Source: Xanthobacteraceae bacterium
GTDB taxonomy: Bacteria; Pseudomonadota; Alphaproteobacteria; Rhizobiales; Xanthobacteraceae
Reading direction: 5' to 3'
NCBI GenBank assembly: GCA_029239875.1
Contig: JARBUD010000016.1
Span: forward strand, 62,001 to 126,000
Length of the DNA: 64,000 nt
A program made the position numbers and the translations under genes. Positions 1 through 64,000 of the stretch are shown here, piece by piece. The notes under the pieces were generated by a model. It did no database searches and had not been told where the DNA came from. It saw only the letters and a program-made list of their open reading frames with translations. The stretch's first letter is position 1. Each line of letters opens with the position of its first letter.

Positions 1-278
1 CAATGCGGGTTCCATGACAGCACGACATGGTCGCCGACCTTCACGCCGCGCGCCTGAGGCCCGACCTGTTCGACGATGCCGGCCGCCTCGTGCCCCAGCA
101 CGATCGGCATGGGATAGCGCAGCCCGCCCTCGATGACCTCCAGGTCGGTGTGGCAGAGCCCGGCCGCCTTGATCCGCACCAGCACGTCCGCAGCGCGCAG
201 CGGTTCGGCGGTCACCGTCTCGATCGACAATGGCTGGTGCGCGCCGTGAAGGATCGCCGCCCTGTAGCTCAAACTCAT
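1..278 (-). CDS. Zinc-dependent alcohol dehydrogenase, N-terminal part (cut by window edge)
   Basis: Reading the minus strand from an ATG at 278 gives 92 residues of a GroES-like medium-chain alcohol dehydrogenase that run off the window. Visible are the GLCHTD motif (about residues 40-45, Cys42 a catalytic zinc ligand), GHEAAG (62-67) and VGDHVVLSW (81-89), all expected in this order. A GGGGAG Shine-Dalgarno lies just upstream of the ATG. The family oxidises alcohols or reduces aldehydes with NAD(P), with zinc in the active site. The substrate cannot be told from this part. It diverges from the plus-strand gene at 494. Confidence 0.85.
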   Translation of the reverse strand, partial: MSLSYRAAILHGAHQPLSIETVTAEPLRAADVLVRIKAAGLCHTDLEVIEGGLRYPMPIVLGHEAAGIVEQVGPQARGVKVGDHVVLSWNPH

Positions 279-493
279 CGAATGCTCCCCGTGCCCCCGG
301 CGCGTCGGCGACCGGCGAACGTTAATGACATATCAACGACACATCATGCTGACGGCTCGATGCCGGACCCAAGTTCCGCCATCAAGGCGCTTGCCAACTA
401 ATGTAACACTGATATGTTAGATGCATTCTACAGATAGGGCAATTGGGCGCCGCGTGCGTGCCGCCCCGAAAAGCCGCCCGTAAGGAGGAAGAC

Positions 494-1285
494 ATGGAAC
501 TCGCCGTCAGTGCCATGACCGAACGTCAGAGGAAATACCGGTCCACGTATCGCGAGCGCGTGGCCGGCTGGTACAATGGATGGCTGCATATCGCCGTCAT
601 CTACACGATCGGCTTCACGGCGCTCTATGTGTACATCTCGAATCTGAAGTCGGTTCAGTGGTGGGAATGGCTGATCATTCCCATCGTGTTTCTGTTCTGC
701 AATTTCTTCGAATGGGCGCTGCATCGCTACGTCATGCATCGGCCCTCGCGCATCCCGCTGCTGCGCGCGGTCTACAACCGCCACACGCTGATGCATCACC
801 AGTTCTTCACCGAAGAGGAGATGCGCTTCGCCGACCACCACGACTGGCGCGTCACCTTCTTCCCGCCCTATGCGCTGGTGACCTTCACGCTGATGTCGAT
901 CCCAGGCGCCGTCGTGCTGTCCTATCTGGTCTCGGCCAACGTGGCGTGGCTGTTCATCATCACCACGACCTCGGTCTATCTGCTCTACGAGTTCATGCAT
1001 TTCTGCACGCACATCGACGAGAACTGGTTCGTGCGCAACGTGCCGTTCATCAACACCATTCGCCGTCACCACGCCGCCCATCACAACCAGTCGATCATGA
1101 TGGAGCGCAACATGAACCTCACCTTCCCGGTGATGGATTGGCTGTTCGGCACGTCGGACCTCAACCGGGGCCTGCTCGGCCATCTCTTCAATGGCTACGA
1201 CACCCGCTACGTGAAGCAGGACATGCGCAAGACCTCGCGCACTCCCAGGCCGGAAGCGTCATTGGCGCAACAGCCGGCCGAATGA
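494..1285 (+). CDS. Fatty acid hydroxylase / sterol desaturase family membrane protein
   Basis: 263 residues. The ATG at 494 is chosen over upstream in-frame starts because TAAGGAGGA lies directly before it. The protein has about four hydrophobic segments (roughly 31-50, 58-76, 125-148, 150-166) and the histidine clusters of the di-iron membrane hydroxylase family: HRYVMH (77-82), HTLMHH (97-102), HFCTH (169-173) and RRHHAAHH (190-197). Such enzymes use two iron atoms and O2 to hydroxylate or desaturate lipid chains at the membrane. The substrate is unknown. Two small membrane protein genes follow in the same direction and may be co-transcribed up to the terminator at 2021. Confidence 0.88.
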   Translation: MELAVSAMTERQRKYRSTYRERVAGWYNGWLHIAVIYTIGFTALYVYISNLKSVQWWEWLIIPIVFLFCNFFEWALHRYVMHRPSRIPLLRAVYNRHTLMHHQFFTEEEMRFADHHDWRVTFFPPYALVTFTLMSIPGAVVLSYLVSANVAWLFIITTTSVYLLYEFMHFCTHIDENWFVRNVPFINTIRRHHAAHHNQSIMMERNMNLTFPVMDWLFGTSDLNRGLLGHLFNGYDTRYVKQDMRKTSRTPRPEASLAQQPAE

Positions 1286-1342
1286 AAAGGCGCGTGGCGG
1301 CACCGCCGCCACACCCCGACCTTCTCGCTCAAGGAGCCTGTC

Positions 1343-1738
1343 ATGAGTGCCATAGAGCCCAATATCACGTCCCTGCTTTGGTTCGCCCTGTTCTGGACAT
1401 TGTGCTGCATCGGTTTCCTCGCGCTATCGGGCTCGTTCCCGCTCAGTGTCGCGCGGGAGCGCGGCCGGGCCTCGAACGCGGCGCTTGCGATCTTCAATGG
1501 CGGGCTGATGGCGGTCCTCGCCGCCCTGACGCTTGCCTATGGCTATGTCGAGCTGCGCATTTCCACCCTGATCGTCGTCATGGGGCTGGCCTTCCTTTTC
1601 GCGCCGGCCTCGTTCGAGATCTGGCCCGAGCGTTGGCGCGACGGACGCGGCCTGCTTGCCACGCTGCTCGTGTTGCAGGTCGTCGCCATCACCGCGCTGT
1701 ACCAGGTCGGCAGCGGCCTGCTCGACCCCGTCAGCTGA
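1343..1738 (+). CDS. Small four-helix membrane protein of unknown function
   Basis: 131 residues starting at an ATG preceded by AAGGAG. Hydrophobic stretches near residues 10-28, 46-67, 73-92 and 105-122 suggest four membrane helices with short charged loops (RERGR near 37-42, WPERWRDGR near 94-102). I do not recognise a family. It lies 57 bp after the fatty-acid-hydroxylase-type gene and before another tiny membrane protein, so the three probably form one unit. A role beside the hydroxylase is inference only. Confidence 0.7.
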   Translation: MSAIEPNITSLLWFALFWTLCCIGFLALSGSFPLSVARERGRASNAALAIFNGGLMAVLAALTLAYGYVELRISTLIVVMGLAFLFAPASFEIWPERWRDGRGLLATLLVLQVVAITALYQVGSGLLDPVS

Positions 1739-1789
1739 CGGAGCGGGCCATGTGTCACGGCCGCACCAGACAGAAATCCGGAGCCAACA

Positions 1790-1981
1790 ATGCCGACGTT
1801 TGTGAAAGTGACCATCTCTCTGATCGTGATACTTGTCGCGGCTGCGGGCTATGCCCTGCAAGCGCATCTCGGACAGACCGGACCAAAGTACGCGGTCATA
1901 TTCCTCGGGATCTTCATGGTCGTGGCCATGTGGATGTTCCCCGAAGTGACGCGTAAGGAAACCAGGAAGAAAGCTTCCTGA
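1790..1981 (+). CDS. Very small membrane protein, two predicted helices
   Basis: 63 residues with two hydrophobic segments (about 5-24 and 34-51) and a basic C-terminus (TRKETRKKAS). CCGGAG sits at good spacing before the ATG. It follows the preceding membrane protein by 51 bp and is itself followed, 40 bp on, by a strong intrinsic terminator. That placement supports it as the last gene of the 494-1981 unit. No known family recognised. Confidence 0.65.
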   Translation: MPTFVKVTISLIVILVAAAGYALQAHLGQTGPKYAVIFLGIFMVVAMWMFPEVTRKETRKKAS

Positions 1982-2020
1982 AGTTCAGCGCGTCGCTTTC
2001 CCACGTCAGTTTTAATCGGA

Positions 2021-2053
2021 AATCGCCCCGGTCGGACCGGGGCGATTTTTTTG
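2021..2053 (+). terminator. Intrinsic terminator
   Basis: A perfect 13-bp inverted repeat (AATCGCCCCGGTC and its complement, separated by one base, so the real loop is about five bases) is followed by a run of seven T. It ends the 494-1981 unit and faces the 3' end of the minus-strand gene at 2091. Confidence 0.93.
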
Positions 2054-2090
2054 CTCGCCGGTACGAATGTCCTGCAATGGGAACCGGTCG

Positions 2091-2813
2091 CTATCTCGCG
2101 GTCCAGCCGCCGTCGACCCTGAGGCTGTCGCCAGTGATGAAGCGGGCGCCGGGGGAGACGAGGAAGAGGATCGATTGCGCGATGTCCTCGGGCACCGGCA
2201 GGTCGTTCATCGGCACCATGTCGTAGACGAAGCGCTTGAACTCGGCGTCCTCGAACATGCCCTGCGTCATCGGCGTCACTACGAAGGTTGGGGCGATCGA
2301 GACGACGCGGATGCCGCGCGGCGCCAGCTCCACCGCCATGGCCTTGGTCAGCCCTTCCACCGCGTGCTTGGTCATGCAGTAGACCGTGCGCCTGGGCGAG
2401 CCGACATGGCCCATCTGCGAGGACATGTTGACGATGACGCCGCCCTCGCCCATCGCCCGGGCGGCGGCGCGGGCGACGCGGTAGACCGAGCGGATGTTGA
2501 GGTCGATCATCCAGTCAAGCGTCTCGTCGTCGACATCCACCATCATCTTCGGCCGGTTGCCGCCGGCATTGTTGACGAGAATGTCGAGGTCGCCCATCGC
2601 CTCGATCCGCGCGAGGAAGTCCTCATCGCGCACATCGGCTGCGAGAGGTTCGATCCGTCCCTCGCCTTCGCGGGCGAGCTGGTCGAGATCGGCCTGGGTA
2701 CGGGCGACCGCGACGACATGGGCGCCCGCCCCTGCCAGCGCCAGCGCCGTCGCCCGGCCGATGCCGCGGCCGGCGCCCGTCACCACCGCGGTCTTGCCGT
2801 CGAGCCTCGTCAT
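2091..2813 (-). CDS. Short-chain dehydrogenase/reductase (SDR)
   Basis: 240 residues from an ATG one base after the stop of the GlcG-like gene. Longer in-frame starts would overlap that gene and lie before the natural SDR start. Classical SDR signs are present: the TGAGRGIG nucleotide-binding motif (12-19), NNAGG (81-85), a serine pair (131-132) and the catalytic Y145-xxx-K149. The C-terminus ends RVDGGWTAR as in FabG-like proteins. It should interconvert an alcohol and a ketone with NAD(P)H. It is last in a minus-strand row with a GlcG-like protein, a beta-hydroxyacid dehydrogenase and a damaged hydrolase. Confidence 0.9.
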   Translation of the reverse strand: MTRLDGKTAVVTGAGRGIGRATALALAGAGAHVVAVARTQADLDQLAREGEGRIEPLAADVRDEDFLARIEAMGDLDILVNNAGGNRPKMMVDVDDETLDWMIDLNIRSVYRVARAAARAMGEGGVIVNMSSQMGHVGSPRRTVYCMTKHAVEGLTKAMAVELAPRGIRVVSIAPTFVVTPMTQGMFEDAEFKRFVYDMVPMNDLPVPEDIAQSILFLVSPGARFITGDSLRVDGGWTAR

Positions 2814-2814
2814 G

Positions 2815-3252
2815 TCAGCGTTCCTCGATATCAGCGACGAGCCCCGCCGCCTCGACGCCGGCGACCGCGCAGGCCTCGTCGACATCTGACGTGTCGCCGC
2901 TGATACCCACCGCGCCGATGATGCGGTTCGCGCCGTCGCGGATGAGCACGCCGCCCGGCACCGGCACCATCCGGCCATCGGTCACGGCGGCGAGCGCGTT
3001 GAAGAAGGTGCCCATCTTCGCCGCCCGCGCGGCGAGGCCGCGCGTCGAGATGCCCATGCCGAGCGCTCCCCAGGCCTTGCCGAAGGCGATCTCGAAGCGG
3101 GCGATGCCGCTGCCGTCCTCGCGCCGGGCCACGACGACATGCCCGCCGGCGTCGAGGACGACCACGGTCAGCGGCTGGGCCTTCCGGGCGCGCGCGGTCT
3201 CCAGCGCCACGCGGGCGGCGATATCGGCCTGATCGAGGGAAACCGCGCTCAT
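2815..3252 (-). CDS. GlcG/HbpS-family (DUF336) protein
   Basis: 145 residues matching the small alpha/beta GlcG/HbpS fold: LTVVVLDAGGHVVVARREDG near 28-47, SRG-like ISTRG near 68-72, then PGGVLIRDG and IGAVGISGDTSDVDE in the C-terminal half. Relatives are found in catabolic operons and some bind haem or cobalamin, but the molecular role is generally unclear. It lies 5 bp after the beta-hydroxyacid dehydrogenase and 1 base before the SDR, so it is clearly co-transcribed. The catabolic role is inferred from context. Confidence 0.85.
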   Translation of the reverse strand: MSAVSLDQADIAARVALETARARKAQPLTVVVLDAGGHVVVARREDGSGIARFEIAFGKAWGALGMGISTRGLAARAAKMGTFFNALAAVTDGRMVPVPGGVLIRDGANRIIGAVGISGDTSDVDEACAVAGVEAAGLVADIEER

Positions 3253-3257
3253 GTCCG

Positions 3258-4151
3258 TCAGTCCTCCGCCGGTCCGGTCATGCCCTTGAGCACCGCGAAG
3301 AGCGAGGCGGTGTCCTCCTTGCCCCGCCCCTGCGCCAGGGCGGCGAAGTAGAAGGGCAGGCTCGCCGCCATCAGCGGCGTCGGCGCGCGCATCTCACGGG
3401 CGAAATCCATGATGAGCTGCAGGTCCTTGATGTAGATATCCATCTTCATCGTCGCCGGCTCATAGCGCTCCTCGATCATCATGGGGGCGCGCACATCGAA
3501 CATGCGCGAACCGCCCGCGCCCGGACGTATGGCGTCATAGACGAGGTTGAGGTCGAGCCCGGCGCGCTCGGCAAGCAGCAGCGCCTCGGCGGTGGAGAGG
3601 TTGTGGATCGTCACCAGGAGGTTGGCGATGTATTTCAGCTTCATGCCGGTGCCGAAGCCGCCGCAATAGCGCACGTCACGGGCGAAATCGGCGAACGCCG
3701 CCTCCACCTTGCGGAACGCGGCCTCGTCGCCGCTGGCATAGATGGAGAGGTCGCGCTTCGCCGCCTGCGCCCCGGTGCCGCTCACCGGGCAGTCGAGCAC
3801 ATGGGCGCCCCTGGCCTCCAGCGCACGCCGGCACGCCTCCTTGGCGTCGATGGGCAGCGTGCCCATCTCGCACACCACCGCGCCGGGGCGCACGGCACCG
3901 GCGATCTCCGCGGTGACCGCTTCCAGTGCCTTCACCGATGGCAACGCCAGCAGCACGATGTCGGCGGCCTCGGCGACCGCTCGGGCGGAGCCGACGCGCC
4001 GCCCGCCCTGCCCGGCCAGTTCCGCCATCGCCGCCTCGGCCACGTCGGTGCCAACCACCTCGTAGCCGCGCTCCAGCAGGTTCCTCGCATAGGCCGAGCC
4101 CATGATGCCGAGACCGACGATGCCGACGGTCCTTTTCGTCTCACTTGTCAC
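3258..4151 (-). CDS. NAD(P)-dependent beta-hydroxyacid dehydrogenase (HIBADH family)
   Basis: 297 residues, usual family length. It has the Rossmann motif GLGIMG (13-18), the substrate-binding DCPVSGTGAQ stretch (120-129) and the catalytic lysine region GTGMKLKYIAN, with K173 and N177 spaced as in 3-hydroxyisobutyrate dehydrogenases. Such enzymes oxidise beta-hydroxy acids or reduce the corresponding semialdehydes (tartronate semialdehyde, 3-hydroxyisobutyrate and relatives). It is in the minus-strand unit behind the damaged alpha/beta hydrolase. The specific substrate is unknown. Confidence 0.9.
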   Translation of the reverse strand: MTSETKRTVGIVGLGIMGSAYARNLLERGYEVVGTDVAEAAMAELAGQGGRRVGSARAVAEAADIVLLALPSVKALEAVTAEIAGAVRPGAVVCEMGTLPIDAKEACRRALEARGAHVLDCPVSGTGAQAAKRDLSIYASGDEAAFRKVEAAFADFARDVRYCGGFGTGMKLKYIANLLVTIHNLSTAEALLLAERAGLDLNLVYDAIRPGAGGSRMFDVRAPMMIEERYEPATMKMDIYIKDLQLIMDFAREMRAPTPLMAASLPFYFAALAQGRGKEDTASLFAVLKGMTGPAED

Positions 4152-4154
4152 GCG

Positions 4155-4960
4155 CTACTCCGCCGCCTGTCTGGAAATGTCGAGAAACTCCGCCACCCGC
4201 GCATTGAAGCCGGCGACGTCCTCCATGTTCGAGATGTGCGCGACGCGCGGGAGGATTTCGAACTGCGCCCCCGGCGTCACCGCTGCCATGGCGCGCATCG
4301 CGTCGGGAGGCGCGCCCCCGTCCTCGGCGCCGACAATGTAGAGCGTCTCGGGCTCGAGGCGCGGCAGGTGGCGCAGATAGTCGAGCCCCTTCAACGCCTC
4401 GGCGCAGCCGGCATAGCCGACGGGCGAGGTGTCCAGTACCATGCGCGCCGCGCGGTCGACGATCTCAGGCCGCTCCTGTCGCGTCTGCGCCGTGAACCAG
4501 CGCTCCATCGTGCCGGCCAGCACCGCCCCCATGCCGCCCGCGGCGACGGCGGCGATGCGCTGGTCCCATCCGGCCACGAAGGGCGGCGGCGCGTCCGCGC
4601 GGGCATCCGCGCAGATCAGCCGGTTCACGCGCTCGGGATAGGCGAGGCCGACGCCGAGCGCGGTCATGCCGCCCATGGAAAGGCCGAGCACATCCGCCTG
4701 CCTCACGTCGAAGCGGTCCATGACGGCGATGAAGTCGGCCACCAGCATGTCGAAGCTGTAAGGCCCGTTCGGCGCGCTGCTGCGGCCGTGCCCGCGCGTG
4801 TCGTAGCGGAGCACGCGATAGCTGCGGGTCAGGAAGGGAATCTGGTCGTCCCACATCGTCAGATCGGCGGCGAGCGAGTTCGACAGCACGATCCAACGGC
4901 GAGCTCCGCGTCGCGCGAGACGACGATGTCCGTAACGTCCAGCTTCGGTGTGGCCGTCAT
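4155..4960 (-). pseudogene. Alpha/beta hydrolase (enol-lactonase-like) with a frame break near its start
   Basis: The body is an alpha/beta hydrolase like 3-oxoadipate enol-lactonase: SNSLAADLTMW, YDTRGHG, the nucleophile elbow GLSMGG, an acid region VGAEDGG and RVAHISN with the catalytic histidine. The best start is the ATG at 4960, with GGAGGAGGCGCCT before it, and it encodes MTATPKLDVTDIVVSRDAEL. That frame continues only to a stop near 4860, whereas the body lies in another frame from about 4900 (WIVLSNS). Against the family, several residues around the first strands are missing at the junction, as if 3n+1 bases were lost. Without the break it would head the 4960-2091 unit. A sequencing error cannot be excluded. 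Confidence 0.68.
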
Positions 4961-5322
4961 AGGCGCCTCCTCCTTGAATCTTTCTTTCCGGGGCGTTTGC
5001 CGCCTCCAGCCGTCGCGACGCTAGCGGGGCAGCGCGCGGGCAGCGAAAACATAAGTTCTGATCCCGCCGATCATGATTGCTGATCGTCGGCAGCGACATC
5101 GCCCGGCAGGCAGAAAAACTCCTCCTCCTTCGCGCCGGACGATTGACAAGAGTAGCGGCCCGATCTGATATTTATCGAACGATAAACAAAATCGGCACGG
5201 TTGAAAAGGCCCATCCGGCACTACGGACGCCACCGACGAAGACCTTGCCACGCCGCCACCCCACCCGCCGACGCCAAGCATCGGGCGGGGTGCGAAAACT
5301 CCGTAAGAAGTGAGGAAACCCC
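4961..5322. other. Divergent intergenic region, 362 bp
   Basis: No convincing gene. It separates the minus-strand hydrolase unit from the plus-strand cyclase unit. It is more AT-rich around 5040-5195 and contains a promoter-like TTGACA-N17-TGATAT followed by a TTATC-N4-GATAA inverted repeat (separate entry). The rest holds only shadow reading frames. Confidence 0.7.
5143..5186 (+). promoter_or_regulatory. Promoter with 14-bp operator-like inverted repeat (site A)
   Basis: TTGACA (5143-5148), 17 bases, then TGATAT (5166-5171) resembles a housekeeping promoter reading toward the cyclase gene at 5323. Directly after the -10 lies TTATCGAACGATAA (5172-5185), part of the longer TTTATCG-AA-CGATAAA (5171-5186). 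Near-identical sites occur at 8208, 18322, 19931 and 19999. The position over the likely transcription start suggests a repressor site. The GntR/FCD protein encoded at 17638-18282 is the likely binder (inference). Confidence 0.72.
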
Positions 5323-6276
5323 ATGGAAATCAACGTCGGCCTCGCCGCGATCGAAGAAGCCTCCCGCGAGCTCTCCAATTGGGGGCGCTGGGGGAAGGAC
5401 GACCACAGCGGCACGCTCAACCACGTCACGCCGGAACATGTCGTCGAGGCCGCCAAGCTGATCCGGCAGGGCAAGGTGTTCGCGCTCGGCATACCGCTCG
5501 ACCGCGAGGGACCGCAGAACGGATTGTTCGGCGGGCGCTTCAACCCGATCCACCAGATGCTCGCCACCGGCACCGATGCGGTGGCCGGCCAGCAGGACTG
5601 GAACAAGATCCGCTATGCGGACGACACGCTGAACCTCTGCGTGCAGGGCGCCACCCACTGGGATGCGCTCGGCCACATCTTCTACGACGACAAGGCCTAT
5701 AACGGCCACGACCCGCGCCACATCAACTCGCGCGGCCTCAACGTGCTGGGCATCGAGCACTCCAAGTCGAAGATGAACGGGCGCGGCGTGCTGCTCGACA
5801 TCGCCCGCTTTCGTGGCGTCGACTGGCTGCAGGACGGCGAGAGCATCTCGAACGACGAGCTCGACGCCTGCGCCGCGAAGCAGGGCGTGGAGATCCGCAA
5901 GGCCGACTTCGTCATCATCCGCACCGGCCAGATGGAACGCTGCCTCGCCGAGGGACAATGGGGCGGCTATGCCGGCGGCGACGCACCGGGCGTGAAATTC
6001 GAGAACTGCTACTGGTGCGCCGAGAAGGAGGTCGCCGCGATCTGCTCCGACACCTGGGGCGTCGAGGTGCGGCCGAACGAGACGACCGAGGCCAACCAGC
6101 CCTGGCACTGGGTGGTGATCCCGGCGATGGGCCTGTGCATGGGCGAGATCTTCTATGTGAAGGAACTCGCCGAGGACTGCGCCAAGGACGGCATCTACGA
6201 ATTCTTCTTCTGCGGCCCGCCGCTGATCATCACCGGGGGCACCGGCTCGCCGATCAATCCGCAGGCGATCAAGTAG
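5323..6276 (+). CDS. Cyclase-family metal-dependent hydrolase (kynurenine formamidase / isatin hydrolase fold)
   Basis: 317 residues, ATG preceded by GAAGTGAGG. The family metal motif HxGTHxDxxxH appears here as QGATHWDALGH (108-118), giving H112, D114 and H118 as likely ligands. GTLNHVTPEHV (30-40) and a C-terminal GGTGSPINP are also typical of the longer (about 310-330 aa) members. Relatives hydrolyse cyclic or N-acyl amide bonds (isatin, N-formylkynurenine) with Mn or Zn. It is first gene after operator site A and is followed by a beta-keto acid cleavage enzyme and an SDR, which suggests ring opening followed by side-chain processing. The substrate is unknown. Confidence 0.88.
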   Translation: MEINVGLAAIEEASRELSNWGRWGKDDHSGTLNHVTPEHVVEAAKLIRQGKVFALGIPLDREGPQNGLFGGRFNPIHQMLATGTDAVAGQQDWNKIRYADDTLNLCVQGATHWDALGHIFYDDKAYNGHDPRHINSRGLNVLGIEHSKSKMNGRGVLLDIARFRGVDWLQDGESISNDELDACAAKQGVEIRKADFVIIRTGQMERCLAEGQWGGYAGGDAPGVKFENCYWCAEKEVAAICSDTWGVEVRPNETTEANQPWHWVVIPAMGLCMGEIFYVKELAEDCAKDGIYEFFFCGPPLIITGGTGSPINPQAIK

Positions 6277-6301
6277 CGCCGCGGCACCGGCCGACACCGC
6301 A

Positions 6302-6327
6302 GGACGGCGGACCGAGAGCCGCCGTCC
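6302..6327 (+). promoter_or_regulatory. Intercistronic stem-loop
   Basis: GGACGGCGG, an eight-base loop, then its exact complement CCGCCGTCC, in the 80-bp gap between the cyclase and the beta-keto acid cleavage enzyme. There is no T run, so it is more likely an mRNA-stability or processing element than a terminator. Confidence 0.5.
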
Positions 6328-6356
6328 CCTCGCCGCTCACATCATCGGAGCCGACC

Positions 6357-7289
6357 ATGGCTGCTGCCCGCAAGGTCATCATCACCTGCGCCTGCACCGG
6401 CGCGATCCACACGCCCTCCATGTCGCCGCATCTGCCGGTTACGCCGGACGAGATCATCGCCGACGCCATCGGCGCGGCCGAGGCCGGCGCGGCGATCCTG
6501 CATCTGCACGCCCGCAATCCCGAGAACGGCCGGCCGGACCAGACGCCCGAGGCCTTCAGCCGGTTCCTGCCGCAGATCCGGCAGCAGACCAATGCCGCCA
6601 TCAACATCACCACCGGTGGCAGTCCCTACATGAAGGTCGAGGAGCGGGTGCTGCCGGCGGCGCGGTTCAAGCCGGAGGTGGCCTCGCTCAACATGGGCTC
6701 GATCAATTTCGGCCTCTATCACCTGCTCGACCGCTACAAGGAGTTCAAGTTCGACTGGGAGCGCCAGCATCTCGAAGCCACGCGCGACCTGGTCTTCCGC
6801 AACTCCTTCAAGGACATCGAGTACATACTCGAGACCTGCTACGGCAACGGCACCCGCTTCGAGTTCGAGTGTTACGACATCGCCCATCTCTACAATCTCA
6901 AGCACTTCCTCGACCGCGGCCTCGTCAAGCCGCCCCTCTTCGTGCAGTCGGTGTTCGGCATCCTCGGCGGCATCGGCACCCATCCCGAGGACATCATCCA
7001 CATGAAGCGCACCGCCGACCGGCTGTTCGGCGACCAGTACCGCTGGTCGGTGCTGGGCGCGGGCTCCTCGCAGTTGCGCGTCGCCGCCATGGCGGCCTCC
7101 ATGGGCGCGAATGTGCGCGTCGGGCTGGAGGATTCGCTGTGGATCGGGCCTGGCGAACTCGCCCCGTCGAGCGGTGCGCAGGTGCGCAAGGCGCGGCAGA
7201 TCCTGGAAGGCATGGGCCTGGAGCTCGCCACGCCCGACGAGGCGCGCGAGATTCTTCAGCTCAAAGGCGCCGACAGGGTCGATTTCTAA
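6357..7289 (+). CDS. Beta-keto acid cleavage enzyme (BKACE, Kce family)
   Basis: 310 residues from the ATG at 6357; the longer open frame upstream lies inside the cyclase gene. The zinc-binding HLHAR motif is at 49-53 (H49, H51), followed by NPENGRP. ITTGGSPYM, LNMGSINFG and the C-terminal VRVGLEDSLW are typical of the family. BKACE enzymes condense a beta-keto acid with acetyl-CoA and release acetoacetate plus a new CoA ester (first known in lysine fermentation). Its place after a cyclase and before an SDR fits degradation of a beta-keto acid formed after ring opening (inference). Confidence 0.9.
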   Translation: MAAARKVIITCACTGAIHTPSMSPHLPVTPDEIIADAIGAAEAGAAILHLHARNPENGRPDQTPEAFSRFLPQIRQQTNAAINITTGGSPYMKVEERVLPAARFKPEVASLNMGSINFGLYHLLDRYKEFKFDWERQHLEATRDLVFRNSFKDIEYILETCYGNGTRFEFECYDIAHLYNLKHFLDRGLVKPPLFVQSVFGILGGIGTHPEDIIHMKRTADRLFGDQYRWSVLGAGSSQLRVAAMAASMGANVRVGLEDSLWIGPGELAPSSGAQVRKARQILEGMGLELATPDEAREILQLKGADRVDF

Positions 7290-7349
7290 GCCTGCGCCGG
7301 CCGCGCCGACGTGCCTGCCCCCCTGCCCCATCGCTTCGAGGAGAACACC

Positions 7350-8108
7350 ATGTCGACGTCCACGCAGCGCACGATGATCGTGACCGGCGGCTCCAAGGGC
7401 ATCGGCGCCGCCATCGCGCGAGCGGCCGGCGGCGCCGGCTTCCGCGTCGCCCTCAGCTACAAGGGCGATGCGGCCGGCGCCGAGGAAGTCGCCCGCGAGG
7501 TTGCCGCGGCGGGCGGCGAAGCCTTGACCATCAAGGCCGATGTCGCCCGCGAGGAGGACGTGCTCGCCCTGTTCGAGCAGGTCGACACGCGCTTCGGCCC
7601 GCCGGATGTGCTCGTCAACAATGCCGGCGGCGTCGGCCTGCTCGGCCGGGTGGAGGCGATCAGCGCGAGCGCGCTCACGGAGGTGCTGGCGGTGAATGTG
7701 GTCGGCAGCTTCCTGTGCTGCCGCGAGGCGGTCAGGCGCATGTCGACCCGCCATGGCGGACGCGGCGGCGTCATCGTCAACATCTCCTCGCGCGCCGCCG
7801 GTCTCGGCGGTGCCGGCGAATGGGTGCACTACGCCGCCAGCAAGGGCGCGGTCGACAGCCTCACCATCGGCCTCGCCCGCGAGGTCGCGGCGGAGGGCAT
7901 CCGCGTCAACGCCGTCGCGCCCGGCCTTATCGCCACCAACCTGCACGTCGTGGCCGGCGCGCCGGACCGGCTGGAGCGTCTCGCCCCTTCCATTCCGATG
8001 CAGCGACCCGGCACGGCCGAGGAAGTCGCCGACGTGGTGATGTGGCTCGCCTCTCCCGCCAGCGCCTATGTCACCGGGGCCGTCATCCCCGTCGCCGGCG
8101 GGCGCTGA
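7350..8108 (+). CDS. Short-chain dehydrogenase/reductase (SDR)
   Basis: 252 residues from the ATG at 7350 (CGAGGAGA before it). It has TGGSKGIG (12-19), NNAGG (90-94), a serine in ISSR (146-147), Y161-xxx-K165 and a C-terminal VIPVAGGR. It is closest in style to FabG or glucose-dehydrogenase-like SDRs, which interconvert hydroxy and keto groups with NAD(P). It is third in the 5323-8108 unit, where it could make or consume the keto acid handled by the BKACE enzyme. A GC-rich hairpin follows the stop codon. Confidence 0.9.
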   Translation: MSTSTQRTMIVTGGSKGIGAAIARAAGGAGFRVALSYKGDAAGAEEVAREVAAAGGEALTIKADVAREEDVLALFEQVDTRFGPPDVLVNNAGGVGLLGRVEAISASALTEVLAVNVVGSFLCCREAVRRMSTRHGGRGGVIVNISSRAAGLGGAGEWVHYAASKGAVDSLTIGLAREVAAEGIRVNAVAPGLIATNLHVVAGAPDRLERLAPSIPMQRPGTAEEVADVVMWLASPASAYVTGAVIPVAGGR

Positions 8109-8115
8109 ACGCCGG

Positions 8116-8144
8116 CCGCCCGGAAGGGTGCGGTTTCCGGGCGG
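8116..8144 (+). terminator. GC-rich stem-loop after the SDR, possible terminator
   Basis: CCGCCCGGAA (8116-8125), a nine-base loop and the exact complement TTCCGGGCGG (8135-8144) start 7 bases after the SDR stop. The T run of a classical intrinsic terminator is missing, so termination may be weak or the element may protect the mRNA 3' end. Confidence 0.5.
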
Positions 8145-8182
8145 ATTCGACTTGCGAACGCCGCGCAAATCATCTTGCATCG

Positions 8183-8221
8183 TTGACTTGATCGAAAATC
8201 CGCGTGATTATCTATTGATAA
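8183..8221 (+). promoter_or_regulatory. Promoter with operator-like inverted repeat (site B)
   Basis: TTGACT (8183-8188), 17 bases and GATTAT (8206-8211) resemble a promoter for the ABC importer operon. The repeat TTATC-TATT-GATAA (8208-8221) overlaps the -10 and matches site A in both half-sites. Repressor binding here would block the transporter operon. Confidence 0.68.
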
Positions 8222-8376
8222 ATAAGCAGACGCCGCGGCACAGAAAGCCAGCGGCGGAAATGCCAAGCCGACCGGGACGCTCTCCGATTCCCGCGCGGGG
8301 TTCGTGGGTCGTCCTGCGACACAGCCCAGAACAATAAGCGATCGGCCAAAGGCCGGCGCAACGGGAGAAGACGACC

Positions 8377-9405
8377 ATGGCAACACGACGCGGCGCGCTG
8401 GCGCTCGCGGTCGCTTTGGCGGCCCTCATCGCGGTCCCCGGCGCAATGCCGGCCGCCCACGCCGACCCCGTGAAGATCCGCATCGGCTGGTCCACCATGC
8501 CGGGGCATCTCATCCCGGTGCTCTACAGCAAGCCGGACATCCTGAAATATTACGGCAAGAGCTACACGGTCGAGCCGATCCGCTTCCGTGGTTCCTCCCC
8601 GCAGATCACCGCCATGGCGGCCGGCGAGATCGACATGGCCGCCTTCGGGCCGCTGGTCCTCGCGCTGGCCGTCACCAATGCCCGGCTCGACGTGAAGGTC
8701 GTCGCCGACATCATCCAGGACGGCGTCGACGACTATCACAGCGAGACCTTCCTGGTCCGCGCCGATTCCGGCATCGCCAAGGTGACGGACATGAAGGGCA
8801 AGCGGGTCGGCACCAACGCCATCGGCTCGGCTTCCGACACTGCCATGCGGGCCATGTTTCGCAAGAACGGCATGCGCGACAAGCGCGACTACACCATGGT
8901 CGAGGTCGCCTTCCCGAACATCCCGGCCATGCTGGACGAGCACAAGATCGACCTCGGCACCGTGCTGCAGCCCATGTCGAAACAGTTGCTCGCCACCGGC
9001 AAGTACAAGGTGCTGTTCACCTCGAAGGACGCCATGGGGCCGTCCCAGCTCGTCTTCCTCGCGGCGAACGGCAAGTTCCTCGAAGCCAACCGCGCGGCGC
9101 TGATGGACTTCTTCGAGGACCATGTGCGTGCCGTGCGCTGGTTCACCGATCCGAAGAACCGCGACGAGGCGGTGAAGATCGTCGCCAACTTCATGCAGCA
9201 GCCGCCGGAGACGCTGAGCCACCTCTTCACCAGGGAGGATTATTTCCGCGACCCCTTCATGGTGCCGAACGTGAAGTCCATCCAGGAGAGCATCGACATC
9301 GCCGTCGATCTCGGTCTCGCGCCGGCCGGCATCAAGGTCGAGCCGGACCATGTCGATCTGAGCTTCGTCAAGGAAGCCCAGAAGCGGATCGAGGCCAGCC
9401 AATGA
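8377..9405 (+). CDS. ABC transporter substrate-binding protein (SsuA/TauA/NMT1 type)
   Basis: 342 residues with a Sec signal peptide (hydrophobic about 7-27, likely cleavage after AHA at 29). The mature part has the type II binding fold of nitrate/sulfonate/taurine-like systems: IRIGWSTMPGHLIPVLY near the start, GEIDMAAFGPL in the first lobe, and DMKGKRVGTNAIGS in the second. It would capture a small substrate, probably an organic anion, in the periplasm for the ATPase and two permeases encoded directly downstream. The stop overlaps the ATPase start (ATGA). The ligand is unknown; context suggests the compound handled by the neighbouring hydrolases. Confidence 0.88.
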   Translation: MATRRGALALAVALAALIAVPGAMPAAHADPVKIRIGWSTMPGHLIPVLYSKPDILKYYGKSYTVEPIRFRGSSPQITAMAAGEIDMAAFGPLVLALAVTNARLDVKVVADIIQDGVDDYHSETFLVRADSGIAKVTDMKGKRVGTNAIGSASDTAMRAMFRKNGMRDKRDYTMVEVAFPNIPAMLDEHKIDLGTVLQPMSKQLLATGKYKVLFTSKDAMGPSQLVFLAANGKFLEANRAALMDFFEDHVRAVRWFTDPKNRDEAVKIVANFMQQPPETLSHLFTREDYFRDPFMVPNVKSIQESIDIAVDLGLAPAGIKVEPDHVDLSFVKEAQKRIEASQ

Positions 9406-10232
9406 GCGCGACCCATCATGCGGCCGCCTCGCGCCAGCACGCCCACACTGCCAGCGGCATCTCGATCAGAGATGTGTCCCACACCTATGGTGCGCGCACC
9501 GGCGGCATGCTGGCGCTCGACGGCATCGATCTCGACATCGGCGACGGCGAGTTCCATTGCCTGCTCGGCCCTTCCGGCTGCGGCAAGAGCACCCTGCTCT
9601 ATCTGATCGGCGGCTTCATACCGGTGCAGGCCGGCGTCATCTCGACCTCGGCCGGCCCCGTGGTCGCGCCCGGCCCCGACCGCAGCATCGTGTTCCAGAA
9701 CTTCGCGCTGTTCCCGTGGAAGACGGTGAAGGACAACGTCCTCTACGGGCTGAAGAAGGCGGGCTTCGCCAGCGCCGAGCGCGAGCGGCGGGCCCAGCGC
9801 TACATCGACATGGTGCATCTCACCGGCTTCGAGGACGCCTATCCCTCGCAGCTCTCCGGCGGCATGCAGCAGCGCGCCGCCATCGCGCGGACGCTCGCGG
9901 TCGACCCCGGCATCCTGCTGATGGACGAGCCCTTCGGCGCCCTCGACGCACAGACCCGCCGCGTCATGCAGGAGGAACTGCGCGCCATCTGGCGCGACAG
10001 CCGCAAGACGGTGGTGTTCGTCACCCATGACGTCCAGGAGGCGGTCTTCCTCGCCGACCGCATCTCGATCATGAGCGCCCGGCCCGGGCGCATCCAACAC
10101 GTCATAAACGTCGACCTCCCGAAGGACCGCGGCGAGGAGATACTGGAGAACCGCGAGTTCATCGGCCTGAGCGAACATATCTGGCGGCTGGTGCGCGAAC
10201 AGGCGGTGGCGGCGACGCGGGGAGCGCATTGA
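9402..10232 (+). CDS. ABC transporter ATP-binding protein (SsuB/TauB type)
   Basis: 276 residues, starting at the ATG that overlaps the stop of the binding protein by 4 bases. Walker A GPSGCGKST (56-64), Q-loop VFQNFALFPW (97-106), signature LSGGMQQR (151-158) and Walker B ILLMDEP (171-177) followed by FGALD. THDVQEAVFLADRI supplies the H-loop. It powers the importer from the cytoplasm. An about 20-residue histidine-containing N-terminal extension (THHAAASRQHAH) precedes the ABC domain. Confidence 0.92.
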   Translation: MSATHHAAASRQHAHTASGISIRDVSHTYGARTGGMLALDGIDLDIGDGEFHCLLGPSGCGKSTLLYLIGGFIPVQAGVISTSAGPVVAPGPDRSIVFQNFALFPWKTVKDNVLYGLKKAGFASAERERRAQRYIDMVHLTGFEDAYPSQLSGGMQQRAAIARTLAVDPGILLMDEPFGALDAQTRRVMQEELRAIWRDSRKTVVFVTHDVQEAVFLADRISIMSARPGRIQHVINVDLPKDRGEEILENREFIGLSEHIWRLVREQAVAATRGAH

Positions 10233-11029
10233 TGAGCGACATCCTCGCCGGCCGGCGCCGCCCCTCCGGGCTCGCCTATGCCATCGTCGACACGGCGGTC
10301 CGCTTCTCGCCGGTGCTGGTGCTGGCGGTTTTCTGGGAATTCCTCGGCCTCAGCGGCATCGTCTCGCAGCAGATGCTGCCGGGCCTGGTGGAGATCTTCT
10401 CAGCCTTCGTCGACATGCTGATCAACGGCGATCTGCTCTACAATACCACCCGCTCGGTGAGCCGGGCGGCCGCGGGGCTCGGCGCGGCGGTCGTGGTCGG
10501 CGTGGTGGTCGGGCTGATGATGGCGCAGTTCCGTGCCGCGCGGCTGCTGGTCAATCCCATCGTGCAGATCTTCTACCCGATGCCGAAATCGGCGCTCATC
10601 CCGGTGGTGATGATCTGGCTCGGTCTCGGGGATTCCTCGAAGATCCTGCTGATCTTCCTCGGCTGCCTGCTGCCAGTGGTGGTCGGCACCTATAACGGCG
10701 CGCGCGGGGTGAACCCGTTCCTGCTCTGGTCGGCCTCCAGCCTCGGCGCCTCGCGTCTCGACGTGCTTCGCGAGGTGGTGCTGCCGGCCGCCATGCCCGA
10801 CATCCTCAACGGCTGCCGCACCGCCCTCGCCTTCTCCTTCATCCTGATGGTGAGCTCGGAATTCGTCATCGCGACGGACGGCGTCGGCTTCATGATCAGT
10901 TCGCTCGGCGACGGCGGGCAATACCCGGCCATGTTCGCCGCGATCTTCTTCGTCGCCGGCATCGGCTTCGCCGCCGATCGCATCTACGCGATGCTCGCCC
11001 GGCGCGCGCTTCGTTGGAGGGAGGCATGA
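10232..11029 (+). CDS. ABC transporter permease (SsuC/TauC type)
   Basis: 265 residues; the ATG at 10232 shares one base with the ATPase stop (TGATG), preferred over a TTG one codon upstream. About six membrane segments. The coupling loop carries the BPD-type signature NGARGVNPFLLWSASSLGAS followed by LREVVLPAAMPDIL (about residues 150-190). It is the first of two different permeases in the operon, which suggests a heterodimeric channel, whereas most SsuABC-type systems have one permease. Confidence 0.9.
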   Translation: MSDILAGRRRPSGLAYAIVDTAVRFSPVLVLAVFWEFLGLSGIVSQQMLPGLVEIFSAFVDMLINGDLLYNTTRSVSRAAAGLGAAVVVGVVVGLMMAQFRAARLLVNPIVQIFYPMPKSALIPVVMIWLGLGDSSKILLIFLGCLLPVVVGTYNGARGVNPFLLWSASSLGASRLDVLREVVLPAAMPDILNGCRTALAFSFILMVSSEFVIATDGVGFMISSLGDGGQYPAMFAAIFFVAGIGFAADRIYAMLARRALRWREA

Positions 11030-11880
11030 TGAACATGGCTGGAGCCCAGCCGCTCGCGCGCGCTCCCAAGTCATCGGTTCAGAAGTCACCGGTGCCGCCC
11101 GCGCCCCGCGCTCTGTCGCCGCGCATGGTCGACATTGGCGTGCAGGTGGCGGTGGTGGCGGCGCTCGCCGGCCTGTGGGAATTCGGCGCGCGCTTCGGTG
11201 CCCTCAACCCCTTCCTGCTGCCGCCGCTCAGCGTGGTGCTGGGGCGGATCTGGGAGGACCTCATCGCCGGCACGGTGCTGGTCGATCTCGGCCTCACCCT
11301 CTACCGCGCGCTCGCCGGCTTCGCCATCGGCGCCGTGATCGGCATCCCGCTCGGCATACTGATGGCGCGCTCGGCGCTGGTGCGCTGGCTCTTCGATCCG
11401 CTGGTGTCGATCGGCTTCCCGATGCCGAAGATCGCCTTCCTGCCGATCTTCATCTTGTGGTTCGACATCTACGACACCTCGAAGATCATCATGGTGGCGT
11501 TCTCCTGCTTCTTCCCCATCGTGGCGGCGACCTATGCCGGCTGTTCGAGCCTCGACAAATGGCCGATCTGGTCGGCCCGCTCCTTCGGGGCGAAGGAGCG
11601 TGATCTCCTGTGGGAGGTCTATCTGCCGATGGCCATGCCGCAGATCATCACCGGCCTGCAGGTGGCGCTGCCGGTGGGCATGATCACCACCATCGTCACC
11701 GAGATGTTGATGGGCGGGCGCGGCGTCGGCGGCGCGATGATCATGGCCGGGCGCTTCGCCGATTCCGTCGGCGTGTTCGCCGGCATCGTGCAGATCATCA
11801 TCCTCGGCTTCGTGGTGGTGAAGAGCCTCGAAATCGTCCGCCGCCGCATCCTGGTCTGGCATCCCGAGAGCCGGCGGTGA
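11026..11880 (+). CDS. ABC transporter permease, second subunit
   Basis: 284 residues from the ATG at 11026, placed 7 bases after GGAGGGAGG and overlapping the previous stop (ATGA). An N-terminal polar stretch rich in Pro, Lys and Ser (about 1-30) precedes six membrane segments. The coupling motif is YAGCSSLDKWPIWSARSFGA followed by EVYLPMAMPQI. It probably pairs with the permease before it. It overlaps the next gene by GTGA. Confidence 0.9.
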   Translation: MMNMAGAQPLARAPKSSVQKSPVPPAPRALSPRMVDIGVQVAVVAALAGLWEFGARFGALNPFLLPPLSVVLGRIWEDLIAGTVLVDLGLTLYRALAGFAIGAVIGIPLGILMARSALVRWLFDPLVSIGFPMPKIAFLPIFILWFDIYDTSKIIMVAFSCFFPIVAATYAGCSSLDKWPIWSARSFGAKERDLLWEVYLPMAMPQIITGLQVALPVGMITTIVTEMLMGGRGVGGAMIMAGRFADSVGVFAGIVQIIILGFVVVKSLEIVRRRILVWHPESRR

Positions 11881-12560
11881 TCGAGGCCGCGCCGGCGCTG
11901 GCCGGTACGGCTCCCTGGCCGGTGCCCTACGGCGTCGACAAGGCGCCGGCGGTAGCGGCGTCGCTCGACCGCTTTCCCCGCCTGCCGCTGCATCCGGGGA
12001 AGGTGCTGCGCCTCAATGACGAAGCCTTCGAGCTGCCGCCTCCGGCCATCGGCCAGGAGGCGGTCGCGGCCGACATCCGCCTCGCGGATCATCTCAAGCG
12101 CCTGTCCGGCGGCTGGAACCGCTCGGCTACCCTGTTCGTCGACGGCTATTTCGAGCATCTGCGGCAGGTCGTCGCCGCCCATCGCGCGGCAATCGAAGAG
12201 CATCTCGCGCCCGTGGCGGGCCTGTTCGCGCCGGAGGACGCGCTCTATTCGGCGCCGCTTCCGCTTCCACGGGCACTGCCGCCCCTGCCGGACGGCGAGA
12301 ACGTGATGGTCGACATGTTGTTCTGGCTGGGCGGGCGCGCCGAGGCGGTGCTGTTCGCCCCCTCCCCGTTGCTGCCGGCCGTCGAACGCCGCCGGCGCGA
12401 GCGCCTCGATTCCGCCGGCCTCGGTGTCACCGTCCTGACCGCCGGCGAGCTCGCCGGGCCCGGAGTCTTCGCGGCCCTGCTGGGCGAACAGGGCCGCACC
12501 TTCTGGCGGGACGAGCTTCTGCCCTCAGCCCCGGGCGGTCCTCGCCTCCCGCCGTTCTGA
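11877..12560 (+). CDS. Uncharacterised protein ending the ABC importer operon
   Basis: 227 residues from a GTG overlapping the permease stop (GTGA), so it is translationally coupled. I recognise no domain. There is no signal peptide or membrane segment. It is rich in Ala, Leu and Pro, with a GGWNRSATLFVDGYFEHLRQ-like central part and a C-terminal half (VDMLFWLGGRAEAVLFAP, LGVTVLTAGELAGPGVFAALLGE) that reads like an alpha/beta fold. Its codon use matches neighbours, supporting a real gene. The last 36 bp overlap the 3' end of the convergent deacetylase gene. Confidence 0.65.
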   Translation: MIEAAPALAGTAPWPVPYGVDKAPAVAASLDRFPRLPLHPGKVLRLNDEAFELPPPAIGQEAVAADIRLADHLKRLSGGWNRSATLFVDGYFEHLRQVVAAHRAAIEEHLAPVAGLFAPEDALYSAPLPLPRALPPLPDGENVMVDMLFWLGGRAEAVLFAPSPLLPAVERRRRERLDSAGLGVTVLTAGELAGPGVFAALLGEQGRTFWRDELLPSAPGGPRLPPF

Positions 12561-13445
12561 TCCGAGCCGGGCCTGCTCGGCGCGATACCATCCGGCGATC
12601 TCCTCGCCGGTCATCAGCGCCACCTGTTCGCGCGAGCAGACATAATCGAGCAGTTGCTCGAAATAGCCAATGCGATGCGGCACGCCGGTCAGATAGGGAT
12701 GCGTGCTGATCGCCATCACCTTGGCGTTCTCGGCCCCCTCCTCCCACAGCCGGTCGAACTGGTCGACGCAGCGCCTGTTGAAGGCGTCGGACGGCTGATG
12801 CTGCACGGCATGCACCACGATGTCGTTGGTCTCCACCGAATAGGGCACCGACAGGATCGGGCCATGCCGCGTGTCCAGCTCCAGCGGCAGGTCGTCGATC
12901 ACCCAGTTGGCGACATAGCCGATGCCCGCCTGCTTCAGCAGGTCCAGCGTCTCGTCGTTCTCGGTGAGGCCGGGGCTCTCCCAGCCGGGCGGCGGCCGCC
13001 CGGTGAAGTCGCGTATGGCCGCCACCGTGTCGAAAATCGCCGCCCGCTGGTCCTCCACATGATGCATCGGCTGCTGCACATAGCCGTGCCCCATGAACTC
13101 CCAGCCGGCGTCGCGCGCCGCCCGCGCGACGCGCTCATAGCTGCGGCACACATGCCCGTTCACCGCGAAGGTGGCGCGCAGGCCGCGCTGCTCGATCGCC
13201 TTGAGCAGCCGCCAGAAGCCGACCCGCATGCCGTATTCGTGCCAGGCCCAATTGGGCAGGTCCGGCATCAGCGGCTGGCCCATGGGCGGGGGCAGCACGG
13301 TGCGCGGCATGGCCCGCGCGATGGACCATTCCTCGACATTGACGATGACCCACACGGCAACGCGGGCGTCGCCCGGCAGGTTGAGACGCGGCCGGTCCGG
13401 GAAGGCGAGATAAGGCGCGCGTTCGCTAAGCAGCCCCATGCTCAC
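12525..13445 (-). CDS. Polysaccharide-deacetylase-fold hydrolase (PuuE/allantoinase-like)
   Basis: 306 residues from a GTG at 13445 that overlaps the amidohydrolase stop (GTGA); an ATG two codons later (13439) is an alternative. NodB-fold landmarks: VWVIVNVEEW (31-40), RATFAVNGH (90-98), EFMGHGYVQQPMHH (116-129, with possible metal ligands H120 and H128/H129), WESPGLTENDETLDLL (155-170) and AISTHPYLTGVPHR near 245. Members of this branch hydrolyse cyclic amides or N-acyl groups rather than chitin. No signal peptide, so cytoplasmic. It ends the minus-strand ABC/amidohydrolase unit. Confidence 0.82.
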   Translation of the reverse strand: MSMGLLSERAPYLAFPDRPRLNLPGDARVAVWVIVNVEEWSIARAMPRTVLPPPMGQPLMPDLPNWAWHEYGMRVGFWRLLKAIEQRGLRATFAVNGHVCRSYERVARAARDAGWEFMGHGYVQQPMHHVEDQRAAIFDTVAAIRDFTGRPPPGWESPGLTENDETLDLLKQAGIGYVANWVIDDLPLELDTRHGPILSVPYSVETNDIVVHAVQHQPSDAFNRRCVDQFDRLWEEGAENAKVMAISTHPYLTGVPHRIGYFEQLLDYVCSREQVALMTGEEIAGWYRAEQARLGSERREARTARG

Positions 13446-14533
13446 AGCCCCAGCAGCGCCGCGGCGGTGCCGCCGGCGACCTTGGCGCGGGTCTCGTCGT
13501 CGAAGCTCTCGACGCTCAGCACATGCTGCACCGGGTCGTAATCGGCCATGTCGTAGGGATAGTCGGTCCCCATGACGATGTGGTCGGCGCCATAGGTGTT
13601 CACGAGATATTCGAGCTGGTGCGGCGTGAACACGACGCTGTCGAAATAGACGCGGCGCAGATATTCGGTCGGCGGCTTGGGCAGCCCGCCATTGGAATCC
13701 TTGCGCGCCCCCCAGGCGTGGTCGATACGGCCGGAATAGGCCGGCAGATAGCCGCCGCCATGCACGGCAAGCAGCTTCAGCTTGGGATGGCGCTCCAGCA
13801 CGCCGTCGAAAATCAGGTAGTGCAGCGCCACCGTCGTCTCCAGCGGATTGCCGATGACGTTGCTGAAATAGAAGCGCGTGAAGCGCTCGCCGCCGGTGAA
13901 GCCGTTCGGATGGATCATGATCAGCGCGCCGAGTTCCTCCGCCTTGGCGAAGACCGGCTCGTATTCCGGCGAGGAGAGCTCGCGCCCGTTCACATTGGTG
14001 AGCAGCTCGACGCCCTTGAGGCCGAGTTCGCGCACGCAGCGCTCGAGCTCGGCCGGCGCGCTCGCCGGGTCCTGCATGGCGAGGGTGCCGAGGCCGGCGA
14101 AGCGGTCCGGGCGGCGGGCGACGAAGGCAGCGATGCCGTCATTCACCATCCGGTTCGCCTTCACGCCGTGCTCGGCATCGACCGCGTAGTAGCACTGGAA
14201 CGGCGGCGGGGCGACGACCTGGATGTCGATGCCGAGCTTGTCCAGCACCTTCAGCCGGTCGTCCAGATCCACCATGGTCGAGGCGCGGTCCTGGTCCTGG
14301 CGCTGGTTCACCATCCGCGTCTCGTCGCTGGAATACTTCACCATCGCGATCTGCCCGACATCCAGATGCGGGGCGACATAGGCGTGCGCCTCCGGCACCG
14401 CGATATGGGCGTGGATGTCCACCGTCACCGTGTCGAGGCGGGCGGGCGCGGCGGCGGGCTGGCGCGCGGAGGTCGGCCCGTAGCGGTTCACATTGCCGCC
14501 GAGGGTCCGCGTGTCGATGATGCTGTGGTCCAT
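13442..14533 (-). CDS. Amidohydrolase 2 family protein (ACMSD-like decarboxylase/hydrolase)
   Basis: 363 residues; the ATG at 14533 has AAAGGA upstream and avoids an N-terminal extension over the preceding gene. TIM-barrel metal motif DIHAH (39-43), then ALIMIHPNG, LAVHGGGYLPAY and GTDYPYDM, which carry the usual His and Asp ligands. Members decarboxylate or hydrolyse aromatic and ring-opened acids (for example 2-amino-3-carboxymuconate semialdehyde, gamma-resorcylate) with Zn or Mn. A paralogue lies at 29354-30379. It sits between the second ABC importer and the PuuE-like hydrolase. Confidence 0.88.
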   Translation of the reverse strand: MDHSIIDTRTLGGNVNRYGPTSARQPAAAPARLDTVTVDIHAHIAVPEAHAYVAPHLDVGQIAMVKYSSDETRMVNQRQDQDRASTMVDLDDRLKVLDKLGIDIQVVAPPPFQCYYAVDAEHGVKANRMVNDGIAAFVARRPDRFAGLGTLAMQDPASAPAELERCVRELGLKGVELLTNVNGRELSSPEYEPVFAKAEELGALIMIHPNGFTGGERFTRFYFSNVIGNPLETTVALHYLIFDGVLERHPKLKLLAVHGGGYLPAYSGRIDHAWGARKDSNGGLPKPPTEYLRRVYFDSVVFTPHQLEYLVNTYGADHIVMGTDYPYDMADYDPVQHVLSVESFDDETRAKVAGGTAAALLGL

Positions 14534-14598
14534 GAAAAATCCTTTCGAGGAGGGCGTCCCGGCGGCGGCGGCCGCCGGGACGGCTGGCGCGACCGCGC

Positions 14599-15675
14599 TC
14601 ACATGCTCTTCGCCTTCCAGGCGGCGACGTCGGCGGCGACCTGCTCGCGCGAGAAGTCGTTCGCGGGATCGATCAGGCTGCGGTCGAGGAAGGTCGCGGG
14701 GTCGATCTCCTTCTGGAGCTCGCCGAGCTTCACCATCGGCCCCTGCACGCGCTTCCAGACCTCGGGCTGGAGATCGCCCAGCTTCGGCGTGACCGAGTAG
14801 TTCATCGGGATCGAGGCATCGAGGAATTCGCGCCCGAAGGTCGGGTTCTCCCACTCTTCCGGCACGGCCTTGCGGCACATCACGGCGAGCGTGTCGACGT
14901 CGACCTTGCCGACCACCATTCCCTTCGACCAGGCACGGAAGAAGCCAACGAGCGGCTGGCGCAGTTCGTCGATGCGCGCGGCATTCACCACGAAGGAATT
15001 GGCCGGCGTATCCGCCACTTCCGACGGCGTGATGAGCCGGATCTTCATGCCGTTGGCCTGCAGCGACAGCCAGTCGGGCACCGCCCCGGAGATGGCCGAG
15101 ACCGTCTGCTTGCGGAAGGCGTTGGCGAGCGTCGGCCCGGCCTCGCCCACCACCACCGTCTTCACGTCGTCGATGGAGATGCCCTTGGTGTCGAGCGCGA
15201 TGGCGAGCGTGGTGCGGTCGCGGTCCGACACGAGGCCGACCGTCGTGCCCTTGAGCTGCTCGACCGAGGTGATCGGGCTGTCGGCGCTCACCGCGATGCC
15301 TTCCGGCGCGCGCTGCATGCCCTCATAGACCACCTTGATCGGGATGCCGGCCTGCACCGACTGGAAGGTCTGCGGCGCATCGAGCATGGCGAGCTCCGCC
15401 TGCCCGTTCTGGACGAAGGCGACATAGGGCACGGTGGTCGAGGACGGCAGCAGGTTGACCTTGATGCCCTCCTTCTCGAAGTAGCCGAGCGCCTCGCCGG
15501 CGATCAGCGGATAGAAATTCGCCGAGCGCGGCAGCGGCATGATCACATTGATCGCGCGCAGCCCCTGCGCGGCGGCCGGCCGCGTGGCGAACGGGCCGAA
15601 AGCGAGGCCGGCGGCGGTTCCGGCCATCAGGCCGAGACAGTTCCGGCGCGAAATAGCAGTGTTTTCCGTCAGCAT
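14599..15675 (-). CDS. ABC transporter substrate-binding protein, NMT1/ThiY-like, Tat-type signal
   Basis: 358 residues from the ATG at 15675 (GGGGAGGA before it). The N-terminus has a twin-arginine-like motif SRRNCLG (9-15), a hydrophobic stretch and an AAAQ cleavage region near 33-37. The mature part has the NMT1/SsuA fold: PLPRSANFYPLIAGEALGYF, QNGQAELAMLDAP and SVEQLKGTTVGLVSDRD. It would bind a small organic ligand in the periplasm for the permease and ATPase encoded upstream. It lies 108 bp after the permease stop. Confidence 0.87.
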   Translation of the reverse strand: MLTENTAISRRNCLGLMAGTAAGLAFGPFATRPAAAQGLRAINVIMPLPRSANFYPLIAGEALGYFEKEGIKVNLLPSSTTVPYVAFVQNGQAELAMLDAPQTFQSVQAGIPIKVVYEGMQRAPEGIAVSADSPITSVEQLKGTTVGLVSDRDRTTLAIALDTKGISIDDVKTVVVGEAGPTLANAFRKQTVSAISGAVPDWLSLQANGMKIRLITPSEVADTPANSFVVNAARIDELRQPLVGFFRAWSKGMVVGKVDVDTLAVMCRKAVPEEWENPTFGREFLDASIPMNYSVTPKLGDLQPEVWKRVQGPMVKLGELQKEIDPATFLDRSLIDPANDFSREQVAADVAAWKAKSM

Positions 15676-15783
15676 GACGCATCCTCCCCTCGGCGCCTGT
15701 GCGCCGTTGTTTCGTTCGTGCAGTCTCAACGGATGATCGGGCGGCGGGCGCGCCGTCGCCCGGCCTGTGCGTGACGGCCGCGC

Positions 15784-16659
15784 CTAGCGGCGGCCGGCGA
15801 CACCGGCCCAGGCCTTCGCCTTCTTGCGGCTGATAGCGGTCATGCGCGCGTCGTGGCGCCAGTAGACCAGCCAGTTGTCGGCCCATTCCATCAGCAGGAA
15901 GAGCACGTAGCCCATGGCGGTGAGGATCACGAGCACCGCGAAGGACGAGGCCATGTTCAGCGCGAAGGTGTAGCGCTGCATGAGCACGCCCATGCCCTCG
16001 CTCGCCGAGATGAACTCGCCGACGATGGCGCCGATCAGCGCGAGCGAGATCGCCGTCTTCAGCCCGGCCATGATGATCGGCATGGCGTTGGGCAGCATCA
16101 GGCTGAAGAAGATCTGCCGCTTCTTGGCGCCGAGCGAGCGGAACATCTCGTTCGCGTCCTCGTCGACGTTGAGCAGTCCCGTCAGCGTGTTGATGAAGGG
16201 CGGGAAGAAGCAGATCAACGCGCCGATGGCGATCTTCGGCATCATGCCGAAGCCGAGCCAGGCAATGACGATCGGCGCCAGCGCGATGCGCGGCGTCACC
16301 TGCAGCGCGATGATGTAGGGCGAGATGTAGCGGCGGAAGCTCTCGTTCAGCCCGGCCGCCACGGCGAGGCCGATGCCGATCGCCGAGCCGATGACGAAGC
16401 CCGCCACCGCCTCCCACAGCGTGACGCCGAGATGGAACCACACAGTGCCCTGGTAGAGCACCATGTTCACCAGCGCCGCAGCGATGGCGGTCGGCCGCGG
16501 CAGGATAAGCGGATCGACGAACTGGTAGTAGCTGGCGAGCTCCCATACCAGCATCACGCCGAGGAACAGCGCGACATGGCGCATGACGCGCCCGGCGAGA
16601 CTGCCGCGCTCGTGCGCGACGTCGGTCATGGACAGGTTGCCGTCGGTGGCGAGGCTCAT
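15784..16659 (-). CDS. ABC transporter permease (SsuC/TauC type)
   Basis: 291 residues, starting one base after the ATPase stop. About six membrane segments, with the coupling loop NTLTGLLNVDEDANEMFRSL-type stretch followed by GAKKRQIFFSLMLPNAMP in the middle of the protein. The basic C-terminus (ARMTAISRKKAKAWAG) is cytoplasmic. It is partner of the ATPase at 16661 and the binding protein at 14599. Unlike the 8.4-12.6 kb importer this system has one permease, so it should be a homodimer. Confidence 0.9.
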   Translation of the reverse strand: MSLATDGNLSMTDVAHERGSLAGRVMRHVALFLGVMLVWELASYYQFVDPLILPRPTAIAAALVNMVLYQGTVWFHLGVTLWEAVAGFVIGSAIGIGLAVAAGLNESFRRYISPYIIALQVTPRIALAPIVIAWLGFGMMPKIAIGALICFFPPFINTLTGLLNVDEDANEMFRSLGAKKRQIFFSLMLPNAMPIIMAGLKTAISLALIGAIVGEFISASEGMGVLMQRYTFALNMASSFAVLVILTAMGYVLFLLMEWADNWLVYWRHDARMTAISRKKAKAWAGVAGRR

Positions 16660-16660
16660 C

Positions 16661-17461
16661 TCAGTGCCCTCCCAGGATGGAGCGGACCTCGCCGACCAGA
16701 CTGTTGAACTCCGGCGTCTGCATCAGCGCGATCTCGCGCGGGCGCTCGAAGGGTACGTCGACGATCTTCGCGAGACGGCCCGGGCGCGGCGTCATCACCA
16801 TCACCTGGTCGGCGAGGAAGATCGCCTCGGAGATGTTGTGGGTGACGAACAGCACGGTCGCCTCGACATCGTCGACGATGCGCAGCAATTCGAGGTTCAG
16901 CCGCTCGCGGGTGAATTCGTCGAGCGCGCCGAACGGCTCGTCGAGCAGCAGGATGTTGGCGCCGGTCTGCAGCAGGCGGGCCAGCGCCACGCGCTGCTGC
17001 ATGCCGCCCGAAAGCTGGCGTGGAAAGCTGAACTCGAAATCCCTCAGTCCCACGAGTTGCAGCAGCTCGATCGCCCGGCGACGGTCGGCGTCGGTGGTGG
17101 TGCCCTGCACCTCGGTCGGCAGCAGCACGTTCTCCACCGCCGTGCGCCATTCCAGCAGCGTCGGACGCTGGAACATCATGCCGACATCGTGGGATGGCCC
17201 GGTGACCCCGTGGCCGAGCACGCTCAGTTCGCCCGCCGACTTGCCGATCAGTCCGGCGACGAGGCGCAGCAGCGTGGACTTGCCGCAGCCGCTCGGCCCG
17301 ACCAGCGAGACGAAGGAGCCGCGGCGGATGTCGAAGCTGGCGCGGTCCAGCGCCACCACCTCGCTATTGAAGGCTTTGACGAGGTCGCGGGCGGAAATGA
17401 CGATGTCGGGGTCGATATGGCTGGTCGAGGCGGCGACCAGATGGCTGGCTATGGCGTTCAT
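16661..17461 (-). CDS. ABC transporter ATP-binding protein
   Basis: 266 residues from the ATG at 17461, with GGAGGAG upstream; a longer open frame would add 15 unlikely residues. Walker A GPSGCGKST (55-63), Q-loop MMFQRPTLLEW (95-105), signature LSGGMQQR (150-157), Walker B ILLLDEP (170-176) and H-loop TVLFVTHNISEA. It energises the 14.6-17.5 kb importer. The gene starts 176 bp after the GntR regulator stop in the same direction with no clear terminator between, so both may share the promoter at about 18.34 kb. Confidence 0.92.
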   Translation of the reverse strand: MNAIASHLVAASTSHIDPDIVISARDLVKAFNSEVVALDRASFDIRRGSFVSLVGPSGCGKSTLLRLVAGLIGKSAGELSVLGHGVTGPSHDVGMMFQRPTLLEWRTAVENVLLPTEVQGTTTDADRRRAIELLQLVGLRDFEFSFPRQLSGGMQQRVALARLLQTGANILLLDEPFGALDEFTRERLNLELLRIVDDVEATVLFVTHNISEAIFLADQVMVMTPRPGRLAKIVDVPFERPREIALMQTPEFNSLVGEVRSILGGH

Positions 17462-17637
17462 CTCACTCCTCCGCGTCCACGCGCAGCCGGCGACCTTCGC
17501 CGGCAAGGCGTCGGGACGACATGTGGCGTTTCCTTGCCGCAGCCCGTCTTCTGCGTGTTGCGGACGGGTCTGCGGCGACCCTTGCGGGTCGTGCGCGCGG
17601 CCGGCACTCGGTCGGCTGCGCCTGGGCGGGCCGTTCG

Positions 17638-18282
17638 TCAGGCGACGATCGGACGGCTTTCGAGGGCTCGCAGTATCTGGCTCTGCGAGCGCCCTATGTG
17701 GCGCTTCAGCATGCGCGCGGCGGCATTGCCGTTACGCGCCTGCAAGGCGTCGATGATGTCGTTGTGCTCGCGCAGCGGCCCCTCGTTCTGGCCATGCGCG
17801 GTCACGGCGGAGAGGCTCACCATGCAGAGCCGCTCATAGAGATCCATCACCCGGCCCATCTCCTCCGCGAGGCGGCGGTTACGCGCGAGCGCCGCGAGGT
17901 GATGATGGAACCGGCGGTTATATTCGGTGAACACCGGGATCGAGCTGGTGTCGGCGTCGCGGAAATTGTCGAGCCCGGCGAGCTCGGCATCGGTGGCGAC
18001 GAGCGCCACCTTGCGCACGCCCGCCGTCTCGAGGATCAGCCTGAGCTCCAGCATGTCGGCGGCGTCGCTGACCGAGACGGGCATCACGCGGTGTCCGCGC
18101 CGCGGCTCGATCTCGACAAGGCCTTCAAGTTCGAGCTTCTGCATGGCGTCGCGGATTGGCGACTTGCTGACGCCGAAGCGCTCGGCGAGATCGGCCTCCC
18201 GCAGCTCCGCGCCGGGCACGATGGCGCAGGACAGGATCTCCCGCCGCACCATCTCATACACCCTGTTGCGAACCAGCTTCAT
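17638..18282 (-). CDS. GntR-family transcription regulator (FadR subfamily, FCD domain)
   Basis: 214 residues. The N-terminal winged helix (about 5-66) includes LREADLAERFGVSKSPIRDA and a wing with RRGHRV. The all-helical FCD domain follows (about 77-200), with FHHHLAALARNRRL and REHNDIIDALQARN, histidines that usually bind a metal and help sense a small acid. It lies between the HisD-like gene and the second ABC importer. A TTATC-like inverted repeat is 40 bp upstream of its start and in four other promoters nearby, so it is the prime candidate for a local repressor that also controls itself. Confidence 0.9.
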   Translation of the reverse strand: MKLVRNRVYEMVRREILSCAIVPGAELREADLAERFGVSKSPIRDAMQKLELEGLVEIEPRRGHRVMPVSVSDAADMLELRLILETAGVRKVALVATDAELAGLDNFRDADTSSIPVFTEYNRRFHHHLAALARNRRLAEEMGRVMDLYERLCMVSLSAVTAHGQNEGPLREHNDIIDALQARNGNAAARMLKRHIGRSQSQILRALESRPIVA

Positions 18283-18321
18283 GGAAAACCGCTCGTCCCG
18301 TGAGATATCACGAAGCTATAT

Positions 18322-18341
18322 TGATCGACTGATAACGTCAA
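18322..18341 (-). promoter_or_regulatory. Operator-like inverted repeat upstream of the GntR gene (site E)
   Basis: TGATCGACTGATAA (18322-18335 on the plus strand) matches the TTATC-N4-GATAA consensus except in the second base of one half-site. On the minus strand it sits directly after a TTGACG (18341-18336) that could be the -35 of the GntR gene, 40 bp before its ATG. This is the expected layout for autoregulation. Confidence 0.58.
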
Positions 18342-18474
18342 TAGGTTCGCCGGAATGCCGCTACGGAAATTCGCGTCCTTGCCGACGAAAGTCCTACAAA
18401 CCTTGGCGTTCGATTTAAACGCGGAATGCCACTCGTGAGAGACGAGATATCTCAGCCTTACTCAAGTGCGCATG

Positions 18475-18501
18475 AAAAAGGGCCGGAGCGAACTCCGGCC
18501 C
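18475..18501 (-). terminator. Intrinsic terminator of the HisD-like gene
   Basis: Read on the minus strand: GGGCCGGAG, loop TTCG, CTCCGGCCC, then five T (18479-18475). It lies 43 bp after the stop of the HisD-family gene. Confidence 0.9.
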
Positions 18502-18544
18502 GAGGGGCGTCCGAGAGGGAAGGACGACCAAGTCTGCCGGGGCG

Positions 18545-19861
18545 CTACCCCGCCCGGCGCGCGGCGGTCGCGTAGTCGACATTGCCGCCGCCATAGCGAC
18601 GCACGCGCACATTCGCCTGCTCGGCATGGCCGAGGAACCCTTCGAGCACGCAGAGCCGCGAGCAATATTCGCCGACCTCGGCGCTCGCCGCGTCGCTCGT
18701 CACCTTCTGGTAGGTGCAGGTCTTAAGGAACTTGCCGACCCAGAGCCCACCGGTGTAGCGCGCCGCCCGCCGCGTCGGCAGCGTATGGTTGGTGCCGATC
18801 ACCTTGTCGCCATAGGCGACATTGGTGCGCGGCCCGAGGAACAGCGCGCCGTAATTGCGCATGTTGGCGAGGAAATAATCGGGGTCGGCAGTCATCACCT
18901 GCACATGCTCGGAGGCGATGCGGTCTGCCTCGCGCACCATCTCCTCGACGTCGTCGCAGACGATCACCTCGCCAAAATCCCGCCACGCCACCGAGGCGAT
19001 CTCGCCAGTGGGCAGGATGGCGAGCAGCCGCTCGACCTCCGCCATGGTCTCGCGCGCCAGCTTCTCGGAACTGGTGAGTAGGATCGCCGGCGAGGTCGGC
19101 CCGTGCTCGGCCTGCCCGAGCAGGTCGGTGGCGCAGATCTCCGCGTCCACCGTCTCGTCGGCGATCACCAGCGTCTCGGTCGGCCCGGCGAACAGGTCGA
19201 TGCCGACGCGTCCGTAGAGCTGGCGCTTCGCCTCGGCGACATAGGCGTTGCCCGGCCCCACCAGCATGTCGACCGGCGCGATGGTCTCGGTGCCGAGCGC
19301 CATCGCCGTCACCGCCTGCACGCCGCCGAGCACCAGGATCTCATCGGCGCCGGCGAGATGCATCGCCGCGACGATGGCCGGGTGCGGCCCGTTCCGGAAG
19401 GGCGGCGCCGCCGCCACCACGCTCTTCACGCCGGCGACCTTGGCCGTGACCACGCTCATATGTGCGGAAGCGACCATCGGATATTTGCCGCCCGGCACAT
19501 AGCACCCGACCCGCTCCACCGGCACGTTCTTGTGGCCGAGAATGACGCCGGGCAGCGTCTCCACCTCGAGATCGGTGAGGCAGGCGCGCTGCTTCTCCGC
19601 AAAGTTGCGCACCTGCGCCTGCGCGAAGCGGATGTCATCGAGATCGGATTTCGAGACCTGCGACAGGGCCTTCTCGATCTCCCGATCGGTGAGGCGGAAG
19701 CTTGCCGGCGACCATTTGTCGAAGCGCTCGGAATAGGAGCGCACGGCCGCGTCTCCGCCGGCCTCGATCTCCGCCAGGATTGTCTCGACGGTCGCGCGCA
19801 CCTGCGCATCGGCATCGGCGCGCTCCTCGACGGAGCGCGCGGTCTTGAGATGACGGGCCAT
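18545..19861 (-). CDS. Histidinol dehydrogenase-family NAD enzyme, probably a HpsN-like alcohol dehydrogenase
   Basis: 438 residues from the ATG at 19861 (GGGAGGAAACA before it). HisD fold landmarks: [62 protein letters not shown] and ASEHVQVMT, where HisD has the catalytic Glu-His. It stands alone, not in a his operon. Paralogues outside histidine synthesis, such as sulfopropanediol 3-dehydrogenase HpsN, oxidise other alcohols to acids in catabolic clusters. Because it diverges from a VOC/flavin-monooxygenase unit and shares the local operator, a catabolic role is more likely than histidine synthesis. The substrate is unknown. Confidence 0.83.
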
Positions 19862-19930
19862 TGTTTCCTCCCGGCGCGGCTGCGGCGCCAACCTTATGCT
19901 CTCTTGCGCCCGATCGGCGTCAGCATTTAT

Positions 19931-19966
19931 TTATCGAGTGAAAACTAAATTGCGCGAGAGTGTCAA
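19931..19966 (-). promoter_or_regulatory. Promoter with degenerate operator (site D) for the HisD-like gene
   Basis: On the minus strand a TTGACA (19966-19961) is followed after about 17 bases by the operator-like TTATC-GAGT-GAAAA (19931-19944, plus-strand reading), which overlaps the expected -10. One half-site is perfect and the other diverged. It lies 70 bp upstream of the HisD-like ATG. Confidence 0.55.
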
Positions 19967-19998
19967 GATAGCTTGCCCGCCTCGCCCCTTCGTATTAT

Positions 19999-20012
19999 TT
20001 ATCGAATGATAA
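19999..20012 (+). promoter_or_regulatory. Operator-like inverted repeat (site C) for the VOC/monooxygenase genes
   Basis: TTATC-GAAT-GATAA, both half-sites perfect, 16 bp before the ATG at 20029 and just upstream of its AAAGGAGG ribosome site. A TATTAT sequence immediately before it (19993-19998) could be the -10. Confidence 0.68.
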
Positions 20013-20028
20013 TTAAAGGAGGAACGCC

Positions 20029-20508
20029 ATGCGAGCCACCGGCCTGAACCACCTTTCCATCGGCGCGAAGGACGTCGATGCGTCCGTGCGCTTCTATGTC
20101 GAGATGTTCGGCATGGAGGTCATCCCGACCTATAATTTCGGCTTCCGCACCCAGTATTTGCGCTGCGGCGACCAGCAGCTGCACATCTTCGGCCTGCCCG
20201 ACGCCACGCCGCACTACCAGCACTTCGCAATCAACGTGGACGACTTCATGGGCGTGTATGAGCGCGCCCGCGACGCCGGCCTCATCGATCACGCGACCTT
20301 CGGCAACGGCGTCAACGAGATGCCGGACGGCACCGTGCAGCTCTATCTGCGCGATCCCGGCGGCAATCTCGTCGAGGTCGACTGGCCGGACGTCTCCAGC
20401 CTCGACACCGGCCGCATCCCCGAGCTGAAGCGCCTCGCCGATCGCTTCGAGCAGGTCGGAGAGAACCTCGAGGCGACGCTGTTCCTCGACCGCCGCCGGC
20501 GCGCGTGA
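20029..20508 (+). CDS. VOC-family (glyoxalase/extradiol dioxygenase fold) protein
   Basis: 159 residues with strong AAAGGAGG upstream. It has one pair of beta-alpha-beta-beta-beta modules: GLNHLSIGAKDVDASVRFY (about 5-23), QLHIFGLPD (about 50-58), HFAINVDDF (about 65-73) and YLRDPGGNLVEVDWPD (about 106-121). His8, a His in the second strand set and the Glu of LVEVDW are the likely metal ligands. Members isomerise, epimerise or oxidatively cleave small substrates. At this size it is not a full two-domain ring-cleaving dioxygenase. It pairs with the downstream flavin monooxygenase, 13 bp apart. Confidence 0.85.
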   Translation: MRATGLNHLSIGAKDVDASVRFYVEMFGMEVIPTYNFGFRTQYLRCGDQQLHIFGLPDATPHYQHFAINVDDFMGVYERARDAGLIDHATFGNGVNEMPDGTVQLYLRDPGGNLVEVDWPDVSSLDTGRIPELKRLADRFEQVGENLEATLFLDRRRRA

Positions 20509-20521
20509 AGGAGGGCGAGCC

Positions 20522-21742
20522 ATGTCACACACCATCCCCCTCGCCGCCCCGCGTACGATCCGCTCGCCTGCCGAGCAGCGCCACGACGAGCTGCTTCAGC
20601 GCGCCACCGACCTCGCCACGGTCTTCGCCGAGCGGGCGCCCCGCACCGAGGATCTGCGCCGCCTGCCGCCGGAGAACGAACGCGACCTGCACGAGAGCGG
20701 CCTCTACCGCATGCTCCAGCCGGAGGCGGTCGGCGGTTCCGAAGTCGGCTATGAAAGCCTGATCACCATCGGCGCGGCGCTCGCCGCCGGCTGTGCCTCC
20801 ACGGCATGGAACCTCACCAACCTCGCCAGCCACCACTGGATGCTGGCCATGTTCCCGCCGGCCGCACAGGACCGCGTGTGGCGGGAGGACCCCGACGCGC
20901 TGATCGCCTCCTCCTTCGTCTTCCCGGCGGCGAAGGTGACGAAGGCACCCGGCGGCTACGTCCTCTCCGGCCGCTGGCCGTTCTCCTCCGGCGTCGACGT
21001 CTGCTCCTGGAACATGCTGGCCGGCATCGTCCGCGCGGAGGGCGAGGCGCCGGACCATCGCGTCTTCCTCGTTCCGCGCTCGGATTACCGCATCCTCGAT
21101 ACCTGGCACGTCACCGGGCTGAAGGGCACCGGCTCCAACGACGTCCAGTGCGAGGAGGTGTTCGTGCCGGAGGAGATGAGCGTCTCGGTCGAACATCTGA
21201 AGGGCGGTCCCACGCCAGGCAGCGAACGCCATCCCGCCCCGCTGTACCGCCTGCCGGTGTTCGCACTGTTCCCGGCGATCCTCTCCGGCGTCGGCCTCGG
21301 CAATGGCGAGGGCGCGCTCACCGACTACGTGGCCGCCACCCGCAAGCGCTCGGCCAATTACACCGGCGTGCGGCTCGCCGAGCTGCAGAGCATCCAGATC
21401 CATATCGGCAATGTCGCCACCCGGCTCGCCCATGCGCGGCGGGTGATGCTCGCCATCTGCGAGGAGGCGATGCGCGACGCCGAGCGCGGCCACGTGCCGG
21501 ACATGGTGACGAAGTTCGCCTATCGCCGCGACCTCGCCTATGCGACGCAGCTCACGACGAAGGCGGTTGACGAGATCAATGCCAGCAGCGGCGCGCAGGC
21601 GCTCTACCTCGGCGGCAGCCAGCAGCGACGCTTTCGCGACGCGCATGCTATAAGCGCGCATATCGCCTTCAGCACCGATGTCGCCAACGCCGCCTTCGGC
21701 CGCCTGGCGCTCGGGCTGGAGGCGGACAATCCCGTGGTGTGA
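20522..21742 (+). CDS. Acyl-CoA-dehydrogenase-fold flavin-dependent monooxygenase (oxygenase component)
   Basis: 406 residues, ATG 13 bp after the VOC gene with AAGGAGGGCGAG before it. The fold is acyl-CoA dehydrogenase-like but with features of the two-component monooxygenases (HpaB2/HsaA/DszC group): AGCASTAWNLTNLASHHWML, LSGRWPFSSGVDVCSWNM and LKGTGSNDVQCEEVFVPEE, and near the C-terminus SSGAQALYLGGSQQRRFRDAHA. Such enzymes use reduced flavin from a separate reductase to hydroxylate aromatic or S/N-containing rings. No reductase is adjacent; the nearest candidate is at 33375. It is likely an upper-pathway catabolic step. Confidence 0.85.
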   Translation: MSHTIPLAAPRTIRSPAEQRHDELLQRATDLATVFAERAPRTEDLRRLPPENERDLHESGLYRMLQPEAVGGSEVGYESLITIGAALAAGCASTAWNLTNLASHHWMLAMFPPAAQDRVWREDPDALIASSFVFPAAKVTKAPGGYVLSGRWPFSSGVDVCSWNMLAGIVRAEGEAPDHRVFLVPRSDYRILDTWHVTGLKGTGSNDVQCEEVFVPEEMSVSVEHLKGGPTPGSERHPAPLYRLPVFALFPAILSGVGLGNGEGALTDYVAATRKRSANYTGVRLAELQSIQIHIGNVATRLAHARRVMLAICEEAMRDAERGHVPDMVTKFAYRRDLAYATQLTTKAVDEINASSGAQALYLGGSQQRRFRDAHAISAHIAFSTDVANAAFGRLALGLEADNPVV

Positions 21743-21776
21743 CGGACGCCGGACAAAGGGAACACGACGACAGCAG

Positions 21777-22469
21777 ATGGCCGGACGTTCATCCACATCG
21801 CTCGCGGCGGGCGCGAAGCCCCCCGCGCCGCGGCGCACGCGCAACAAGCCGGAGGAACGGCACAGGGAGTTCGTCCGCAAGGCCGTCGAGCTGTTCGCCG
21901 AGGTCGGCTTCGAGGCGGGCACGCGCGAGCTCGCCCAGCGGCTCGGCGTCACCCAGCCGCTCCTCTACCGCTACTTCCCGAGCAAGGACGACCTGATCGC
22001 CGCCGTTTACCAGGAGATCTACGTCAACCGCTGGAAGCCGGAATGGCGCGAGGGCCTGATCGACGAGAGCCGCCCGATCCGGGACCGGCTCATCGCCTTC
22101 TATGAGGACTACACCGAGACGATCTTCACGCCGGAGTGGCTGCGCATCTATCTCTTCGCCGGCCTGCGCGGCGTCGACATCAACCGGCGCTATGCCGCCA
22201 CCGTCGAGGCCGAGATCCTGCGCCCGATCACCGTCGCGACGCGCAAGAGCTTCGGGCTGGGCGGCGGCGACCCGCCGACGCCCGAGGAGGTCGAACTGTC
22301 CTGGACCCTGCAGGGCGGCATCTTCTACTATGGCGTGCGCGAGATCGTGTACCGCTTCCCCATGACGGTGGACCGCGCGGCCATGATCCGCAACGCGGTC
22401 GATACGTTCCTGGCCGGCGTGGGCTCGGTGATGAAACGGCTGGCCGAGCGCGAAAGCAATTCCGCTTAA
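21777..22469 (+). CDS. TetR/AcrR-family transcription regulator
   Basis: 230 residues from the ATG at 21777; a longer open frame upstream lies inside the monooxygenase gene. The N-terminal helix-turn-helix is clear: RKAVELFAEVGFEAGTRELAQRL then GVTQPLLYRYFPSKDDLI (about 36-76). The rest is a helical ligand-binding domain without a match I can name. It is 34 bp after the monooxygenase, so it may be co-transcribed and could sense a pathway compound. The N-terminus is basic and proline-rich. Confidence 0.88.
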   Translation: MAGRSSTSLAAGAKPPAPRRTRNKPEERHREFVRKAVELFAEVGFEAGTRELAQRLGVTQPLLYRYFPSKDDLIAAVYQEIYVNRWKPEWREGLIDESRPIRDRLIAFYEDYTETIFTPEWLRIYLFAGLRGVDINRRYAATVEAEILRPITVATRKSFGLGGGDPPTPEEVELSWTLQGGIFYYGVREIVYRFPMTVDRAAMIRNAVDTFLAGVGSVMKRLAERESNSA

Positions 22470-22483
22470 GACCATCTGACGGG

Positions 22484-22515
22484 AGGCGCTCGAACATCTC
22501 CGCTTTGATCGAAAG
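22484..22515. repeat. Possible half copy of a dispersed palindromic element
   Basis: GAACATCTCCGCTTTGATCG here resembles the left half of the better-formed palindrome at 48646-48680 (GAGCATCTCCGCGTTTCCGGATCG). The right arm is not preserved. This is a weak call based on two sites in one window. Confidence 0.3.
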
Positions 22516-22527
22516 TCGCCTCGGCCT

Positions 22528-23313
22528 ATGATCCGCAGGTGTTTTCTTCCTGTGCGGAGCGCGCAAGACGTGTCCCTTCAGCCTGTCGCGACCAACGACG
22601 ACGATGCCACCACGCTCGGCATCGAAATCTATGCCCGTCTTCGCCGCGATCTCATTGCCGGCCATCACAAGCCGGGCGAGCGCCTGCGCTTCCGCCAGCT
22701 CAGCGCCGCCTACAGCGTCGGCATCGCGCCGCTGCGCGAGGCCCTCTCCCGGCTGGTCTCCGATCAGCTGGTGCGCTTCGAAGGCCATCGCGGCTATACG
22801 GTGGCGCCGCTCTCGCTCTCCGATCTGAACGATCTTTGCGCGCTGCGCACCGACCTCAGCTGCAACGCTCTGCGTCGTTCCATCGCGCAGGGCGACGAGG
22901 ACTGGGAGGCCGAGATTCTCGCCGCCCTGCACCGGCTCGAACGCGCGCCGCTTCCCCATTCGGTCGAGGACCGCAAGACGGTCGACGAATGGGAGCAGCG
23001 CCATGACCGCTTCCACTACAGCCTGATCGCCGCCTGTGGCTCGCCGTGGCTGCTGCATTTCTGCGGCGCGCTGTCCGATCATTTCCAGCGCTACCGCCGG
23101 GCGGTGATCGTCGTCACCTCTTCCTCGGAAGCTTTGCTGAAGCGGGTGCGCGAGCAGCACCGGACCGTCGCCGAGGCCGCCATCGCCCGCGACGCCGAGC
23201 GCGCCACCACCGTCCTCGCCGAGCATTTCCGCGGCAGCGTCGAGGTGGTGATCCGCAATTACGAAGAGGTCTCCCGCAGCCTGTCCGCCGGCAATGGAGA
23301 CGACGGCCGCTAG
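22528..23313 (+). CDS. GntR-family transcription regulator (FCD domain), second copy
   Basis: 261 residues. An N-terminal winged helix (about 30-95) includes GIEIYARLRRDLIAGHHKPGE-type residues and LSAAYSVGIAPLREALSRLV, with a wing HRGYTV. The C-terminal FCD domain contains RHDRFHYSLIAACGSPWLL and REQHRTVAEAAIARD. The start is uncertain: ATG at 22528 is used, but a GTG at 22570 is possible. It lies upstream of the LVIVD-repeat gene in the same direction. A nested inverted repeat centred at 23378, between the two genes, is a plausible target. Confidence 0.85.
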   Translation: MIRRCFLPVRSAQDVSLQPVATNDDDATTLGIEIYARLRRDLIAGHHKPGERLRFRQLSAAYSVGIAPLREALSRLVSDQLVRFEGHRGYTVAPLSLSDLNDLCALRTDLSCNALRRSIAQGDEDWEAEILAALHRLERAPLPHSVEDRKTVDEWEQRHDRFHYSLIAACGSPWLLHFCGALSDHFQRYRRAVIVVTSSSEALLKRVREQHRTVAEAAIARDAERATTVLAEHFRGSVEVVIRNYEEVSRSLSAGNGDDGR

Positions 23314-23352
23314 CGTGCCGGCCGCGAGGCCGATGAGCGTTCATCCGCCTCG

Positions 23353-23403
23353 CTTGATTGACATGCAGATTATGTTCGAACATCCTCTCGATTAACAATC
23401 AAG
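23353..23403 (+). promoter_or_regulatory. Nested inverted repeat upstream of the LVIVD-repeat gene
   Basis: A perfect 12-bp palindrome ATGTTCGAACAT (23372-23383) is flanked by CTTGATTG (23353-23360) and its complement CAATCAAG (23396-23403), all sharing one centre. TTGACA (23358-23363) overlaps the left outer arm. This looks like a compound operator for a dimeric or tetrameric regulator, 50 bp before the ATG at 23453. Confidence 0.6.
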
Positions 23404-23452
23404 GATTTCCCGACGGGCCTGCGCTCGCGAGGATCCATCGGGAGGACGACGC

Positions 23453-24691
23453 ATGCTCGATCACACCAAGGCCGCCGATGTGAAGATCAACCTGATCTCC
23501 GGCATGAAGCTGATCGCCCATGATCCGCTGGCCGGCTTCGGAGGCGTTGGCGAGGGCATGTCGCTGCAGAAGGCGCCGGACGGGCGCCGCATATTGTGGC
23601 TCGCCCATGAAGGGCCACCGAAGAACTTCACCGGCGTTGACGTCACCGATCCGAGCCGGCCGAAGGTGGTCGTGCAGACCGATCTGCCGCACAACAAGGT
23701 GCGCTCCAACTCGCTGGAGACCACCGGCGACCTGATGGCGGTGGCCTACCAGACCTACCAGCCCGACCTCGAGCCGGCCGGCATCGAGTTGTTCGACATC
23801 TCCGTGCCGGAGAACCCTCGCTCCATCAGCTTCTTCGACTGTTCGGGGCCGCATTCGCGCGGCGTGCACCAGGTGTGGTTCGTCGACGGCGAGTTCATCC
23901 ATTGTGCGGCCGGCGCCGCCGACTTCACCCCGCGCAACCCGCTCGACGACCAGGCCTACCGCATCATCGACGTGCGCAATCCCTCGAAGCCGGTCGAGGC
24001 CGGGCGCTGGTGGATGCCCGGCACGGCCGAGGGCGACGATGCCCCGCCGCCGGAACGGCTGAAGATCGACAGCGGCTTCCGCTGCCACAACACCAATGTC
24101 TATCCCGCCCGTCCCGACCGCGCCTATGTCGGCTATATCGACGGCGGCTTCTACGTGATGGACATCTCCGACAAGTCGCGCCCGACGGTGATCTCGCGCT
24201 TCAATCCGAACCCGCCCTTCCCCGGCTTCGCCCACACGCTGCTGCCGCTGTTCGGCCGCGACCTCGCGGTGGCGACGCATGAATGCATCCATGACGACGG
24301 CTTCGACTGGCCGAAGCTCACCTGGCTCCTCGACATACGCCGCGAGGACAATCCGGTGCCGCTCTCGACCCTGCCCATGCCCTCCATCGAGGAATATGGC
24401 CGCAAGGGCGGGCGCTTCGGCTGCCACAACGTGCATGAGAACCCGCCGCGCGACACCGCGCTCCAGTCCGAGACGCTGATCTTCTCCACGCTGTTCAATG
24501 GCGGGCTGCGCGTGCACGACATCAGCGACCCGCTGGTGCCGCGCGAGGTCGCCGCCTTCGTGCCCTCGGCCCCGCCCGGCGCCCGCGTGCCGGCGACCCA
24601 GATCAACGAGGTCTATGTCGACGAGAACGGCATCGTCTATTGCGCCGACCGCCACATTGGCGGGCTCTACATATTGGAGCTCGACATCTGA
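23453..24691 (+). CDS. LVIVD-repeat (beta-propeller-like) protein
   Basis: 412 residues without signal peptide or membrane helix. Repeated blade-like units occur: FTGVDVTDPSRPKVV, GIELFDISVPENPRSI, YRIIDVRNPSKPVEAG, FYVMDISDKSRPTVI, LRVHDISDPLVPREV and IGGLYILELDI. Such propellers bind proteins or ligands and sometimes metal. Several His/Cys positions recur (SGPHSRGVHQ, RCHNTNVYP, FAHTLLPL, THECIHDDG, GCHNVHENP) and could bind a metal as in lactonase- or SBP56-like propellers; that is inference. The next gene, a COG0523 metal-chaperone-type GTPase, starts 21 bp after its stop. Confidence 0.8.
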   Translation: MLDHTKAADVKINLISGMKLIAHDPLAGFGGVGEGMSLQKAPDGRRILWLAHEGPPKNFTGVDVTDPSRPKVVVQTDLPHNKVRSNSLETTGDLMAVAYQTYQPDLEPAGIELFDISVPENPRSISFFDCSGPHSRGVHQVWFVDGEFIHCAAGAADFTPRNPLDDQAYRIIDVRNPSKPVEAGRWWMPGTAEGDDAPPPERLKIDSGFRCHNTNVYPARPDRAYVGYIDGGFYVMDISDKSRPTVISRFNPNPPFPGFAHTLLPLFGRDLAVATHECIHDDGFDWPKLTWLLDIRREDNPVPLSTLPMPSIEEYGRKGGRFGCHNVHENPPRDTALQSETLIFSTLFNGGLRVHDISDPLVPREVAAFVPSAPPGARVPATQINEVYVDENGIVYCADRHIGGLYILELDI

Positions 24692-24712
24692 GCCCGGCGG
24701 GAGCGTCCGCGC

Positions 24713-25720
24713 ATGGCCATTCCCGTCGTGCTGATCACCGGCTTCCTGGGCAGCGGCAAGACCACGCTGCTGAACCATCTGCTGCGCGATCCCGGCATGG
24801 CGGACACCGCGGTGATCATCAACGAGTTCGGTGACGTCGCCATCGACCATCTGCTGGTCGAGAGCGCCATCGAGAACGCCGTGGTGCTGCAAAGCGGCTG
24901 CATCTGCTGCACGGTGCGCGGCGATCTCGTCGACACGCTCGACGATCTCTGCGCCAAGGTCGCGCGCGGCGAGCTGCCGCCCTTCTCGCGCATCGCCATC
25001 GAGACCACCGGCCTCGCCGACCCCGCCTCGCTGGTGCGCGCCTTCCTGACCGAGCGGCTGCTGGCGGAGCGCTTCACGCTGCGCGCGGTGGTGACCACGG
25101 TCGATGCGGTGAACGGCGCCGGACAGCTCGACGAATTCGAGGAGGCCCGCCATCAGGCCGCCCTCGCCGACATCGTCGTGCTGACCAAGTCCGACCTCGC
25201 CTCGCCCGAAGCCGTCGCCGCCCTCACGGCGCGGCTGAAGGCAGCGAATCCGTCAGCCGCCATTGTCCCGGTGGTGCATGGCGCCATCGCCCCGGACGCG
25301 CTCTTCGCCCTGGTGCCCGCGCATCCTTCGCGGTCGGACGACGAGGTGCTGGCCTGGCTCAACAGCGAGGCGTTCGACGAGCCCGACGGCCATGCGCATT
25401 CCCATCACGACAACCGCATCAAGGCCTTCGCCGTCACGCTGGACCGGCCGGTGACGCGCGAGGCGCTGCGCAGCTGGCTGCGGTCCGTCCTGTCGCTGCG
25501 CGGCGCCGACCTGCTGCGGATAAAGGGCATCGTGGCGCTTAAGGACGAGGCCGCGCCCATCGTCGTTCACGCGGTGCAGAACGCGCTCTACCCGCCGGTC
25601 CAGCTCGCGTCCTGGCCGAGCGACGACCGCACCACGCGCATCGTCTTCATCACCCGCGACATCGCACCGGAGGCCTTACGCAACAGTCTGGAAGTTCTCG
25701 TGTCACGCGGCGCGGCCTGA
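24713..25720 (+). CDS. CobW/COG0523-family GTPase, probable metal chaperone
   Basis: 335 residues. G1 motif GFLGSGKT (10-17), the family metal site CICC (63-66, within QSGCICCTVRGDL), ETTGLADP switch region, TKSDLAS as the G4-like motif, and a histidine-rich linker DGHAHSHHDNR (about 222-232) before the C-terminal CobW_C domain. These GTPases deliver Zn or other metals to target enzymes. Coupling to the LVIVD-repeat gene and closeness to several metal-dependent hydrolases suggest a dedicated client (inference). Confidence 0.9.
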   Translation: MAIPVVLITGFLGSGKTTLLNHLLRDPGMADTAVIINEFGDVAIDHLLVESAIENAVVLQSGCICCTVRGDLVDTLDDLCAKVARGELPPFSRIAIETTGLADPASLVRAFLTERLLAERFTLRAVVTTVDAVNGAGQLDEFEEARHQAALADIVVLTKSDLASPEAVAALTARLKAANPSAAIVPVVHGAIAPDALFALVPAHPSRSDDEVLAWLNSEAFDEPDGHAHSHHDNRIKAFAVTLDRPVTREALRSWLRSVLSLRGADLLRIKGIVALKDEAAPIVVHAVQNALYPPVQLASWPSDDRTTRIVFITRDIAPEALRNSLEVLVSRGAA

Positions 25721-26241
25721 AGCGCCCGGCGGCCGCTCCTCGCCCCGCAAGTGATCGAGATTATCTGGATTATGTATACAGTACACATATCCCGATTGAG
25801 TGAAGCATCTACGAACGTAGCTTCGGATATATGTCAGTATATATGACATTATTCCTCCCGGAATACCGCATTATTTTGCGATACGATAGCATAGATATTC
25901 CGAATAAAAACCGTCCGCGCCACACCTTCGCTTTTTTGCTGCGGATTTCCTTGAACGCCGTGGAAGGATTCCATCTCGTCCGAACGCTTGCACACCCATG
26001 ACATGCGCTCGTCGGCCGAACGCCTGCCCGGGCCGCGCCTCCCGCGCGGGATTTATGCAATGTAATGAGATATAAATACCTTACCCATGCCGATATGTAT
26101 TATAGGTATGCCGTTTCGATATATGTAAACCTCACTAATTCTTTTCATTTAACTTGACATTCTCATGTCCACGCCCTTTCCTCGACGCTACAAGACGTCA
26201 ACAAGACGCTGTGCCAACGCCATGCCTGGGAGGAACGCCAC
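25721..26241. other. AT-rich intergenic region with several small inverted repeats, 521 bp
   Basis: No credible gene; the short frames here lack good starts and family signs. It is far richer in A+T than its surroundings from 25755 to 26165. Inverted repeats include TGTATACA (25773-25780), ATGTCA-N7-TGACAT (25831-25849), TATTCC-N4-GGAATA (25850-25865), CGCA-N6-TGCG (25867-25880) and TATTC-C-GAATA (25896-25906). It precedes the TTT transporter genes and probably holds their promoter, with several protein-binding sites. Confidence 0.6.
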
Positions 26242-27264
26242 ATGATCCAGCCTTGCGCCGCTCGGCCTTTTCATCTGCAGCTGAAACATTCCGTGCTTGC
26301 CGCGGCGCTCGGTGTCGCGCTCGCCGCCGCGCCGGCTGCGCTCCATGCGCAGACCGCGCCCACCGGACCGATCGAGATCACCACCGGCACCAGCCCCGGC
26401 GGCACGCCGGACGTGCTGATGCGCCGGGCGGCCAAGATCCTCAACGAGCAGAAGATCATCACCAACCCGCTGGTGGTGCAGAACCGCACCGGCGGCTCGT
26501 GGATGGTCGCGGGCAATTTCGTGATGGGCAAGAAGGGCGACCACAACATCGTGCTGTGCATCGCCCAGCCCATCCTGACCACACCGATCACCCAGGGCCT
26601 GCCGACGCTCTATGACAAGCTGACCCCGATCAGCATGTTCATCCAGGGCGACCTCGTACTGGTGGTCCAGCCCGATTCCCCGGTGAAGGACCTCAAGCAA
26701 CTCGTCGAGCTGGCCGCAAAGCGCGAGCGCTCGGTGAAGGTCGCCGGCGCGCAGTCGGGCTCCACCGACCACATGGTGGCCGGCCTCGTAGAAAAGGCCG
26801 GCAAGGTCAAGCTCAACTACGTGCCGTTCGACGGCGGCGGCGCCGCGCAGGCGGCCTTCCTCGGCGGCAATGTCGAGCTCATGACGCTCACACCGAGCGA
26901 GGCGCTGCCGCTGGTGAAGAGTGGCAAGGCGCGCATCCTCGCCATCCTCTCCAGCGAGCGCAGCGCCGCCCCGGAGCTGAAGGACATCCCGACGGCGAAG
27001 GAACAGGGCTACGACATCGTCTGGGGCCAGGCCTGGGGCCTCGCCGGCCCGCCCGGCCTCGACGCCGACACCGTGAAGTTCTGGGACAACGCCATCGCCA
27101 AGCTGGTCGCCAATCCGGAATGGCAGGCGAGCCTGAAGGAGAACTTCCTGCGCAGCCGGATGATCCCGGCGGCCGAGGTAAAGCCGTACATGCAGAAGCT
27201 GCATGACGAGCACCTCGCCTTGCTGCGCGACCTCGGCCTCGCCAAGCAGCCCGCCGTGCAGTGA
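26242..27264 (+). CDS. Tripartite tricarboxylate transporter substrate-binding protein (Bug/TctC family)
   Basis: 340 residues with a Sec signal peptide (hydrophobic about 18-33, likely cleavage after LHA at 36). The mature part has Bug-family landmarks: TTGTSPGGTPDVLMRRAAKI at the ligand loop and LNYVPFDGGGAAQAAFLGGNVEL in the second lobe. It captures an organic acid in the periplasm for the TctB/TctA membrane complex encoded downstream. GGGAGGAACGCCAC precedes the ATG. A strong hairpin follows its stop codon. The ligand is unknown; Bug proteins bind carboxylates, including aromatic ones. Confidence 0.9.
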   Translation: MIQPCAARPFHLQLKHSVLAAALGVALAAAPAALHAQTAPTGPIEITTGTSPGGTPDVLMRRAAKILNEQKIITNPLVVQNRTGGSWMVAGNFVMGKKGDHNIVLCIAQPILTTPITQGLPTLYDKLTPISMFIQGDLVLVVQPDSPVKDLKQLVELAAKRERSVKVAGAQSGSTDHMVAGLVEKAGKVKLNYVPFDGGGAAQAAFLGGNVELMTLTPSEALPLVKSGKARILAILSSERSAAPELKDIPTAKEQGYDIVWGQAWGLAGPPGLDADTVKFWDNAIAKLVANPEWQASLKENFLRSRMIPAAEVKPYMQKLHDEHLALLRDLGLAKQPAVQ

Positions 27265-27272
27265 CCCCGACA

Positions 27273-27300
27273 GGAGGCGGGCCACCGCCGGCCCGCCTCC
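27273..27300 (+). promoter_or_regulatory. Strong stem-loop between the TTT binding protein and TctB genes
   Basis: GGAGGCGGGC (27273-27282), eight-base loop, and the exact complement GCCCGCCTCC (27291-27300), starting 9 bases after the stop. There is no T run beyond TCTTG. Such hairpins commonly stabilise or partly terminate the binding-protein message so that it is made in excess of the membrane subunits. Confidence 0.65.
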
Positions 27301-27347
27301 TCTTGTCGTCCGGCTCGCGAAGCTTTGGGAAGACTCGAAGAATCGGC

Positions 27348-27800
27348 ATGCGTGTCACCAATTTCATTGTCGCTCTGGCGCTGTTCTCCCTCTCGTCCGG
27401 CGTGCTGCTCGGCACTTGGGACCTGCCCTACTGGGCCGATTTCGCGCCGGGCTCCGCCTTCGCCCCCTTCTGGGTGGCGACCGTCGGGATCATCCTCGCT
27501 CTGGCGCTCTTCGTCGCCACGCTGGCGGACGAAGGCGGCGAGCCGCACAACTTCCCCGATCGCCGCGGGATCGTGCGCGTCATCGCCCTCATGGCCGGCC
27601 TGTGGCTGATGGTGCTGCTCATCCCGCTCGTCGGCTTCATCTCGGCCAGCACCCTCTTCTGCCTCCTCCTGCTTCTCGGCATTGAGCGGCGCCCGCTCGT
27701 CCCGAGCCTGTTCGCCACCGCGGTGGTGATGACGCTCGTCTATGGCGTGTTCATCGCGTGGCTCGGCATCGCGCTGCCCACCGGCCCATTCGGCATCTGA
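27348..27800 (+). CDS. TctB-family small membrane subunit of a TTT transporter
   Basis: 150 residues from the ATG at 27348. Four hydrophobic segments (about 5-24, 38-58, 75-98, 100-140 as two close helices) match the TctB/DUF1468 layout. It forms the membrane complex with TctA (next gene, 15 bp downstream of this stop) and takes substrate from the binding protein at 26242. Little sequence conservation is expected in this family, so the call rests on size, topology and position. Confidence 0.85.
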   Translation: MRVTNFIVALALFSLSSGVLLGTWDLPYWADFAPGSAFAPFWVATVGIILALALFVATLADEGGEPHNFPDRRGIVRVIALMAGLWLMVLLIPLVGFISASTLFCLLLLLGIERRPLVPSLFATAVVMTLVYGVFIAWLGIALPTGPFGI

Positions 27801-27814
27801 AGCGGGAGCTTTTC

Positions 27815-29344
27815 ATGGACGCCCTCGCCTCCCTCGCCCACGGCTTTTCCGTCGCGATGACACCGACGAACCTCCTGTTCGTGCTCATCGGCGTCACTCT
27901 CGGCCAGCTCATCGGCGCCCTGCCCGGCATCGGCCCCTCGGCCGGCATGGCGCTGCTCCTCCCCGTCACCTTCGGGCTGGAGCCCGTCACCGCCCTCGTG
28001 ATGCTCTCGGGGATCATGTATGGCGGCATGTATGGCGGCACCCTCACCTCGGTGCTGGTGAACGTGCCCGGCGAAGCCGCGAGCGTGATGACCGCGGTGG
28101 ACGGCAACCAGCTCGCCCGTCAGGGCCGTGCCGGACAGGCACTGGCGGCGGCCGCTATCGGCTCCTTCCTCGCCGGCATCGGCGCCGTCACCGCCCTCGC
28201 TTTCCTCACCCCCATACTCAGCGCCTTCGCGCTCGGCTTCTCGGCGCCGGAATATTTCCTGCTCGCTCTGCTCGGCATCACCGCCACGGCGAGCCTCGGC
28301 ACCGGCTCGGCGGTGAAGGCGATGATCGGCGCCACCCTCGGGCTGATGATCGCCCTCGTCGGCACCGATCCCATCCAGGGCACCTCGCGCCTCACCTTCG
28401 GTTCGCTGGAGCTTCTGGAGGGCATCGACTTCCTGCCCGTCGCCATCGGCGTGTTCGGCATCGCCGAGATCCTGGTCTCGATGGAGCAGACGCAGGCGAG
28501 CCGGGCGGTGCGCACCCGCCTTCGCGACATGTGGCTCACCGGCAAGGACTGGGCCGAGTGCCGCATGGCGATGCTGCGCGGCGGCCTGGTCGGCTTCGTC
28601 ATCGGCCTGATGCCCGGCGCCGGGCCGACGGTGGCGGCGCTGCTCGCCTACATCGTCGAGAAGAAGGTGAGCCCACACCCGGAGAAATTCGGCCATGGCG
28701 CGCTCGACGGCGTAGCCGCGGCGGAATCCGCCAACAACTCCGCCGCCCATGGCGCCATGGTGCCCATGCTGGCGCTCGGCATACCAGGCTCCGCCTCGAC
28801 CGCGGTACTGCTGGCGGCGCTGGTCCTGCTCGGCATCCGCCCCGGCCCGATGCTGCTCACCGAGCAGGCCGACCTCGTCTGGGGCCTCATCGCCTCGATG
28901 TTCGTCGGCAACGTGATCCTTCTGGTGATGAACCTGCCGCTCGCCCCGCTCTTCGCCAGCGTGCTGCGCATCCCCTATTCCTATCTCGCGCCGGGCATCC
29001 TCGTCGTGTCGCTGGTCGGCGCTTATGCCATCAGCCTCAGCCTGTTCAATGTCGGGCTGACGCTGTTCTTCGGCATGGTCGGCTACCTGATGATCCGTGC
29101 CGACATACCCCGCGCGCCGCTGGTACTCGCCGTGGTGCTGGCGCCGCTGATGGAAAGCTCGCTGCGCCAGAGCCTCATGCTCTCGGAAGGCAGCCCGGCG
29201 ATCTTCGTCGAGCGTCCCCTCTCCGCCGTGCTGGCGCTGCTGGTGGTCGGCTCGCTCGCCCTTCCGCTGTTCAACTTCCTCCTCGCCCGCCGCGCGGCCC
29301 GCCGCGCCGGCGTGGAGGAGGCCCTGTCCCACTCATCCGACTAG
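27815..29344 (+). CDS. TctA-family large membrane subunit of a TTT transporter
   Basis: 509 residues from the ATG at 27815 (AAGCGGGAG upstream), with about twelve membrane segments. Family motifs are clear: GALPGIGPSAGMALLLPVT near the N-terminus, YGGMYGGTLTSVLVNVPGEA, GLMPGAGPTVAALLAY and ESANNSAAHGAMVPMLALG in the middle. It carries out ion-coupled uptake of an organic acid across the inner membrane. It ends 9 bp before the amidohydrolase gene, linking transport to metabolism. Confidence 0.93.
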   Translation: MDALASLAHGFSVAMTPTNLLFVLIGVTLGQLIGALPGIGPSAGMALLLPVTFGLEPVTALVMLSGIMYGGMYGGTLTSVLVNVPGEAASVMTAVDGNQLARQGRAGQALAAAAIGSFLAGIGAVTALAFLTPILSAFALGFSAPEYFLLALLGITATASLGTGSAVKAMIGATLGLMIALVGTDPIQGTSRLTFGSLELLEGIDFLPVAIGVFGIAEILVSMEQTQASRAVRTRLRDMWLTGKDWAECRMAMLRGGLVGFVIGLMPGAGPTVAALLAYIVEKKVSPHPEKFGHGALDGVAAAESANNSAAHGAMVPMLALGIPGSASTAVLLAALVLLGIRPGPMLLTEQADLVWGLIASMFVGNVILLVMNLPLAPLFASVLRIPYSYLAPGILVVSLVGAYAISLSLFNVGLTLFFGMVGYLMIRADIPRAPLVLAVVLAPLMESSLRQSLMLSEGSPAIFVERPLSAVLALLVVGSLALPLFNFLLARRAARRAGVEEALSHSSD

Positions 29345-29353
29345 GACACACGC

Positions 29354-30379
29354 ATGAATGCCCCCGTGATCGACGTCCACGCCCATATCCTCACCGAGGA
29401 GATGATGGCCCGCATGCGCCGCGAGGCTCCCGAGATCGGCCCGACCCTGTCCGAAGTCAACGCCGAGGGCGGCGTGCTCAAGGTCGGCGACATCGTGCAG
29501 CGGCCCTTCCCGCGCGGCGGCTGGGACCTCGACAGGCGCTTCGCCGACCTCGACATCGCCGGCTTCGACCTGCAGGTGCTGTCCAACTGCCCGCAGACCT
29601 TCCTCTATGAGCGCGAGGCGGCGCTGACCGCCGCCCTGTGCCAGATCCAGAACGAGGCCATCGCCGACCTCGTGCGCCGCCATCCCTCGCGCTTCCTCGG
29701 CATCGCGACGCTGCCCATGCAGGACCCGGTGCGGGCGGCGGACGAACTGCGCCGCGCGGTGACCAGGCTCGGCCTCAAGGGGGCGCAGATCGGCTCGCAC
29801 ATCGAGGGCCGCAACCTCGACGATCCGGCGCTGGAGCCGCTCTGGGCGACGGCCGAGGAGCTCGGCGCCTTCATCCTCATCCATCCGCAGAAGACGGCGG
29901 CGGGGGAGCGGACGAAGGAATTCTATCTGAAGAACCTCATCGGCAATCCGCTGGAGACCACCATCGCGGCGGCCTCGCTCGTCTTCGGCGGCGTGCTGGA
30001 GCGCTATCCCGATCTCAGGATCTGCCTCGTGCATGGCGGCGGCTTCCTGCCCTTCCAGACCGGCCGGATGATCCATGGCTGGAAGGAGCGGCCGGAATGC
30101 CGGCGCTTCATCGAGGAGAGCCCGGAGGTCTCGATCCGGCGCCTCCATTTCGACACGCTGACCCATTTCGGCCCGGCACTGCGCTACCTCACCGATACCT
30201 TCGGCGCCGATCACGTGCTGCTCGGCAGCGACTATCCCTTTGACATGGGCACGCTGGAGGGCGCCCGTCAGGTCCGTGCCGCCGGCCTTGCCCCGGCGGA
30301 CGAGGCGGCGATCCTCGGCGGCACGGCGGCCGGCTGGTTCAGCCTGTCCGCGACAGAGCGGAAGGCGGTGCACGCATGA
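29354..30379 (+). CDS. Amidohydrolase 2 family protein (ACMSD-like), second copy
   Basis: 341 residues. Metal motif DVHAH (7-11), then FILIHPQ, CLVHGGGFLPF and GSDYPFDM, all in the same order as in the paralogue at 13442-14533 (both also share GNPLETT and GVLER-P-L). These TIM-barrel enzymes decarboxylate or hydrolyse aromatic or ring-opened carboxylic acids with a divalent metal. It lies 9 bp after TctA and overlaps the following cupin gene by 4 bp (ATGA), so it probably acts on the imported acid or its product. Confidence 0.88.
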   Translation: MNAPVIDVHAHILTEEMMARMRREAPEIGPTLSEVNAEGGVLKVGDIVQRPFPRGGWDLDRRFADLDIAGFDLQVLSNCPQTFLYEREAALTAALCQIQNEAIADLVRRHPSRFLGIATLPMQDPVRAADELRRAVTRLGLKGAQIGSHIEGRNLDDPALEPLWATAEELGAFILIHPQKTAAGERTKEFYLKNLIGNPLETTIAAASLVFGGVLERYPDLRICLVHGGGFLPFQTGRMIHGWKERPECRRFIEESPEVSIRRLHFDTLTHFGPALRYLTDTFGADHVLLGSDYPFDMGTLEGARQVRAAGLAPADEAAILGGTAAGWFSLSATERKAVHA

Positions 30380-30786
30380 GCAACGCGGCCATCCTCCGCC
30401 CGGACCAGCTTCCCGTCACCGAGCGCGGCGGCGGCGCACGCACCGTGCGCCTCGTCACCGCCGAGCTCGGCTCGCGGAAGCTGCTCAACGGCATCACCCG
30501 CTTTGGCCCGGGCGCCAGCATCCCGCTGCACAGCCACAATTGCGAGGAGAGCGTCATCATCCTCGAAGGTGATGCGGTGTTCGAGATCGACGGCGTCACC
30601 CACGAGCTGACGACGCACGACACGACCTGGATTCCGCCGGACGTGCCGCACCGCTTCCGCAACGCCTCCGACAGCGCCCCGCTCGCCATCTTCTGGACCT
30701 ATGCCGACGTCGCCGCCACCCGCACCATGGCGGCGACCGGCGAGACCCGCTCCATCGCCTCCGAACATGCGGGGGACCGCCGATGA
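30376..30786 (+). CDS. Cupin-domain protein
   Basis: 136 residues, start overlapping the amidohydrolase stop (ATGA). Single cupin barrel with a complete metal site: PLHSHNCEESVIILEGDAVF (first motif, His-x-His and Glu) and IPPDVPHRF (second motif His). Small cupins of this kind act as isomerases, dioxygenases or ligand-binding partners in catabolic operons. The reaction is unknown. It overlaps the Ldh-family gene by 4 bp. A second, different cupin lies at 31896. Confidence 0.85.
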   Translation: MSNAAILRPDQLPVTERGGGARTVRLVTAELGSRKLLNGITRFGPGASIPLHSHNCEESVIILEGDAVFEIDGVTHELTTHDTTWIPPDVPHRFRNASDSAPLAIFWTYADVAATRTMAATGETRSIASEHAGDRR

Positions 30787-31877
30787 ACGCCGCCGTGAAG
30801 CCGGAGCCCGCCGCCGCCGCCTCTCTCCCCTCCGCCGCGCTCGAAGGCCTCATCGCCGACGCGATGCGCGCCTGCGACCTGCCGCCCGAAGATGCCAGGA
30901 GCGTCGCGCGCCTCATGGTCGAGGCCGATCTCACCGGCGCCGACGGCCACGGCATCTTTCGCCTGCCGCAATATGTGCGGCGGCTGAAGGGCGGCGGCGT
31001 CAACCCCACCCCGCGGATCGAGGTGGAGCGCGCAGCGCCCGGCGTCGCCCTCGTCGACGGCGACAACGGCATGGGCCATCTGGTGATGAGCGTGGCGGTG
31101 GACCACGCCGTCGCCCTCGCCCGCGAGATCGGCGTCGCCTGGGTGGGCGTGCGCCGCTCCAACCATGCCGGGCCCGCCGCGCTCTATGTCGACATGCTGG
31201 CGCGGCGCGGCATGGTCGGCATCTATTCGGTGGTGGCGAGTTCCAATCACATGGCGATCTGGGGCGGCACCTCCTCGCTGCTCGGCACCAACCCGCTCGC
31301 CATCGCCATTCCGGCGGGCGAGGACGCGCCACCGGTGCTGCTCGACATCGCCACCACTGTCGTCTCCTACGGCACCGTCAAGAAGCATGTGCTGAACGAC
31401 ATCCCGCTGCCCGAGGGCTGGATGGTCAGCAAGCAGGACGGCAGCGCCATCACCGACCCGCAGCGCAGCGGCGAGGGCCTTCTGCTGCCCATAGGCGGCC
31501 ACAAGGGCTCCGGCCTCGCCCTCGTGCTCGGCCTGCTCGCCGGCACGCTGAACGGCGCCGCCTTCGGCAGCGAGGTGGTCGACTTCAACGCCGATTCCTC
31601 GACCGAGACCAATACCGGCCATTTCCTCCTGGCGCTGGACGTCGCCCGCTTCATGCGCCCGGAGGCCTTCGCCGCCCTGCTCGCGCGCCAGCTCGACGAA
31701 TTGCGCGCCGACGCGCCGCTGCCCGGCACCGAGGGCGTGCGCATCCCCGGCGACCGTCGCGCCGCGCTGAGGGAAACGCGCGCCCGCGACGGCGTGCCGA
31801 TCGCGCCGCCGCTGCGCCGCCAGCTCGACGAACTCGCCGCGTCCCTCGCCATCCCGCCGCTCGCCGACCGCCTCTGA
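30783..31877 (+). CDS. Ldh-family (malate/L-lactate/ureidoglycolate-type) dehydrogenase
   Basis: 364 residues, start overlapping the cupin stop. Characteristic of the YlbC/MdH fold family: DGHGIFRLPQYVRRL (about 56-70), RRSNHAGPAALYVDM (about 123-137), GTNPLAIAIP (about 168-177), KQDGSAITDP and GHKGSGLALVLGLLAGTL (about 238-255). These NAD(P) enzymes reduce 2-keto acids or oxidise 2-hydroxy acids (malate, ureidoglycolate, 2,3-diketogulonate). In this operon it may process the product released by the amidohydrolase. The substrate is unknown. Confidence 0.9.
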   Translation: MNAAVKPEPAAAASLPSAALEGLIADAMRACDLPPEDARSVARLMVEADLTGADGHGIFRLPQYVRRLKGGGVNPTPRIEVERAAPGVALVDGDNGMGHLVMSVAVDHAVALAREIGVAWVGVRRSNHAGPAALYVDMLARRGMVGIYSVVASSNHMAIWGGTSSLLGTNPLAIAIPAGEDAPPVLLDIATTVVSYGTVKKHVLNDIPLPEGWMVSKQDGSAITDPQRSGEGLLLPIGGHKGSGLALVLGLLAGTLNGAAFGSEVVDFNADSSTETNTGHFLLALDVARFMRPEAFAALLARQLDELRADAPLPGTEGVRIPGDRRAALRETRARDGVPIAPPLRRQLDELAASLAIPPLADRL

Positions 31878-31895
31878 AATCGCAGGAGACACGCC

Positions 31896-32354
31896 ATGTC
31901 CGCTCCCGCCGCCGCCGAACGCAAGACCATCAACGAGGGCGCCTTCAAGGCCGGCGACGGCGCCTATCTGTTCCAACTCGACGCGCTCTCGGCCATCGAG
32001 GGCGGCCCCGGCTATTCCACCGCCATAGGCGGCGTGGTGGAGGGCATCCGCACCCAGTGCGGGTTGATGCGCAAGGCGCGCGGCACCGGCGCCCGGCCGC
32101 ATTCCCACCCCAACGAGCAGTGGAACTACGTCGTGCAGGGCCGGCTGCGAGTGAACATAGAAGGCGAGCCGGAACGCATCGCCGGGCCCGGCACGCTCAT
32201 CTATTTCCCGCCCAACGTCATCCACTACACCGTCGCCCTGCCGGAGGAGGACGTGGTGTTCTTCGTGGTGAAGGACACCACGCACGGCATCTCCGGCAAG
32301 GCCGCCGACGGCACCATGAGCGGCGGGCACTACGACACACCGGCCTCCTTATAG
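31896..32354 (+). CDS. Cupin-domain protein, second copy
   Basis: 152 residues, 18 bp after the Ldh-family gene, with CAGGAGACACGCC before the ATG. Cupin motif 1 is RPHSHPNEQWNYVVQGRLRV (His-x-His-x-x-x-Gln instead of the usual Glu nearby) and motif 2 is GTLIYFPPNVIHY. The Gln in place of Glu may alter metal binding. The last 25 bp overlap the convergent LysR gene. The function is unknown beyond the fold. Confidence 0.82.
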   Translation: MSAPAAAERKTINEGAFKAGDGAYLFQLDALSAIEGGPGYSTAIGGVVEGIRTQCGLMRKARGTGARPHSHPNEQWNYVVQGRLRVNIEGEPERIAGPGTLIYFPPNVIHYTVALPEEDVVFFVVKDTTHGISGKAADGTMSGGHYDTPASL

Positions 32355-33304
32355 AGCCCCGCCCGTTCACCCCAGACGCCGCCGACCCGCGCCGTCTCCT
32401 GCGCCAGCACGTCGAGGAAGGCGGCCGCCGCCGGGCTCAGCGGCCGACGGGCCGGCTCGATCCGCACGAGGTCCATGCCGAGCGGCGGATCGGCGATAGG
32501 GTTGACGGTGAAGCGCCGCGGCGTGCCCGGCGAAACCGGCCGCGCCGCTTCTTCTGCCATCATCAGCCCTGGCAGTATCGCCACCCAGTCGGTAGAGGCG
32601 ACGAAGTCGAGCGTGCCCATCATCGCGTCGAGCTCGAGGCGCCGCTCCACCGCCACGCCGTTGGAGGCGAGATAGGTCTCGATACTGGCGCGCCGGGCAT
32701 TCTGCGCGCTCGGCACCACCACCTTCAGCGGGCCGAGATCGGCGAGCCGCAGCGGCTTCATGTGCTCCCGCCCGGCCGCGGCGCCGGAGACCAGCACTTC
32801 CGGCGTGTAGGCGAAGCGCGTCGTCTTCACGCCCACCGTTCCGGTCGAGGCCGGCACGATGGCGAAGGCGAGTTCGCCCGCCCGCACCTGCTGGGTGAGG
32901 TTGGCCGAATAGGCCTCCCAGATCCGCACGCCGACATTAGGGTGCAGCGCCACGAAGCGCGCCAGCGCCGGCGCCAGCACCGAGCGCGTCATGGTCGGCA
33001 TCAGCCCCACCACCATCTCGCCGTCGAGCCCGGCGCCGAAGCGCCCCACCGAGCGGTTCGCCATCTCGTTGAGCCGCAGCAGCTCGATGCAGTGGCGGTA
33101 ATAGCTCTCCCCCGCCGGCGTCGGCTGCACCGAGCCGCCACCGCGCGCGAAGAGCTTCACCCCGAGGCGGTCCTCGATCTTGCGGATGTGCTGGGAGACG
33201 CCGGACTGCGTCGCGTTCTCCCGCTCGGCGGCGGCGGTGAAGGAGCGTTCCTCGTAGGCAGCCACGAACAGCCGGACGTCGCGCAGCGTAGTGCTCATCG
33301 CCAT
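32330..33304 (-). CDS. LysR-family transcription regulator
   Basis: 324 residues. N-terminal helix-turn-helix: RDVRLFVAAYEERSFTAAAE then NATQSGVSQHIRKIEDRLGVKLF (about 8-53). The C-terminal periplasmic-binding-like effector domain contains GEMVVGLMPTMTRSV and ADPPLGMDLVRI. It diverges from the flavin reductase/LLM genes across 70 bp holding a GATAAG-N5-CTTATC inverted repeat, so it most likely regulates those genes and itself. The 3' end overlaps the cupin gene on the other strand. Confidence 0.92.
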   Translation of the reverse strand: MAMSTTLRDVRLFVAAYEERSFTAAAERENATQSGVSQHIRKIEDRLGVKLFARGGGSVQPTPAGESYYRHCIELLRLNEMANRSVGRFGAGLDGEMVVGLMPTMTRSVLAPALARFVALHPNVGVRIWEAYSANLTQQVRAGELAFAIVPASTGTVGVKTTRFAYTPEVLVSGAAAGREHMKPLRLADLGPLKVVVPSAQNARRASIETYLASNGVAVERRLELDAMMGTLDFVASTDWVAILPGLMMAEEAARPVSPGTPRRFTVNPIADPPLGMDLVRIEPARRPLSPAAAAFLDVLAQETARVGGVWGERAGLYKEAGVS

Positions 33305-33320
33305 TATGTTTCCTGATGGA

Positions 33321-33337
33321 GATAAGCAGATCTTATC
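33321..33337. promoter_or_regulatory. LysR-type binding box between divergent genes
   Basis: GATAAG-CAGAT-CTTATC, a 17-bp interrupted inverted repeat containing the LTTR-style ATAAG-N5-CTTAT layout, 17 bp upstream of the LysR start and 38 bp upstream of the flavin reductase start. It is probably the recognition site for the adjacent LysR protein. Confidence 0.65.
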
Positions 33338-33374
33338 ATTTCGGCAGTGACGGGTCGCGCCCTAAGCTTTTCCC

Positions 33375-33929
33375 ATGAGCGAACATGTCATCGATTTCCG
33401 ATCGAGCGACGATCACGGCCATTTCCGGCGGGCGCTCGGACGTTTCGCCACCGGCGTCACCGTGGTGACCACGCGTACCGCCGACGGCAAGCTGGAAGGC
33501 CTGACCGCCAACAGCTTCTCCTCGGTCTCGCTCGATCCGCCCCTGGTGCTCTGGAGCCTGCGGCGCCAGGCCCCGTCGCTGTCGAGCTTCACCGCCGCCG
33601 GGCATTTCGCCGTCAACGTGCTCGGCACGCACCAGAAGCATCTGTGCCGGCACTTCGCGACCCCGCATGCCGACAAGTTCGACGCGGTGCCGCACCGCAT
33701 AGGCGCCCATGGCGCGCCGCTGATCGAGCACGCCATCGCCCGCTTCGAATGCCGCACCGAGCAGGTGATCGAGGCCGGCGACCATCTGATCTTCCTCGGC
33801 CGGGTGCTGCGGGCCACCCATCGCGACGGCGAGCCACTGATCTTCGCCACTGGCGCGCTGTGCAGCCCCTCACTGCTGCCGTCGGACCCGCCGACCAACG
33901 ACCATTCCGCGAACCGGGAACGCGCCTGA
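33375..33929 (+). CDS. Flavin reductase family protein
   Basis: 184 residues. The split-barrel flavin-binding fold is evident: RRALGRFATGVTVVT (about 16-30), LTANSFSSVSLDPPLVLWSL (about 42-61), FAVNVLGTHQKHL and HLIFLGRVL. These enzymes reduce free FMN or FAD with NAD(P)H and hand it to a partner monooxygenase. Its stop overlaps the start of the LLM monooxygenase gene (TGATG), which makes that protein the obvious partner. It may also serve the flavin monooxygenase at 20522. Confidence 0.9.
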   Translation: MSEHVIDFRSSDDHGHFRRALGRFATGVTVVTTRTADGKLEGLTANSFSSVSLDPPLVLWSLRRQAPSLSSFTAAGHFAVNVLGTHQKHLCRHFATPHADKFDAVPHRIGAHGAPLIEHAIARFECRTEQVIEAGDHLIFLGRVLRATHRDGEPLIFATGALCSPSLLPSDPPTNDHSANRERA

Positions 33930-35029
33930 TGAAACTCGGCTTCTTCACCATGCCGATCCACCCGCTGCACCGCCCGCTGGCGGAGACGCTGCGGGAGGAC
34001 CGGGAATTCTGCCTCATCGCCGAGAAGCTCGGCTTCTGCGAGGGCTTCTTCGGCGAGCACATCACCGATGGCGCCGAGACCATCACCTCCTCGCTGATCT
34101 TCATCTCATGGCTGCTCAACGAGACCAGCACGATCAAGCTGGGCTCCGGCACCATCAACCTGCCGAACCAGCATCCCGCCCGCGTCGCCGGCGAGGTGGC
34201 GATGCTCGACCATATGGCCGAGGGCCGCTACCTGATGGGCATCAGCCCAGGCGGCCTGCTCTCGGACGCCGAGGTGTTCGGCAATCTCGACAAGGACCGC
34301 ACCGAGATGTTCGTCGAGGCGATCGACCACGTCCTCGCCATCTGGTCGGAGGAGCCGCCCTACAAGCGGGTCGGCAAGCACTGGACCATCACCACCGAGC
34401 GCACGAACATCCCTGCGCTCGGCCAGGGCGCGATCCACAAGCCCTATCAGCGCCCGCACCCGCCCATCGTCGTCACCGCCGTCGCCCCCTTCTCCAAGGG
34501 CGTCACCGAGGCGGCCGCCCGCGGCTGGGACCCGATTTCGGCGAACTTCCTGCTGCCGGTCTGGGTGAAGACCCACTGGCCGAAATATGTCGAAGGCTGC
34601 GAGAAGGGCGGGCGCGCCGTCGATCCCGCCAATTGGCGCGTCGCCAAGAGCATCTTCGTCGCCGACGACCTCGCCACCGCCCGCCGCTACGCCACCGAGC
34701 CCGGCAGCCCCTACTATACCTATTACAACTCGCTGGCGACCAAGCTGGTCGGCAATGGCCGCGCCAACCTGTTCAAGCGCGACCAGAGCGCGCCGGACAG
34801 CTCGGTGACGGTGGAGAGCGTGCTGGCCGACCTCGTCATCTGGGGCACGCCCGACAAGGTCGCCGACGAGCTCGCCGCCTTCGAGGACGAGATCGGCGAA
34901 TTCGGCACCCTGCTCTATGCCGGCCACGACTGGGCGGATCGCGGCCTCGCCATACGTTCCCTGGAGCTCATGGCGGAGAAGGTGATGCCGGCGGTGAATG
35001 CCGGCCGCCGCTCCGCCGCCGCCGAATGA
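33929..35029 (+). CDS. Luciferase-like (LLM class) flavin-dependent monooxygenase
   Basis: 366 residues from the ATG sharing one base with the reductase stop. TIM-barrel LLM signs: MKLGFFTMPIHP at the N-terminus, GFFGEHITDGAETITSSLIF, KLGSGTINLPNQHPARVAGE, AMLDHMAEGRYLMGISPGGL and WGTPDKVADELAAF near the end. Such enzymes use reduced FMN and O2 to oxidise amines, sulfonates, ketones or heterocycles. With the reductase it forms a complete two-component system, probably controlled by the divergent LysR. Confidence 0.9.
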   Translation: MKLGFFTMPIHPLHRPLAETLREDREFCLIAEKLGFCEGFFGEHITDGAETITSSLIFISWLLNETSTIKLGSGTINLPNQHPARVAGEVAMLDHMAEGRYLMGISPGGLLSDAEVFGNLDKDRTEMFVEAIDHVLAIWSEEPPYKRVGKHWTITTERTNIPALGQGAIHKPYQRPHPPIVVTAVAPFSKGVTEAAARGWDPISANFLLPVWVKTHWPKYVEGCEKGGRAVDPANWRVAKSIFVADDLATARRYATEPGSPYYTYYNSLATKLVGNGRANLFKRDQSAPDSSVTVESVLADLVIWGTPDKVADELAAFEDEIGEFGTLLYAGHDWADRGLAIRSLELMAEKVMPAVNAGRRSAAAE

Positions 35030-35075
35030 GGTTCAACGACCAAGAGCCGCCGGCCAAGGCGGCAAGGGAGGACAC

Positions 35076-36098
35076 ATGATCCGCGCCGCGATCGCCGGCC
35101 TCGGCTGGTGGGGCAAGCACATGATTCGCCGCATGGCGGATTCCGACGAGCTCCGCATCGTCGCCGCCATCGACACGTCGGATGCCCAGGCCTCTTTCGC
35201 CGTCGAGCACGGCATTCCGCTGACGACCGACTGGGACGACGTGCTGAACGATCCCTCGATCGATGCGGTCATCCTGTGCACGCCGCACTCGCTGCACACC
35301 GCGCAGGTCGCGATGGCGGCCCGCGCCGGCAAGCACGTCTTCTGCGAGAAGCCGCTGGCGCTCACCCGCGCGGATGCCGAGCGCTCGGTCGCCGCCTGCC
35401 GCGCCGCCGGGGTGAAGCTCGGCATCGGACATGAGCGCCGCTACGAGCCGGCCATGCTGGAGATCAAGCGCCTGGTGCAGTCCGGCGCGCTCGGCACGAT
35501 CATGCATGTCGAGGCGAATTTCAGCCACGACAAGCTCGCCGCCGTGCCGAAGACCGACTGGCGCGCCTCTACGGTCGACGCCCCCGCCGCCGGCATGACC
35601 GCAATGGGCATTCATCTGACCGACGGCTTCATCGAGCTCTTCGGGCCCATCGACGAGGTCTATGCCAGCACCGCCACCCGCGCCACCGACCGGCCGAACG
35701 GCGACGTCGTGTCCGTGCATACCCGCTTCGCCTCGGGCGCCACCGGCTATCTCAACGCCATATTGGTGACCCCGCTCTACATCGGCATCACCGTGTTCGG
35801 CACCGATGCCTGGGTCGAGGCGCGCAATCATACGCATCCCGACACGCCGGGCCCGACGACGCTGACCCTCCAGCACAAGGACGGCCGGCGCGAGGTGCGC
35901 GACTACGAGTGGACCGACACGGTGCGCGCCAATCTCGAAGCCTTTGCGCGCTCGATCGAATCCGGCACGCCTTATGTGTTCACCGACGAGCAGAAGGTCG
36001 GCAACATCGCGGTGCTGGAAGCCATCTGCCGCTCGGTGGCGACCAACGCGCCGGCAAAGGTCGAGGCGGACCGCCCCGCCCTCGCGGCCAGCGCCTGA
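35076..36098 (+). CDS. Gfo/Idh/MocA-family oxidoreductase
   Basis: 340 residues from the ATG at 35076 (GGCAAGGGAGGAC before it). Rossmann motif GLGWWGKH (8-15), the conserved EKPLA (about 95-99) and a C-terminal beta-sheet domain with AAGMTAMGIHLTDGFIELFG, where the His and Asp are typical. The family catalyses NAD(P)-dependent oxidation or reduction of sugars, cyclitols or other hydroxyl/keto compounds. Two further, more distant copies lie at 40920 and 43019. The gene follows the LLM enzyme by 46 bp. Confidence 0.9.
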   Translation: MIRAAIAGLGWWGKHMIRRMADSDELRIVAAIDTSDAQASFAVEHGIPLTTDWDDVLNDPSIDAVILCTPHSLHTAQVAMAARAGKHVFCEKPLALTRADAERSVAACRAAGVKLGIGHERRYEPAMLEIKRLVQSGALGTIMHVEANFSHDKLAAVPKTDWRASTVDAPAAGMTAMGIHLTDGFIELFGPIDEVYASTATRATDRPNGDVVSVHTRFASGATGYLNAILVTPLYIGITVFGTDAWVEARNHTHPDTPGPTTLTLQHKDGRREVRDYEWTDTVRANLEAFARSIESGTPYVFTDEQKVGNIAVLEAICRSVATNAPAKVEADRPALAASA

Positions 36099-36107
36099 GG
36101 AGCCGGG

Positions 36108-36656
36108 ATGAACAGCCTCACCGCCGCCGCCCCGCGCTATCGTGAACTGGATCCCGCCGACCTCGACCCGGAGCAGCGCCGTATCTTCGAGGAGATCGGC
36201 CGCCCGCGCGCCGGGGCGGTGCCGGCGCCGTTCCACATCTATGTCGAAAGCCCGGAGCTTGCGGAGACGGCGCAGGCGCTCGGCGCCTTCTGCCGCTACC
36301 GCACCGGCCTGCCGCCGCGTCTGTCGGAGCTCGCCATCCTCACCACGGCGGCGCATTGGGGCGCCGAATACGAGTTCGGCGTCCATGCCCGCGAGGCCCG
36401 CAAGGCGGGCGTGCCGGAGCCGGAGATCGAGGCGCTCGCCGCCGGCCGGCGTCCCCACTTCAGCGATGCCGATGCCGCGCTGGTGCATGGCTTCGCCAGC
36501 GCCGTCTATCGCGAGAAGGACGTGCCGGACGATCTGTTCGCCGCCGCGGTCGAGCGCTTCGGCCGCCGCACGGTGATCGAGCTGACCGGCCTGCTCGGCT
36601 ACTATTCCATGCTCGCCATCGCCTTGCGCGTGTTTCGCGTGCCGCCGCCCGCGTGA
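36108..36656 (+). CDS. Carboxymuconolactone decarboxylase-like protein (AhpD-like fold)
   Basis: 182 residues, 9 bp after the Gfo/Idh gene with GAGGAGCCGGG before the ATG. Helical CMD domain: FCRYRTGLPPRLSELAILTT (about 64-83), AHWGAEYEFGVHAREARKAG (about 84-103) and ELTGLLGYYSMLAIALRVF near the end. The Glu and His of EYEFGVH fit the CMD family; the CxxC of AhpD is absent, so it is not a peroxidase. It may decarboxylate or isomerise a lactone or keto acid in the pathway. Confidence 0.87.
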   Translation: MNSLTAAAPRYRELDPADLDPEQRRIFEEIGRPRAGAVPAPFHIYVESPELAETAQALGAFCRYRTGLPPRLSELAILTTAAHWGAEYEFGVHAREARKAGVPEPEIEALAAGRRPHFSDADAALVHGFASAVYREKDVPDDLFAAAVERFGRRTVIELTGLLGYYSMLAIALRVFRVPPPA

Positions 36657-36722
36657 AGGGATCAGCGTTCAGAACAAGGGGCACACCACAACAGAACAGG
36701 TGCCACTTCCGGAGGAACCGCC

Positions 36723-37682
36723 ATGGAACTGCGCAGCATCGAAGCCTTCGTGCGCGTCGCCGAGCTCGGCAGCATCACGCGGGCGTCCCGCGACCTCGGC
36801 ATCGTCCAGCCCGCCCTCAGCCGGCACATCCAGCGCATCGAGACCGAGATCGGCACGCCGTTGCTGGTGCGCCTGCCGCGCGGGGTGCAGCTCACCTTGG
36901 CAGGGCGCCGCTTCCTCCAGCACAGCCGGCGCATCCTTCAGGAGGTCGCACGCGCCGCCGAGGAGATGAACATCGGCGGCGACTGCCTCTCCGGCCGCGT
37001 GGTCGTCGGCATCTCGCCGACGCTCTCCTCGCTGCTGACGCCCGGCCTCATCGAGCGCTGCGCCTCCACCTATCCGGCGATCAACCTCACCATCGTCGAG
37101 GAATTCACCCGCCGCCTGCAGACCGATCTCGTCAACGGCCAGGTCGACCTCGCACTGCTCACCAACCCGCCGCCGAACCGCGCGCTGCGCTTCACCGCCG
37201 TGCTCACCGAGCCGATCGTCGTCGTCATGCCCCGCCATTCGCGCGGCGTCTCGCCGGTGGTGACGCTGGACGAGCTCGCCTCGACGCCGATGCTGGTGAC
37301 ACGCGGCATCCGCGCCCTGGTGGACGAGCAGCTCGCCTCGCACGGCGTGTGCATTGAGGTCGATTGCGAGATCGACGCGGTGGAAGCGATCCGCCGCATG
37401 CTGCTGCGCGGCCGCGGTGCCTCGATCATGCCGATCTCCGCCTTCCGCAAGGAGATCGACGACGGCCTGCTCACCGGCCTCGCGGTGGGCGGCGTCAATC
37501 TCAGCCGCACCATCATGCTCTCGCATGTCGGTGACAAGGTCAGCGCCGCCGCCCATGCGGTGATGGGCCTGCTGCGCGCCGAGATCGACTCGCTGGCCCA
37601 GCGCGGTCTGTTCAGTGCCCTGCCCGACACCTCCTCGCACTGGGCGCAGCCGCAACAGCGCGGGCTCGCCGGCGCGGCCTGA
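36723..37682 (+). CDS. LysR-family transcription regulator
   Basis: 319 residues with TCCGGAGGAACCGCC before the ATG. Helix-turn-helix: MELRSIEAFVRVAELGSITR then ASRDLGIVQPALSRHIQRIE (1-41). The effector domain follows (GRVVVGISPTLSSLLTPGLI, about 92-111). The arrangement is Cbl/NAC-like. It is last in the plus-strand row and faces the TTT genes at 37760 across a bidirectional terminator. It could control either the row before it or the minus-strand transporter. Confidence 0.9.
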   Translation: MELRSIEAFVRVAELGSITRASRDLGIVQPALSRHIQRIETEIGTPLLVRLPRGVQLTLAGRRFLQHSRRILQEVARAAEEMNIGGDCLSGRVVVGISPTLSSLLTPGLIERCASTYPAINLTIVEEFTRRLQTDLVNGQVDLALLTNPPPNRALRFTAVLTEPIVVVMPRHSRGVSPVVTLDELASTPMLVTRGIRALVDEQLASHGVCIEVDCEIDAVEAIRRMLLRGRGASIMPISAFRKEIDDGLLTGLAVGGVNLSRTIMLSHVGDKVSAAAHAVMGLLRAEIDSLAQRGLFSALPDTSSHWAQPQQRGLAGAA

Positions 37683-37702
37683 CCTCTCCTGCACCTCAAG
37701 GT

Positions 37703-37732
37703 AAAACGGCCGGGCCGCTGCCCAGCCGTTTT
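37703..37732. terminator. Bidirectional intrinsic terminator
   Basis: AAAACGGC-c-GGGC, loop CGCT, GCCC-a-GCCGTTTT, followed on the plus strand by CGTTTT. The T runs on both sides let it stop the LysR gene (ends 37682) and the converging TctA gene (ends 37760). Confidence 0.88.
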
Positions 37733-37759
37733 CGTTTTCCCGGCGGGATAAGGCGCCGA

Positions 37760-39268
37760 TCAGTCGGCACCCTCCTCGAAGGCGCGCTCGCGCGTCATCC
37801 GGATCATCGGCGCGACCAGCACGATCAGCAGCAGGAAGGTCAGCACGAGGAAGCTGAGGCTGATCGGCCGTTCGACGAACACCATCGGGTCGCCATGCGA
37901 GATCAGCAGCGCGCGGCGCAGCGTCTCCTCGATCATCGGCCCGAGGATGAAGCCGAGCAGCAGCGGCGCCGGCTCGCAATGCAGGCGCTTCATCATGTAG
38001 CCGAAGCCGCCGAACACCGCCGCCAGCACCACGTCGAGCGCGTTGTTGTTGATGCTGTACACGCCGATGCAGCAGAACAGCATGATCGCGGGATAGAGCA
38101 TGCGGTAGGGCACCGAGAGCAGCTTCACCCAGATGCCGATCAGCGGCAGGTTGAGCACCACCAGCATCAGGTTGCCGAGCCACATGGAGGCGATCAGCCC
38201 CCAGAACAGGTCCGGCCGCTGGTTCATCAGCTGCGGCCCGGGCGAGAGGCCCTGCATCATCAGCGCGCCGATCATCAGCGCCATCACCGCGCTCGACGGC
38301 AGGCCGAGCGTCAGCATCGGGATGAAGGCCGTCTGCGCCGCCGCATTGTTGGCCGCCTCCGGCCCGGCGACGCCTTCGAGCGCGCCATGGCCGAACTCGC
38401 CCGGCTTCTTCGACAGCTTCTTCTCCAGCGCATAGGTGGAGAAGGAAGCCAGCACCGGCCCGCCGCCCGGCAGCAGGCCGAGGCAGCCGCCCAGCGCCGT
38501 GCCGCGCAGCGCTGGCCCGAGGAAGCGCTTGATGTCGGCCCAGCTCGGCCACAGCCCGCGCACCTCCTTGACGAAGCTGCGCCCGCCCTCCTTCTGCTCG
38601 AGGTTGGAGATGGTCTCGCCGATGCCGAACATGCCCATAGCGATGACGGCGAAGTCGATGCCGTCTCCGAAAGCGGGCACCCCAAAGGTGTAGCGCTCGA
38701 GGCTTGTGTTGGCGTCGATGCCAATGGTGCCGAGGAGGATGCCGACCAGGATCATGCCGACGGCCTTCACGATCGAGCCATGGGCGAGGATCACCGCCGC
38801 CACCAGGCCGAACAGCATCAGCGAGAAATAGTCGGCCGGGCCGAAGTCCAGCGCCACCTCGGCGAGCGCCGGCGCCGCCACCGCGATGACCAGGGTGGCC
38901 AGCGTGCCGGCGATGAAGGAGCACAGTGCCGCGGTGGCGAGCGCGAGGCCCGCCTGCCCCTTGCGCGCCATCTGGTAGCCGTCGATGGCGGTGACCACGG
39001 ATGAACTCTCGCCCGGCAGGTTGACGAGGATCGCCGTGGTCGAGCCGCCATATTGCGCGCCGTAATAGATGCCGGCGAGCATGATCAGCGCTGCCGGCGC
39101 CGGCAGCGCGAAGGTCACCGGCAGCAGGATCGAGATGGTCGCCACCGGCCCCAGGCCCGGCAGCACGCCGATGACGGTGCCGAGCAGCACGCCGAGGAAG
39201 CCGTAGAACAGGTTCGCCGGCGTCAGCGCCACCGAGAAGCCGAGCAGCAATTCGTTGAAGAGCTCCAT
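37760..39268 (-). CDS. TctA-family large membrane subunit of a TTT transporter, second system
   Basis: 502 residues, about twelve membrane segments. Family motifs: GVLPGLGPVATISILLPVT near the N-terminus, YGAQYGGSTTAILVNLPGES, GLLPGGGPVLASF and EAANNAAAQTAFIPMLTLG. It takes up an organic acid with ion coupling. It is last in the minus-strand order Gfo/Idh - Bug - TctB - TctA and begins 10 bp after TctB. Confidence 0.93.
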   Translation of the reverse strand: MELFNELLLGFSVALTPANLFYGFLGVLLGTVIGVLPGLGPVATISILLPVTFALPAPAALIMLAGIYYGAQYGGSTTAILVNLPGESSSVVTAIDGYQMARKGQAGLALATAALCSFIAGTLATLVIAVAAPALAEVALDFGPADYFSLMLFGLVAAVILAHGSIVKAVGMILVGILLGTIGIDANTSLERYTFGVPAFGDGIDFAVIAMGMFGIGETISNLEQKEGGRSFVKEVRGLWPSWADIKRFLGPALRGTALGGCLGLLPGGGPVLASFSTYALEKKLSKKPGEFGHGALEGVAGPEAANNAAAQTAFIPMLTLGLPSSAVMALMIGALMMQGLSPGPQLMNQRPDLFWGLIASMWLGNLMLVVLNLPLIGIWVKLLSVPYRMLYPAIMLFCCIGVYSINNNALDVVLAAVFGGFGYMMKRLHCEPAPLLLGFILGPMIEETLRRALLISHGDPMVFVERPISLSFLVLTFLLLIVLVAPMIRMTRERAFEEGAD

Positions 39269-39278
39269 CGCGCCGCCC

Positions 39279-39725
39279 TCACCACAGATGGGTGGCGGGC
39301 AGATGCAGCCCGAGACCGTAGGAGAACAGCACCAGGCAGAAGCCGACCAGCCCCACCGCGAGCAGTATCGTCTCCAGCGGCTTGTACTGCCGGCCGGCGA
39401 TACGCGCGCCGATGACGACGGCCAGCCCGGCCACCGGGAAGCCCCAGTCCTCGATCAGCAGCCCGAACAGCAGGATGCTGCCGATCAGCAGCGCCAGCGG
39501 CCGGATGTCGATCGCGCCGACTTCTTGGGTCTCGGTGAGGGAGGAGCGGACAATCAGCACGCCGCCGAGCAGGATGAGGCCGGAGCTGACCAGCAGCGGG
39601 AAATAGCCGGCGCCCATGCGCGCGGCGGTGCCGATCGGGTAGTCGGAACCGATGATGATGGCGATGGCGCCCAGGCCGCAGAACAGCAGCCCGGTGAGGA
39701 AGTCGGAAGAGATCCTGATGTCCAT
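39279..39725 (-). CDS. TctB-family small membrane subunit of a TTT transporter, second system
   Basis: 148 residues from the ATG at 39725; a TTG two codons upstream is less likely. Hydrophobic segments near 10-25, 43-60, 75-107 (two) and 118-137 fit TctB. Position between the Bug and TctA genes supports the call. The 123-bp gap to the Bug gene contains two stem-loops. Confidence 0.85.
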   Translation of the reverse strand: MDIRISSDFLTGLLFCGLGAIAIIIGSDYPIGTAARMGAGYFPLLVSSGLILLGGVLIVRSSLTETQEVGAIDIRPLALLIGSILLFGLLIEDWGFPVAGLAVVIGARIAGRQYKPLETILLAVGLVGFCLVLFSYGLGLHLPATHLW

Positions 39726-39735
39726 GGACAACCCC

Positions 39736-39771
39736 GTTTCCGCCCTCGCGGCTGCGCGAGGCAGCGGAAAC
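39736..39771 (-). promoter_or_regulatory. Stem-loop upstream of TctB (Bug-TctB gap, first hairpin)
   Basis: Arms GTTTCCGC plus CCTCGCG pair with CGCGAGG and GCGGAAAC around a GCTG loop, with a two-base CA bulge: 15 paired positions. Together with the hairpin at 39799-39828 it fills the gap between the binding-protein and TctB genes. Likely tuning of the subunit ratio. Confidence 0.62.
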
Positions 39772-39798
39772 GACGGCGGCTTGGTGACCGGGTGACGT

Positions 39799-39828
39799 CG
39801 AAGCCGGCGCCAGGCGGCACCGGCTTCG
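39799..39828 (-). promoter_or_regulatory. Stem-loop directly after the Bug gene (second hairpin)
   Basis: CGAAGCCGG and CCGGCTTCG, nine perfect pairs around a 12-base loop, 20 bp downstream of the Bug stop on the minus strand. No T run follows, so stabilisation or partial termination is likelier than full termination. Confidence 0.6.
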
Positions 39829-39848
39829 CGGTCGAGTAGCAGCGGGCG

Positions 39849-40853
39849 TCAGTCGGCCTTGGCGCCGATCTCCTTGATGATGCCGCTCCATTTGTCGGCG
39901 TCGGCCTGGATGTAGGCCTTGAAGTCCGTCGGGCTGGGGCTCGACACTGCGATGACGCCGGATTCGGCCATGCGCGCCTTGATGGTCGGGTCCTTCATCG
40001 CCTCGACCACCGCCTTATGCAGCTTGTCGATGATCGGCTGCGGTGTGCCGGCGGGGGCGAGCAGCCCCTGCCAGGAGGAGGAGACGCTCTTGGGGAAGCC
40101 CTGCTCGGTCATGGTCGGCACGTCCGGCAGCTGCGGCACGCGCTCCTTGGTGCTGACGCCGAGCGCTTTGAGCCGCCCGCCCTTCACATGATTGATGCCC
40201 GAGGAGATGGTCACGAACATCAAGCTGACATGGCCGCCCATGACGTCGGCGGCGGCGGGCCCGGCGCCGCCCTTGTAGGGCACATGGATCATGTCGAGCC
40301 CCGCCTCGCGGCGGAACGCCTCCATCTCCAGCCGGTTCACCGAGCCGGTACCGGGCGAGGCGAAGTTCACCTGCCCCGGCCGCGCCTTCACATACTCCAC
40401 CAATTCCTTGACGTTGTTCGGCGGGAACTTCGGGTTGGCGATCATCAGGCCGGGCGTGTCGGCGACGATGGAGATCGGCGTGAAATCCTCCAGCGGCTTC
40501 ACCCGCAGGCTGGAGAAGATGTAGGGGTTGATCGACACGGTGCCGACATTGCCGAGGAACAGCGTGTAGCCGTCCGGCTTGGCGCGGGCGGCGAGGTCCA
40601 TGCCGACGTTGCCGGCGGCGCCGTCGCGGTTCTCCACCACGATCTGCTGGCCGAGGATCTCCGAGAGCCGCGGCTGCAGCAGGCGGGCGGCGAAGTCGGA
40701 GGCGCCGCCCGGCGCGAAGGGCACGATGACGGTGATCGGCTGGTTCGGATAATCCGATTGCGCCTGCGCCTGCGCCGGCAGCGCGGCGGCAAGCGTTGCC
40801 CCGGCCAGGAGCGCGAGGCCGGCACGGCGGGTGAAAGTCACGGCAGCATTCAT
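39849..40853 (-). CDS. TTT transporter substrate-binding protein (Bug/TctC family), second system
   Basis: 334 residues with a Sec signal (about 9-31, Ala-rich end LPAQAQAQ). Bug-family landmarks are strong: YPNQPITVIVPFAPGGASDF, VVENRDGAAGNVGMDLAARA, PDGYTLFLGN, NFASPGTGSVNRLEMEAF and MIHVPYKGGAGPAAADVMGG. It binds an organic acid in the periplasm for the TctB/TctA pair encoded downstream. It lies 66 bp after a Gfo/Idh gene in the same direction, suggesting that the imported compound or a product is a Gfo/Idh substrate. Confidence 0.93.
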   Translation of the reverse strand: MNAAVTFTRRAGLALLAGATLAAALPAQAQAQSDYPNQPITVIVPFAPGGASDFAARLLQPRLSEILGQQIVVENRDGAAGNVGMDLAARAKPDGYTLFLGNVGTVSINPYIFSSLRVKPLEDFTPISIVADTPGLMIANPKFPPNNVKELVEYVKARPGQVNFASPGTGSVNRLEMEAFRREAGLDMIHVPYKGGAGPAAADVMGGHVSLMFVTISSGINHVKGGRLKALGVSTKERVPQLPDVPTMTEQGFPKSVSSSWQGLLAPAGTPQPIIDKLHKAVVEAMKDPTIKARMAESGVIAVSSPSPTDFKAYIQADADKWSGIIKEIGAKAD

Positions 40854-40919
40854 CGTTCCCTCCCAGGAATCGCGGCGCCGCCCTTGTTTTGCTGGCGCCG
40901 TTTTGCTTGCAGCGATGCG

Positions 40920-42056
40920 TCAGGCCATGGCGGCCTCGCGCATGAGTTCGCGTTCACCCTCGACTTCGAGCGGCAGCTTCACCGGCCGCCTCAGCCTGGC
41001 GGACAGGTCGAGCGCCTTGGTCAGCATCAGCCGGTTATGCGCCTCCGCCGCGGTGGCATGCTGCGTCGGCAGGTCGAGCGCGATGCGGTTGAGCCAGGAT
41101 TCCGTCTCGGTCCGCATTGGCCCGCGCAGCTCGCCGAGCGCCATGTCGCCGGGCGGATAGCTGCCCATGAAGTCGACGAGGCGGCTCCTGTCCGGCAGGT
41201 AGCCCTCTTCTTGCGGCGCAGAGACCGCCAGCACGATGTCGCGATGGGTATCGTCGATGGTGAGCACGCCGGTCGTGCCGACGATGCCGACCTCGAGGCT
41301 GTACACCGCGCCCGGCCAGGTCACTGGCAGCGCCCAGGAGATGTTGAGGTGATAGAGCGAACCGTCGCTCATCATGATCATGCCGGCGGTGCCGTCGATG
41401 CCGCGCCAGTCCGGCCCGAGCACCTTGTCGACGGAGCGGGCATAGACCTCCACCGGCGTCTTCGCCTCCAGGTACCACATGACGATGTCGAGCGCGTGGG
41501 TGCCGGAGATCACCATGGGCGAGATGGTCTCGGGCGCGTCCGAACGGCGGTAATTGTCGATGGCGACCAGCCGGTTCATGAAGGCGCGCGACGTCACCAT
41601 GGTGACGTCGCCCAGCGCGCCGGTGCGCACCTTTTCCTTGGCGGCGAGCCAGCGGCGGCGGAAGCGCTGGGTGTAGCCCACCACGGCATCGACGCCGGAC
41701 GCCTCGATCTCGCGCAGCACCCGCGCGGAATCGTCGAGATGCGTCGCCAGCGGCTTCTCGATCAGCATCGGCAGGTCGCGTTCCAGCGCCGCCATCACCG
41801 GATCGACATGCAGATGCTCGTCGGTGGCGACGATCACCGCCGTCACCTCCGGGCGCTTCAGCAGCTCGCGATGGCTGGTAGTGACGAAATCCGCGCCGAT
41901 CTCGGCGCCGACGCGCCGCCCCTTCTCCGCATCGATCTCCGCGAGGCCGATCCATTCGACGGCGGGATGCCGCGCGGCGACCGCGCCGCGGAACAGGCCG
42001 ACGCGGCCGGCGCCGACAATGGCAAGCCCGATACCCTTGGGCGACTTTCGCGGCAT
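40920..42056 (-). CDS. Gfo/Idh/MocA-family oxidoreductase (inositol dehydrogenase-like)
   Basis: 378 residues from the ATG at 42056 (GGGAGAGTTTTCTG before it). Rossmann motif IVGAGRVG (about 12-19), EKPLATH (about 102-108), GYTQRFRRRW and the ISGTHALDIVMWYLE stretch with the usual His and Asp. NAD-dependent oxidation of a sugar- or cyclitol-like compound is the family norm. It sits between the HutC regulator and the second TTT transporter and is a paralogue of 43019-44104 (shared SQRF/TQRF and D-VFW/D-VMW features). Confidence 0.9.
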   Translation of the reverse strand: MPRKSPKGIGLAIVGAGRVGLFRGAVAARHPAVEWIGLAEIDAEKGRRVGAEIGADFVTTSHRELLKRPEVTAVIVATDEHLHVDPVMAALERDLPMLIEKPLATHLDDSARVLREIEASGVDAVVGYTQRFRRRWLAAKEKVRTGALGDVTMVTSRAFMNRLVAIDNYRRSDAPETISPMVISGTHALDIVMWYLEAKTPVEVYARSVDKVLGPDWRGIDGTAGMIMMSDGSLYHLNISWALPVTWPGAVYSLEVGIVGTTGVLTIDDTHRDIVLAVSAPQEEGYLPDRSRLVDFMGSYPPGDMALGELRGPMRTETESWLNRIALDLPTQHATAAEAHNRLMLTKALDLSARLRRPVKLPLEVEGERELMREAAMA

Positions 42057-42242
42057 CAGAAAACTCTCCCTCGACAATCCAGACGATGCGCGGGCGATTT
42101 CATTGTGCATCGCACCGCAAGCCGGCTCTTTATTTGCGGTCGAGCGGACCATACGCAGGGAGGGGCTTCAAATACTCTTTCGCCATTGGGACATACTGGC
42201 AGGGCATGGCAGACGCGACGCCCGCCCCGGTGCGCGGGGGCC

Positions 42243-42998
42243 TCAGCGACGCTCGAATTCGATGTTCAGCGTGAAGCGGTTCTCGGGGTGCACCGAATAG
42301 GTGACCAGGAACACGGCCCCATCCTGCCCGCGGTAGCGGCGAATGATGATGAGGGCGGGATCGTCCTCGCGTGCCATCAGCGGCTCCGCCAGCTCCGCCG
42401 TGACATGCCCGACGAAAATCTCCACCTGCGCATGCGCGGCGCGCACGTTCAGCGCCTCCTCAAGCTGGCGCAGCACCGGCGCGCCTTCCGGGTTCGGAAG
42501 ATCGAACACACCCGCATGCTCCGGTAGCACGTAGATGTCGAAATAGGCGATGGGCGCGAGCGAGGCCTGCGTCAGCCGGAGCGCCTTCAGCCGCACCCAG
42601 GGCTGCCCGACCCGGCATTTCAGCAGCATGGCCAGCTCGGGCGAGGCCGTGAGGCGATCCGTCCGCAGATGCTTGCGGCGGGTCTGCGAGGGATATTGCA
42701 GCAATTCCTCGATCGAGCTCAGCCGGTGCACGAAGGCCTCGCGCCGGCGGCTGGCGAGAACGATGGTGCCGACGCCGGCCCGCGCATCGATCAGCCCCTC
42801 CTCCCGCAGGCCGGCAAGGGCCTGCCGGACGGTGAAGCGGCTGGCCCCGAAACGTGAGCACAGCTCATGCTCCGTCGGCAGGCGCGCGCCGACTGCATGG
42901 ACGCCCGCGTTTATCTCGGCGCGCAGGGCCGCCTCGATCTCGCTGTAGCGGGCGCCACGCCCGGCCTTGGCCGGCACGGCCGGATCGTCATCCGTCAT
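42243..42998 (-). CDS. GntR-family transcription regulator (HutC subfamily, UTRA domain)
   Basis: 251 residues from the ATG at 42998, which has GAGGTGG at good spacing; a GTG at 43022 overlapping the previous stop is an alternative. N-terminal winged helix: RYSEIEAALRAEINAGVHAV then RLPTEHELCSRFGASRFTVRQAL with wing GVGT. The UTRA ligand domain follows (AYFDIYVLPEHAGVF, AREDDPALIIIRRYR, VTYSVHPENRFTLN). Two ATGTCCGGACAT-type palindromes upstream of the first gene in this row (44143 and 44198) are its probable operators. Confidence 0.9.
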   Translation of the reverse strand: MTDDDPAVPAKAGRGARYSEIEAALRAEINAGVHAVGARLPTEHELCSRFGASRFTVRQALAGLREEGLIDARAGVGTIVLASRRREAFVHRLSSIEELLQYPSQTRRKHLRTDRLTASPELAMLLKCRVGQPWVRLKALRLTQASLAPIAYFDIYVLPEHAGVFDLPNPEGAPVLRQLEEALNVRAAHAQVEIFVGHVTAELAEPLMAREDDPALIIIRRYRGQDGAVFLVTYSVHPENRFTLNIEFERR

Positions 42999-43018
42999 CG
43001 CCACCTCGCAGTTTTCCG

Positions 43019-44104
43019 TCACGACGCCGCGACGGCGGCGGCCTTGAGATCGCCGAGGCGGGCAATGGACTGGTTCGACAGCGGCAGGTCGACCGGCTCG
43101 TTGATCGCCGCGGAGAGGTCCGCCGCCATGTAGCTCTGCATCACCATGCGGGCATGTTCGGGCTCAACCATGACCGGGCGGCCGCGCAGCACGGATTCGA
43201 GGAAATGGATCGTCTCCGGCCCCATCTGGCCGGCGAAGACATGGTCCACCTGCTCGCCGGGCATGGTCGACATGGGAAAGCGCGTGCCCTCGCTCACCGT
43301 GCTGAGCCAGTTGTCGCGCTGGGTGTCGTCAAGGATCAGCGCGCCCTCGGTGCCGGTGATCTCGATCCAGGTGCCGCAATAGTTCGGATAGGCCGGCGGC
43401 AGGTTCCAGCCGCCGCCGACGACGACCAGCGTGCCGTCGTCCATCGTGACCGTGGACCACATGCAGTCATAGGAGCCGTTGACCGCCTGCATGTAGCCAT
43501 AGGCGCCCTGCGAATAGACCCGCACCGGCTTGGCCGGCTCCAGCAGCCAAAAGACGAAATCGAGGTCGTGGGTGGATTCCATCGCCGCGGGCGAAAGCTT
43601 CACCCGCGAGGCGATCTTCTTGCCGAGATTGCGCGACAGGTGGCGACTGACCATCACGTTGACCACCCGCCCGAGCGTGCCGTCGGCGATGCTCTTCTTG
43701 GCATAGGCGATCTTGGGGTTGAAGCGCTGGGAATAGCCGATGGTGAACTTGACGCCGTTGCGCCGGGACAACTCGATCAGCTCGTTCGCCTCCCAGAGCT
43801 CCATGGCGATCGGCTTTTCCAGCAGCACATGCTTGCCGGCCCGCAGGCAATCGCGAGCGATGGGGAAATGGGTGCTCTCCGGGGTCGTGGAGATGTAGAC
43901 GACCTGGATCGCTTCGTTGTCGACGATGTCCTGGTAGTCCAGCGTGGCCGTCGCCGGGTTGGTGAGCGCCCTCACCTCCTCCAGCCGCTCCGGCCGGATC
44001 TCGCAGATGTGCAGCTTGTCCACCAGCGCCGAGCGGGACAGCGTCTCCGCCCGGATCCCTCCGCACCACCCGGTGCCGATCACTGCCACCTCGACCTGCC
44101 GCAT
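43019..44104 (-). CDS. Gfo/Idh/MocA-family oxidoreductase, first gene of the HutC-controlled row
   Basis: 361 residues from the ATG at 44104, with GGGAGGTATTGCC upstream; a longer frame would run through the operators. Rossmann motif IGTGWCGG (about 9-16), EKPIAME (about 96-102), GYSQRFNPKIAYAKK and the AAMESTHDLDFVFWLLE stretch carrying the family His and Asp. It should oxidise a polyol- or sugar-like compound with NAD(P). Its promoter carries a perfect 14-bp palindrome, implying tight repression. Confidence 0.9.
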   Translation of the reverse strand: MRQVEVAVIGTGWCGGIRAETLSRSALVDKLHICEIRPERLEEVRALTNPATATLDYQDIVDNEAIQVVYISTTPESTHFPIARDCLRAGKHVLLEKPIAMELWEANELIELSRRNGVKFTIGYSQRFNPKIAYAKKSIADGTLGRVVNVMVSRHLSRNLGKKIASRVKLSPAAMESTHDLDFVFWLLEPAKPVRVYSQGAYGYMQAVNGSYDCMWSTVTMDDGTLVVVGGGWNLPPAYPNYCGTWIEITGTEGALILDDTQRDNWLSTVSEGTRFPMSTMPGEQVDHVFAGQMGPETIHFLESVLRGRPVMVEPEHARMVMQSYMAADLSAAINEPVDLPLSNQSIARLGDLKAAAVAAS

Positions 44105-44141
44105 GGCAATACCTCCCATCCTCGTTTGTGATTGACGGCAT

Positions 44142-44155
44142 AATGTCCGGACATT
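44142..44155 (-). promoter_or_regulatory. Perfect 14-bp operator palindrome (proximal)
   Basis: AATGTCCGGACATT, 38 bp upstream of the Gfo/Idh ATG at 44104. On the minus strand TTGCCT, 17 bases and CATTAT (overlapping the palindrome end) form a plausible promoter, which places the operator between -35 and -10. A second copy is at 44198. Confidence 0.78.
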
Positions 44156-44197
44156 TTTGGAGAGGCAATCCGAGACTGGCATTTCTCACGCTGACAG

Positions 44198-44209
44198 ATG
44201 TCCGGACTT
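44198..44209 (-). promoter_or_regulatory. Second operator copy (distal), one mismatch
   Basis: ATGTCCGGACTT, 11 of 12 positions as in the proximal site, 55 bp away centre to centre (about five helix turns). The spacing would suit cooperative binding or looping by the HutC-type regulator at 42243. Confidence 0.7.
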
Positions 44210-44288
44210 CAGCCGGCCTCGCCGCTGTTTGCCGCTCCTAAACCACTGGCGGCGCATGATCGGCTCGGTCCGCAACCGGAGGCGCGAT

Positions 44289-44987
44289 GTGGAAACGTCC
44301 CTTTATGAACCCGTGAAGCGCTTCCTCGAGCAGCTCGGCTACGCCGTCAAAGGCGAGATCGGGCATTGCGACATCGTCGGCCTGCGCGACGACGATCCCG
44401 CCGTCGTGGTGATCGGCGAGCTGAAGCTGGCGTTCAACCTTGAACTCATCCTCCAGGGCGTCGACCGCGCGACCGCCGGCGACGAGATCTGGCTGGCGGC
44501 GCAGCTTTCCGCCAGCGGCAAGGGACGGGAAAGCGATCCGCGCTACCGCAATCTCTGCCGGCGGCTCGGCTTCGGCCTGCTCGGCGTCTCGACGTCCGGG
44601 CGCGTCGACATCCTCGTCTCGCCGATCGCGCCGATGCCGCGCAAGGATCCTCGCCGGCGCTCGCGGCTGGTTGAGGAGCACAAGCGGCGCCAGGGCGATC
44701 CGGTCGCGGGCGGCGGCACGCGCAAGCCGATCATGACGGCGTATCGCCAGCAGGCGCTCGCCTGCGCCGCCGCGATGGCAGCCGCCCCGCAGCGACCGCG
44801 CGACCTCAAGCCGTCATTCCCCGACGCCCAGAAGATCCTCCGCCGCAACGTGTATGGCTGGTTCGAGCGCTCGGCCCGCGGCGTCTATGCGTTGACCGAC
44901 AGTGGCCGAAGCGCCTTGGCGTCGTGGCTTCCCGCCTCGCCCGCATCCGCCGAATGCGACGGCGTGCCCGCGAGCGAGACGCAATAG
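44289..44987 (+). CDS. DUF2161-family protein with PD-(D/E)XK nuclease-like core
   Basis: 232 residues from a GTG at 44289, chosen because GGAGG lies 6 bases before it and family members begin with this ETSLYEPVKRFLEQLGY stretch. Nuclease-fold signature: CDIVGLR with the Asp, then VVVIGELKLAFNLELILQGVDR with the E-x-K. The C-terminal part includes QQALACAAA and a winged-helix-like WFERSARGVYALTDSGRSAL (about 195-215). Relatives are single conserved genes in alphaproteobacteria; DNA cleavage is unproven. It stands alone, divergent from the Gfo/Idh row, and is not in a visible defence system. Confidence 0.82.
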   Translation: METSLYEPVKRFLEQLGYAVKGEIGHCDIVGLRDDDPAVVVIGELKLAFNLELILQGVDRATAGDEIWLAAQLSASGKGRESDPRYRNLCRRLGFGLLGVSTSGRVDILVSPIAPMPRKDPRRRSRLVEEHKRRQGDPVAGGGTRKPIMTAYRQQALACAAAMAAAPQRPRDLKPSFPDAQKILRRNVYGWFERSARGVYALTDSGRSALASWLPASPASAECDGVPASETQ

Positions 44988-45049
44988 GCAGGGTCCGCGC
45001 GACGTCGGCTACCGGGCGGCCCACTTCTGCAATGGTGAAATACCGGGCA

Positions 45050-46156
45050 TCAGGCCCCATTTTGAGCCGCTGACCTGTTAGCGGCGTGCGCCTCTCGGTC
45101 CTGCTCGACCCGCCATTGCGAGGGGGCCACGCCCGCCCATCGCCGGAAAGCGTGATCGAAGGAGCTGTGGGCAGAATACGACAGGGCCTCGGCGACGCGT
45201 CCGATCGGCAGGCGTGTCAGTGCCAGCAGCTCGCGCGCCACCGTGAAGCGCACCTCGTCCTTGATCGCCTCGAAGCTGGTGCCGGCGCGCGCGAGATGAC
45301 GGGCAAGGGTGCGCGGCTCGATATTCAGCTCGCACGCGATCGCGGTGCGGTTGGCCTCGTCGAGCATCAGCCGAGGCCGTATGGCGTGCCGGACCTGGGC
45401 GGCGATATTCTCCAGATCGCCGCTCATCATGTTCTGAATGGCGGTGCGAAGCTGCAGCCGCCGGACCGGGTCCGCTCCCGGCAGCGGCATCGCCATTTCG
45501 TGCCCGGCGATGACGATGCCGGTCTGCTCCTGGTCGAAGGCGACCGTGGTCTTCAGGGTGCTGCGATAGGGGGCGGCATTGTGGGGCGGGCCGACGGATT
45601 CGAGCACGCGCAGGGGCTGCGCGCGGCCCGCGGTGAGCGCGCGCACCATGTTGCACCCGATCGCGACGACGAGGTCGTGGACCTGGCGACCGTGGATCTG
45701 GTGGTCGGGGCCCGTTCCGGCATCGTAGAGGCCATAGCCGACGATATAGTCGTCGCCGCTGCGCTGGAGATACACGACCGCGCCGCGCGAATAGCCGATC
45801 TGGAGCCCAACATAGTCGCGAAAGGCGTCGCCCAGCGTGGGGGCGCTGGCCATCATCTCACCGATAAGGCCCAGTGCCCGGTGATCGCTGCGGGCACCGA
45901 GCAGCAGGCCGAAATGAGGGCAGCCGGCCAGCCTCGCACAGCGCTCGATTAAGCCGGCTAAGGATGGATAGGGGAACCGGGCCTCGGGCAGCAACTGGTC
46001 GGGCGCGATTCCGGAACCTGCGAAGGCTCTGTCGAGGCTCACGCCGAGCTCGTCGAGAAGTGCCGGCAGCTCGGCGACCGGGCCCACGCGCTGGGACGGG
46101 ACGTTCGTCAAAATCGGCCTCACTGTCCTCAAATAGCAAGCGGCACCCACCTCCAT
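45050..46156 (-). CDS. AraC-family transcription regulator (OruR/ArgR-like with arabinose-binding-type N-domain)
   Basis: 368 residues. The N-terminal about 230 residues are of the large ligand-binding type (LLGARSDHRALGLIGEMMAS, GYGLYDAGTGPDHQIH). The C-terminal two helix-turn-helix domain covers about 260-355: CELNIEPRTLARHLARAGTS and IGRVAEALSYSAHSSFDHAF followed by RRWAGVAPSQWR. The start is not certain; an ATG at 46156 is used. It diverges across 219 bp from the DUF1254 gene, which it may regulate. Confidence 0.87.
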   Translation of the reverse strand: MEVGAACYLRTVRPILTNVPSQRVGPVAELPALLDELGVSLDRAFAGSGIAPDQLLPEARFPYPSLAGLIERCARLAGCPHFGLLLGARSDHRALGLIGEMMASAPTLGDAFRDYVGLQIGYSRGAVVYLQRSGDDYIVGYGLYDAGTGPDHQIHGRQVHDLVVAIGCNMVRALTAGRAQPLRVLESVGPPHNAAPYRSTLKTTVAFDQEQTGIVIAGHEMAMPLPGADPVRRLQLRTAIQNMMSGDLENIAAQVRHAIRPRLMLDEANRTAIACELNIEPRTLARHLARAGTSFEAIKDEVRFTVARELLALTRLPIGRVAEALSYSAHSSFDHAFRRWAGVAPSQWRVEQDREAHAANRSAAQNGA

Positions 46157-46375
46157 AAGTTATGCCTCTGCCGTCCCGCAAGGCCATTCCACTTGGATCA
46201 CCTTGGCTGGCCGGCGTCGTTGCCGTGTGCATCGGCGTCACGTTGCAGTCATGTACAGGTGCTCGTGGTTGGGATACGAACTCTCGCGGCGGTTTATGCT
46301 TTGCCCCTACGGCGGCAGGGGCTGCGGTGAGGCAACCGGCTTCGTTCCCCGAAGCCCCTGTCGAGGAAGCATGTC

Positions 46376-47806
46376 ATGACGATTTCGCGCCGCGCCCTGA
46401 TGCTGGGCGGTGCCGCACTGGCCACCGCCGCCACGGCCCATGATGCCCTGGCCTGGGACGGACCGATCTACGATCTCATCGAGGGGACCGAGGACTTCGC
46501 CATCGCCTCGGACGCCTATGTGTTCGGCTACCCGCTGGTCACCATGGAGATGACCCGCCGCGTGATGACCAACGTCGTGAAGCCGGAAGGCTCCCGCGCA
46601 CCGATGGGCACGCTGATCAGGCTGCGGGCCTATCCCGGCGCCTCGTTCCGCGACGTGACCGCGCCCAACGCCGACACGCTCTACACCACGGCCTTCCTCG
46701 ACGTCGGCGACGAGCCCTGGGTGGTGAGCGTGCCGGACATGAAGGACCGCTACTTCCTGCTGCCCTTCCTCAACGGCTGGACCGAGGTGTTCCAGGTGCC
46801 GGGATCGCGCACCACCGGCAGCGGCGCCCAGACCTATCTCGTCACCGGCCCCGGCTGGTCCGGCAAGGTGCCGGACGGCATGGTGCAGCTCAAGTCCTCC
46901 ACTAGCATCGTCTGGATGCTCGGCCGCATCTACTGCTCCGGTACGCCGGAGGATTATGCCGCCGTCCATGCGCTGCAGGACCAGTTCAAGCTGTTCCCGC
47001 TGAGCGCGCTCGGCAAGGACTACACGCCGCCCGCCGGCAAGGTCGATCCGGCGATCGACATGAAGACCTCGGTGCGCGACCAGGTGAACGCGCTGAGCGC
47101 GGCCGACTATTTCACGCTGCTCGCCGAGCTTATGAAGCGCAATCCGCCCGCCGCGAAGGACGCGCCGGCCCTGGAGCGGTTCAAGCAGGTCGACCTCGTG
47201 CCGCGCCAGAATTTCGATGCGAAGGCGATGGACACCCGCTGGGCGAAGCGCCTGCCGCAGCTCTCCTATGACCGCATCATGCTGCACTTCAAGCACAGCG
47301 ACGGCGACATCCAGGACATCAACGGCTGGGGCTACACCACCAAGACCGGCACCTACGGCACCGACTATCTCCAGCGGGCGCTGATCACCGCCATCGGCCT
47401 CGGCGCCAACAGGCCGCAGGACGCTGTCTATCCGACCTCGCTGAAGGACAAGGACGGCGCCGAGTACAGCGGCGCGAACAAATACGAGCTTCGCTTCGCG
47501 CCGGGCCAGTTGCCGCCGGTGAAGGGGTTCTGGTCGCTCACCATGTACGACGCGGGCATGTTCTTCGTCGCCAACCCGATCGACCGCTATTCGATGAGCA
47601 TGCGCACCGATCCGAAGCTGGAGGCGGATGGCTCGCTGGTCATCTACGTCCAGAACGAGAGCCCCGGTGCGGACAGGCAAGCCAACTGGCTGCCGGCACC
47701 GAAGGACCGGTTCAATCTCATGCTGCGCCTCTACTGGCCGGACGAGAACGATCCGTCGATCCTCAACGGCTCGTGGGTCATCCCGGCCGTGACCAAGGTC
47801 GGCTGA
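46376..47806 (+). CDS. DUF1254/DUF1214-domain exported protein
   Basis: 476 residues. The start at 46376 follows GAGGAAGCATGTC; an upstream ATG is out of frame. The N-terminus has a Tat motif SRRALMLGG (4-12) and a short hydrophobic part, so it is exported folded. DUF1254 follows (AYVFGYPLVTMEMTRRVMTN, NADTLYTTAFLD, PDMKDRYFLLPFLNGWTEVF, about 50-150), then DUF1214 in the C-terminal third (WSLTMYDAGMFFVANPIDRY, NWLPAPKDRFNLMLRLYWP). The biochemical role is unknown; aromatic or long-chain compound processing has been suggested for relatives. It is followed 8 bp later by an outer-membrane protein. Confidence 0.9.
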   Translation: MTISRRALMLGGAALATAATAHDALAWDGPIYDLIEGTEDFAIASDAYVFGYPLVTMEMTRRVMTNVVKPEGSRAPMGTLIRLRAYPGASFRDVTAPNADTLYTTAFLDVGDEPWVVSVPDMKDRYFLLPFLNGWTEVFQVPGSRTTGSGAQTYLVTGPGWSGKVPDGMVQLKSSTSIVWMLGRIYCSGTPEDYAAVHALQDQFKLFPLSALGKDYTPPAGKVDPAIDMKTSVRDQVNALSAADYFTLLAELMKRNPPAAKDAPALERFKQVDLVPRQNFDAKAMDTRWAKRLPQLSYDRIMLHFKHSDGDIQDINGWGYTTKTGTYGTDYLQRALITAIGLGANRPQDAVYPTSLKDKDGAEYSGANKYELRFAPGQLPPVKGFWSLTMYDAGMFFVANPIDRYSMSMRTDPKLEADGSLVIYVQNESPGADRQANWLPAPKDRFNLMLRLYWPDENDPSILNGSWVIPAVTKVG

Positions 47807-47814
47807 GCAAGACG

Positions 47815-48621
47815 ATGCGTGCAGCCGGGTACAGGACGGGCGCCACATTGGCGCTCGCCGCTTTCATCGCGGCGGGCGCTGCTCGCGCCGCCGACCTGCC
47901 GTATCCGGCTGCACCACAGCCCGGTACGGTATCACAGGCACAGCCGGCATCGGACTGGCGCTTCCAGGCAACGCTCTATGGCTGGCTGACCGCCATCGAC
48001 GGCGACGTCGGCGTGCGCGACCGGCCGATGACGCCGGTCAGCGCCTCCGTGCCCGAGGTGCTGGAAAACCTCGACGGCGCAGTGATGGGTTCGTTCCTCG
48101 CGGAAAACGACCAGTGGCTGTTCCTGGGCGATCTCGTGCTGGCGCGGCTGTCGCACGCCGGCCAGGTCGGTTTCACTGGCACTGACGTCGAGCTGTCGCA
48201 GACCATTGCCACCGGGGCCATCGGCTACAAGCTGCCGCTCGGCGTGCCCAACCTCGATCTCGCCGTCACCGCCGGCCTGCGCTATGTGCGGCTCTCCACC
48301 GACCTCGCTTTGTCGCCGGCGGGGTCGCCGCTCGTCTGGTCGGGCAGCCAGAGCGAGCAGTGGGTCGACCCGACCGTCGGCCTGACCCTGCAATGGGCGA
48401 TCGACGACCGCTGGTTCCTGAATGCGGTCGCCGATGTCGGCGGCTTCGGCGTCGGATCTAAGCTGTCGAGCAATGGCTATCTGGGCGTCGGCTATCTATG
48501 GACGCCCTCGATCTCGACCGCCATCGGCTATCGCTATCTCTACGAGGACTATCAAGACGGCGGCTTCCGCTACAACACCACCATGCACGGTCCGACCGTC
48601 AGCCTGGGCTGGCATTTCTGA
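47815..48621 (+). CDS. Outer-membrane beta-barrel protein
   Basis: 268 residues from the ATG at 47815, 8 bp after the DUF1254 stop. Signal peptide: hydrophobic about 10-24, cleavage near AARAADL (about 26-28). Alternating hydrophobic strands follow: WRFQATLYGWLTAIDGDVGV, LFLGDLVLARLSHAGQ, LDLAVTAGLRYVRLSTDLAL, GYLGVGYLWTPSISTAIGYR. The C-terminus ends PTVSLGWHF, with the terminal Phe typical of outer-membrane insertion. Coupling to the exported DUF1254 protein suggests a joint role at the cell surface. Confidence 0.85.
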   Translation: MRAAGYRTGATLALAAFIAAGAARAADLPYPAAPQPGTVSQAQPASDWRFQATLYGWLTAIDGDVGVRDRPMTPVSASVPEVLENLDGAVMGSFLAENDQWLFLGDLVLARLSHAGQVGFTGTDVELSQTIATGAIGYKLPLGVPNLDLAVTAGLRYVRLSTDLALSPAGSPLVWSGSQSEQWVDPTVGLTLQWAIDDRWFLNAVADVGGFGVGSKLSSNGYLGVGYLWTPSISTAIGYRYLYEDYQDGGFRYNTTMHGPTVSLGWHF

Positions 48622-48645
48622 CCGCGGGAATGGCTGCCCATCCTA

Positions 48646-48680
48646 GAGCATCTCCGCGTTTCCGGATCGCAGAGATGCTC
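48646..48680. repeat. Palindromic repeat element, possibly dispersed
   Basis: GAGCATCTC (48646-48654) and GAGATGCTC (48672-48680) pair perfectly around CGCGTTTCCGGATCGCA. It lies 25 bp after the outer-membrane gene and could act as a terminator or mRNA-end hairpin. A half-like relative occurs at 22484. Confidence 0.5.
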
Positions 48681-48699
48681 CAGTAGTCCGATTAAGAGA

Positions 48700-49617
48700 T
48701 CAGTAGTCCCAGAAGACCGGCACCCAGCGGAAGTGGTCACCCTCGACCGCCACATGGCCGACAGACGGGAACGGCAGGTGGGTAGCCACCAGCGATGATC
48801 CGGTCGCCGCCAGCTCCTTCAAAAGACGGACCCGGACACGGGCCGCCTCTTCGGGGTCGTGCTCGAAGCCGTTGTACCATTCGGGGTGTTCGAACCCGAC
48901 CGCGAACACGGCGTCGCCGGCGAACATCAGCCGGTCGCCGCCGGACGCCACGCGGACCACGCTGTGGCCGGGGGTGTGGCCGCCGGTGCGAGAGACGACC
49001 ACGCCCGGCGCCACCTCGGACTCCTCATCGAACAGCCGCAGATGGCTCTGATACTCTTTCGCGAACCGCTTCGCGGCGGCTCGAAGCGCGTCCGGGAACC
49101 CCGCCGGCATGTTGACGTGGGTGAAATCGGGCGCCTTCCAGAACTCGACCTCGGCGGCGGCCACATGGATCCGCAGATCCGGACGCAGCCGCTCCTTCAC
49201 TCCGTCGATGAGCAGCCCGCCGACATGATCCATGTGCATGTGGGTCAGGACCACGTCGGTGACGGCTGCGAGGTCGATGCCGACAGCCGCGAGCCGCTTG
49301 ATCAGCTGCCCGGCCCGCGGCAGGTTCAGGTCGGGGTCGAGGCCGAGCCCGGCATCGACGAGGATGGTCTGCGCGCCGCTGCGGACCACGACCACGTTCA
49401 GCGCCCAGTCGAAAGCCTCGGTCGGCAGGAACATGTCGTTCAGCCATGCCGCTCGCGCAGCCGGCTCGGCGTTGTGTCCCAGCATCTTTGTCGGAAGCGG
49501 CAGCACGCCGTCGCTGACGATCAGCACGTCGATCTCGCCGACCCGCACCGCATAGCGCGAGGGCACCAGTTCTTCATGTCCCGTTCGACGGGGGGCGGAG
49601 GTGTTTTGCACGTTCAT
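48700..49617 (-). CDS. MBL-fold metallo-hydrolase
   Basis: 305 residues, no signal peptide. The zinc motif HMHMDH (about 126-131) within VVLTHMHMDHVGGLL is clear, with TGGHTPGHSVVRV (second histidine region), FAGDAVF (bridging Asp) and THLPFPSVGHV (last His). Members hydrolyse lactones, thioesters or phosphodiesters. It ends a minus-strand row with an NDH-2-like protein and a chloroperoxidase-like hydrolase. A Tat-exported paralogue is at 55640. Confidence 0.9.
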   Translation of the reverse strand: MNVQNTSAPRRTGHEELVPSRYAVRVGEIDVLIVSDGVLPLPTKMLGHNAEPAARAAWLNDMFLPTEAFDWALNVVVVRSGAQTILVDAGLGLDPDLNLPRAGQLIKRLAAVGIDLAAVTDVVLTHMHMDHVGGLLIDGVKERLRPDLRIHVAAAEVEFWKAPDFTHVNMPAGFPDALRAAAKRFAKEYQSHLRLFDEESEVAPGVVVSRTGGHTPGHSVVRVASGGDRLMFAGDAVFAVGFEHPEWYNGFEHDPEEAARVRVRLLKELAATGSSLVATHLPFPSVGHVAVEGDHFRWVPVFWDY

Positions 49618-49733
49618 GTTCGTCTCCTGCTGAGATGGTGGAACCGACCAGGCCGGCTCCGCCGGTGTGTGGGTTTGGGTAAGATGTCCCGCCCGCAGTC
49701 ACCGGCGCGGGCGGGCCTCGGCATCGGTCGCGC

Positions 49734-50939
49734 CTAGAGGTCGGTGACGCGCTCCGGCTCCGCCGAGGCGAGAGCGACGTCGCGCTGGGCACGGGGCGGG
49801 TAGATCCACACCGTGTTGATCTCCTGCTTCATCTTCTTGGCCTCGGCGCCCACGAACTCGACCTGGCGGTCCCAGCCGCGCGTGAACAGCGCGCCGGCGT
49901 CGCCGAGGTCGAGGCAGGTCACGTAGGCTTCCTGGTGGTAGGGGATGGTCGGCGCGCCCAGCAGCTCGGCGGCGGCGTTGTGGCCGGCGAAGGCGCCCAT
50001 GCGGGTGGCGTGCTGGCAGGACATCAGTGCGTAGTTGCCGACGTCGTCGCACGCCGCCTTGGCGGCATCGCCGGTGGCGAAGACGCCGCCGACGCCCGGA
50101 ACGCGCAGGGCGCGGTCGACGAGGAGCCGGCCGGAATTGTCGCGCTCGGCCGGAATCTGCTGGGTCAGCGGCGCCGCGCGCATGCCGGCGGCCCAGATCA
50201 CGGTCGCGCTCTCGATGCGCTCGCCACCGGCGAGCGTCACCCCACCCGCATCCACCGAAGCGACGCCGGCGCCGAGGCGCGTCTCCACGCCCACCTTGCG
50301 CAGGGCGTTCTCGATGACCGGGCGCGGACCGGCGCCCATGTCTGGCGCGATGGCATCGTTGCGGTCGACGATGACGACGCGGATAGCGGCCTTGTCGCCG
50401 AGGATGGTCCGCAACCGCGTCGGCATTTCCGTCGCCGCCTCGATGCCGGTGAAGCCGCCGCCGGCGACGACCACCGTGTCGCGGGTAGCCGACGCCGGCC
50501 GGCGCGCCAGCGCGTGGAGATGGCGGTCGAGGGCGACCGCGTCGTCGAGCTGGTCGACGCTGAACACGTGCTCGGCAACGCCGGGAATGTCCGGGCGGAA
50601 CAGGCGGCTGCCGGTGGCGAGCACCAGCCGGTCATAGGCGAGCGTCCTGCGCTCGCCGCCGCCGGTGACGATCCCCACCGTATTCGACCGCGTATCGACG
50701 GTCTCGGCGGTGCCCTGCACATAGCGAACGTCGATTTCCTCCAGCACCGGCAGGAGCGGCGCCGTCAGCGTCTCGGGCTTGGGCTCGTAGAGCCGCGGGC
50801 GGACCACCAGCGTCGGCTGCGGCGCCACCAGTTCGATCTCGAGTTCCTCGGGCGAGACGCCCTGGAGATCGCGCAGGCGCGCGGCGGAAAGGGCGGCATA
50901 CATGCCGGCGAAGCCGGCGCCGATGATGACCAGTCGCAT
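49734..50939 (-). CDS. NAD(P)/FAD-dependent oxidoreductase (NDH-2-like)
   Basis: 401 residues. FAD motif IIGAGFAGMYAALSAAR (4-20), NAD motif VVVAGGGFTGIEAATEM (about 155-171), ATV-I-WAAGMRA and GVFATGDAA (FAD end motif, about 289-297). The layout is that of type II NADH dehydrogenases, but no membrane-binding C-terminal helix is visible; the end is AQRDVALASAEPERVTDL. It may be a soluble NADH:quinone oxidoreductase. It lies 101 bp after the chloroperoxidase-like gene. Confidence 0.88.
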   Translation of the reverse strand: MRLVIIGAGFAGMYAALSAARLRDLQGVSPEELEIELVAPQPTLVVRPRLYEPKPETLTAPLLPVLEEIDVRYVQGTAETVDTRSNTVGIVTGGGERRTLAYDRLVLATGSRLFRPDIPGVAEHVFSVDQLDDAVALDRHLHALARRPASATRDTVVVAGGGFTGIEAATEMPTRLRTILGDKAAIRVVIVDRNDAIAPDMGAGPRPVIENALRKVGVETRLGAGVASVDAGGVTLAGGERIESATVIWAAGMRAAPLTQQIPAERDNSGRLLVDRALRVPGVGGVFATGDAAKAACDDVGNYALMSCQHATRMGAFAGHNAAAELLGAPTIPYHQEAYVTCLDLGDAGALFTRGWDRQVEFVGAEAKKMKQEINTVWIYPPRAQRDVALASAEPERVTDL

Positions 50940-51040
50940 GTGAACTACTCCTGTGAGGGGTTCCGAAAGGGCGCACGTCGCCGTTGCCGCGCCGTTGGGC
51001 GAGGCCTCGCGTTCGGCTGCGATGCGCAGAGGTCGAGGCG

Positions 51041-52006
51041 TCAGCCCGCTATGAAGGCGAGCAGCTCGGCGGTGACGAGATCGGCATGGGTGGTGCAGAT
51101 GCCGTGCGGCAGCTTCTCGTAGGTCTTGAGCGTGCCGTTCTTGAGCAGCTTTGCCGACAGAGGGGCGGAGTCGGCAATCGGCACGATCTGGTCGTCGGTG
51201 CCGTGCATCACCAGCGTCGGCACGGTGATGCGCGTGAGATCGTCGGTGAAGTCGGTCTCGGAGAAGGCGCGGACGCCGTCATACTGCGCCTTGGCGCCAC
51301 CCATCATGGCCTGGCGCCACCAGTTCCAGATGACCGCCTGCGAGGGCTCGGCGCCGGGCCGGTTGTAGCCGAAGAACGGACCGCTGGCGAAATCGAGATA
51401 GAACTGCGAGCGGTTGGCGGCGAGCTTCGTGCGCAGCCCGTCGAACACCTCGATCGGCAGCCCGCCGGGATTGGCCGATGTCTTCACCATCAGCGGCGGC
51501 ACGGCGCTGATCAGCACCAGCTTGGCCACGCGGCCCTTGCCGTGGCGGGCGACGTAGCGGGTCGCCTCGCCGCCGCCGGTGGAATGGCCGACATGGACGG
51601 CGTTGCGGAGATCGAGATGCTCGACCACCGCCGCGACGTCCGCGGCGTAGTGGTCCATATCGTGGCCGTCGCTCACCTGGGTCGAGCGGCCGTGCCCGCG
51701 GCGGTCATGGGCGATGACGCGATAGCCCCTGCCGACCAAGGCGAGCATCTGCCCGTCCCAGTCGTCGGAGGAGAGCGGCCAGCCATGATGGAAGAAGACC
51801 GGCTGTCCGGTCTTCGGGCCCCAGTCCTTGTAGAAAATCTGGACGCCGTCCTTGGTGATGACGGTACGCATGGTCCTGCTCCTTTCAGCGAGGGAATCGT
51901 TGCTCGCGCCTTCGGCGGAGGAGGCGCGAACGGTCGCGGACACTGCGCCGGCGATGGCCGTCACGAGGACGTTGCGGCGTGACAGGTGAGGAAGATGTCC
52001 GATCAT
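51041..52006 (-). CDS. Alpha/beta hydrolase, non-haem chloroperoxidase-like, with fused signal and an internal second start
   Basis: 321 residues from the ATG at 52006 (AAAGGAGACAGACG before it). The first about 40 residues look like an export signal ([20 protein letters not shown], twin-arginine-like). The catalytic part starts at a second ATG (51871, MRTVITKDG), itself preceded by AAAGGAGCAGGACC, and is a standard family length of about 276 residues: [37 protein letters not shown] (nucleophile), [11 protein letters not shown] and [11 protein letters not shown]. Both starts look usable, so exported and cytoplasmic forms are possible. Confidence 0.87.
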
Positions 52007-52102
52007 CGTCTGTCTCCTTTCGTCGGTGAGCACGGGATGGGTTTAGCGCGGGGGGTAAGGGGCTGGCCGAGAGCGATTGCCGTGGTTCGAGAGCGATTGC
52101 CG

Positions 52103-53053
52103 CTAGCGTGCGCGGCGCCGCCATTCGCTCGGGGTCTCGCCGGTCAGGCGCCTGAAGGCGGCGGCGAAGGCGGATTGCGAGCCGTAGCCGAGCGCCACCG
52201 CGATCGAGACGACCGACTCGTCGGTATCGCGCAGCAGCGTCATCGCCTGCGCCAACCGGTGTTGCCGCAGCCAGGCATGCGGCGAAAGTCCGGTGCTCTG
52301 CTTGAAGGCGCGGCAGAAATGGAAGCGCGACAAATGCGCGTCGGCAGCGAGCGCGGCGAGCGACAGATCGGCGTCGTCATCCGAGCGCAGGCGCTCGATG
52401 GCGCGGCGCAGCGCCGTCGGCGACAGCCCACCCAGTGCCAGCTGATGGCTTGCGGGGGTGCCGGTGTGCACGGACAGGAGCCGCGTCGCCAGAAGGTCGG
52501 TGAGCTGCTGCCGGAACAGCGCGTCGAGGGCCTCGCTGCCATCGAGCACCTCCGCCGCGCTCATCAAGAGGCGGGACGTCGTCGGGTCGAGATGGCCCGT
52601 GCGCTCCAGCAGGGGCGCGGGCCCGGACGTATCGGCCTCGGCGGCCACACGCTCCAGGACGGCGTGCGGGAGATAGAGCTGGAGCACGTTGACGGCCCCG
52701 CCGATATCCCAGCGCGAGCTGGTGCCGGAGGGAATGATCGTCACCACGCCCGGCCGCGCCGTTCCGGATGCCAGGATCTTCCCCGACCGGCGTTCGAGGC
52801 GCTGCATTGTGCCGATATAGGTCATGATGACATGGTCCTTCATCGGCTCGACGACATCGTGCAGCTCGCCATGCTTCCAATGGGCGATGGAGCTGCCGGA
52901 CAATTCGGTGACGATGCGGCGCGGAGTGGTGCCGAGCACGCGCGCCATCTCGTCCGCCGTGGGCCGGGCGTCGGTCCAAGGCTGTTCCTCGATGGGCTCG
53001 GAAGTGCGGAACAGATCCTCTAGCGAGGGTACGCGCAGGATGGTCTCGTCCAT
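52103..53053 (-). CDS. AraC-family transcription regulator (cupin_6 type N-domain)
   Basis: 316 residues from the ATG at 53053; the longer frame has no better start, though the ribosome site here is weak. The N-domain is of the AraC-cupin type (RWDIGGAVNVLQLYLPHAVL). The C-terminal AraC DNA-binding domain spans about 225-315: LSLAALAADAHLSRFHFCRA then SVVSIAVALGYGSQSAFAAA and RRLTGETPSEWRRRAR. It is 96 bp upstream of the chloroperoxidase-like gene in the same direction, and divergent from the wHTH/TPR regulator. Confidence 0.88.
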   Translation of the reverse strand: MDETILRVPSLEDLFRTSEPIEEQPWTDARPTADEMARVLGTTPRRIVTELSGSSIAHWKHGELHDVVEPMKDHVIMTYIGTMQRLERRSGKILASGTARPGVVTIIPSGTSSRWDIGGAVNVLQLYLPHAVLERVAAEADTSGPAPLLERTGHLDPTTSRLLMSAAEVLDGSEALDALFRQQLTDLLATRLLSVHTGTPASHQLALGGLSPTALRRAIERLRSDDDADLSLAALAADAHLSRFHFCRAFKQSTGLSPHAWLRQHRLAQAMTLLRDTDESVVSIAVALGYGSQSAFAAAFRRLTGETPSEWRRRAR

Positions 53054-53271
53054 CGATCCACGCTCGCGGCTCGGTTGCTTCGTGAGGGCAGAGTGCTGCG
53101 AGGCCGGCGCGAAGTCCTTGCGACGAGGTTGGATTGGTCTTGCTTTTGCGTCCAAAAGGCGACACGCGCGGCCTAATGGAAAAAGCGCCGTCCGCAGCAT
53201 GATATGAAGACCGGCCGGAGAACTGCGCGGAAAGCTGTTCAGCTCTGCGGATCGGCCGATGGAGCGCTGGA

Positions 53272-54849
53272 TTGAGGTATCATTTCGCAGACTGCGTGCT
53301 CGACCTCGATCGACGGGAGCTGACTCGCGGGTCGCAGTCGGTCGCCGTCGGACCACAGGTCTTCGATCTTCTGGTGCACCTCGTCGAGAACCACGAACGA
53401 GTGGTGAGCAAGGACGGCCTGCTCGATGCAGTCTGGAACGGGCGCATCGTCTCCGAATCCACGCTGACCAGCCACATCAACGCGGTGCGCAAAGCGATCG
53501 GCGACAGCGGCGCCGAGCAGCGCCTCGTGCGCACCGTCGCCCGCAAGGGATTTCGCTTTGTCGGCGACATCCGGCAGGTGGGGATGTTGGAGGCCTCGCG
53601 TGAAGCCCCGATCATGCCGCAGATTGCCATCCCGGCGACGGCCGTGACGGCGCACAAGCCTTCCATCGCCGTGATGCCGTTCCAGAATCTCAGCGGCGAC
53701 CCCGAGCAGGACTATTTCGCCGACGGCATGGCGGAAGAGATCATCACCGCCCTGTCGCGCGTGCGCTGGCTGTTCGTCATCGCGCGCAATTCGAGCTTCG
53801 CCTATCGCGGCCGCCCCGTCGACGTGAAGCAGATCAGCCGTGAGCTGGGCGTCACCTATGTTCTCGAAGGCAGCGTGCGCAAGGCCGCCGACCGCATCCG
53901 CATCACCGGCCAGCTCGTCAATGCCAGCACCAACGGCTATCTCTGGGCCGACCGCTTCGAGGGCGCACTCGACGACATCTTCACACTGCAGGACCGCATC
54001 TCCGGCAACGTCGTCGGCGCCATCGCCCCGCAGATGGAGTTGGCGGAGATCGAACGCGCGCGGCGCAAGCCCACCGAAAACCTCAGCGCCTATGACTGCT
54101 ATCTGCGCGGCCTCGCGCATCTGCACCGCGGCGGCAATGAATCCGTCGAGGCGGCATTGCCGCTGTTCCGCAAGGCGATCGAGCTCGATGCGGAGTTTGC
54201 GCCGCCTTACGCGATGGCCGCCTGGGGTTATTTCTGGCGCAAGGTCAATGGCTGGACAATCGATCCTGTGCAGGAGACGGCCGACGGCATAGCCCTCGCC
54301 CGCCGCGCCGTGGAACTCGGCCGGGACGACGCGGTGGTGCTGGCGAGGGCCGGCCATGCGCTTGCCCATCTCGCGGGCGAATTCGACAGCGGCATCGCCC
54401 TTCTCGACAGGGCGCTGTTCCTCAATCCCAATCTGGCGCCCGCCTGGTTCCTCGGCGGCTTCCTGCGGGTCTGGCACGGCGAGCCGGAAGGAGCGGTCGA
54501 GTATTTCGAGCACGCCATGCGGCTGAGTCCCGTCGATCCCGAGCTCTACCGGATGCAGGCCGGGATCGCGATGGCGCATCTCTTCGCCGGCCGTTTCGAG
54601 ACCGCGTCGCTATGGGCAGACCAGGCCCAGCGGAACCTGCCGAGCTTCCTCATGGCCGTGGCCACCGGCGCGGCGAGCCAGGCGCTGTCGGGCCGTACGG
54701 AGGAAGCCCGCCGGACCATGGATCGGCTGCGCGAGCTCAGCCCCGTGCTGCGCCTCTCCAGCCTGAAGGACTGGCTGCCGATCCGCCGGCAGGAAGACTT
54801 CGCCCTGTTCGCCGACGGCCTACGGAAAGCCGGCCTTCCCGAACGTTGA
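53272..54849 (+). CDS. Winged-helix (OmpR-type) regulator with TolB-like and TPR regions
   Basis: 525 residues from a TTG at 53272, with GGAG 7 bases before it; no ATG fits. Domains: OmpR/CadC-type winged helix (about 1-100; VGPQVFDLLVHLVENHERVV, STLTSHINAVRKAIGD, RTVARKGFRFV), a TolB/adenylate-cyclase-associated region (about 125-250; SIAVMPFQNLSGDPEQDYFA, ELGVTYVLEGSVRK, ITGQLVNASTNGYLWADRF) and TPR-like helices (about 280-500). No membrane helix is visible, so it is cytoplasmic. It probably senses a signal through the TPR region; targets are unknown. Confidence 0.87.
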   Translation: MRYHFADCVLDLDRRELTRGSQSVAVGPQVFDLLVHLVENHERVVSKDGLLDAVWNGRIVSESTLTSHINAVRKAIGDSGAEQRLVRTVARKGFRFVGDIRQVGMLEASREAPIMPQIAIPATAVTAHKPSIAVMPFQNLSGDPEQDYFADGMAEEIITALSRVRWLFVIARNSSFAYRGRPVDVKQISRELGVTYVLEGSVRKAADRIRITGQLVNASTNGYLWADRFEGALDDIFTLQDRISGNVVGAIAPQMELAEIERARRKPTENLSAYDCYLRGLAHLHRGGNESVEAALPLFRKAIELDAEFAPPYAMAAWGYFWRKVNGWTIDPVQETADGIALARRAVELGRDDAVVLARAGHALAHLAGEFDSGIALLDRALFLNPNLAPAWFLGGFLRVWHGEPEGAVEYFEHAMRLSPVDPELYRMQAGIAMAHLFAGRFETASLWADQAQRNLPSFLMAVATGAASQALSGRTEEARRTMDRLRELSPVLRLSSLKDWLPIRRQEDFALFADGLRKAGLPER

Positions 54850-54923
54850 GCCGCAGAGATCGAGCTTGCAACCAGTCAGCGCTCCAGCGCTCGCCGCTAC
54901 CGCTGACGCCAGCGGATTCAGTC

Positions 54924-55589
54924 CTAGCTTTCCGGGGTATCCCCGTGACGTTGCGCGCCAGCCTGCAGCTCGCGGCGCAGGCGTTCATTCTCGCGCCGCA
55001 GGGCGGCGAGTTCGTCCCGTACAGGGACGAGTGCCGTCTCCAGCTCGGCCTGCGTGAAGCGCGGGGTGATGTGCTGCGGGCAGTTCCAGTCGAACGCCTC
55101 CACCGCGATGAGGACGAGGCGCTCGACGCGGCCGGGATAGCCCGGCACAGCCAGCCGCTCCGCCAGCGCCGCATCGTCCGCGGCGTCGACGATCCGCATA
55201 TGGCCGAAGATCTTCAGGCGCCGCCGGTGCGCATAGTCCATCAGGAACAGCGAGACGCGGTCATTCGCCTGGACATTGCCGGTGGTGATGTATTGCCGGT
55301 TGCCGCGAAAATCGGCGAAGCCCAGCGTCGTCTCGTCGACGGCCGAGAGGAACCCCGCCGGCCCGCCACGGTACTGCACATAGGGCCAGCCGGTCTCGGA
55401 CACGCTGGCCAGATAGAAGCCGTCGCGCGCAGCGATGAAGGTGAGCTCAGGCGGACCGAGGGACTGGCTCTGGAACGCCTCGTCGGAGCCGCCGCGCGCG
55501 CCTATCCGCGCCCATTGCGCCGCGCTGCCATAATGCTCCTGCGCAGCGGCGACGGAGGGCGTCGTGGCGATGTCGAGATATTTGCTCAT
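54924..55589 (-). CDS. Pyridoxamine 5'-phosphate oxidase family (PPOX-like) protein
   Basis: 221 residues. Split-barrel FMN-binding fold: FIAARDGFYLASVSETGWPY (about 50-69), RGGPAGFLSAVDETTLGFAD, FRGNRQYITTGNVQANDRVS and LKIFGHMRIVD. The last 35 residues form a predicted coiled coil (VRDELAALRRENERLRRELQ), unusual for the family and suggesting self-association or partner binding. It may be a flavin oxidoreductase or flavin/haem binder. It lies just before the MBL hydrolase at 55640 only in position; the genes are parallel on the minus strand with the MBL gene upstream. Confidence 0.85.
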   Translation of the reverse strand: MSKYLDIATTPSVAAAQEHYGSAAQWARIGARGGSDEAFQSQSLGPPELTFIAARDGFYLASVSETGWPYVQYRGGPAGFLSAVDETTLGFADFRGNRQYITTGNVQANDRVSLFLMDYAHRRRLKIFGHMRIVDAADDAALAERLAVPGYPGRVERLVLIAVEAFDWNCPQHITPRFTQAELETALVPVRDELAALRRENERLRRELQAGAQRHGDTPES

Positions 55590-55639
55590 ATCGGTTGCAT
55601 CCTGACGGCCGCCGGCACGGCGGCCCGGCGCGGCCTATT

Positions 55640-56626
55640 TCAGCCCTGAAACGCCCAGTCCGCCACCTGCCAGCGCATCTGGCCGCGGTCGGAGACGACA
55701 CGGCCCAGTCCCGGGAAGGGCATATGCGTCGCGGCGATCAGCGCGCCCTCCGAGGCGGCGCGGGGAAAGAAGCGGTCCCGCATCACCTGCGCTGCCGCAC
55801 GATCCTGCTCGAACAGGAAGAAGACGTCGGTCGCCGCGGGATGAACCACCGGAAAGAACATGTCGGACACCATGATCAGGCTCTGTCCGCCATCCTCGAT
55901 CCGCACGCCGATATGGCCGGGGGTGTGGCCCGTCAGGTCGACGATGGAGACGCCCCGCACGATCTCGCGCTCACCGTCGATCGCCTGCAGCTTCGGGTAG
56001 AGGCGCACGACCTCCTCCGCCATGCGGAAGCTGGTTTGCAGATAGTCGGGCGCCCCGTTGCGCTTGGCCGGATCGGTCCAGTGGGTCACGTCGCGCCGGT
56101 CGATATAGAGTTCCGCATTGGGATAGTTGTTCCTACCCCCGACGATCAGGCCGCCCATGTGGTCCTGATGCATGTGCGTCACGATCACCGCGTCGATCTG
56201 GTCGCGCTGCAGGCCGACCGCACCGAGTGCCTGCGGCAGCGCGCCGGTCTGCCCGATCGAGCCGGCCGGACCGGCATCGATCAGGATGCGGCGCTCGCCG
56301 TCCTCGACCAGATACTGGTTGAACAGGAAGCGCACCCCGCTCGGCCGGGCGGTGAACTGCGCGGTCGCCGCTTGCTCGACCTCGGCCGCGCTGCGCCCGG
56401 GAAAATAGGTATAGGGCATGTCGGCATAGCCGTCCGTCAGCGCGGTCACGGTGAAGCGGCCGATGCGGATCTGTGCCAGGGGTGTGACGCTGACCGGCGT
56501 CGCCGGCGCGGCTGCAACGCCCGGCGTCGCGGCGAGGATCGGCGCCAGTCCGCTGCCGGCGAGGCTTCCCCCGACGAGACCGAGCGGGAGGCCGCTGACG
56601 AAGGCACGGCGGGACAATCGAGGCAT
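55640..56626 (-). CDS. MBL-fold metallo-hydrolase with Tat signal
   Basis: 328 residues from the ATG at 56626 (AAAGGGAGGGCGTC before it). Tat signal: SRRAFVSGLPLGLVGG (5-20) with an Ala-rich end. Zinc motif THMHQDHMGG in the middle, then DLTGHTPGHIGV, VSDMFF and ATHMPFPGLGRV. It is a paralogue of 48700-49617, but exported. The divergent LysR gene at 56765 across 138 bp is the likely regulator. Function may be lactone or ester hydrolysis in the periplasm. Confidence 0.9.
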   Translation of the reverse strand: MPRLSRRAFVSGLPLGLVGGSLAGSGLAPILAATPGVAAAPATPVSVTPLAQIRIGRFTVTALTDGYADMPYTYFPGRSAAEVEQAATAQFTARPSGVRFLFNQYLVEDGERRILIDAGPAGSIGQTGALPQALGAVGLQRDQIDAVIVTHMHQDHMGGLIVGGRNNYPNAELYIDRRDVTHWTDPAKRNGAPDYLQTSFRMAEEVVRLYPKLQAIDGEREIVRGVSIVDLTGHTPGHIGVRIEDGGQSLIMVSDMFFPVVHPAATDVFFLFEQDRAAAQVMRDRFFPRAASEGALIAATHMPFPGLGRVVSDRGQMRWQVADWAFQG

Positions 56627-56764
56627 GACGCCCTCCCTTTGGTCATTGGATGCGGCGGAGAGACCTACCGGCCCCATCCGACATGACGCCAAGCTAGGCC
56701 ATCCAGATTTGAAGGAGTACCCTGTCTCATCGGGAGTTGGCCTCCCGAATTCCGGAAGGATGTC

Positions 56765-57676
56765 ATGGATCGTTTCGAGGCGATGTCGGTGCTGATGGCG
56801 GTAGCCGAGGCGGGCAGCCTCTCGGCCGGCGCGCGGCGGCTGCGCACGCCGCTGGCCACGGTCAGCCGCAAGGTTTCCGAGCTGGAGAAGCATCTTGGCG
56901 TCCGGCTCGTGCTGCGCTCCAGCCGCGGGCTCGCCCTTACCGATGAAGGCCGCGCCTTCGTCGCCGCGTCACGCCGGATATTGGACGAGCTGCAGGCTGC
57001 GGAGCGCCAGGCAGCCGGTGATTACGGCGCGCTGCGCGGAGGGTTGCATGTGACGGCGCCGATCGCTTTCGGCGAGCGCCACGTACTCCCCGTCGCGCTG
57101 GAATTCCTGAAGGAGCAGCCGGAGATCAATCTGCGCCTGACGCTGGCCGATCGGCAGGTCAGCCTGGCCGACGAGCATATCGACGTGGCCTTGCGGATCG
57201 GGCATCTGGTGGACAGCGCGCTGATCGCCGCGCGCGTGGGCGCCGTGCGCCGGGTGATCTGTGCGAGCCCCACCTATCTCGCCCGCCGGGGCGTACCGCG
57301 TCAGCCGGACGATCTCGCCGGGCATGACGGCATCAGCTTCCAGGGGTTCGCGACCGCGCCGGAATGGCGCTATCGGCGGGACAGCGCCGCCTTCGCCGTC
57401 GAGCCGCGCCCGAAACTCGCAGTCAACACGACCGAGGCGGCCATCCAGGCGGCGCTGGCGGGTCTCGGCATCATCCGCGTGCTGTCCTACCAGGTGTCGG
57501 ACGAGTTGCGCTCCGGCCGGTTGCAGCTCCTCCTGCCGGAATTCGCCCCTGAGCCGCTGCCGGTGAACCTCATCTACGCGCCGGCCGATCTGCTGCCGCT
57601 GAAAGTCCGGAGCTTCCTCGACTGGACCGTGCCGCGCCTGCGGGCGCGGATGGCGGAGCTCCACCCGGGAGGCTGA
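56765..57676 (+). CDS. LysR-family transcription regulator
   Basis: 303 residues. Helix-turn-helix MDRFEAMSVLMAVAEAGSLS then AGARRLRTPLATVSRKVSEL (1-40) and the effector domain from about 90 (GLHVTAPIAFGERHVLPVAL). It is of the type common near stress and quinone/aldehyde genes in proteobacteria (VSLADEHIDVALRIGHLVDS). It is divergent from the Tat-exported MBL hydrolase. Confidence 0.92.
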   Translation: MDRFEAMSVLMAVAEAGSLSAGARRLRTPLATVSRKVSELEKHLGVRLVLRSSRGLALTDEGRAFVAASRRILDELQAAERQAAGDYGALRGGLHVTAPIAFGERHVLPVALEFLKEQPEINLRLTLADRQVSLADEHIDVALRIGHLVDSALIAARVGAVRRVICASPTYLARRGVPRQPDDLAGHDGISFQGFATAPEWRYRRDSAAFAVEPRPKLAVNTTEAAIQAALAGLGIIRVLSYQVSDELRSGRLQLLLPEFAPEPLPVNLIYAPADLLPLKVRSFLDWTVPRLRARMAELHPGG

Positions 57677-57729
57677 GGCAAGCGCCGGACGATGGTCGGG
57701 ATGGTGATGCAGGCATCAGATGCCCGATA

Positions 57730-58935
57730 TCATTCCGGATAGGTCTCGCCGCGGTCGGGCGCTTCCTTATGGAAAAGGATGAACACCAGCGGGTTGCCTG
57801 GCTCGGCCATCGCGTCGCTGCGCTGGCCCGTCACCTCTCCGGCGACGCCGCTCGTGTATTCGGCGACCACTTCACCGAAGCTGTTGCGCTGGATGGCCAC
57901 CTTCTGGCCGGGCTGCACCTTGTCGTTGAGCCCGACCAAATGCTCGACGATGCCGCCCTCGGTCGCCAGGATCGGGAACGCGCTGTTGCCGGTGAAGACG
58001 TTCACATCCTTGCCGGTGCGTCCCATCGGCCCGGCCACGATGCCGTGATGCTTGAGGACGTTCATCGTGCCTTCCACGAACAGCGCGATCATCTCGGGAT
58101 CCAGCACGCGCGCGGCGCCGATCTCCGGCGTGAAGGCGGGGATGCCCACGTCCATGAAGGCGTTGTGCAGCACGCCGGGATAGACGTGATTGTCGAAGAT
58201 CTGGCCGACCGGGTAGAGCTCCAGCATCGCCTTCACCTCCGGCACGTCCATGCCGCCGATGTTGAAGGCAGTGACCTCGAACCCGGTCGTCCCGGTATGG
58301 AAATCGATGGCGGCATCGGCGTTCGGCCGCAGCAGCCGGTTGAACAGCAGCCCGGCATGGCGGCTGGGGGCGGTGAGGCCATTCTCGTTGCCAGGCCATT
58401 CCCTGTTCATGTCGATCAGATCAGCGCCCCGGCCGGCATTGGGCCATCGGCGCTGCATGCCCTCCATGGCCGCGCGGGACACGTCCGTAACGGCCATCAC
58501 CGTGCCCGACATCTCCGCAGGATCGAGCTGGTTCATCACGGTCTGCACCGTGTGCACCGAGCTCATCTCGTCGCCGTGCACGCCGCTGGTGAGCACGACG
58601 CGCTTGCCCGGCTTCGCCCCCCTGGCGACCGTCACGGACACATACCAGTGCTGTCCGCTCGGCATCTCGACGCCCTGGAAATACAGAAGATGCTTCCGCC
58701 CCGGCTCCAGGTCGTCGACGTCGAGCGCGCTGACCACCTTCTTCCCCTGGATGACGTCGCCGGTATAGACCGTTGCGGCCGGAGCGCCGGATGCAGGACC
58801 GGCAACGGAGGTCGTCGCCCCCTGAGCGTTGGCGGAGCCGGCATCGGCCACGAGCCCAGCTGATGCGCCCATCGTTGCAACGGACGCGATCATGAAGTCG
58901 CGGCGATCAAGGCGCTCGTCCGGTTTGTTCGGCAT
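57730..58935 (-). CDS. Succinylglutamate desuccinylase/aspartoacylase-family zinc protein, exported
   Basis: 401 residues; the ATG at 58935 has GGAGAGGACC upstream and is preferred to one 8 codons before. Tat-type N-terminus DRRDFMIAS (10-18) and Ala-rich end near 36-38. Carboxypeptidase-like zinc site: SGVHGDEMSS (H120, E123) and DFHTGTTGFE (H213). Family members deacylate N-acyl amino acids or act on amides. No partner gene is adjacent; it converges with the LysR gene. Confidence 0.88.
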   Translation of the reverse strand: MPNKPDERLDRRDFMIASVATMGASAGLVADAGSANAQGATTSVAGPASGAPAATVYTGDVIQGKKVVSALDVDDLEPGRKHLLYFQGVEMPSGQHWYVSVTVARGAKPGKRVVLTSGVHGDEMSSVHTVQTVMNQLDPAEMSGTVMAVTDVSRAAMEGMQRRWPNAGRGADLIDMNREWPGNENGLTAPSRHAGLLFNRLLRPNADAAIDFHTGTTGFEVTAFNIGGMDVPEVKAMLELYPVGQIFDNHVYPGVLHNAFMDVGIPAFTPEIGAARVLDPEMIALFVEGTMNVLKHHGIVAGPMGRTGKDVNVFTGNSAFPILATEGGIVEHLVGLNDKVQPGQKVAIQRNSFGEVVAEYTSGVAGEVTGQRSDAMAEPGNPLVFILFHKEAPDRGETYPE

Positions 58936-59141
58936 GACGCGGGTCCTCTCCGTGCTCATCGCGCGAGGCGGCGTTCTGCCTGATCGCTCGGCACTGCGAC
59001 GCGCTAGCTACGTACGAATCGATGCGATCCGCAGGAGGCGATCCTCTCACGGCTTCACAGTGCTGAGTATGAAAACCGGCATATGTCCCGGACAGGGCGA
59101 GAAAGGCGTCGCCACCATGATGGGCGCGTCAAGCCGCGCCG

Positions 59142-60947
59142 TCACTCGCCCGACAGCAGCGTATCGGCGGCCTTCTCGGCGATCATGTAGACGGCGGTGG
59201 CGAGGAAGTAGCCGGGGATGCGCGGGAAGATGGAGGCGTCCACCACCCGCAGCCCCTCGACGCCGTGCACCTTGAAACGGCTGTCCACCACCCCGCCCTG
59301 CTCGCGCGGCTTCATGGCGCAGGTGCCGCAGGCATGGTGGCCCCAGGCATTGGCGCGGACATAATCGCGCAGTTCCTCGTCGGTGTCGCGGTGCCGGCCC
59401 GGCTCCTCCTCCTCGGCCACGTCGTCGTCCATGGCGTCGGCAATCGTGCGCACGAAGCGGATGCCCTCGACCACCGCGTCGAGGTCGTCGGTGGGACCAT
59501 TGCCCTCCTCGAAATAGCGGAACAGGATCTCGGGCGCCGCCGCCGGCTCGGCCGAGCGCAGGCGCACATGGCCGGCCGTGTTGCCGGTATAGGCCTTGAG
59601 GATCACCCAGGAGACGTAGTCGCGCTTCTTGATGCGCTCCGAATAGCCCTTGTAGTAGCCGCGGAAATCGGCAAGCAGCGCGAAGCAGTAGAGGTCGGGC
59701 ACGGTGAGGTTGCGCCGCGACTTGAGCGCGACGGAGAACAGGATGCCGTTGCTGGTGTAGTTGCCGAGGCCGAACCAGCGCCAGCGGCGGTAATACTTGT
59801 CCGCCGTGGTGTAGGTGGCGCCGGCCAGCGTGTGCCAGGGCCGCTTCATCCGGCTTACCACCGCGACCTCGTAGCGGTCCTGCAGATTGGCGCCGACGCC
59901 CGGCAGGTCGACCACCGGCGCGATCCCCTGCCCTTCGATCTGCGGCGTGGGACCGATGCCGGAGAGCATCAGCAGCTTGGGCGTCTCGAAGACGCCGGCG
60001 CAGAGCACCACGTCCTTCGCCGCCCTCACCGTCTCCTCGGCACCGTTCCGGCGGTAGACGACGCCGTCCGCGCGCAAGGGCGTGCCGCCGACGAGGATGC
60101 GCCGGACCTCGGCGTGGAGCCTTATCTCCAGCCGTTCGGGATGTTTGCGGCGCACCTCCTCCAGCCGCTCGCGCGGCCCGTGCCGGGTGTGCTTGCGCGT
60201 CGACAGCGGCACCAGCCTTATGCCGCTGGCGAAGGGGTTCCACCAGCGCGTCTCGTTGGGGTCGAGCCGATTGGTCTCCCATTCGAGACTGGTGCCGTGA
60301 TAGCCGTCGGCCGCCGCCTGGATGGAGCGCAGCAGCCCGCCGCGCAGGCGGCGGTCGCGTAGCGCGCGCAAGGGCACGGCGAGCTCGGTGGTGAGCCAGC
60401 CTTTCCAGCCGTGGCCGGTCGGGTCCCAGCCGAGCAGGCGCGACATCCAGCGCCAGCCGAAGAAGCGGTAGCGGCAGCGCTCGATGCGGCGGAAATAGCC
60501 GAGCATGTGCGAGGCCTTCCAGCTCTCGTCGCCGGTGACCTGCCAGATGTGGTTCCAGTCGAGATCGTTCGGCCGCACCGTGATCAGCGCATGGTGCGCC
60601 GAGCAGCCGCCGAGCGCTCGCACCCGCGGATAGAGCACGCCGTCCTGCGCCTCACTGTAGCGCCAGTCCTGCCTCTGCCGGTCCCTGTCGGCATAGTGGC
60701 GGACCCAGTAGTCCCAGGAGATGCCGGGATGCTCGGAGGCGAAGGCGTGGAAGGCCGGCACGCGGTAATCCGCCTCCAGGGGCCGGTCGGGCGGCGGGAC
60801 GGTCGGCTCCGACGCCGAGGGATCGCCGCCCGCCTCCAGGACCAGCACGCGGGCGCCGTTCTCCGCCAGCCGCGCGGCCAGCACCGCGCCGGCCGAGCCC
60901 CCGCCGACGATGACGTAGTCGAAGCTCTCCCCGGCCTGCATGGACAT
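59142..60947 (-). CDS. GMC-family FAD oxidoreductase
   Basis: 601 residues. FAD motif VGGGSAGAVLAARLAENGA (14-32) and EAGGD (about 38-42); C-terminal GMC signature with catalytic His: WGHHACGTCAMK (about 534-545) and GLRVVDASIFPRIPGYFLAT. It oxidises an alcohol and transfers electrons to FAD. Its ATG shares one base with the stop of the large cytochrome, so the cytochrome is the likely electron acceptor. No signal peptide is evident, although a periplasmic partner would be expected. Confidence 0.9.
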   Translation of the reverse strand: MSMQAGESFDYVIVGGGSAGAVLAARLAENGARVLVLEAGGDPSASEPTVPPPDRPLEADYRVPAFHAFASEHPGISWDYWVRHYADRDRQRQDWRYSEAQDGVLYPRVRALGGCSAHHALITVRPNDLDWNHIWQVTGDESWKASHMLGYFRRIERCRYRFFGWRWMSRLLGWDPTGHGWKGWLTTELAVPLRALRDRRLRGGLLRSIQAAADGYHGTSLEWETNRLDPNETRWWNPFASGIRLVPLSTRKHTRHGPRERLEEVRRKHPERLEIRLHAEVRRILVGGTPLRADGVVYRRNGAEETVRAAKDVVLCAGVFETPKLLMLSGIGPTPQIEGQGIAPVVDLPGVGANLQDRYEVAVVSRMKRPWHTLAGATYTTADKYYRRWRWFGLGNYTSNGILFSVALKSRRNLTVPDLYCFALLADFRGYYKGYSERIKKRDYVSWVILKAYTGNTAGHVRLRSAEPAAAPEILFRYFEEGNGPTDDLDAVVEGIRFVRTIADAMDDDVAEEEEPGRHRDTDEELRDYVRANAWGHHACGTCAMKPREQGGVVDSRFKVHGVEGLRVVDASIFPRIPGYFLATAVYMIAEKAADTLLSGE

Positions 60948-63802
60948 CAGAGGGTCCGCAGATAGGAGATCAGCGCCTCCTTGTCCGGCGCGCTCAGATC
61001 CGCGCCGAACTCATGGCCGCGATTGACCACATAGTCCGGGCACTTGCTGAGGCCGACCAGCTTGTCGATCAGGCCGGTCTGCGCCACCACCTCGCGGGCG
61101 CGGGCATCGACTTCCGGGTTGGCGAGGTCCTTGGCCGTACAGGTGCCGCCGAGCGCGATGAAGGACTTCAGCAGGCCCGGTCCGGCGACAGCGAGCCGCC
61201 AGTAATGCCGCCACACGTCGGGCTCGTCATTGTCCGGCAGCAGCTTGGTGTTGACGAGCGCGTTGATCGGGAAGCCGGAGGGGAACGGGCCGATATGCAC
61301 CCCGCCATCCGGATCGAACAGCCAGCCGGCGGCCTTGTGGAGCGTGCCGCCGAAGCGCTGGACGATGGCCGGCATGAAGCCCGCCGGCGCCTTCAGGCAG
61401 GAGGGCGCGGTGGTGCGGTAGATGTAGCCCGGCACCGGCTCGGTGGTGAGCGTGTCGCGGCGGCGGGTCTCGGGCGAGAGCATCTGCCGGATCGAGCGGT
61501 CGAACAGCGCCAGCCGGTTGGCGACGCAGGGCATGTCCGGATCGGAGGCGTCGGCGGCCGGGCAGGTCGTGGCGCCGCCGTCGCCATAATTGCCCGCGGG
61601 CGCCGGCGTATAGCCCGCGGCGGGCGGCGGGGCGTAGCCGGCCGCCGGCGCATCTCCGGCCGAGGCGACGGCGGCGGGGGCGCCGTAGGAGGGCTTGTTG
61701 TAGGTCCGGTTGAAATATTCCTCGTGGCCGACGGAGTTGTTGGAGAGATAGGGCGCCGAGCTCCACAGGCTGACCAGCGAGGCCGGGCGGATATAGCCGC
61801 GCCCGTTGCCGAGCGGCTGGAACGGCATGGCCGCGCCGGAGACCGGATGATAGACGGTCACCTCCTTCACCGGCGGCAGGCTCTTGTAGGAGCTGGAGGT
61901 GAAATTGTCCCAGATGTCGCCGGCAAGGCCGTTGGTCGCGATCGCCGTGCAGGCATTGGTGCGGATGAGGTCGAGCGGCACGCGACGCTCGGTGGAGAGG
62001 TAGTTGTTCTCCAGGAAGCCTTCATTGCCGATGCGCGTCTTCTCAGTGACGAGATCGACCATGCCGCGCTTGAACTCGTCCGATTGCGCCCAGGACCAGT
62101 AGCGGTCCCAGCATTCGCGGTAGTGCGGCCCGGCGCCGCCCCCTGAGCAGATGCCGCGGTCGACGCCGGCGCTCGCCGGAGGTTCCGGCTGCTTGCTGGA
62201 ATGGCAGGCGGCGCAGGTCTCGGCGAACACCACCTTGCCACGGTCGACGAGCGCGGGGTCCGGCTCCGCCGGCCGGCCGGCGCCATCGGGAACATCCTTC
62301 AGCCGGTCCGCACGGGCGGTGACGAGGAAGAAGATCGCCATATCGGCGGTGCGGTCCTCGGTGGCGTTCCAGTAGACCGAGTTGCGCTGCGCGTCGGCGA
62401 TCTTGATGGGCGAGATTTTCTGGCCGCCGATGAACGGGCGGAAATGCAGCAGCCATTCCTCGCTGAACAGGCCGATATTGAGATAGACGCGGTTGAGCGC
62501 GCCGAGCGTGCCGACCGAATCCGCGCCGTCCTTCAGCACGCGCATCGAAGCGGACAGGCTGCTCTTGGGGTCCCACAGCGCGCTGAGCGCCCGCGTCTGC
62601 TGGTAATCCTGGAACTGGCGGTTGTCGGTTTCCCCGCCCTTGAGCTGCTCCCAGCCGATCTTGGCGGCGATGCCGACGCGCGCCCGTACCTCGTAGACCG
62701 CGTTCATGGTGCGCGGGTTGTTCATGTAGTCGGTCGAGACCAGCGAGGTGTCGAGCGAGCCCGGCGGGTTGGTGTGGAAGAGCTGGAACAGGAAGTTCCC
62801 CTCGCTCTTCGCCGGCACGCCCGGCTGCTTCCGCGGCCCGGTGTTCCAGAAGAAGATGCGGTCGACCCAGTAATATTGCGCGCCCGGGTTGGAGGTCAGC
62901 TCGGCGAAGGCCGGCTCCTCGACGTTCTTCGGCGGGTTGATGGGGTTCGGTCCCACATGGCAGAAGGCGCAGGACATGCCGACCCGGTAGGGCCGCACGA
63001 GATTGGTGTCATTGTAGTATTTCTCGTCGGTGTAGAAGCGCACAGGGTCCCAGAGCTTGCGCGCGGCTTCGTTGAAATCCGGGTTCGGGAACAGGCGCAG
63101 ACCCATGACGCCGCTGGGCTCGCCATAGAACGACCCCGCCGGCACCGCTACGCCGCGCGCGCCGATCTTGACGCCGGGATAGGCCTTGTTCGCCTCGGCA
63201 TTGCCGCCGAACGGATCCGGCCCCGCGTCGCAGCCCTCGATGCGCTGGTCGAGCCACAAGCCGAAACGTTTCTGGTCCGGTCCCGTCGCCTTGGCGAAGC
63301 AGGGCTCGTTGACCAGGCCGAGATAGCGCCAGCGATTGTGGCGCCCATAGTCCTGCTCGGGATGCGAGGAAACGGTCTTCAAAAGGTCGAATGAGCCGAA
63401 GGCATTGCGGGCAGCGAAATCCCAGAAGCGGTCATTGCCTCCGGTCCAGACGATCCAGCTGTTCTGGCCGCGTATGGCGGCGAGGCGCACCTCCTCGGGC
63501 GGCAGGCCGGTCTCGGCGGCGACCTCGAGGATCTCCTTCGGATAGGGCTGGCCCGGCGCTGGCGGCAGCAGCAGGCCCTTGTCCATGGCAGCGAAATAGG
63601 GCGCCGAGGATGCGGGCAGGCTCTGCGGCGTGCGCTGCGCCAGCTTGGCCTCGTCCTGGACATTGCCGAAGGAAGCAGTGTCGCCTTCGAGCAGCCGGTG
63701 CACGAAGAACGCCGCGACGACGACGAGCACGACCACCAGCCCCACCAGTACCAGCCCGGTGCGTAGCAGAATGCGCCGGATGCGGCCCTTCGACTTCGCC
63801 AT
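60947..63802 (-). CDS. Large di-haem c-type cytochrome
   Basis: 951 residues. A single N-terminal membrane helix or signal anchor (about 11-34) with a basic start (AKSKGRIRR) places the body in the periplasm. Two haem-binding CxxCH sites: CAFCH (278-282) and CAACH (530-534). A Pro/Ala/Gly/Tyr-rich insert (about 707-743) separates the second haem part from the C-terminus, which ends GHEFGADLSAPDKEALISYL. The size and spacing recall RoxA-like/di-haem peroxidase relatives, but I cannot assign the reaction. Paired with the GMC enzyme, likely electron transfer. Confidence 0.85.
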   Translation of the reverse strand: MAKSKGRIRRILLRTGLVLVGLVVVLVVVAAFFVHRLLEGDTASFGNVQDEAKLAQRTPQSLPASSAPYFAAMDKGLLLPPAPGQPYPKEILEVAAETGLPPEEVRLAAIRGQNSWIVWTGGNDRFWDFAARNAFGSFDLLKTVSSHPEQDYGRHNRWRYLGLVNEPCFAKATGPDQKRFGLWLDQRIEGCDAGPDPFGGNAEANKAYPGVKIGARGVAVPAGSFYGEPSGVMGLRLFPNPDFNEAARKLWDPVRFYTDEKYYNDTNLVRPYRVGMSCAFCHVGPNPINPPKNVEEPAFAELTSNPGAQYYWVDRIFFWNTGPRKQPGVPAKSEGNFLFQLFHTNPPGSLDTSLVSTDYMNNPRTMNAVYEVRARVGIAAKIGWEQLKGGETDNRQFQDYQQTRALSALWDPKSSLSASMRVLKDGADSVGTLGALNRVYLNIGLFSEEWLLHFRPFIGGQKISPIKIADAQRNSVYWNATEDRTADMAIFFLVTARADRLKDVPDGAGRPAEPDPALVDRGKVVFAETCAACHSSKQPEPPASAGVDRGICSGGGAGPHYRECWDRYWSWAQSDEFKRGMVDLVTEKTRIGNEGFLENNYLSTERRVPLDLIRTNACTAIATNGLAGDIWDNFTSSSYKSLPPVKEVTVYHPVSGAAMPFQPLGNGRGYIRPASLVSLWSSAPYLSNNSVGHEEYFNRTYNKPSYGAPAAVASAGDAPAAGYAPPPAAGYTPAPAGNYGDGGATTCPAADASDPDMPCVANRLALFDRSIRQMLSPETRRRDTLTTEPVPGYIYRTTAPSCLKAPAGFMPAIVQRFGGTLHKAAGWLFDPDGGVHIGPFPSGFPINALVNTKLLPDNDEPDVWRHYWRLAVAGPGLLKSFIALGGTCTAKDLANPEVDARAREVVAQTGLIDKLVGLSKCPDYVVNRGHEFGADLSAPDKEALISYLRTL

Positions 63803-63826
63803 GGCGTCCTCCCGTCGTCCGGTTCC

Positions 63827-64000
63827 TCACAGCGTCTTCAGAAAAGCGAGCAGCGCCTCGCGCTCGGCCGGCGGCAGGTCGGTGCCCCAGAGGTGGCCGT
63901 CCCTGCCGTTGCCGGGCAGCTTGGTGTCGTAGTGCCAGGTGCGGTTCGGCTCGGCGTCCGGCGCGCTGACGAAGCCGCCATTCGCGGCATCGATCAGGTC
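63827..64000 (-). CDS. C-terminal part of another cytochrome-like protein (cut by window edge)
   Basis: The last 57 codons of a minus-strand gene, running in from the window edge. It encodes WHYDTKLPGNGRDGHLWGTDL then PPAEREALLAFLKTL. The end resembles that of the adjacent cytochrome (GH-aromatic-G-x-D-L-x6-EAL-x2-L-KTL/RTL), so it is probably a related di-haem protein in the same operon. It stops 24 bp before the cytochrome ATG. Confidence 0.68.
   Translation of the reverse strand, partial: DLIDAANGGFVSAPDAEPNRTWHYDTKLPGNGRDGHLWGTDLPPAEREALLAFLKTL

Follow-up and report, generated by a model that had tools for sequence, protein, structure and literature searches.

A conserved palindromic word before an oxidoreductase gene as putative operator of the neighbouring HutC-type regulator in a Xanthobacteraceae bacterium

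Two similar palindromic words lie before an oxidoreductase gene of a Xanthobacteraceae bacterium, and a HutC-type regulator is encoded directly behind that gene. Are these words the operators of this regulator, do they work as a pair, and do they lead to other genes under its control? Within the window (the whole stretch of DNA that was analysed, 64,000 nucleotides), the genes and sites concerned are as follows.

37760..40853, minus strand: tripartite tricarboxylate transporter (TTT) genes
37760-39268, minus strand: TctA (Pfam match)
39223-39891, minus strand: middle ORF, TctB by position only, with no Pfam match
39849-40853, minus strand: TctC (Pfam match)
40920..42056, minus strand: gfo2, second Gfo/Idh gene (Pfam), 186 bp behind the regulator gene
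42243..42998, minus strand: HutC-type regulator (Pfam GntR winged helix and UTRA), 20 bp behind gfo1 on the same strand
43019..44104, minus strand: gfo1, Gfo/Idh/MocA-family oxidoreductase (Pfam), first gene of the presumed controlled unit
44140..44145, minus strand: presumed -10 hexamer CATTAT, chosen by eye, running into the proximal operator
44142..44155, no strand assigned: putative proximal operator AATGTCCGGACATT, a perfect 14-bp palindrome overlapping the presumed -10 of the gfo1 promoter
44163..44168, minus strand: presumed -35 hexamer TTGCCT, chosen by eye, 17 bp from CATTAT
44197..44210, no strand assigned: putative distal operator GATGTCCGGACTTC, with one mismatch in the 12-bp word

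The letters bear out the description given in the original prediction, a perfect 14-bp palindrome with an 11/12 second copy 55 bp away. The proximal copy begins at -50 relative to the gfo1 start and contains the 12-bp word ATGTCCGGACAT exactly (44143-44154), and the second copy is ATGTCCGGACTT at 44198-44209, the 55 bp being the start-to-start distance between the two words. The genome scan that had been proposed along with this description showed that the motif is not common genome-wide: in 5,071,951 bases (71 contigs) the exact 12-bp word occurs once, the reversed word used as a control does not occur, and 10 places match with at most one mismatch, two of them being the gfo1 promoter pair. 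Allowing two mismatches, we found 5 matches in the window against 2.33 expected, and 5 of 100 shuffles reach 5. Two-mismatch matches are not rare in the window; what makes the words significant is therefore the exact copy, how near the second copy lies, and their conservation.

The regulator has an N-terminal GntR winged-helix domain (PF00392, E 2.9e-17) and a C-terminal UTRA effector domain (PF07702, E 1.7e-16), both above cut-off. It reaches the cut-off of no NCBIfam equivalog, PhnF, HutC and TreR among them (TreR: 79.1 bits, cut-off 211.95), and its nearest solved relative by sequence is NagR/YvoA. No equivalog cut-off was reached by gfo1 either, whose likely start, as read from the sequence, is the ATG at 44104 preceded by GGGAGG. 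By sequence, the nearest solved structures to gfo1 and gfo2 are DgpA-type and inositol-dehydrogenase-type enzymes, all of them distant. A DUF2161 gene and an AraC-type gene (45050-46156) lie on the other side of the operators, a LysR gene is nearby, and five further UTRA proteins are encoded in the same genome.

In a genus sample of 30 genomes, 15 of which have gfo1, the word and the regulator gene go together. All eight gfo1 loci with a HutC gene alongside (our own included) have GT(C/A)CG(G/T)AC 32-69 bp before the start codon, whereas the 200 bp before it contain no such word in any of the seven loci without a HutC gene (one-sided Fisher 1.6e-4, a value that ignores relatedness and uses word variants set after inspection of the eight HutC-bearing promoters). 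With as many as three differences from the window word allowed, two of these seven loci give matches, which are non-palindromic. The 12-base word begins 34-71 bp before the start codon in all eight HutC-bearing loci and reads ATGTCCGGACAT in three, ATGTCCGGACAA in two, TTGTCCGTACAA in two and TTGTACGGACAT in one. In the last two forms, thus in three of the eight promoters, the palindrome is imperfect, and TTGTCCGTACAA is three mismatches away from the window word; all eight promoters, the window's among them, have CG at the centre of the palindrome. In an unbiased comparison of every 12-mer from the 150 bp before gfo1 with the seven relatives, the operator-covering words were the best kept, with a best total of 8 mismatches compared with 29 for the median word and 21 for the lowest best total in 200 shuffles. 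Compared without gaps, these 150-bp regions agree at only 21-36% of positions, although indels depress this value. Two of the seven genomes without a HutC gene at gfo1 (G650 and G662) encode a HutC homologue (~49%) elsewhere, and both have ATGTCCGGACTT ~4.4 kb upstream of it, with CoA-transferase genes between.

At E 1e-40 or better, homologues of the regulator are present in 6 of the 397 genomes searched from the order and in 27 of the 391 from the family, our own genome being in both sets, and 23 loci (own included) that are a subset of these matches were compared. In three genomes of another family the word stands directly before a HutC gene: the exact 14-mer in G251 (35% identical) and in G325 (33% identity, with an MmgE/PrpD gene on the other side), and a one-mismatch 12-mer in G268 (37% identical). 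Across the order the exact 14-mer occurs at 7 places in 6 of the 397 genomes, and the reversed control in 2 genomes. Three of the seven places (our own genome G000, G251 and G325) precede a HutC homologue; at the other four no such homologue was seen within the stretch examined, which for the two places in G032 is bounded by contig ends. In 13 of the 23 loci, neither the regulator gene nor gfo1 has a word immediately before it. A word is found elsewhere in the neighbourhood in five of these (G650, G662, G095 and two loci of G419), and no word was seen in a fitting place in the remaining eight. The two loci of G419 are clusters of TctC, Gfo/Idh and HutC (37%) genes, each with two words 97 bp apart before TctC, where they carry TTTGTCCGTACAAA. 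Bradyrhizobium-like homologues (~38%) showed no shared operator-type palindrome upstream of TctC.

The original prediction that the words are operators of the neighbouring HutC-type regulator is supported by this comparison, both by the split at gfo1 and by the words before distant HutC genes. On the sequence evidence, it is highly likely that the palindromes are operators of the protein encoded at 42243-42998, through which it would repress gfo1 and its own gene. The site is very probably the conserved operator of a local HutC-type autoregulator, of an ordinary kind but with a somewhat unusual centre. The effector-free regulator dimer would sit on the proximal site, over the presumed gfo1 promoter, and would block transcription of gfo1 and of the regulator gene just behind; an effector on the UTRA domain would weaken DNA binding. 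In our own species and its nearest relatives the distal copy would be an auxiliary site, probably strengthening repression. Direct binding, repression over activation, the position of the promoter, autoregulation and a sugar-like effector are parts of this picture that we infer. By hand count, TTGCCT and CATTAT match 8 of 12 consensus bases, and a promoter scanner with a threshold of 9 found 0 promoters.

The controlled unit is probably gfo1-hutC, with read-through into gfo2 possible, because these two genes are 20 bp apart on one strand, gfo2 lacks an operator and gfo2 is remote in two relatives. In 14 of 15 genomes (own included), the 260 bp before gfo2 contain no operator even with two mismatches allowed, and in G666 and G670 gfo2 is 2.5 Mb distant or sits on a different contig. 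The word would thus be a putative operator for an uncharacterised HutC-type regulator tied to one oxidoreductase gene, not to the whole transport cluster.

The region upstream of gfo2 has an element of its own. At 42169-42195 (minus strand), TATGTCCCAATGGCGAAAGAGTATTTG lies inside a conserved stretch of ~80 bp, is kept there with at most five mismatches in 13 of 15 genomes and is unique in its own genome at up to three mismatches. It also occurs upstream of gfo1 in five of the seven loci without HutC and in none of the eight with HutC. We rejected a 25-codon gene as an explanation: changes per codon position are about equal (72, 53 and 70), 108 of 137 codon changes are non-synonymous, and the start codon is missing in 3 of 15 copies. 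The element had no Rfam match at E 1 and two of its peptides had no Pfam match. It may be a promoter element or the site of a second regulator.

The word had also been proposed as a route to the rest of the regulon, and here, with up to one mismatch searched, it fails in its own genome, where the exact word is unique and the other matches overlap ORFs. Each of the eight other one-mismatch places is overlapped by some ORF in a mechanical listing, and none is shown to be regulatory; one of them (L009) may be intergenic. The sequence WTGTCCGKACAW matches two places in the genome, the gfo1 promoter and L006, and we rejected L006 as an operator, as it reads by eye as an SCO1-like coding stretch. 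At L010 (1501-1512; C62:203908-203919 of our own genome) the one-mismatch word ATGTCCGGACAC falls on the start codon of a further GntR-UTRA regulator gene. The codons M-S-G-H account for its letters, and the match is probably a coding coincidence, cross-regulation being a possible alternative. The paired pattern GTCCGKAC was likewise rejected as a finder of HutC genes: it matched in 46 of 391 family genomes, with the reversed control at least as common by eye, and among 30 fetched loci three had a HutC homologue within ~1.5 kb, all three already known. Of four paired-word places chosen by eye, two were already among the 30 and the other two (G661 and G684) had a ~31% homologue. The motif is therefore a poor predictor of a wide regulon in its own genome. 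In three relatives (G625, G670 and G636) the regulon may be wider, since a second TTT operon adjoins the unit and more words lie 0.6-0.8 kb ahead of that operon's TctC.

Two further repeated words were noticed in the same searches. A sister palindrome, ATGTTCGAACAT, is present near the second TTT operon in two relatives (L052 4008 and L056 12770) and once in the window (23372-23383); it is possibly another regulator's operator or a variant of the gfo1 operator. In another genome of the family (G486, C30:13892-14082), GTCCGGAC is repeated in tandem with a period of 61 bp.

Could the sites belong to a different regulator? Candidates are present in the AraC-type gene, the nearby LysR gene and the five other UTRA proteins, and ATGTCCGGACAC is found at the start codon of one GntR-UTRA gene. 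However, none of the other 22 loci (14-16 kb each) gives a match to the AraC or DUF2161 gene at E 1e-10; in G251, G268 and G325, the only window gene found, of those searched, was the HutC homologue; and at gfo1 the word and the HutC gene appear and disappear together. Nor do AraC or LysR proteins usually bind short perfect palindromes of such a type. We regard ownership by another of these proteins as very unlikely. That the palindromes arose by chance is more improbable still, to the point of being barely credible. The two-mismatch count in the window and the 46 family genomes with paired GTCCGKAC, where 27 of the 30 fetched loci lack a HutC homologue within ~1.5 kb, speak for it, but the word is kept across eight diverged gfo1 promoters and follows the eight-to-seven split described above. 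The HutC-type protein thus stays the preferred owner of the sites.

Whether its two copies act together is a separate matter. The original prediction read them as paired and suited to cooperative binding, and here the loci point both ways: spacings lie near whole helical turns in several lineages, but only three of the eight HutC-bearing gfo1 loci (own included) have a distal copy with one mismatch or none, at a spacing that varies (55 bp in our genome, 77 bp in G646 and 65 bp in G625). A fourth locus (G666) has a two-mismatch word 118 bp away. Further pairs are spaced 53 bp in G095, 64 bp in G661, 63 bp in G684 and 97 bp in both G419 loci. In G661 and G684 the pairs adjoin PEP-mutase-type and isochorismatase genes (by Pfam, for G684), with HutC homologues of ~31% about 1 kb away. 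Counting G419 once, the seven spacings cluster in helical phase, from 5.05 to 9.24 turns of 10.5 bp (R 0.775), with a Monte Carlo p of 0.010, or 0.040 with one pair per lineage and 0.054 with our genome, G646 and G625 alone; the test was set up after the spacings had been seen, on loci that are partly related and with G661 and G684 picked by hand. The phasing hints, after the fact, at cooperation.

A single cooperative or looping repression unit that needs both sites is compatible with the preferred reading of a HutC operator. It gains from the recurrence of helix-phased pairs in seven genomes, and its weight increases because of the G419 pairs. Against it stand the five of eight loci without a distal copy at up to one mismatch, the post hoc nature of the phase test and the weak words of G095, both of which have two mismatches and lie behind the regulator gene, not before it. 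We consider such a two-site unit possible, though well short of an even chance.

How the regulator might read its word can be compared with NagR. In the available part of the NagR paper (PMC4333415), the NagR site GTGGTCTAGACCAC is numbered from its centre, with Arg48 reading G at -4 and Arg38 reading G at -5, native NagR sites frequently have T at -5 in one half, and AraR reads the equivalent of G-4 with a single Arg. The proximal site AATGTCCGGACATT has G at -4 and T at -5, and one half of the distal site has A at -5. Among the 23 aligned regulators, with NagR residue numbers assigned by manual count along the alignment, the Arg48 equivalent is kept in all, and position 38 is never Arg (His in 9, our own included, Thr in 7, Leu in 3, Phe in 2 and Ala in 2). 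T at -5 together with the lack of Arg at 38 fits a one-Arg reading, though this base is no proof of a missing Arg38 because native NagR sites often carry it in one half.

Taken further, the HutC branch in this order may have a DNA code of its own, TGTCCGGACA, with no Arg at NagR position 38, T at -5 and a CG centre, read mainly through the remaining Arg. Such a code would have been handed to different local pathways, with helix-phased pairs in some lineages. We advance this tentatively, as a proposal that falls a little short of an even chance. Genes near such words include Gfo/Idh, CoA-transferase, MmgE/PrpD, PEP-mutase/isocitrate-lyase and isochorismatase genes. Both this proposal and the main reading lose a little weight through the native NagR sites and the example of AraR. 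We found no open-licence paper linking GTCCGGAC or TGTCCGGAC with GntR, and for TGTCCGGACA none on a bacterial regulator among the matches listed. The regulator and its putative operator make a case for testing the joint change of winged-helix residue 38 and the -5 base.

Among known systems, the HutC of histidine utilisation shares the domain architecture, but its model (TIGR02018) gives 81.6 bits, below the cut-off of 220, and no hut gene was found among the 20 scanned ORFs. PhnF (TIGR02325) gives the regulator's best NCBIfam score, 98.2 bits, yet this is below the curated cut-off of 156.8, and the 20 Pfam-scanned ORFs include no phosphonate gene. The usual HutC operator consensus is GT-N-TA-N-AC. 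A palindromic GT...AC putative operator in the NagR register near the regulator gene, as found here, is typical of the HutC subfamily without defining it, and the TA centre, absent here, is likewise a usual trait, not a subfamily-defining one. AraR of Bacillus subtilis, another GntR type, is like our proposal in that, in the part of PMC4333415 available, one Arg reads G at -4. Its DNA-binding domain is only distantly similar to that of the regulator here (E 3.1e-7). The AraR effector domain differs.

The closest parallel is NagR (YvoA) of Bacillus subtilis, itself a distant relative (E 2.4e-14), for which the same part of PMC4333415 describes a transcription block with effector-tuned binding and argues that the effector tunes rather than abolishes binding. 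Both proteins combine a GntR winged helix with UTRA and keep the Arg48 equivalent, and the NagR dre-sites share the register of our sites and agree with them at -4 (G), -3 (T) and -2 (C). Unlike NagR, the regulator here has His at 38, and in its putative operator positions -7 and -6 are A, -5 is T and -1 is C, giving a CG centre where that of NagR is TA. Native NagR sites are never perfect palindromes, whereas the proximal site before gfo1 is a perfect one.
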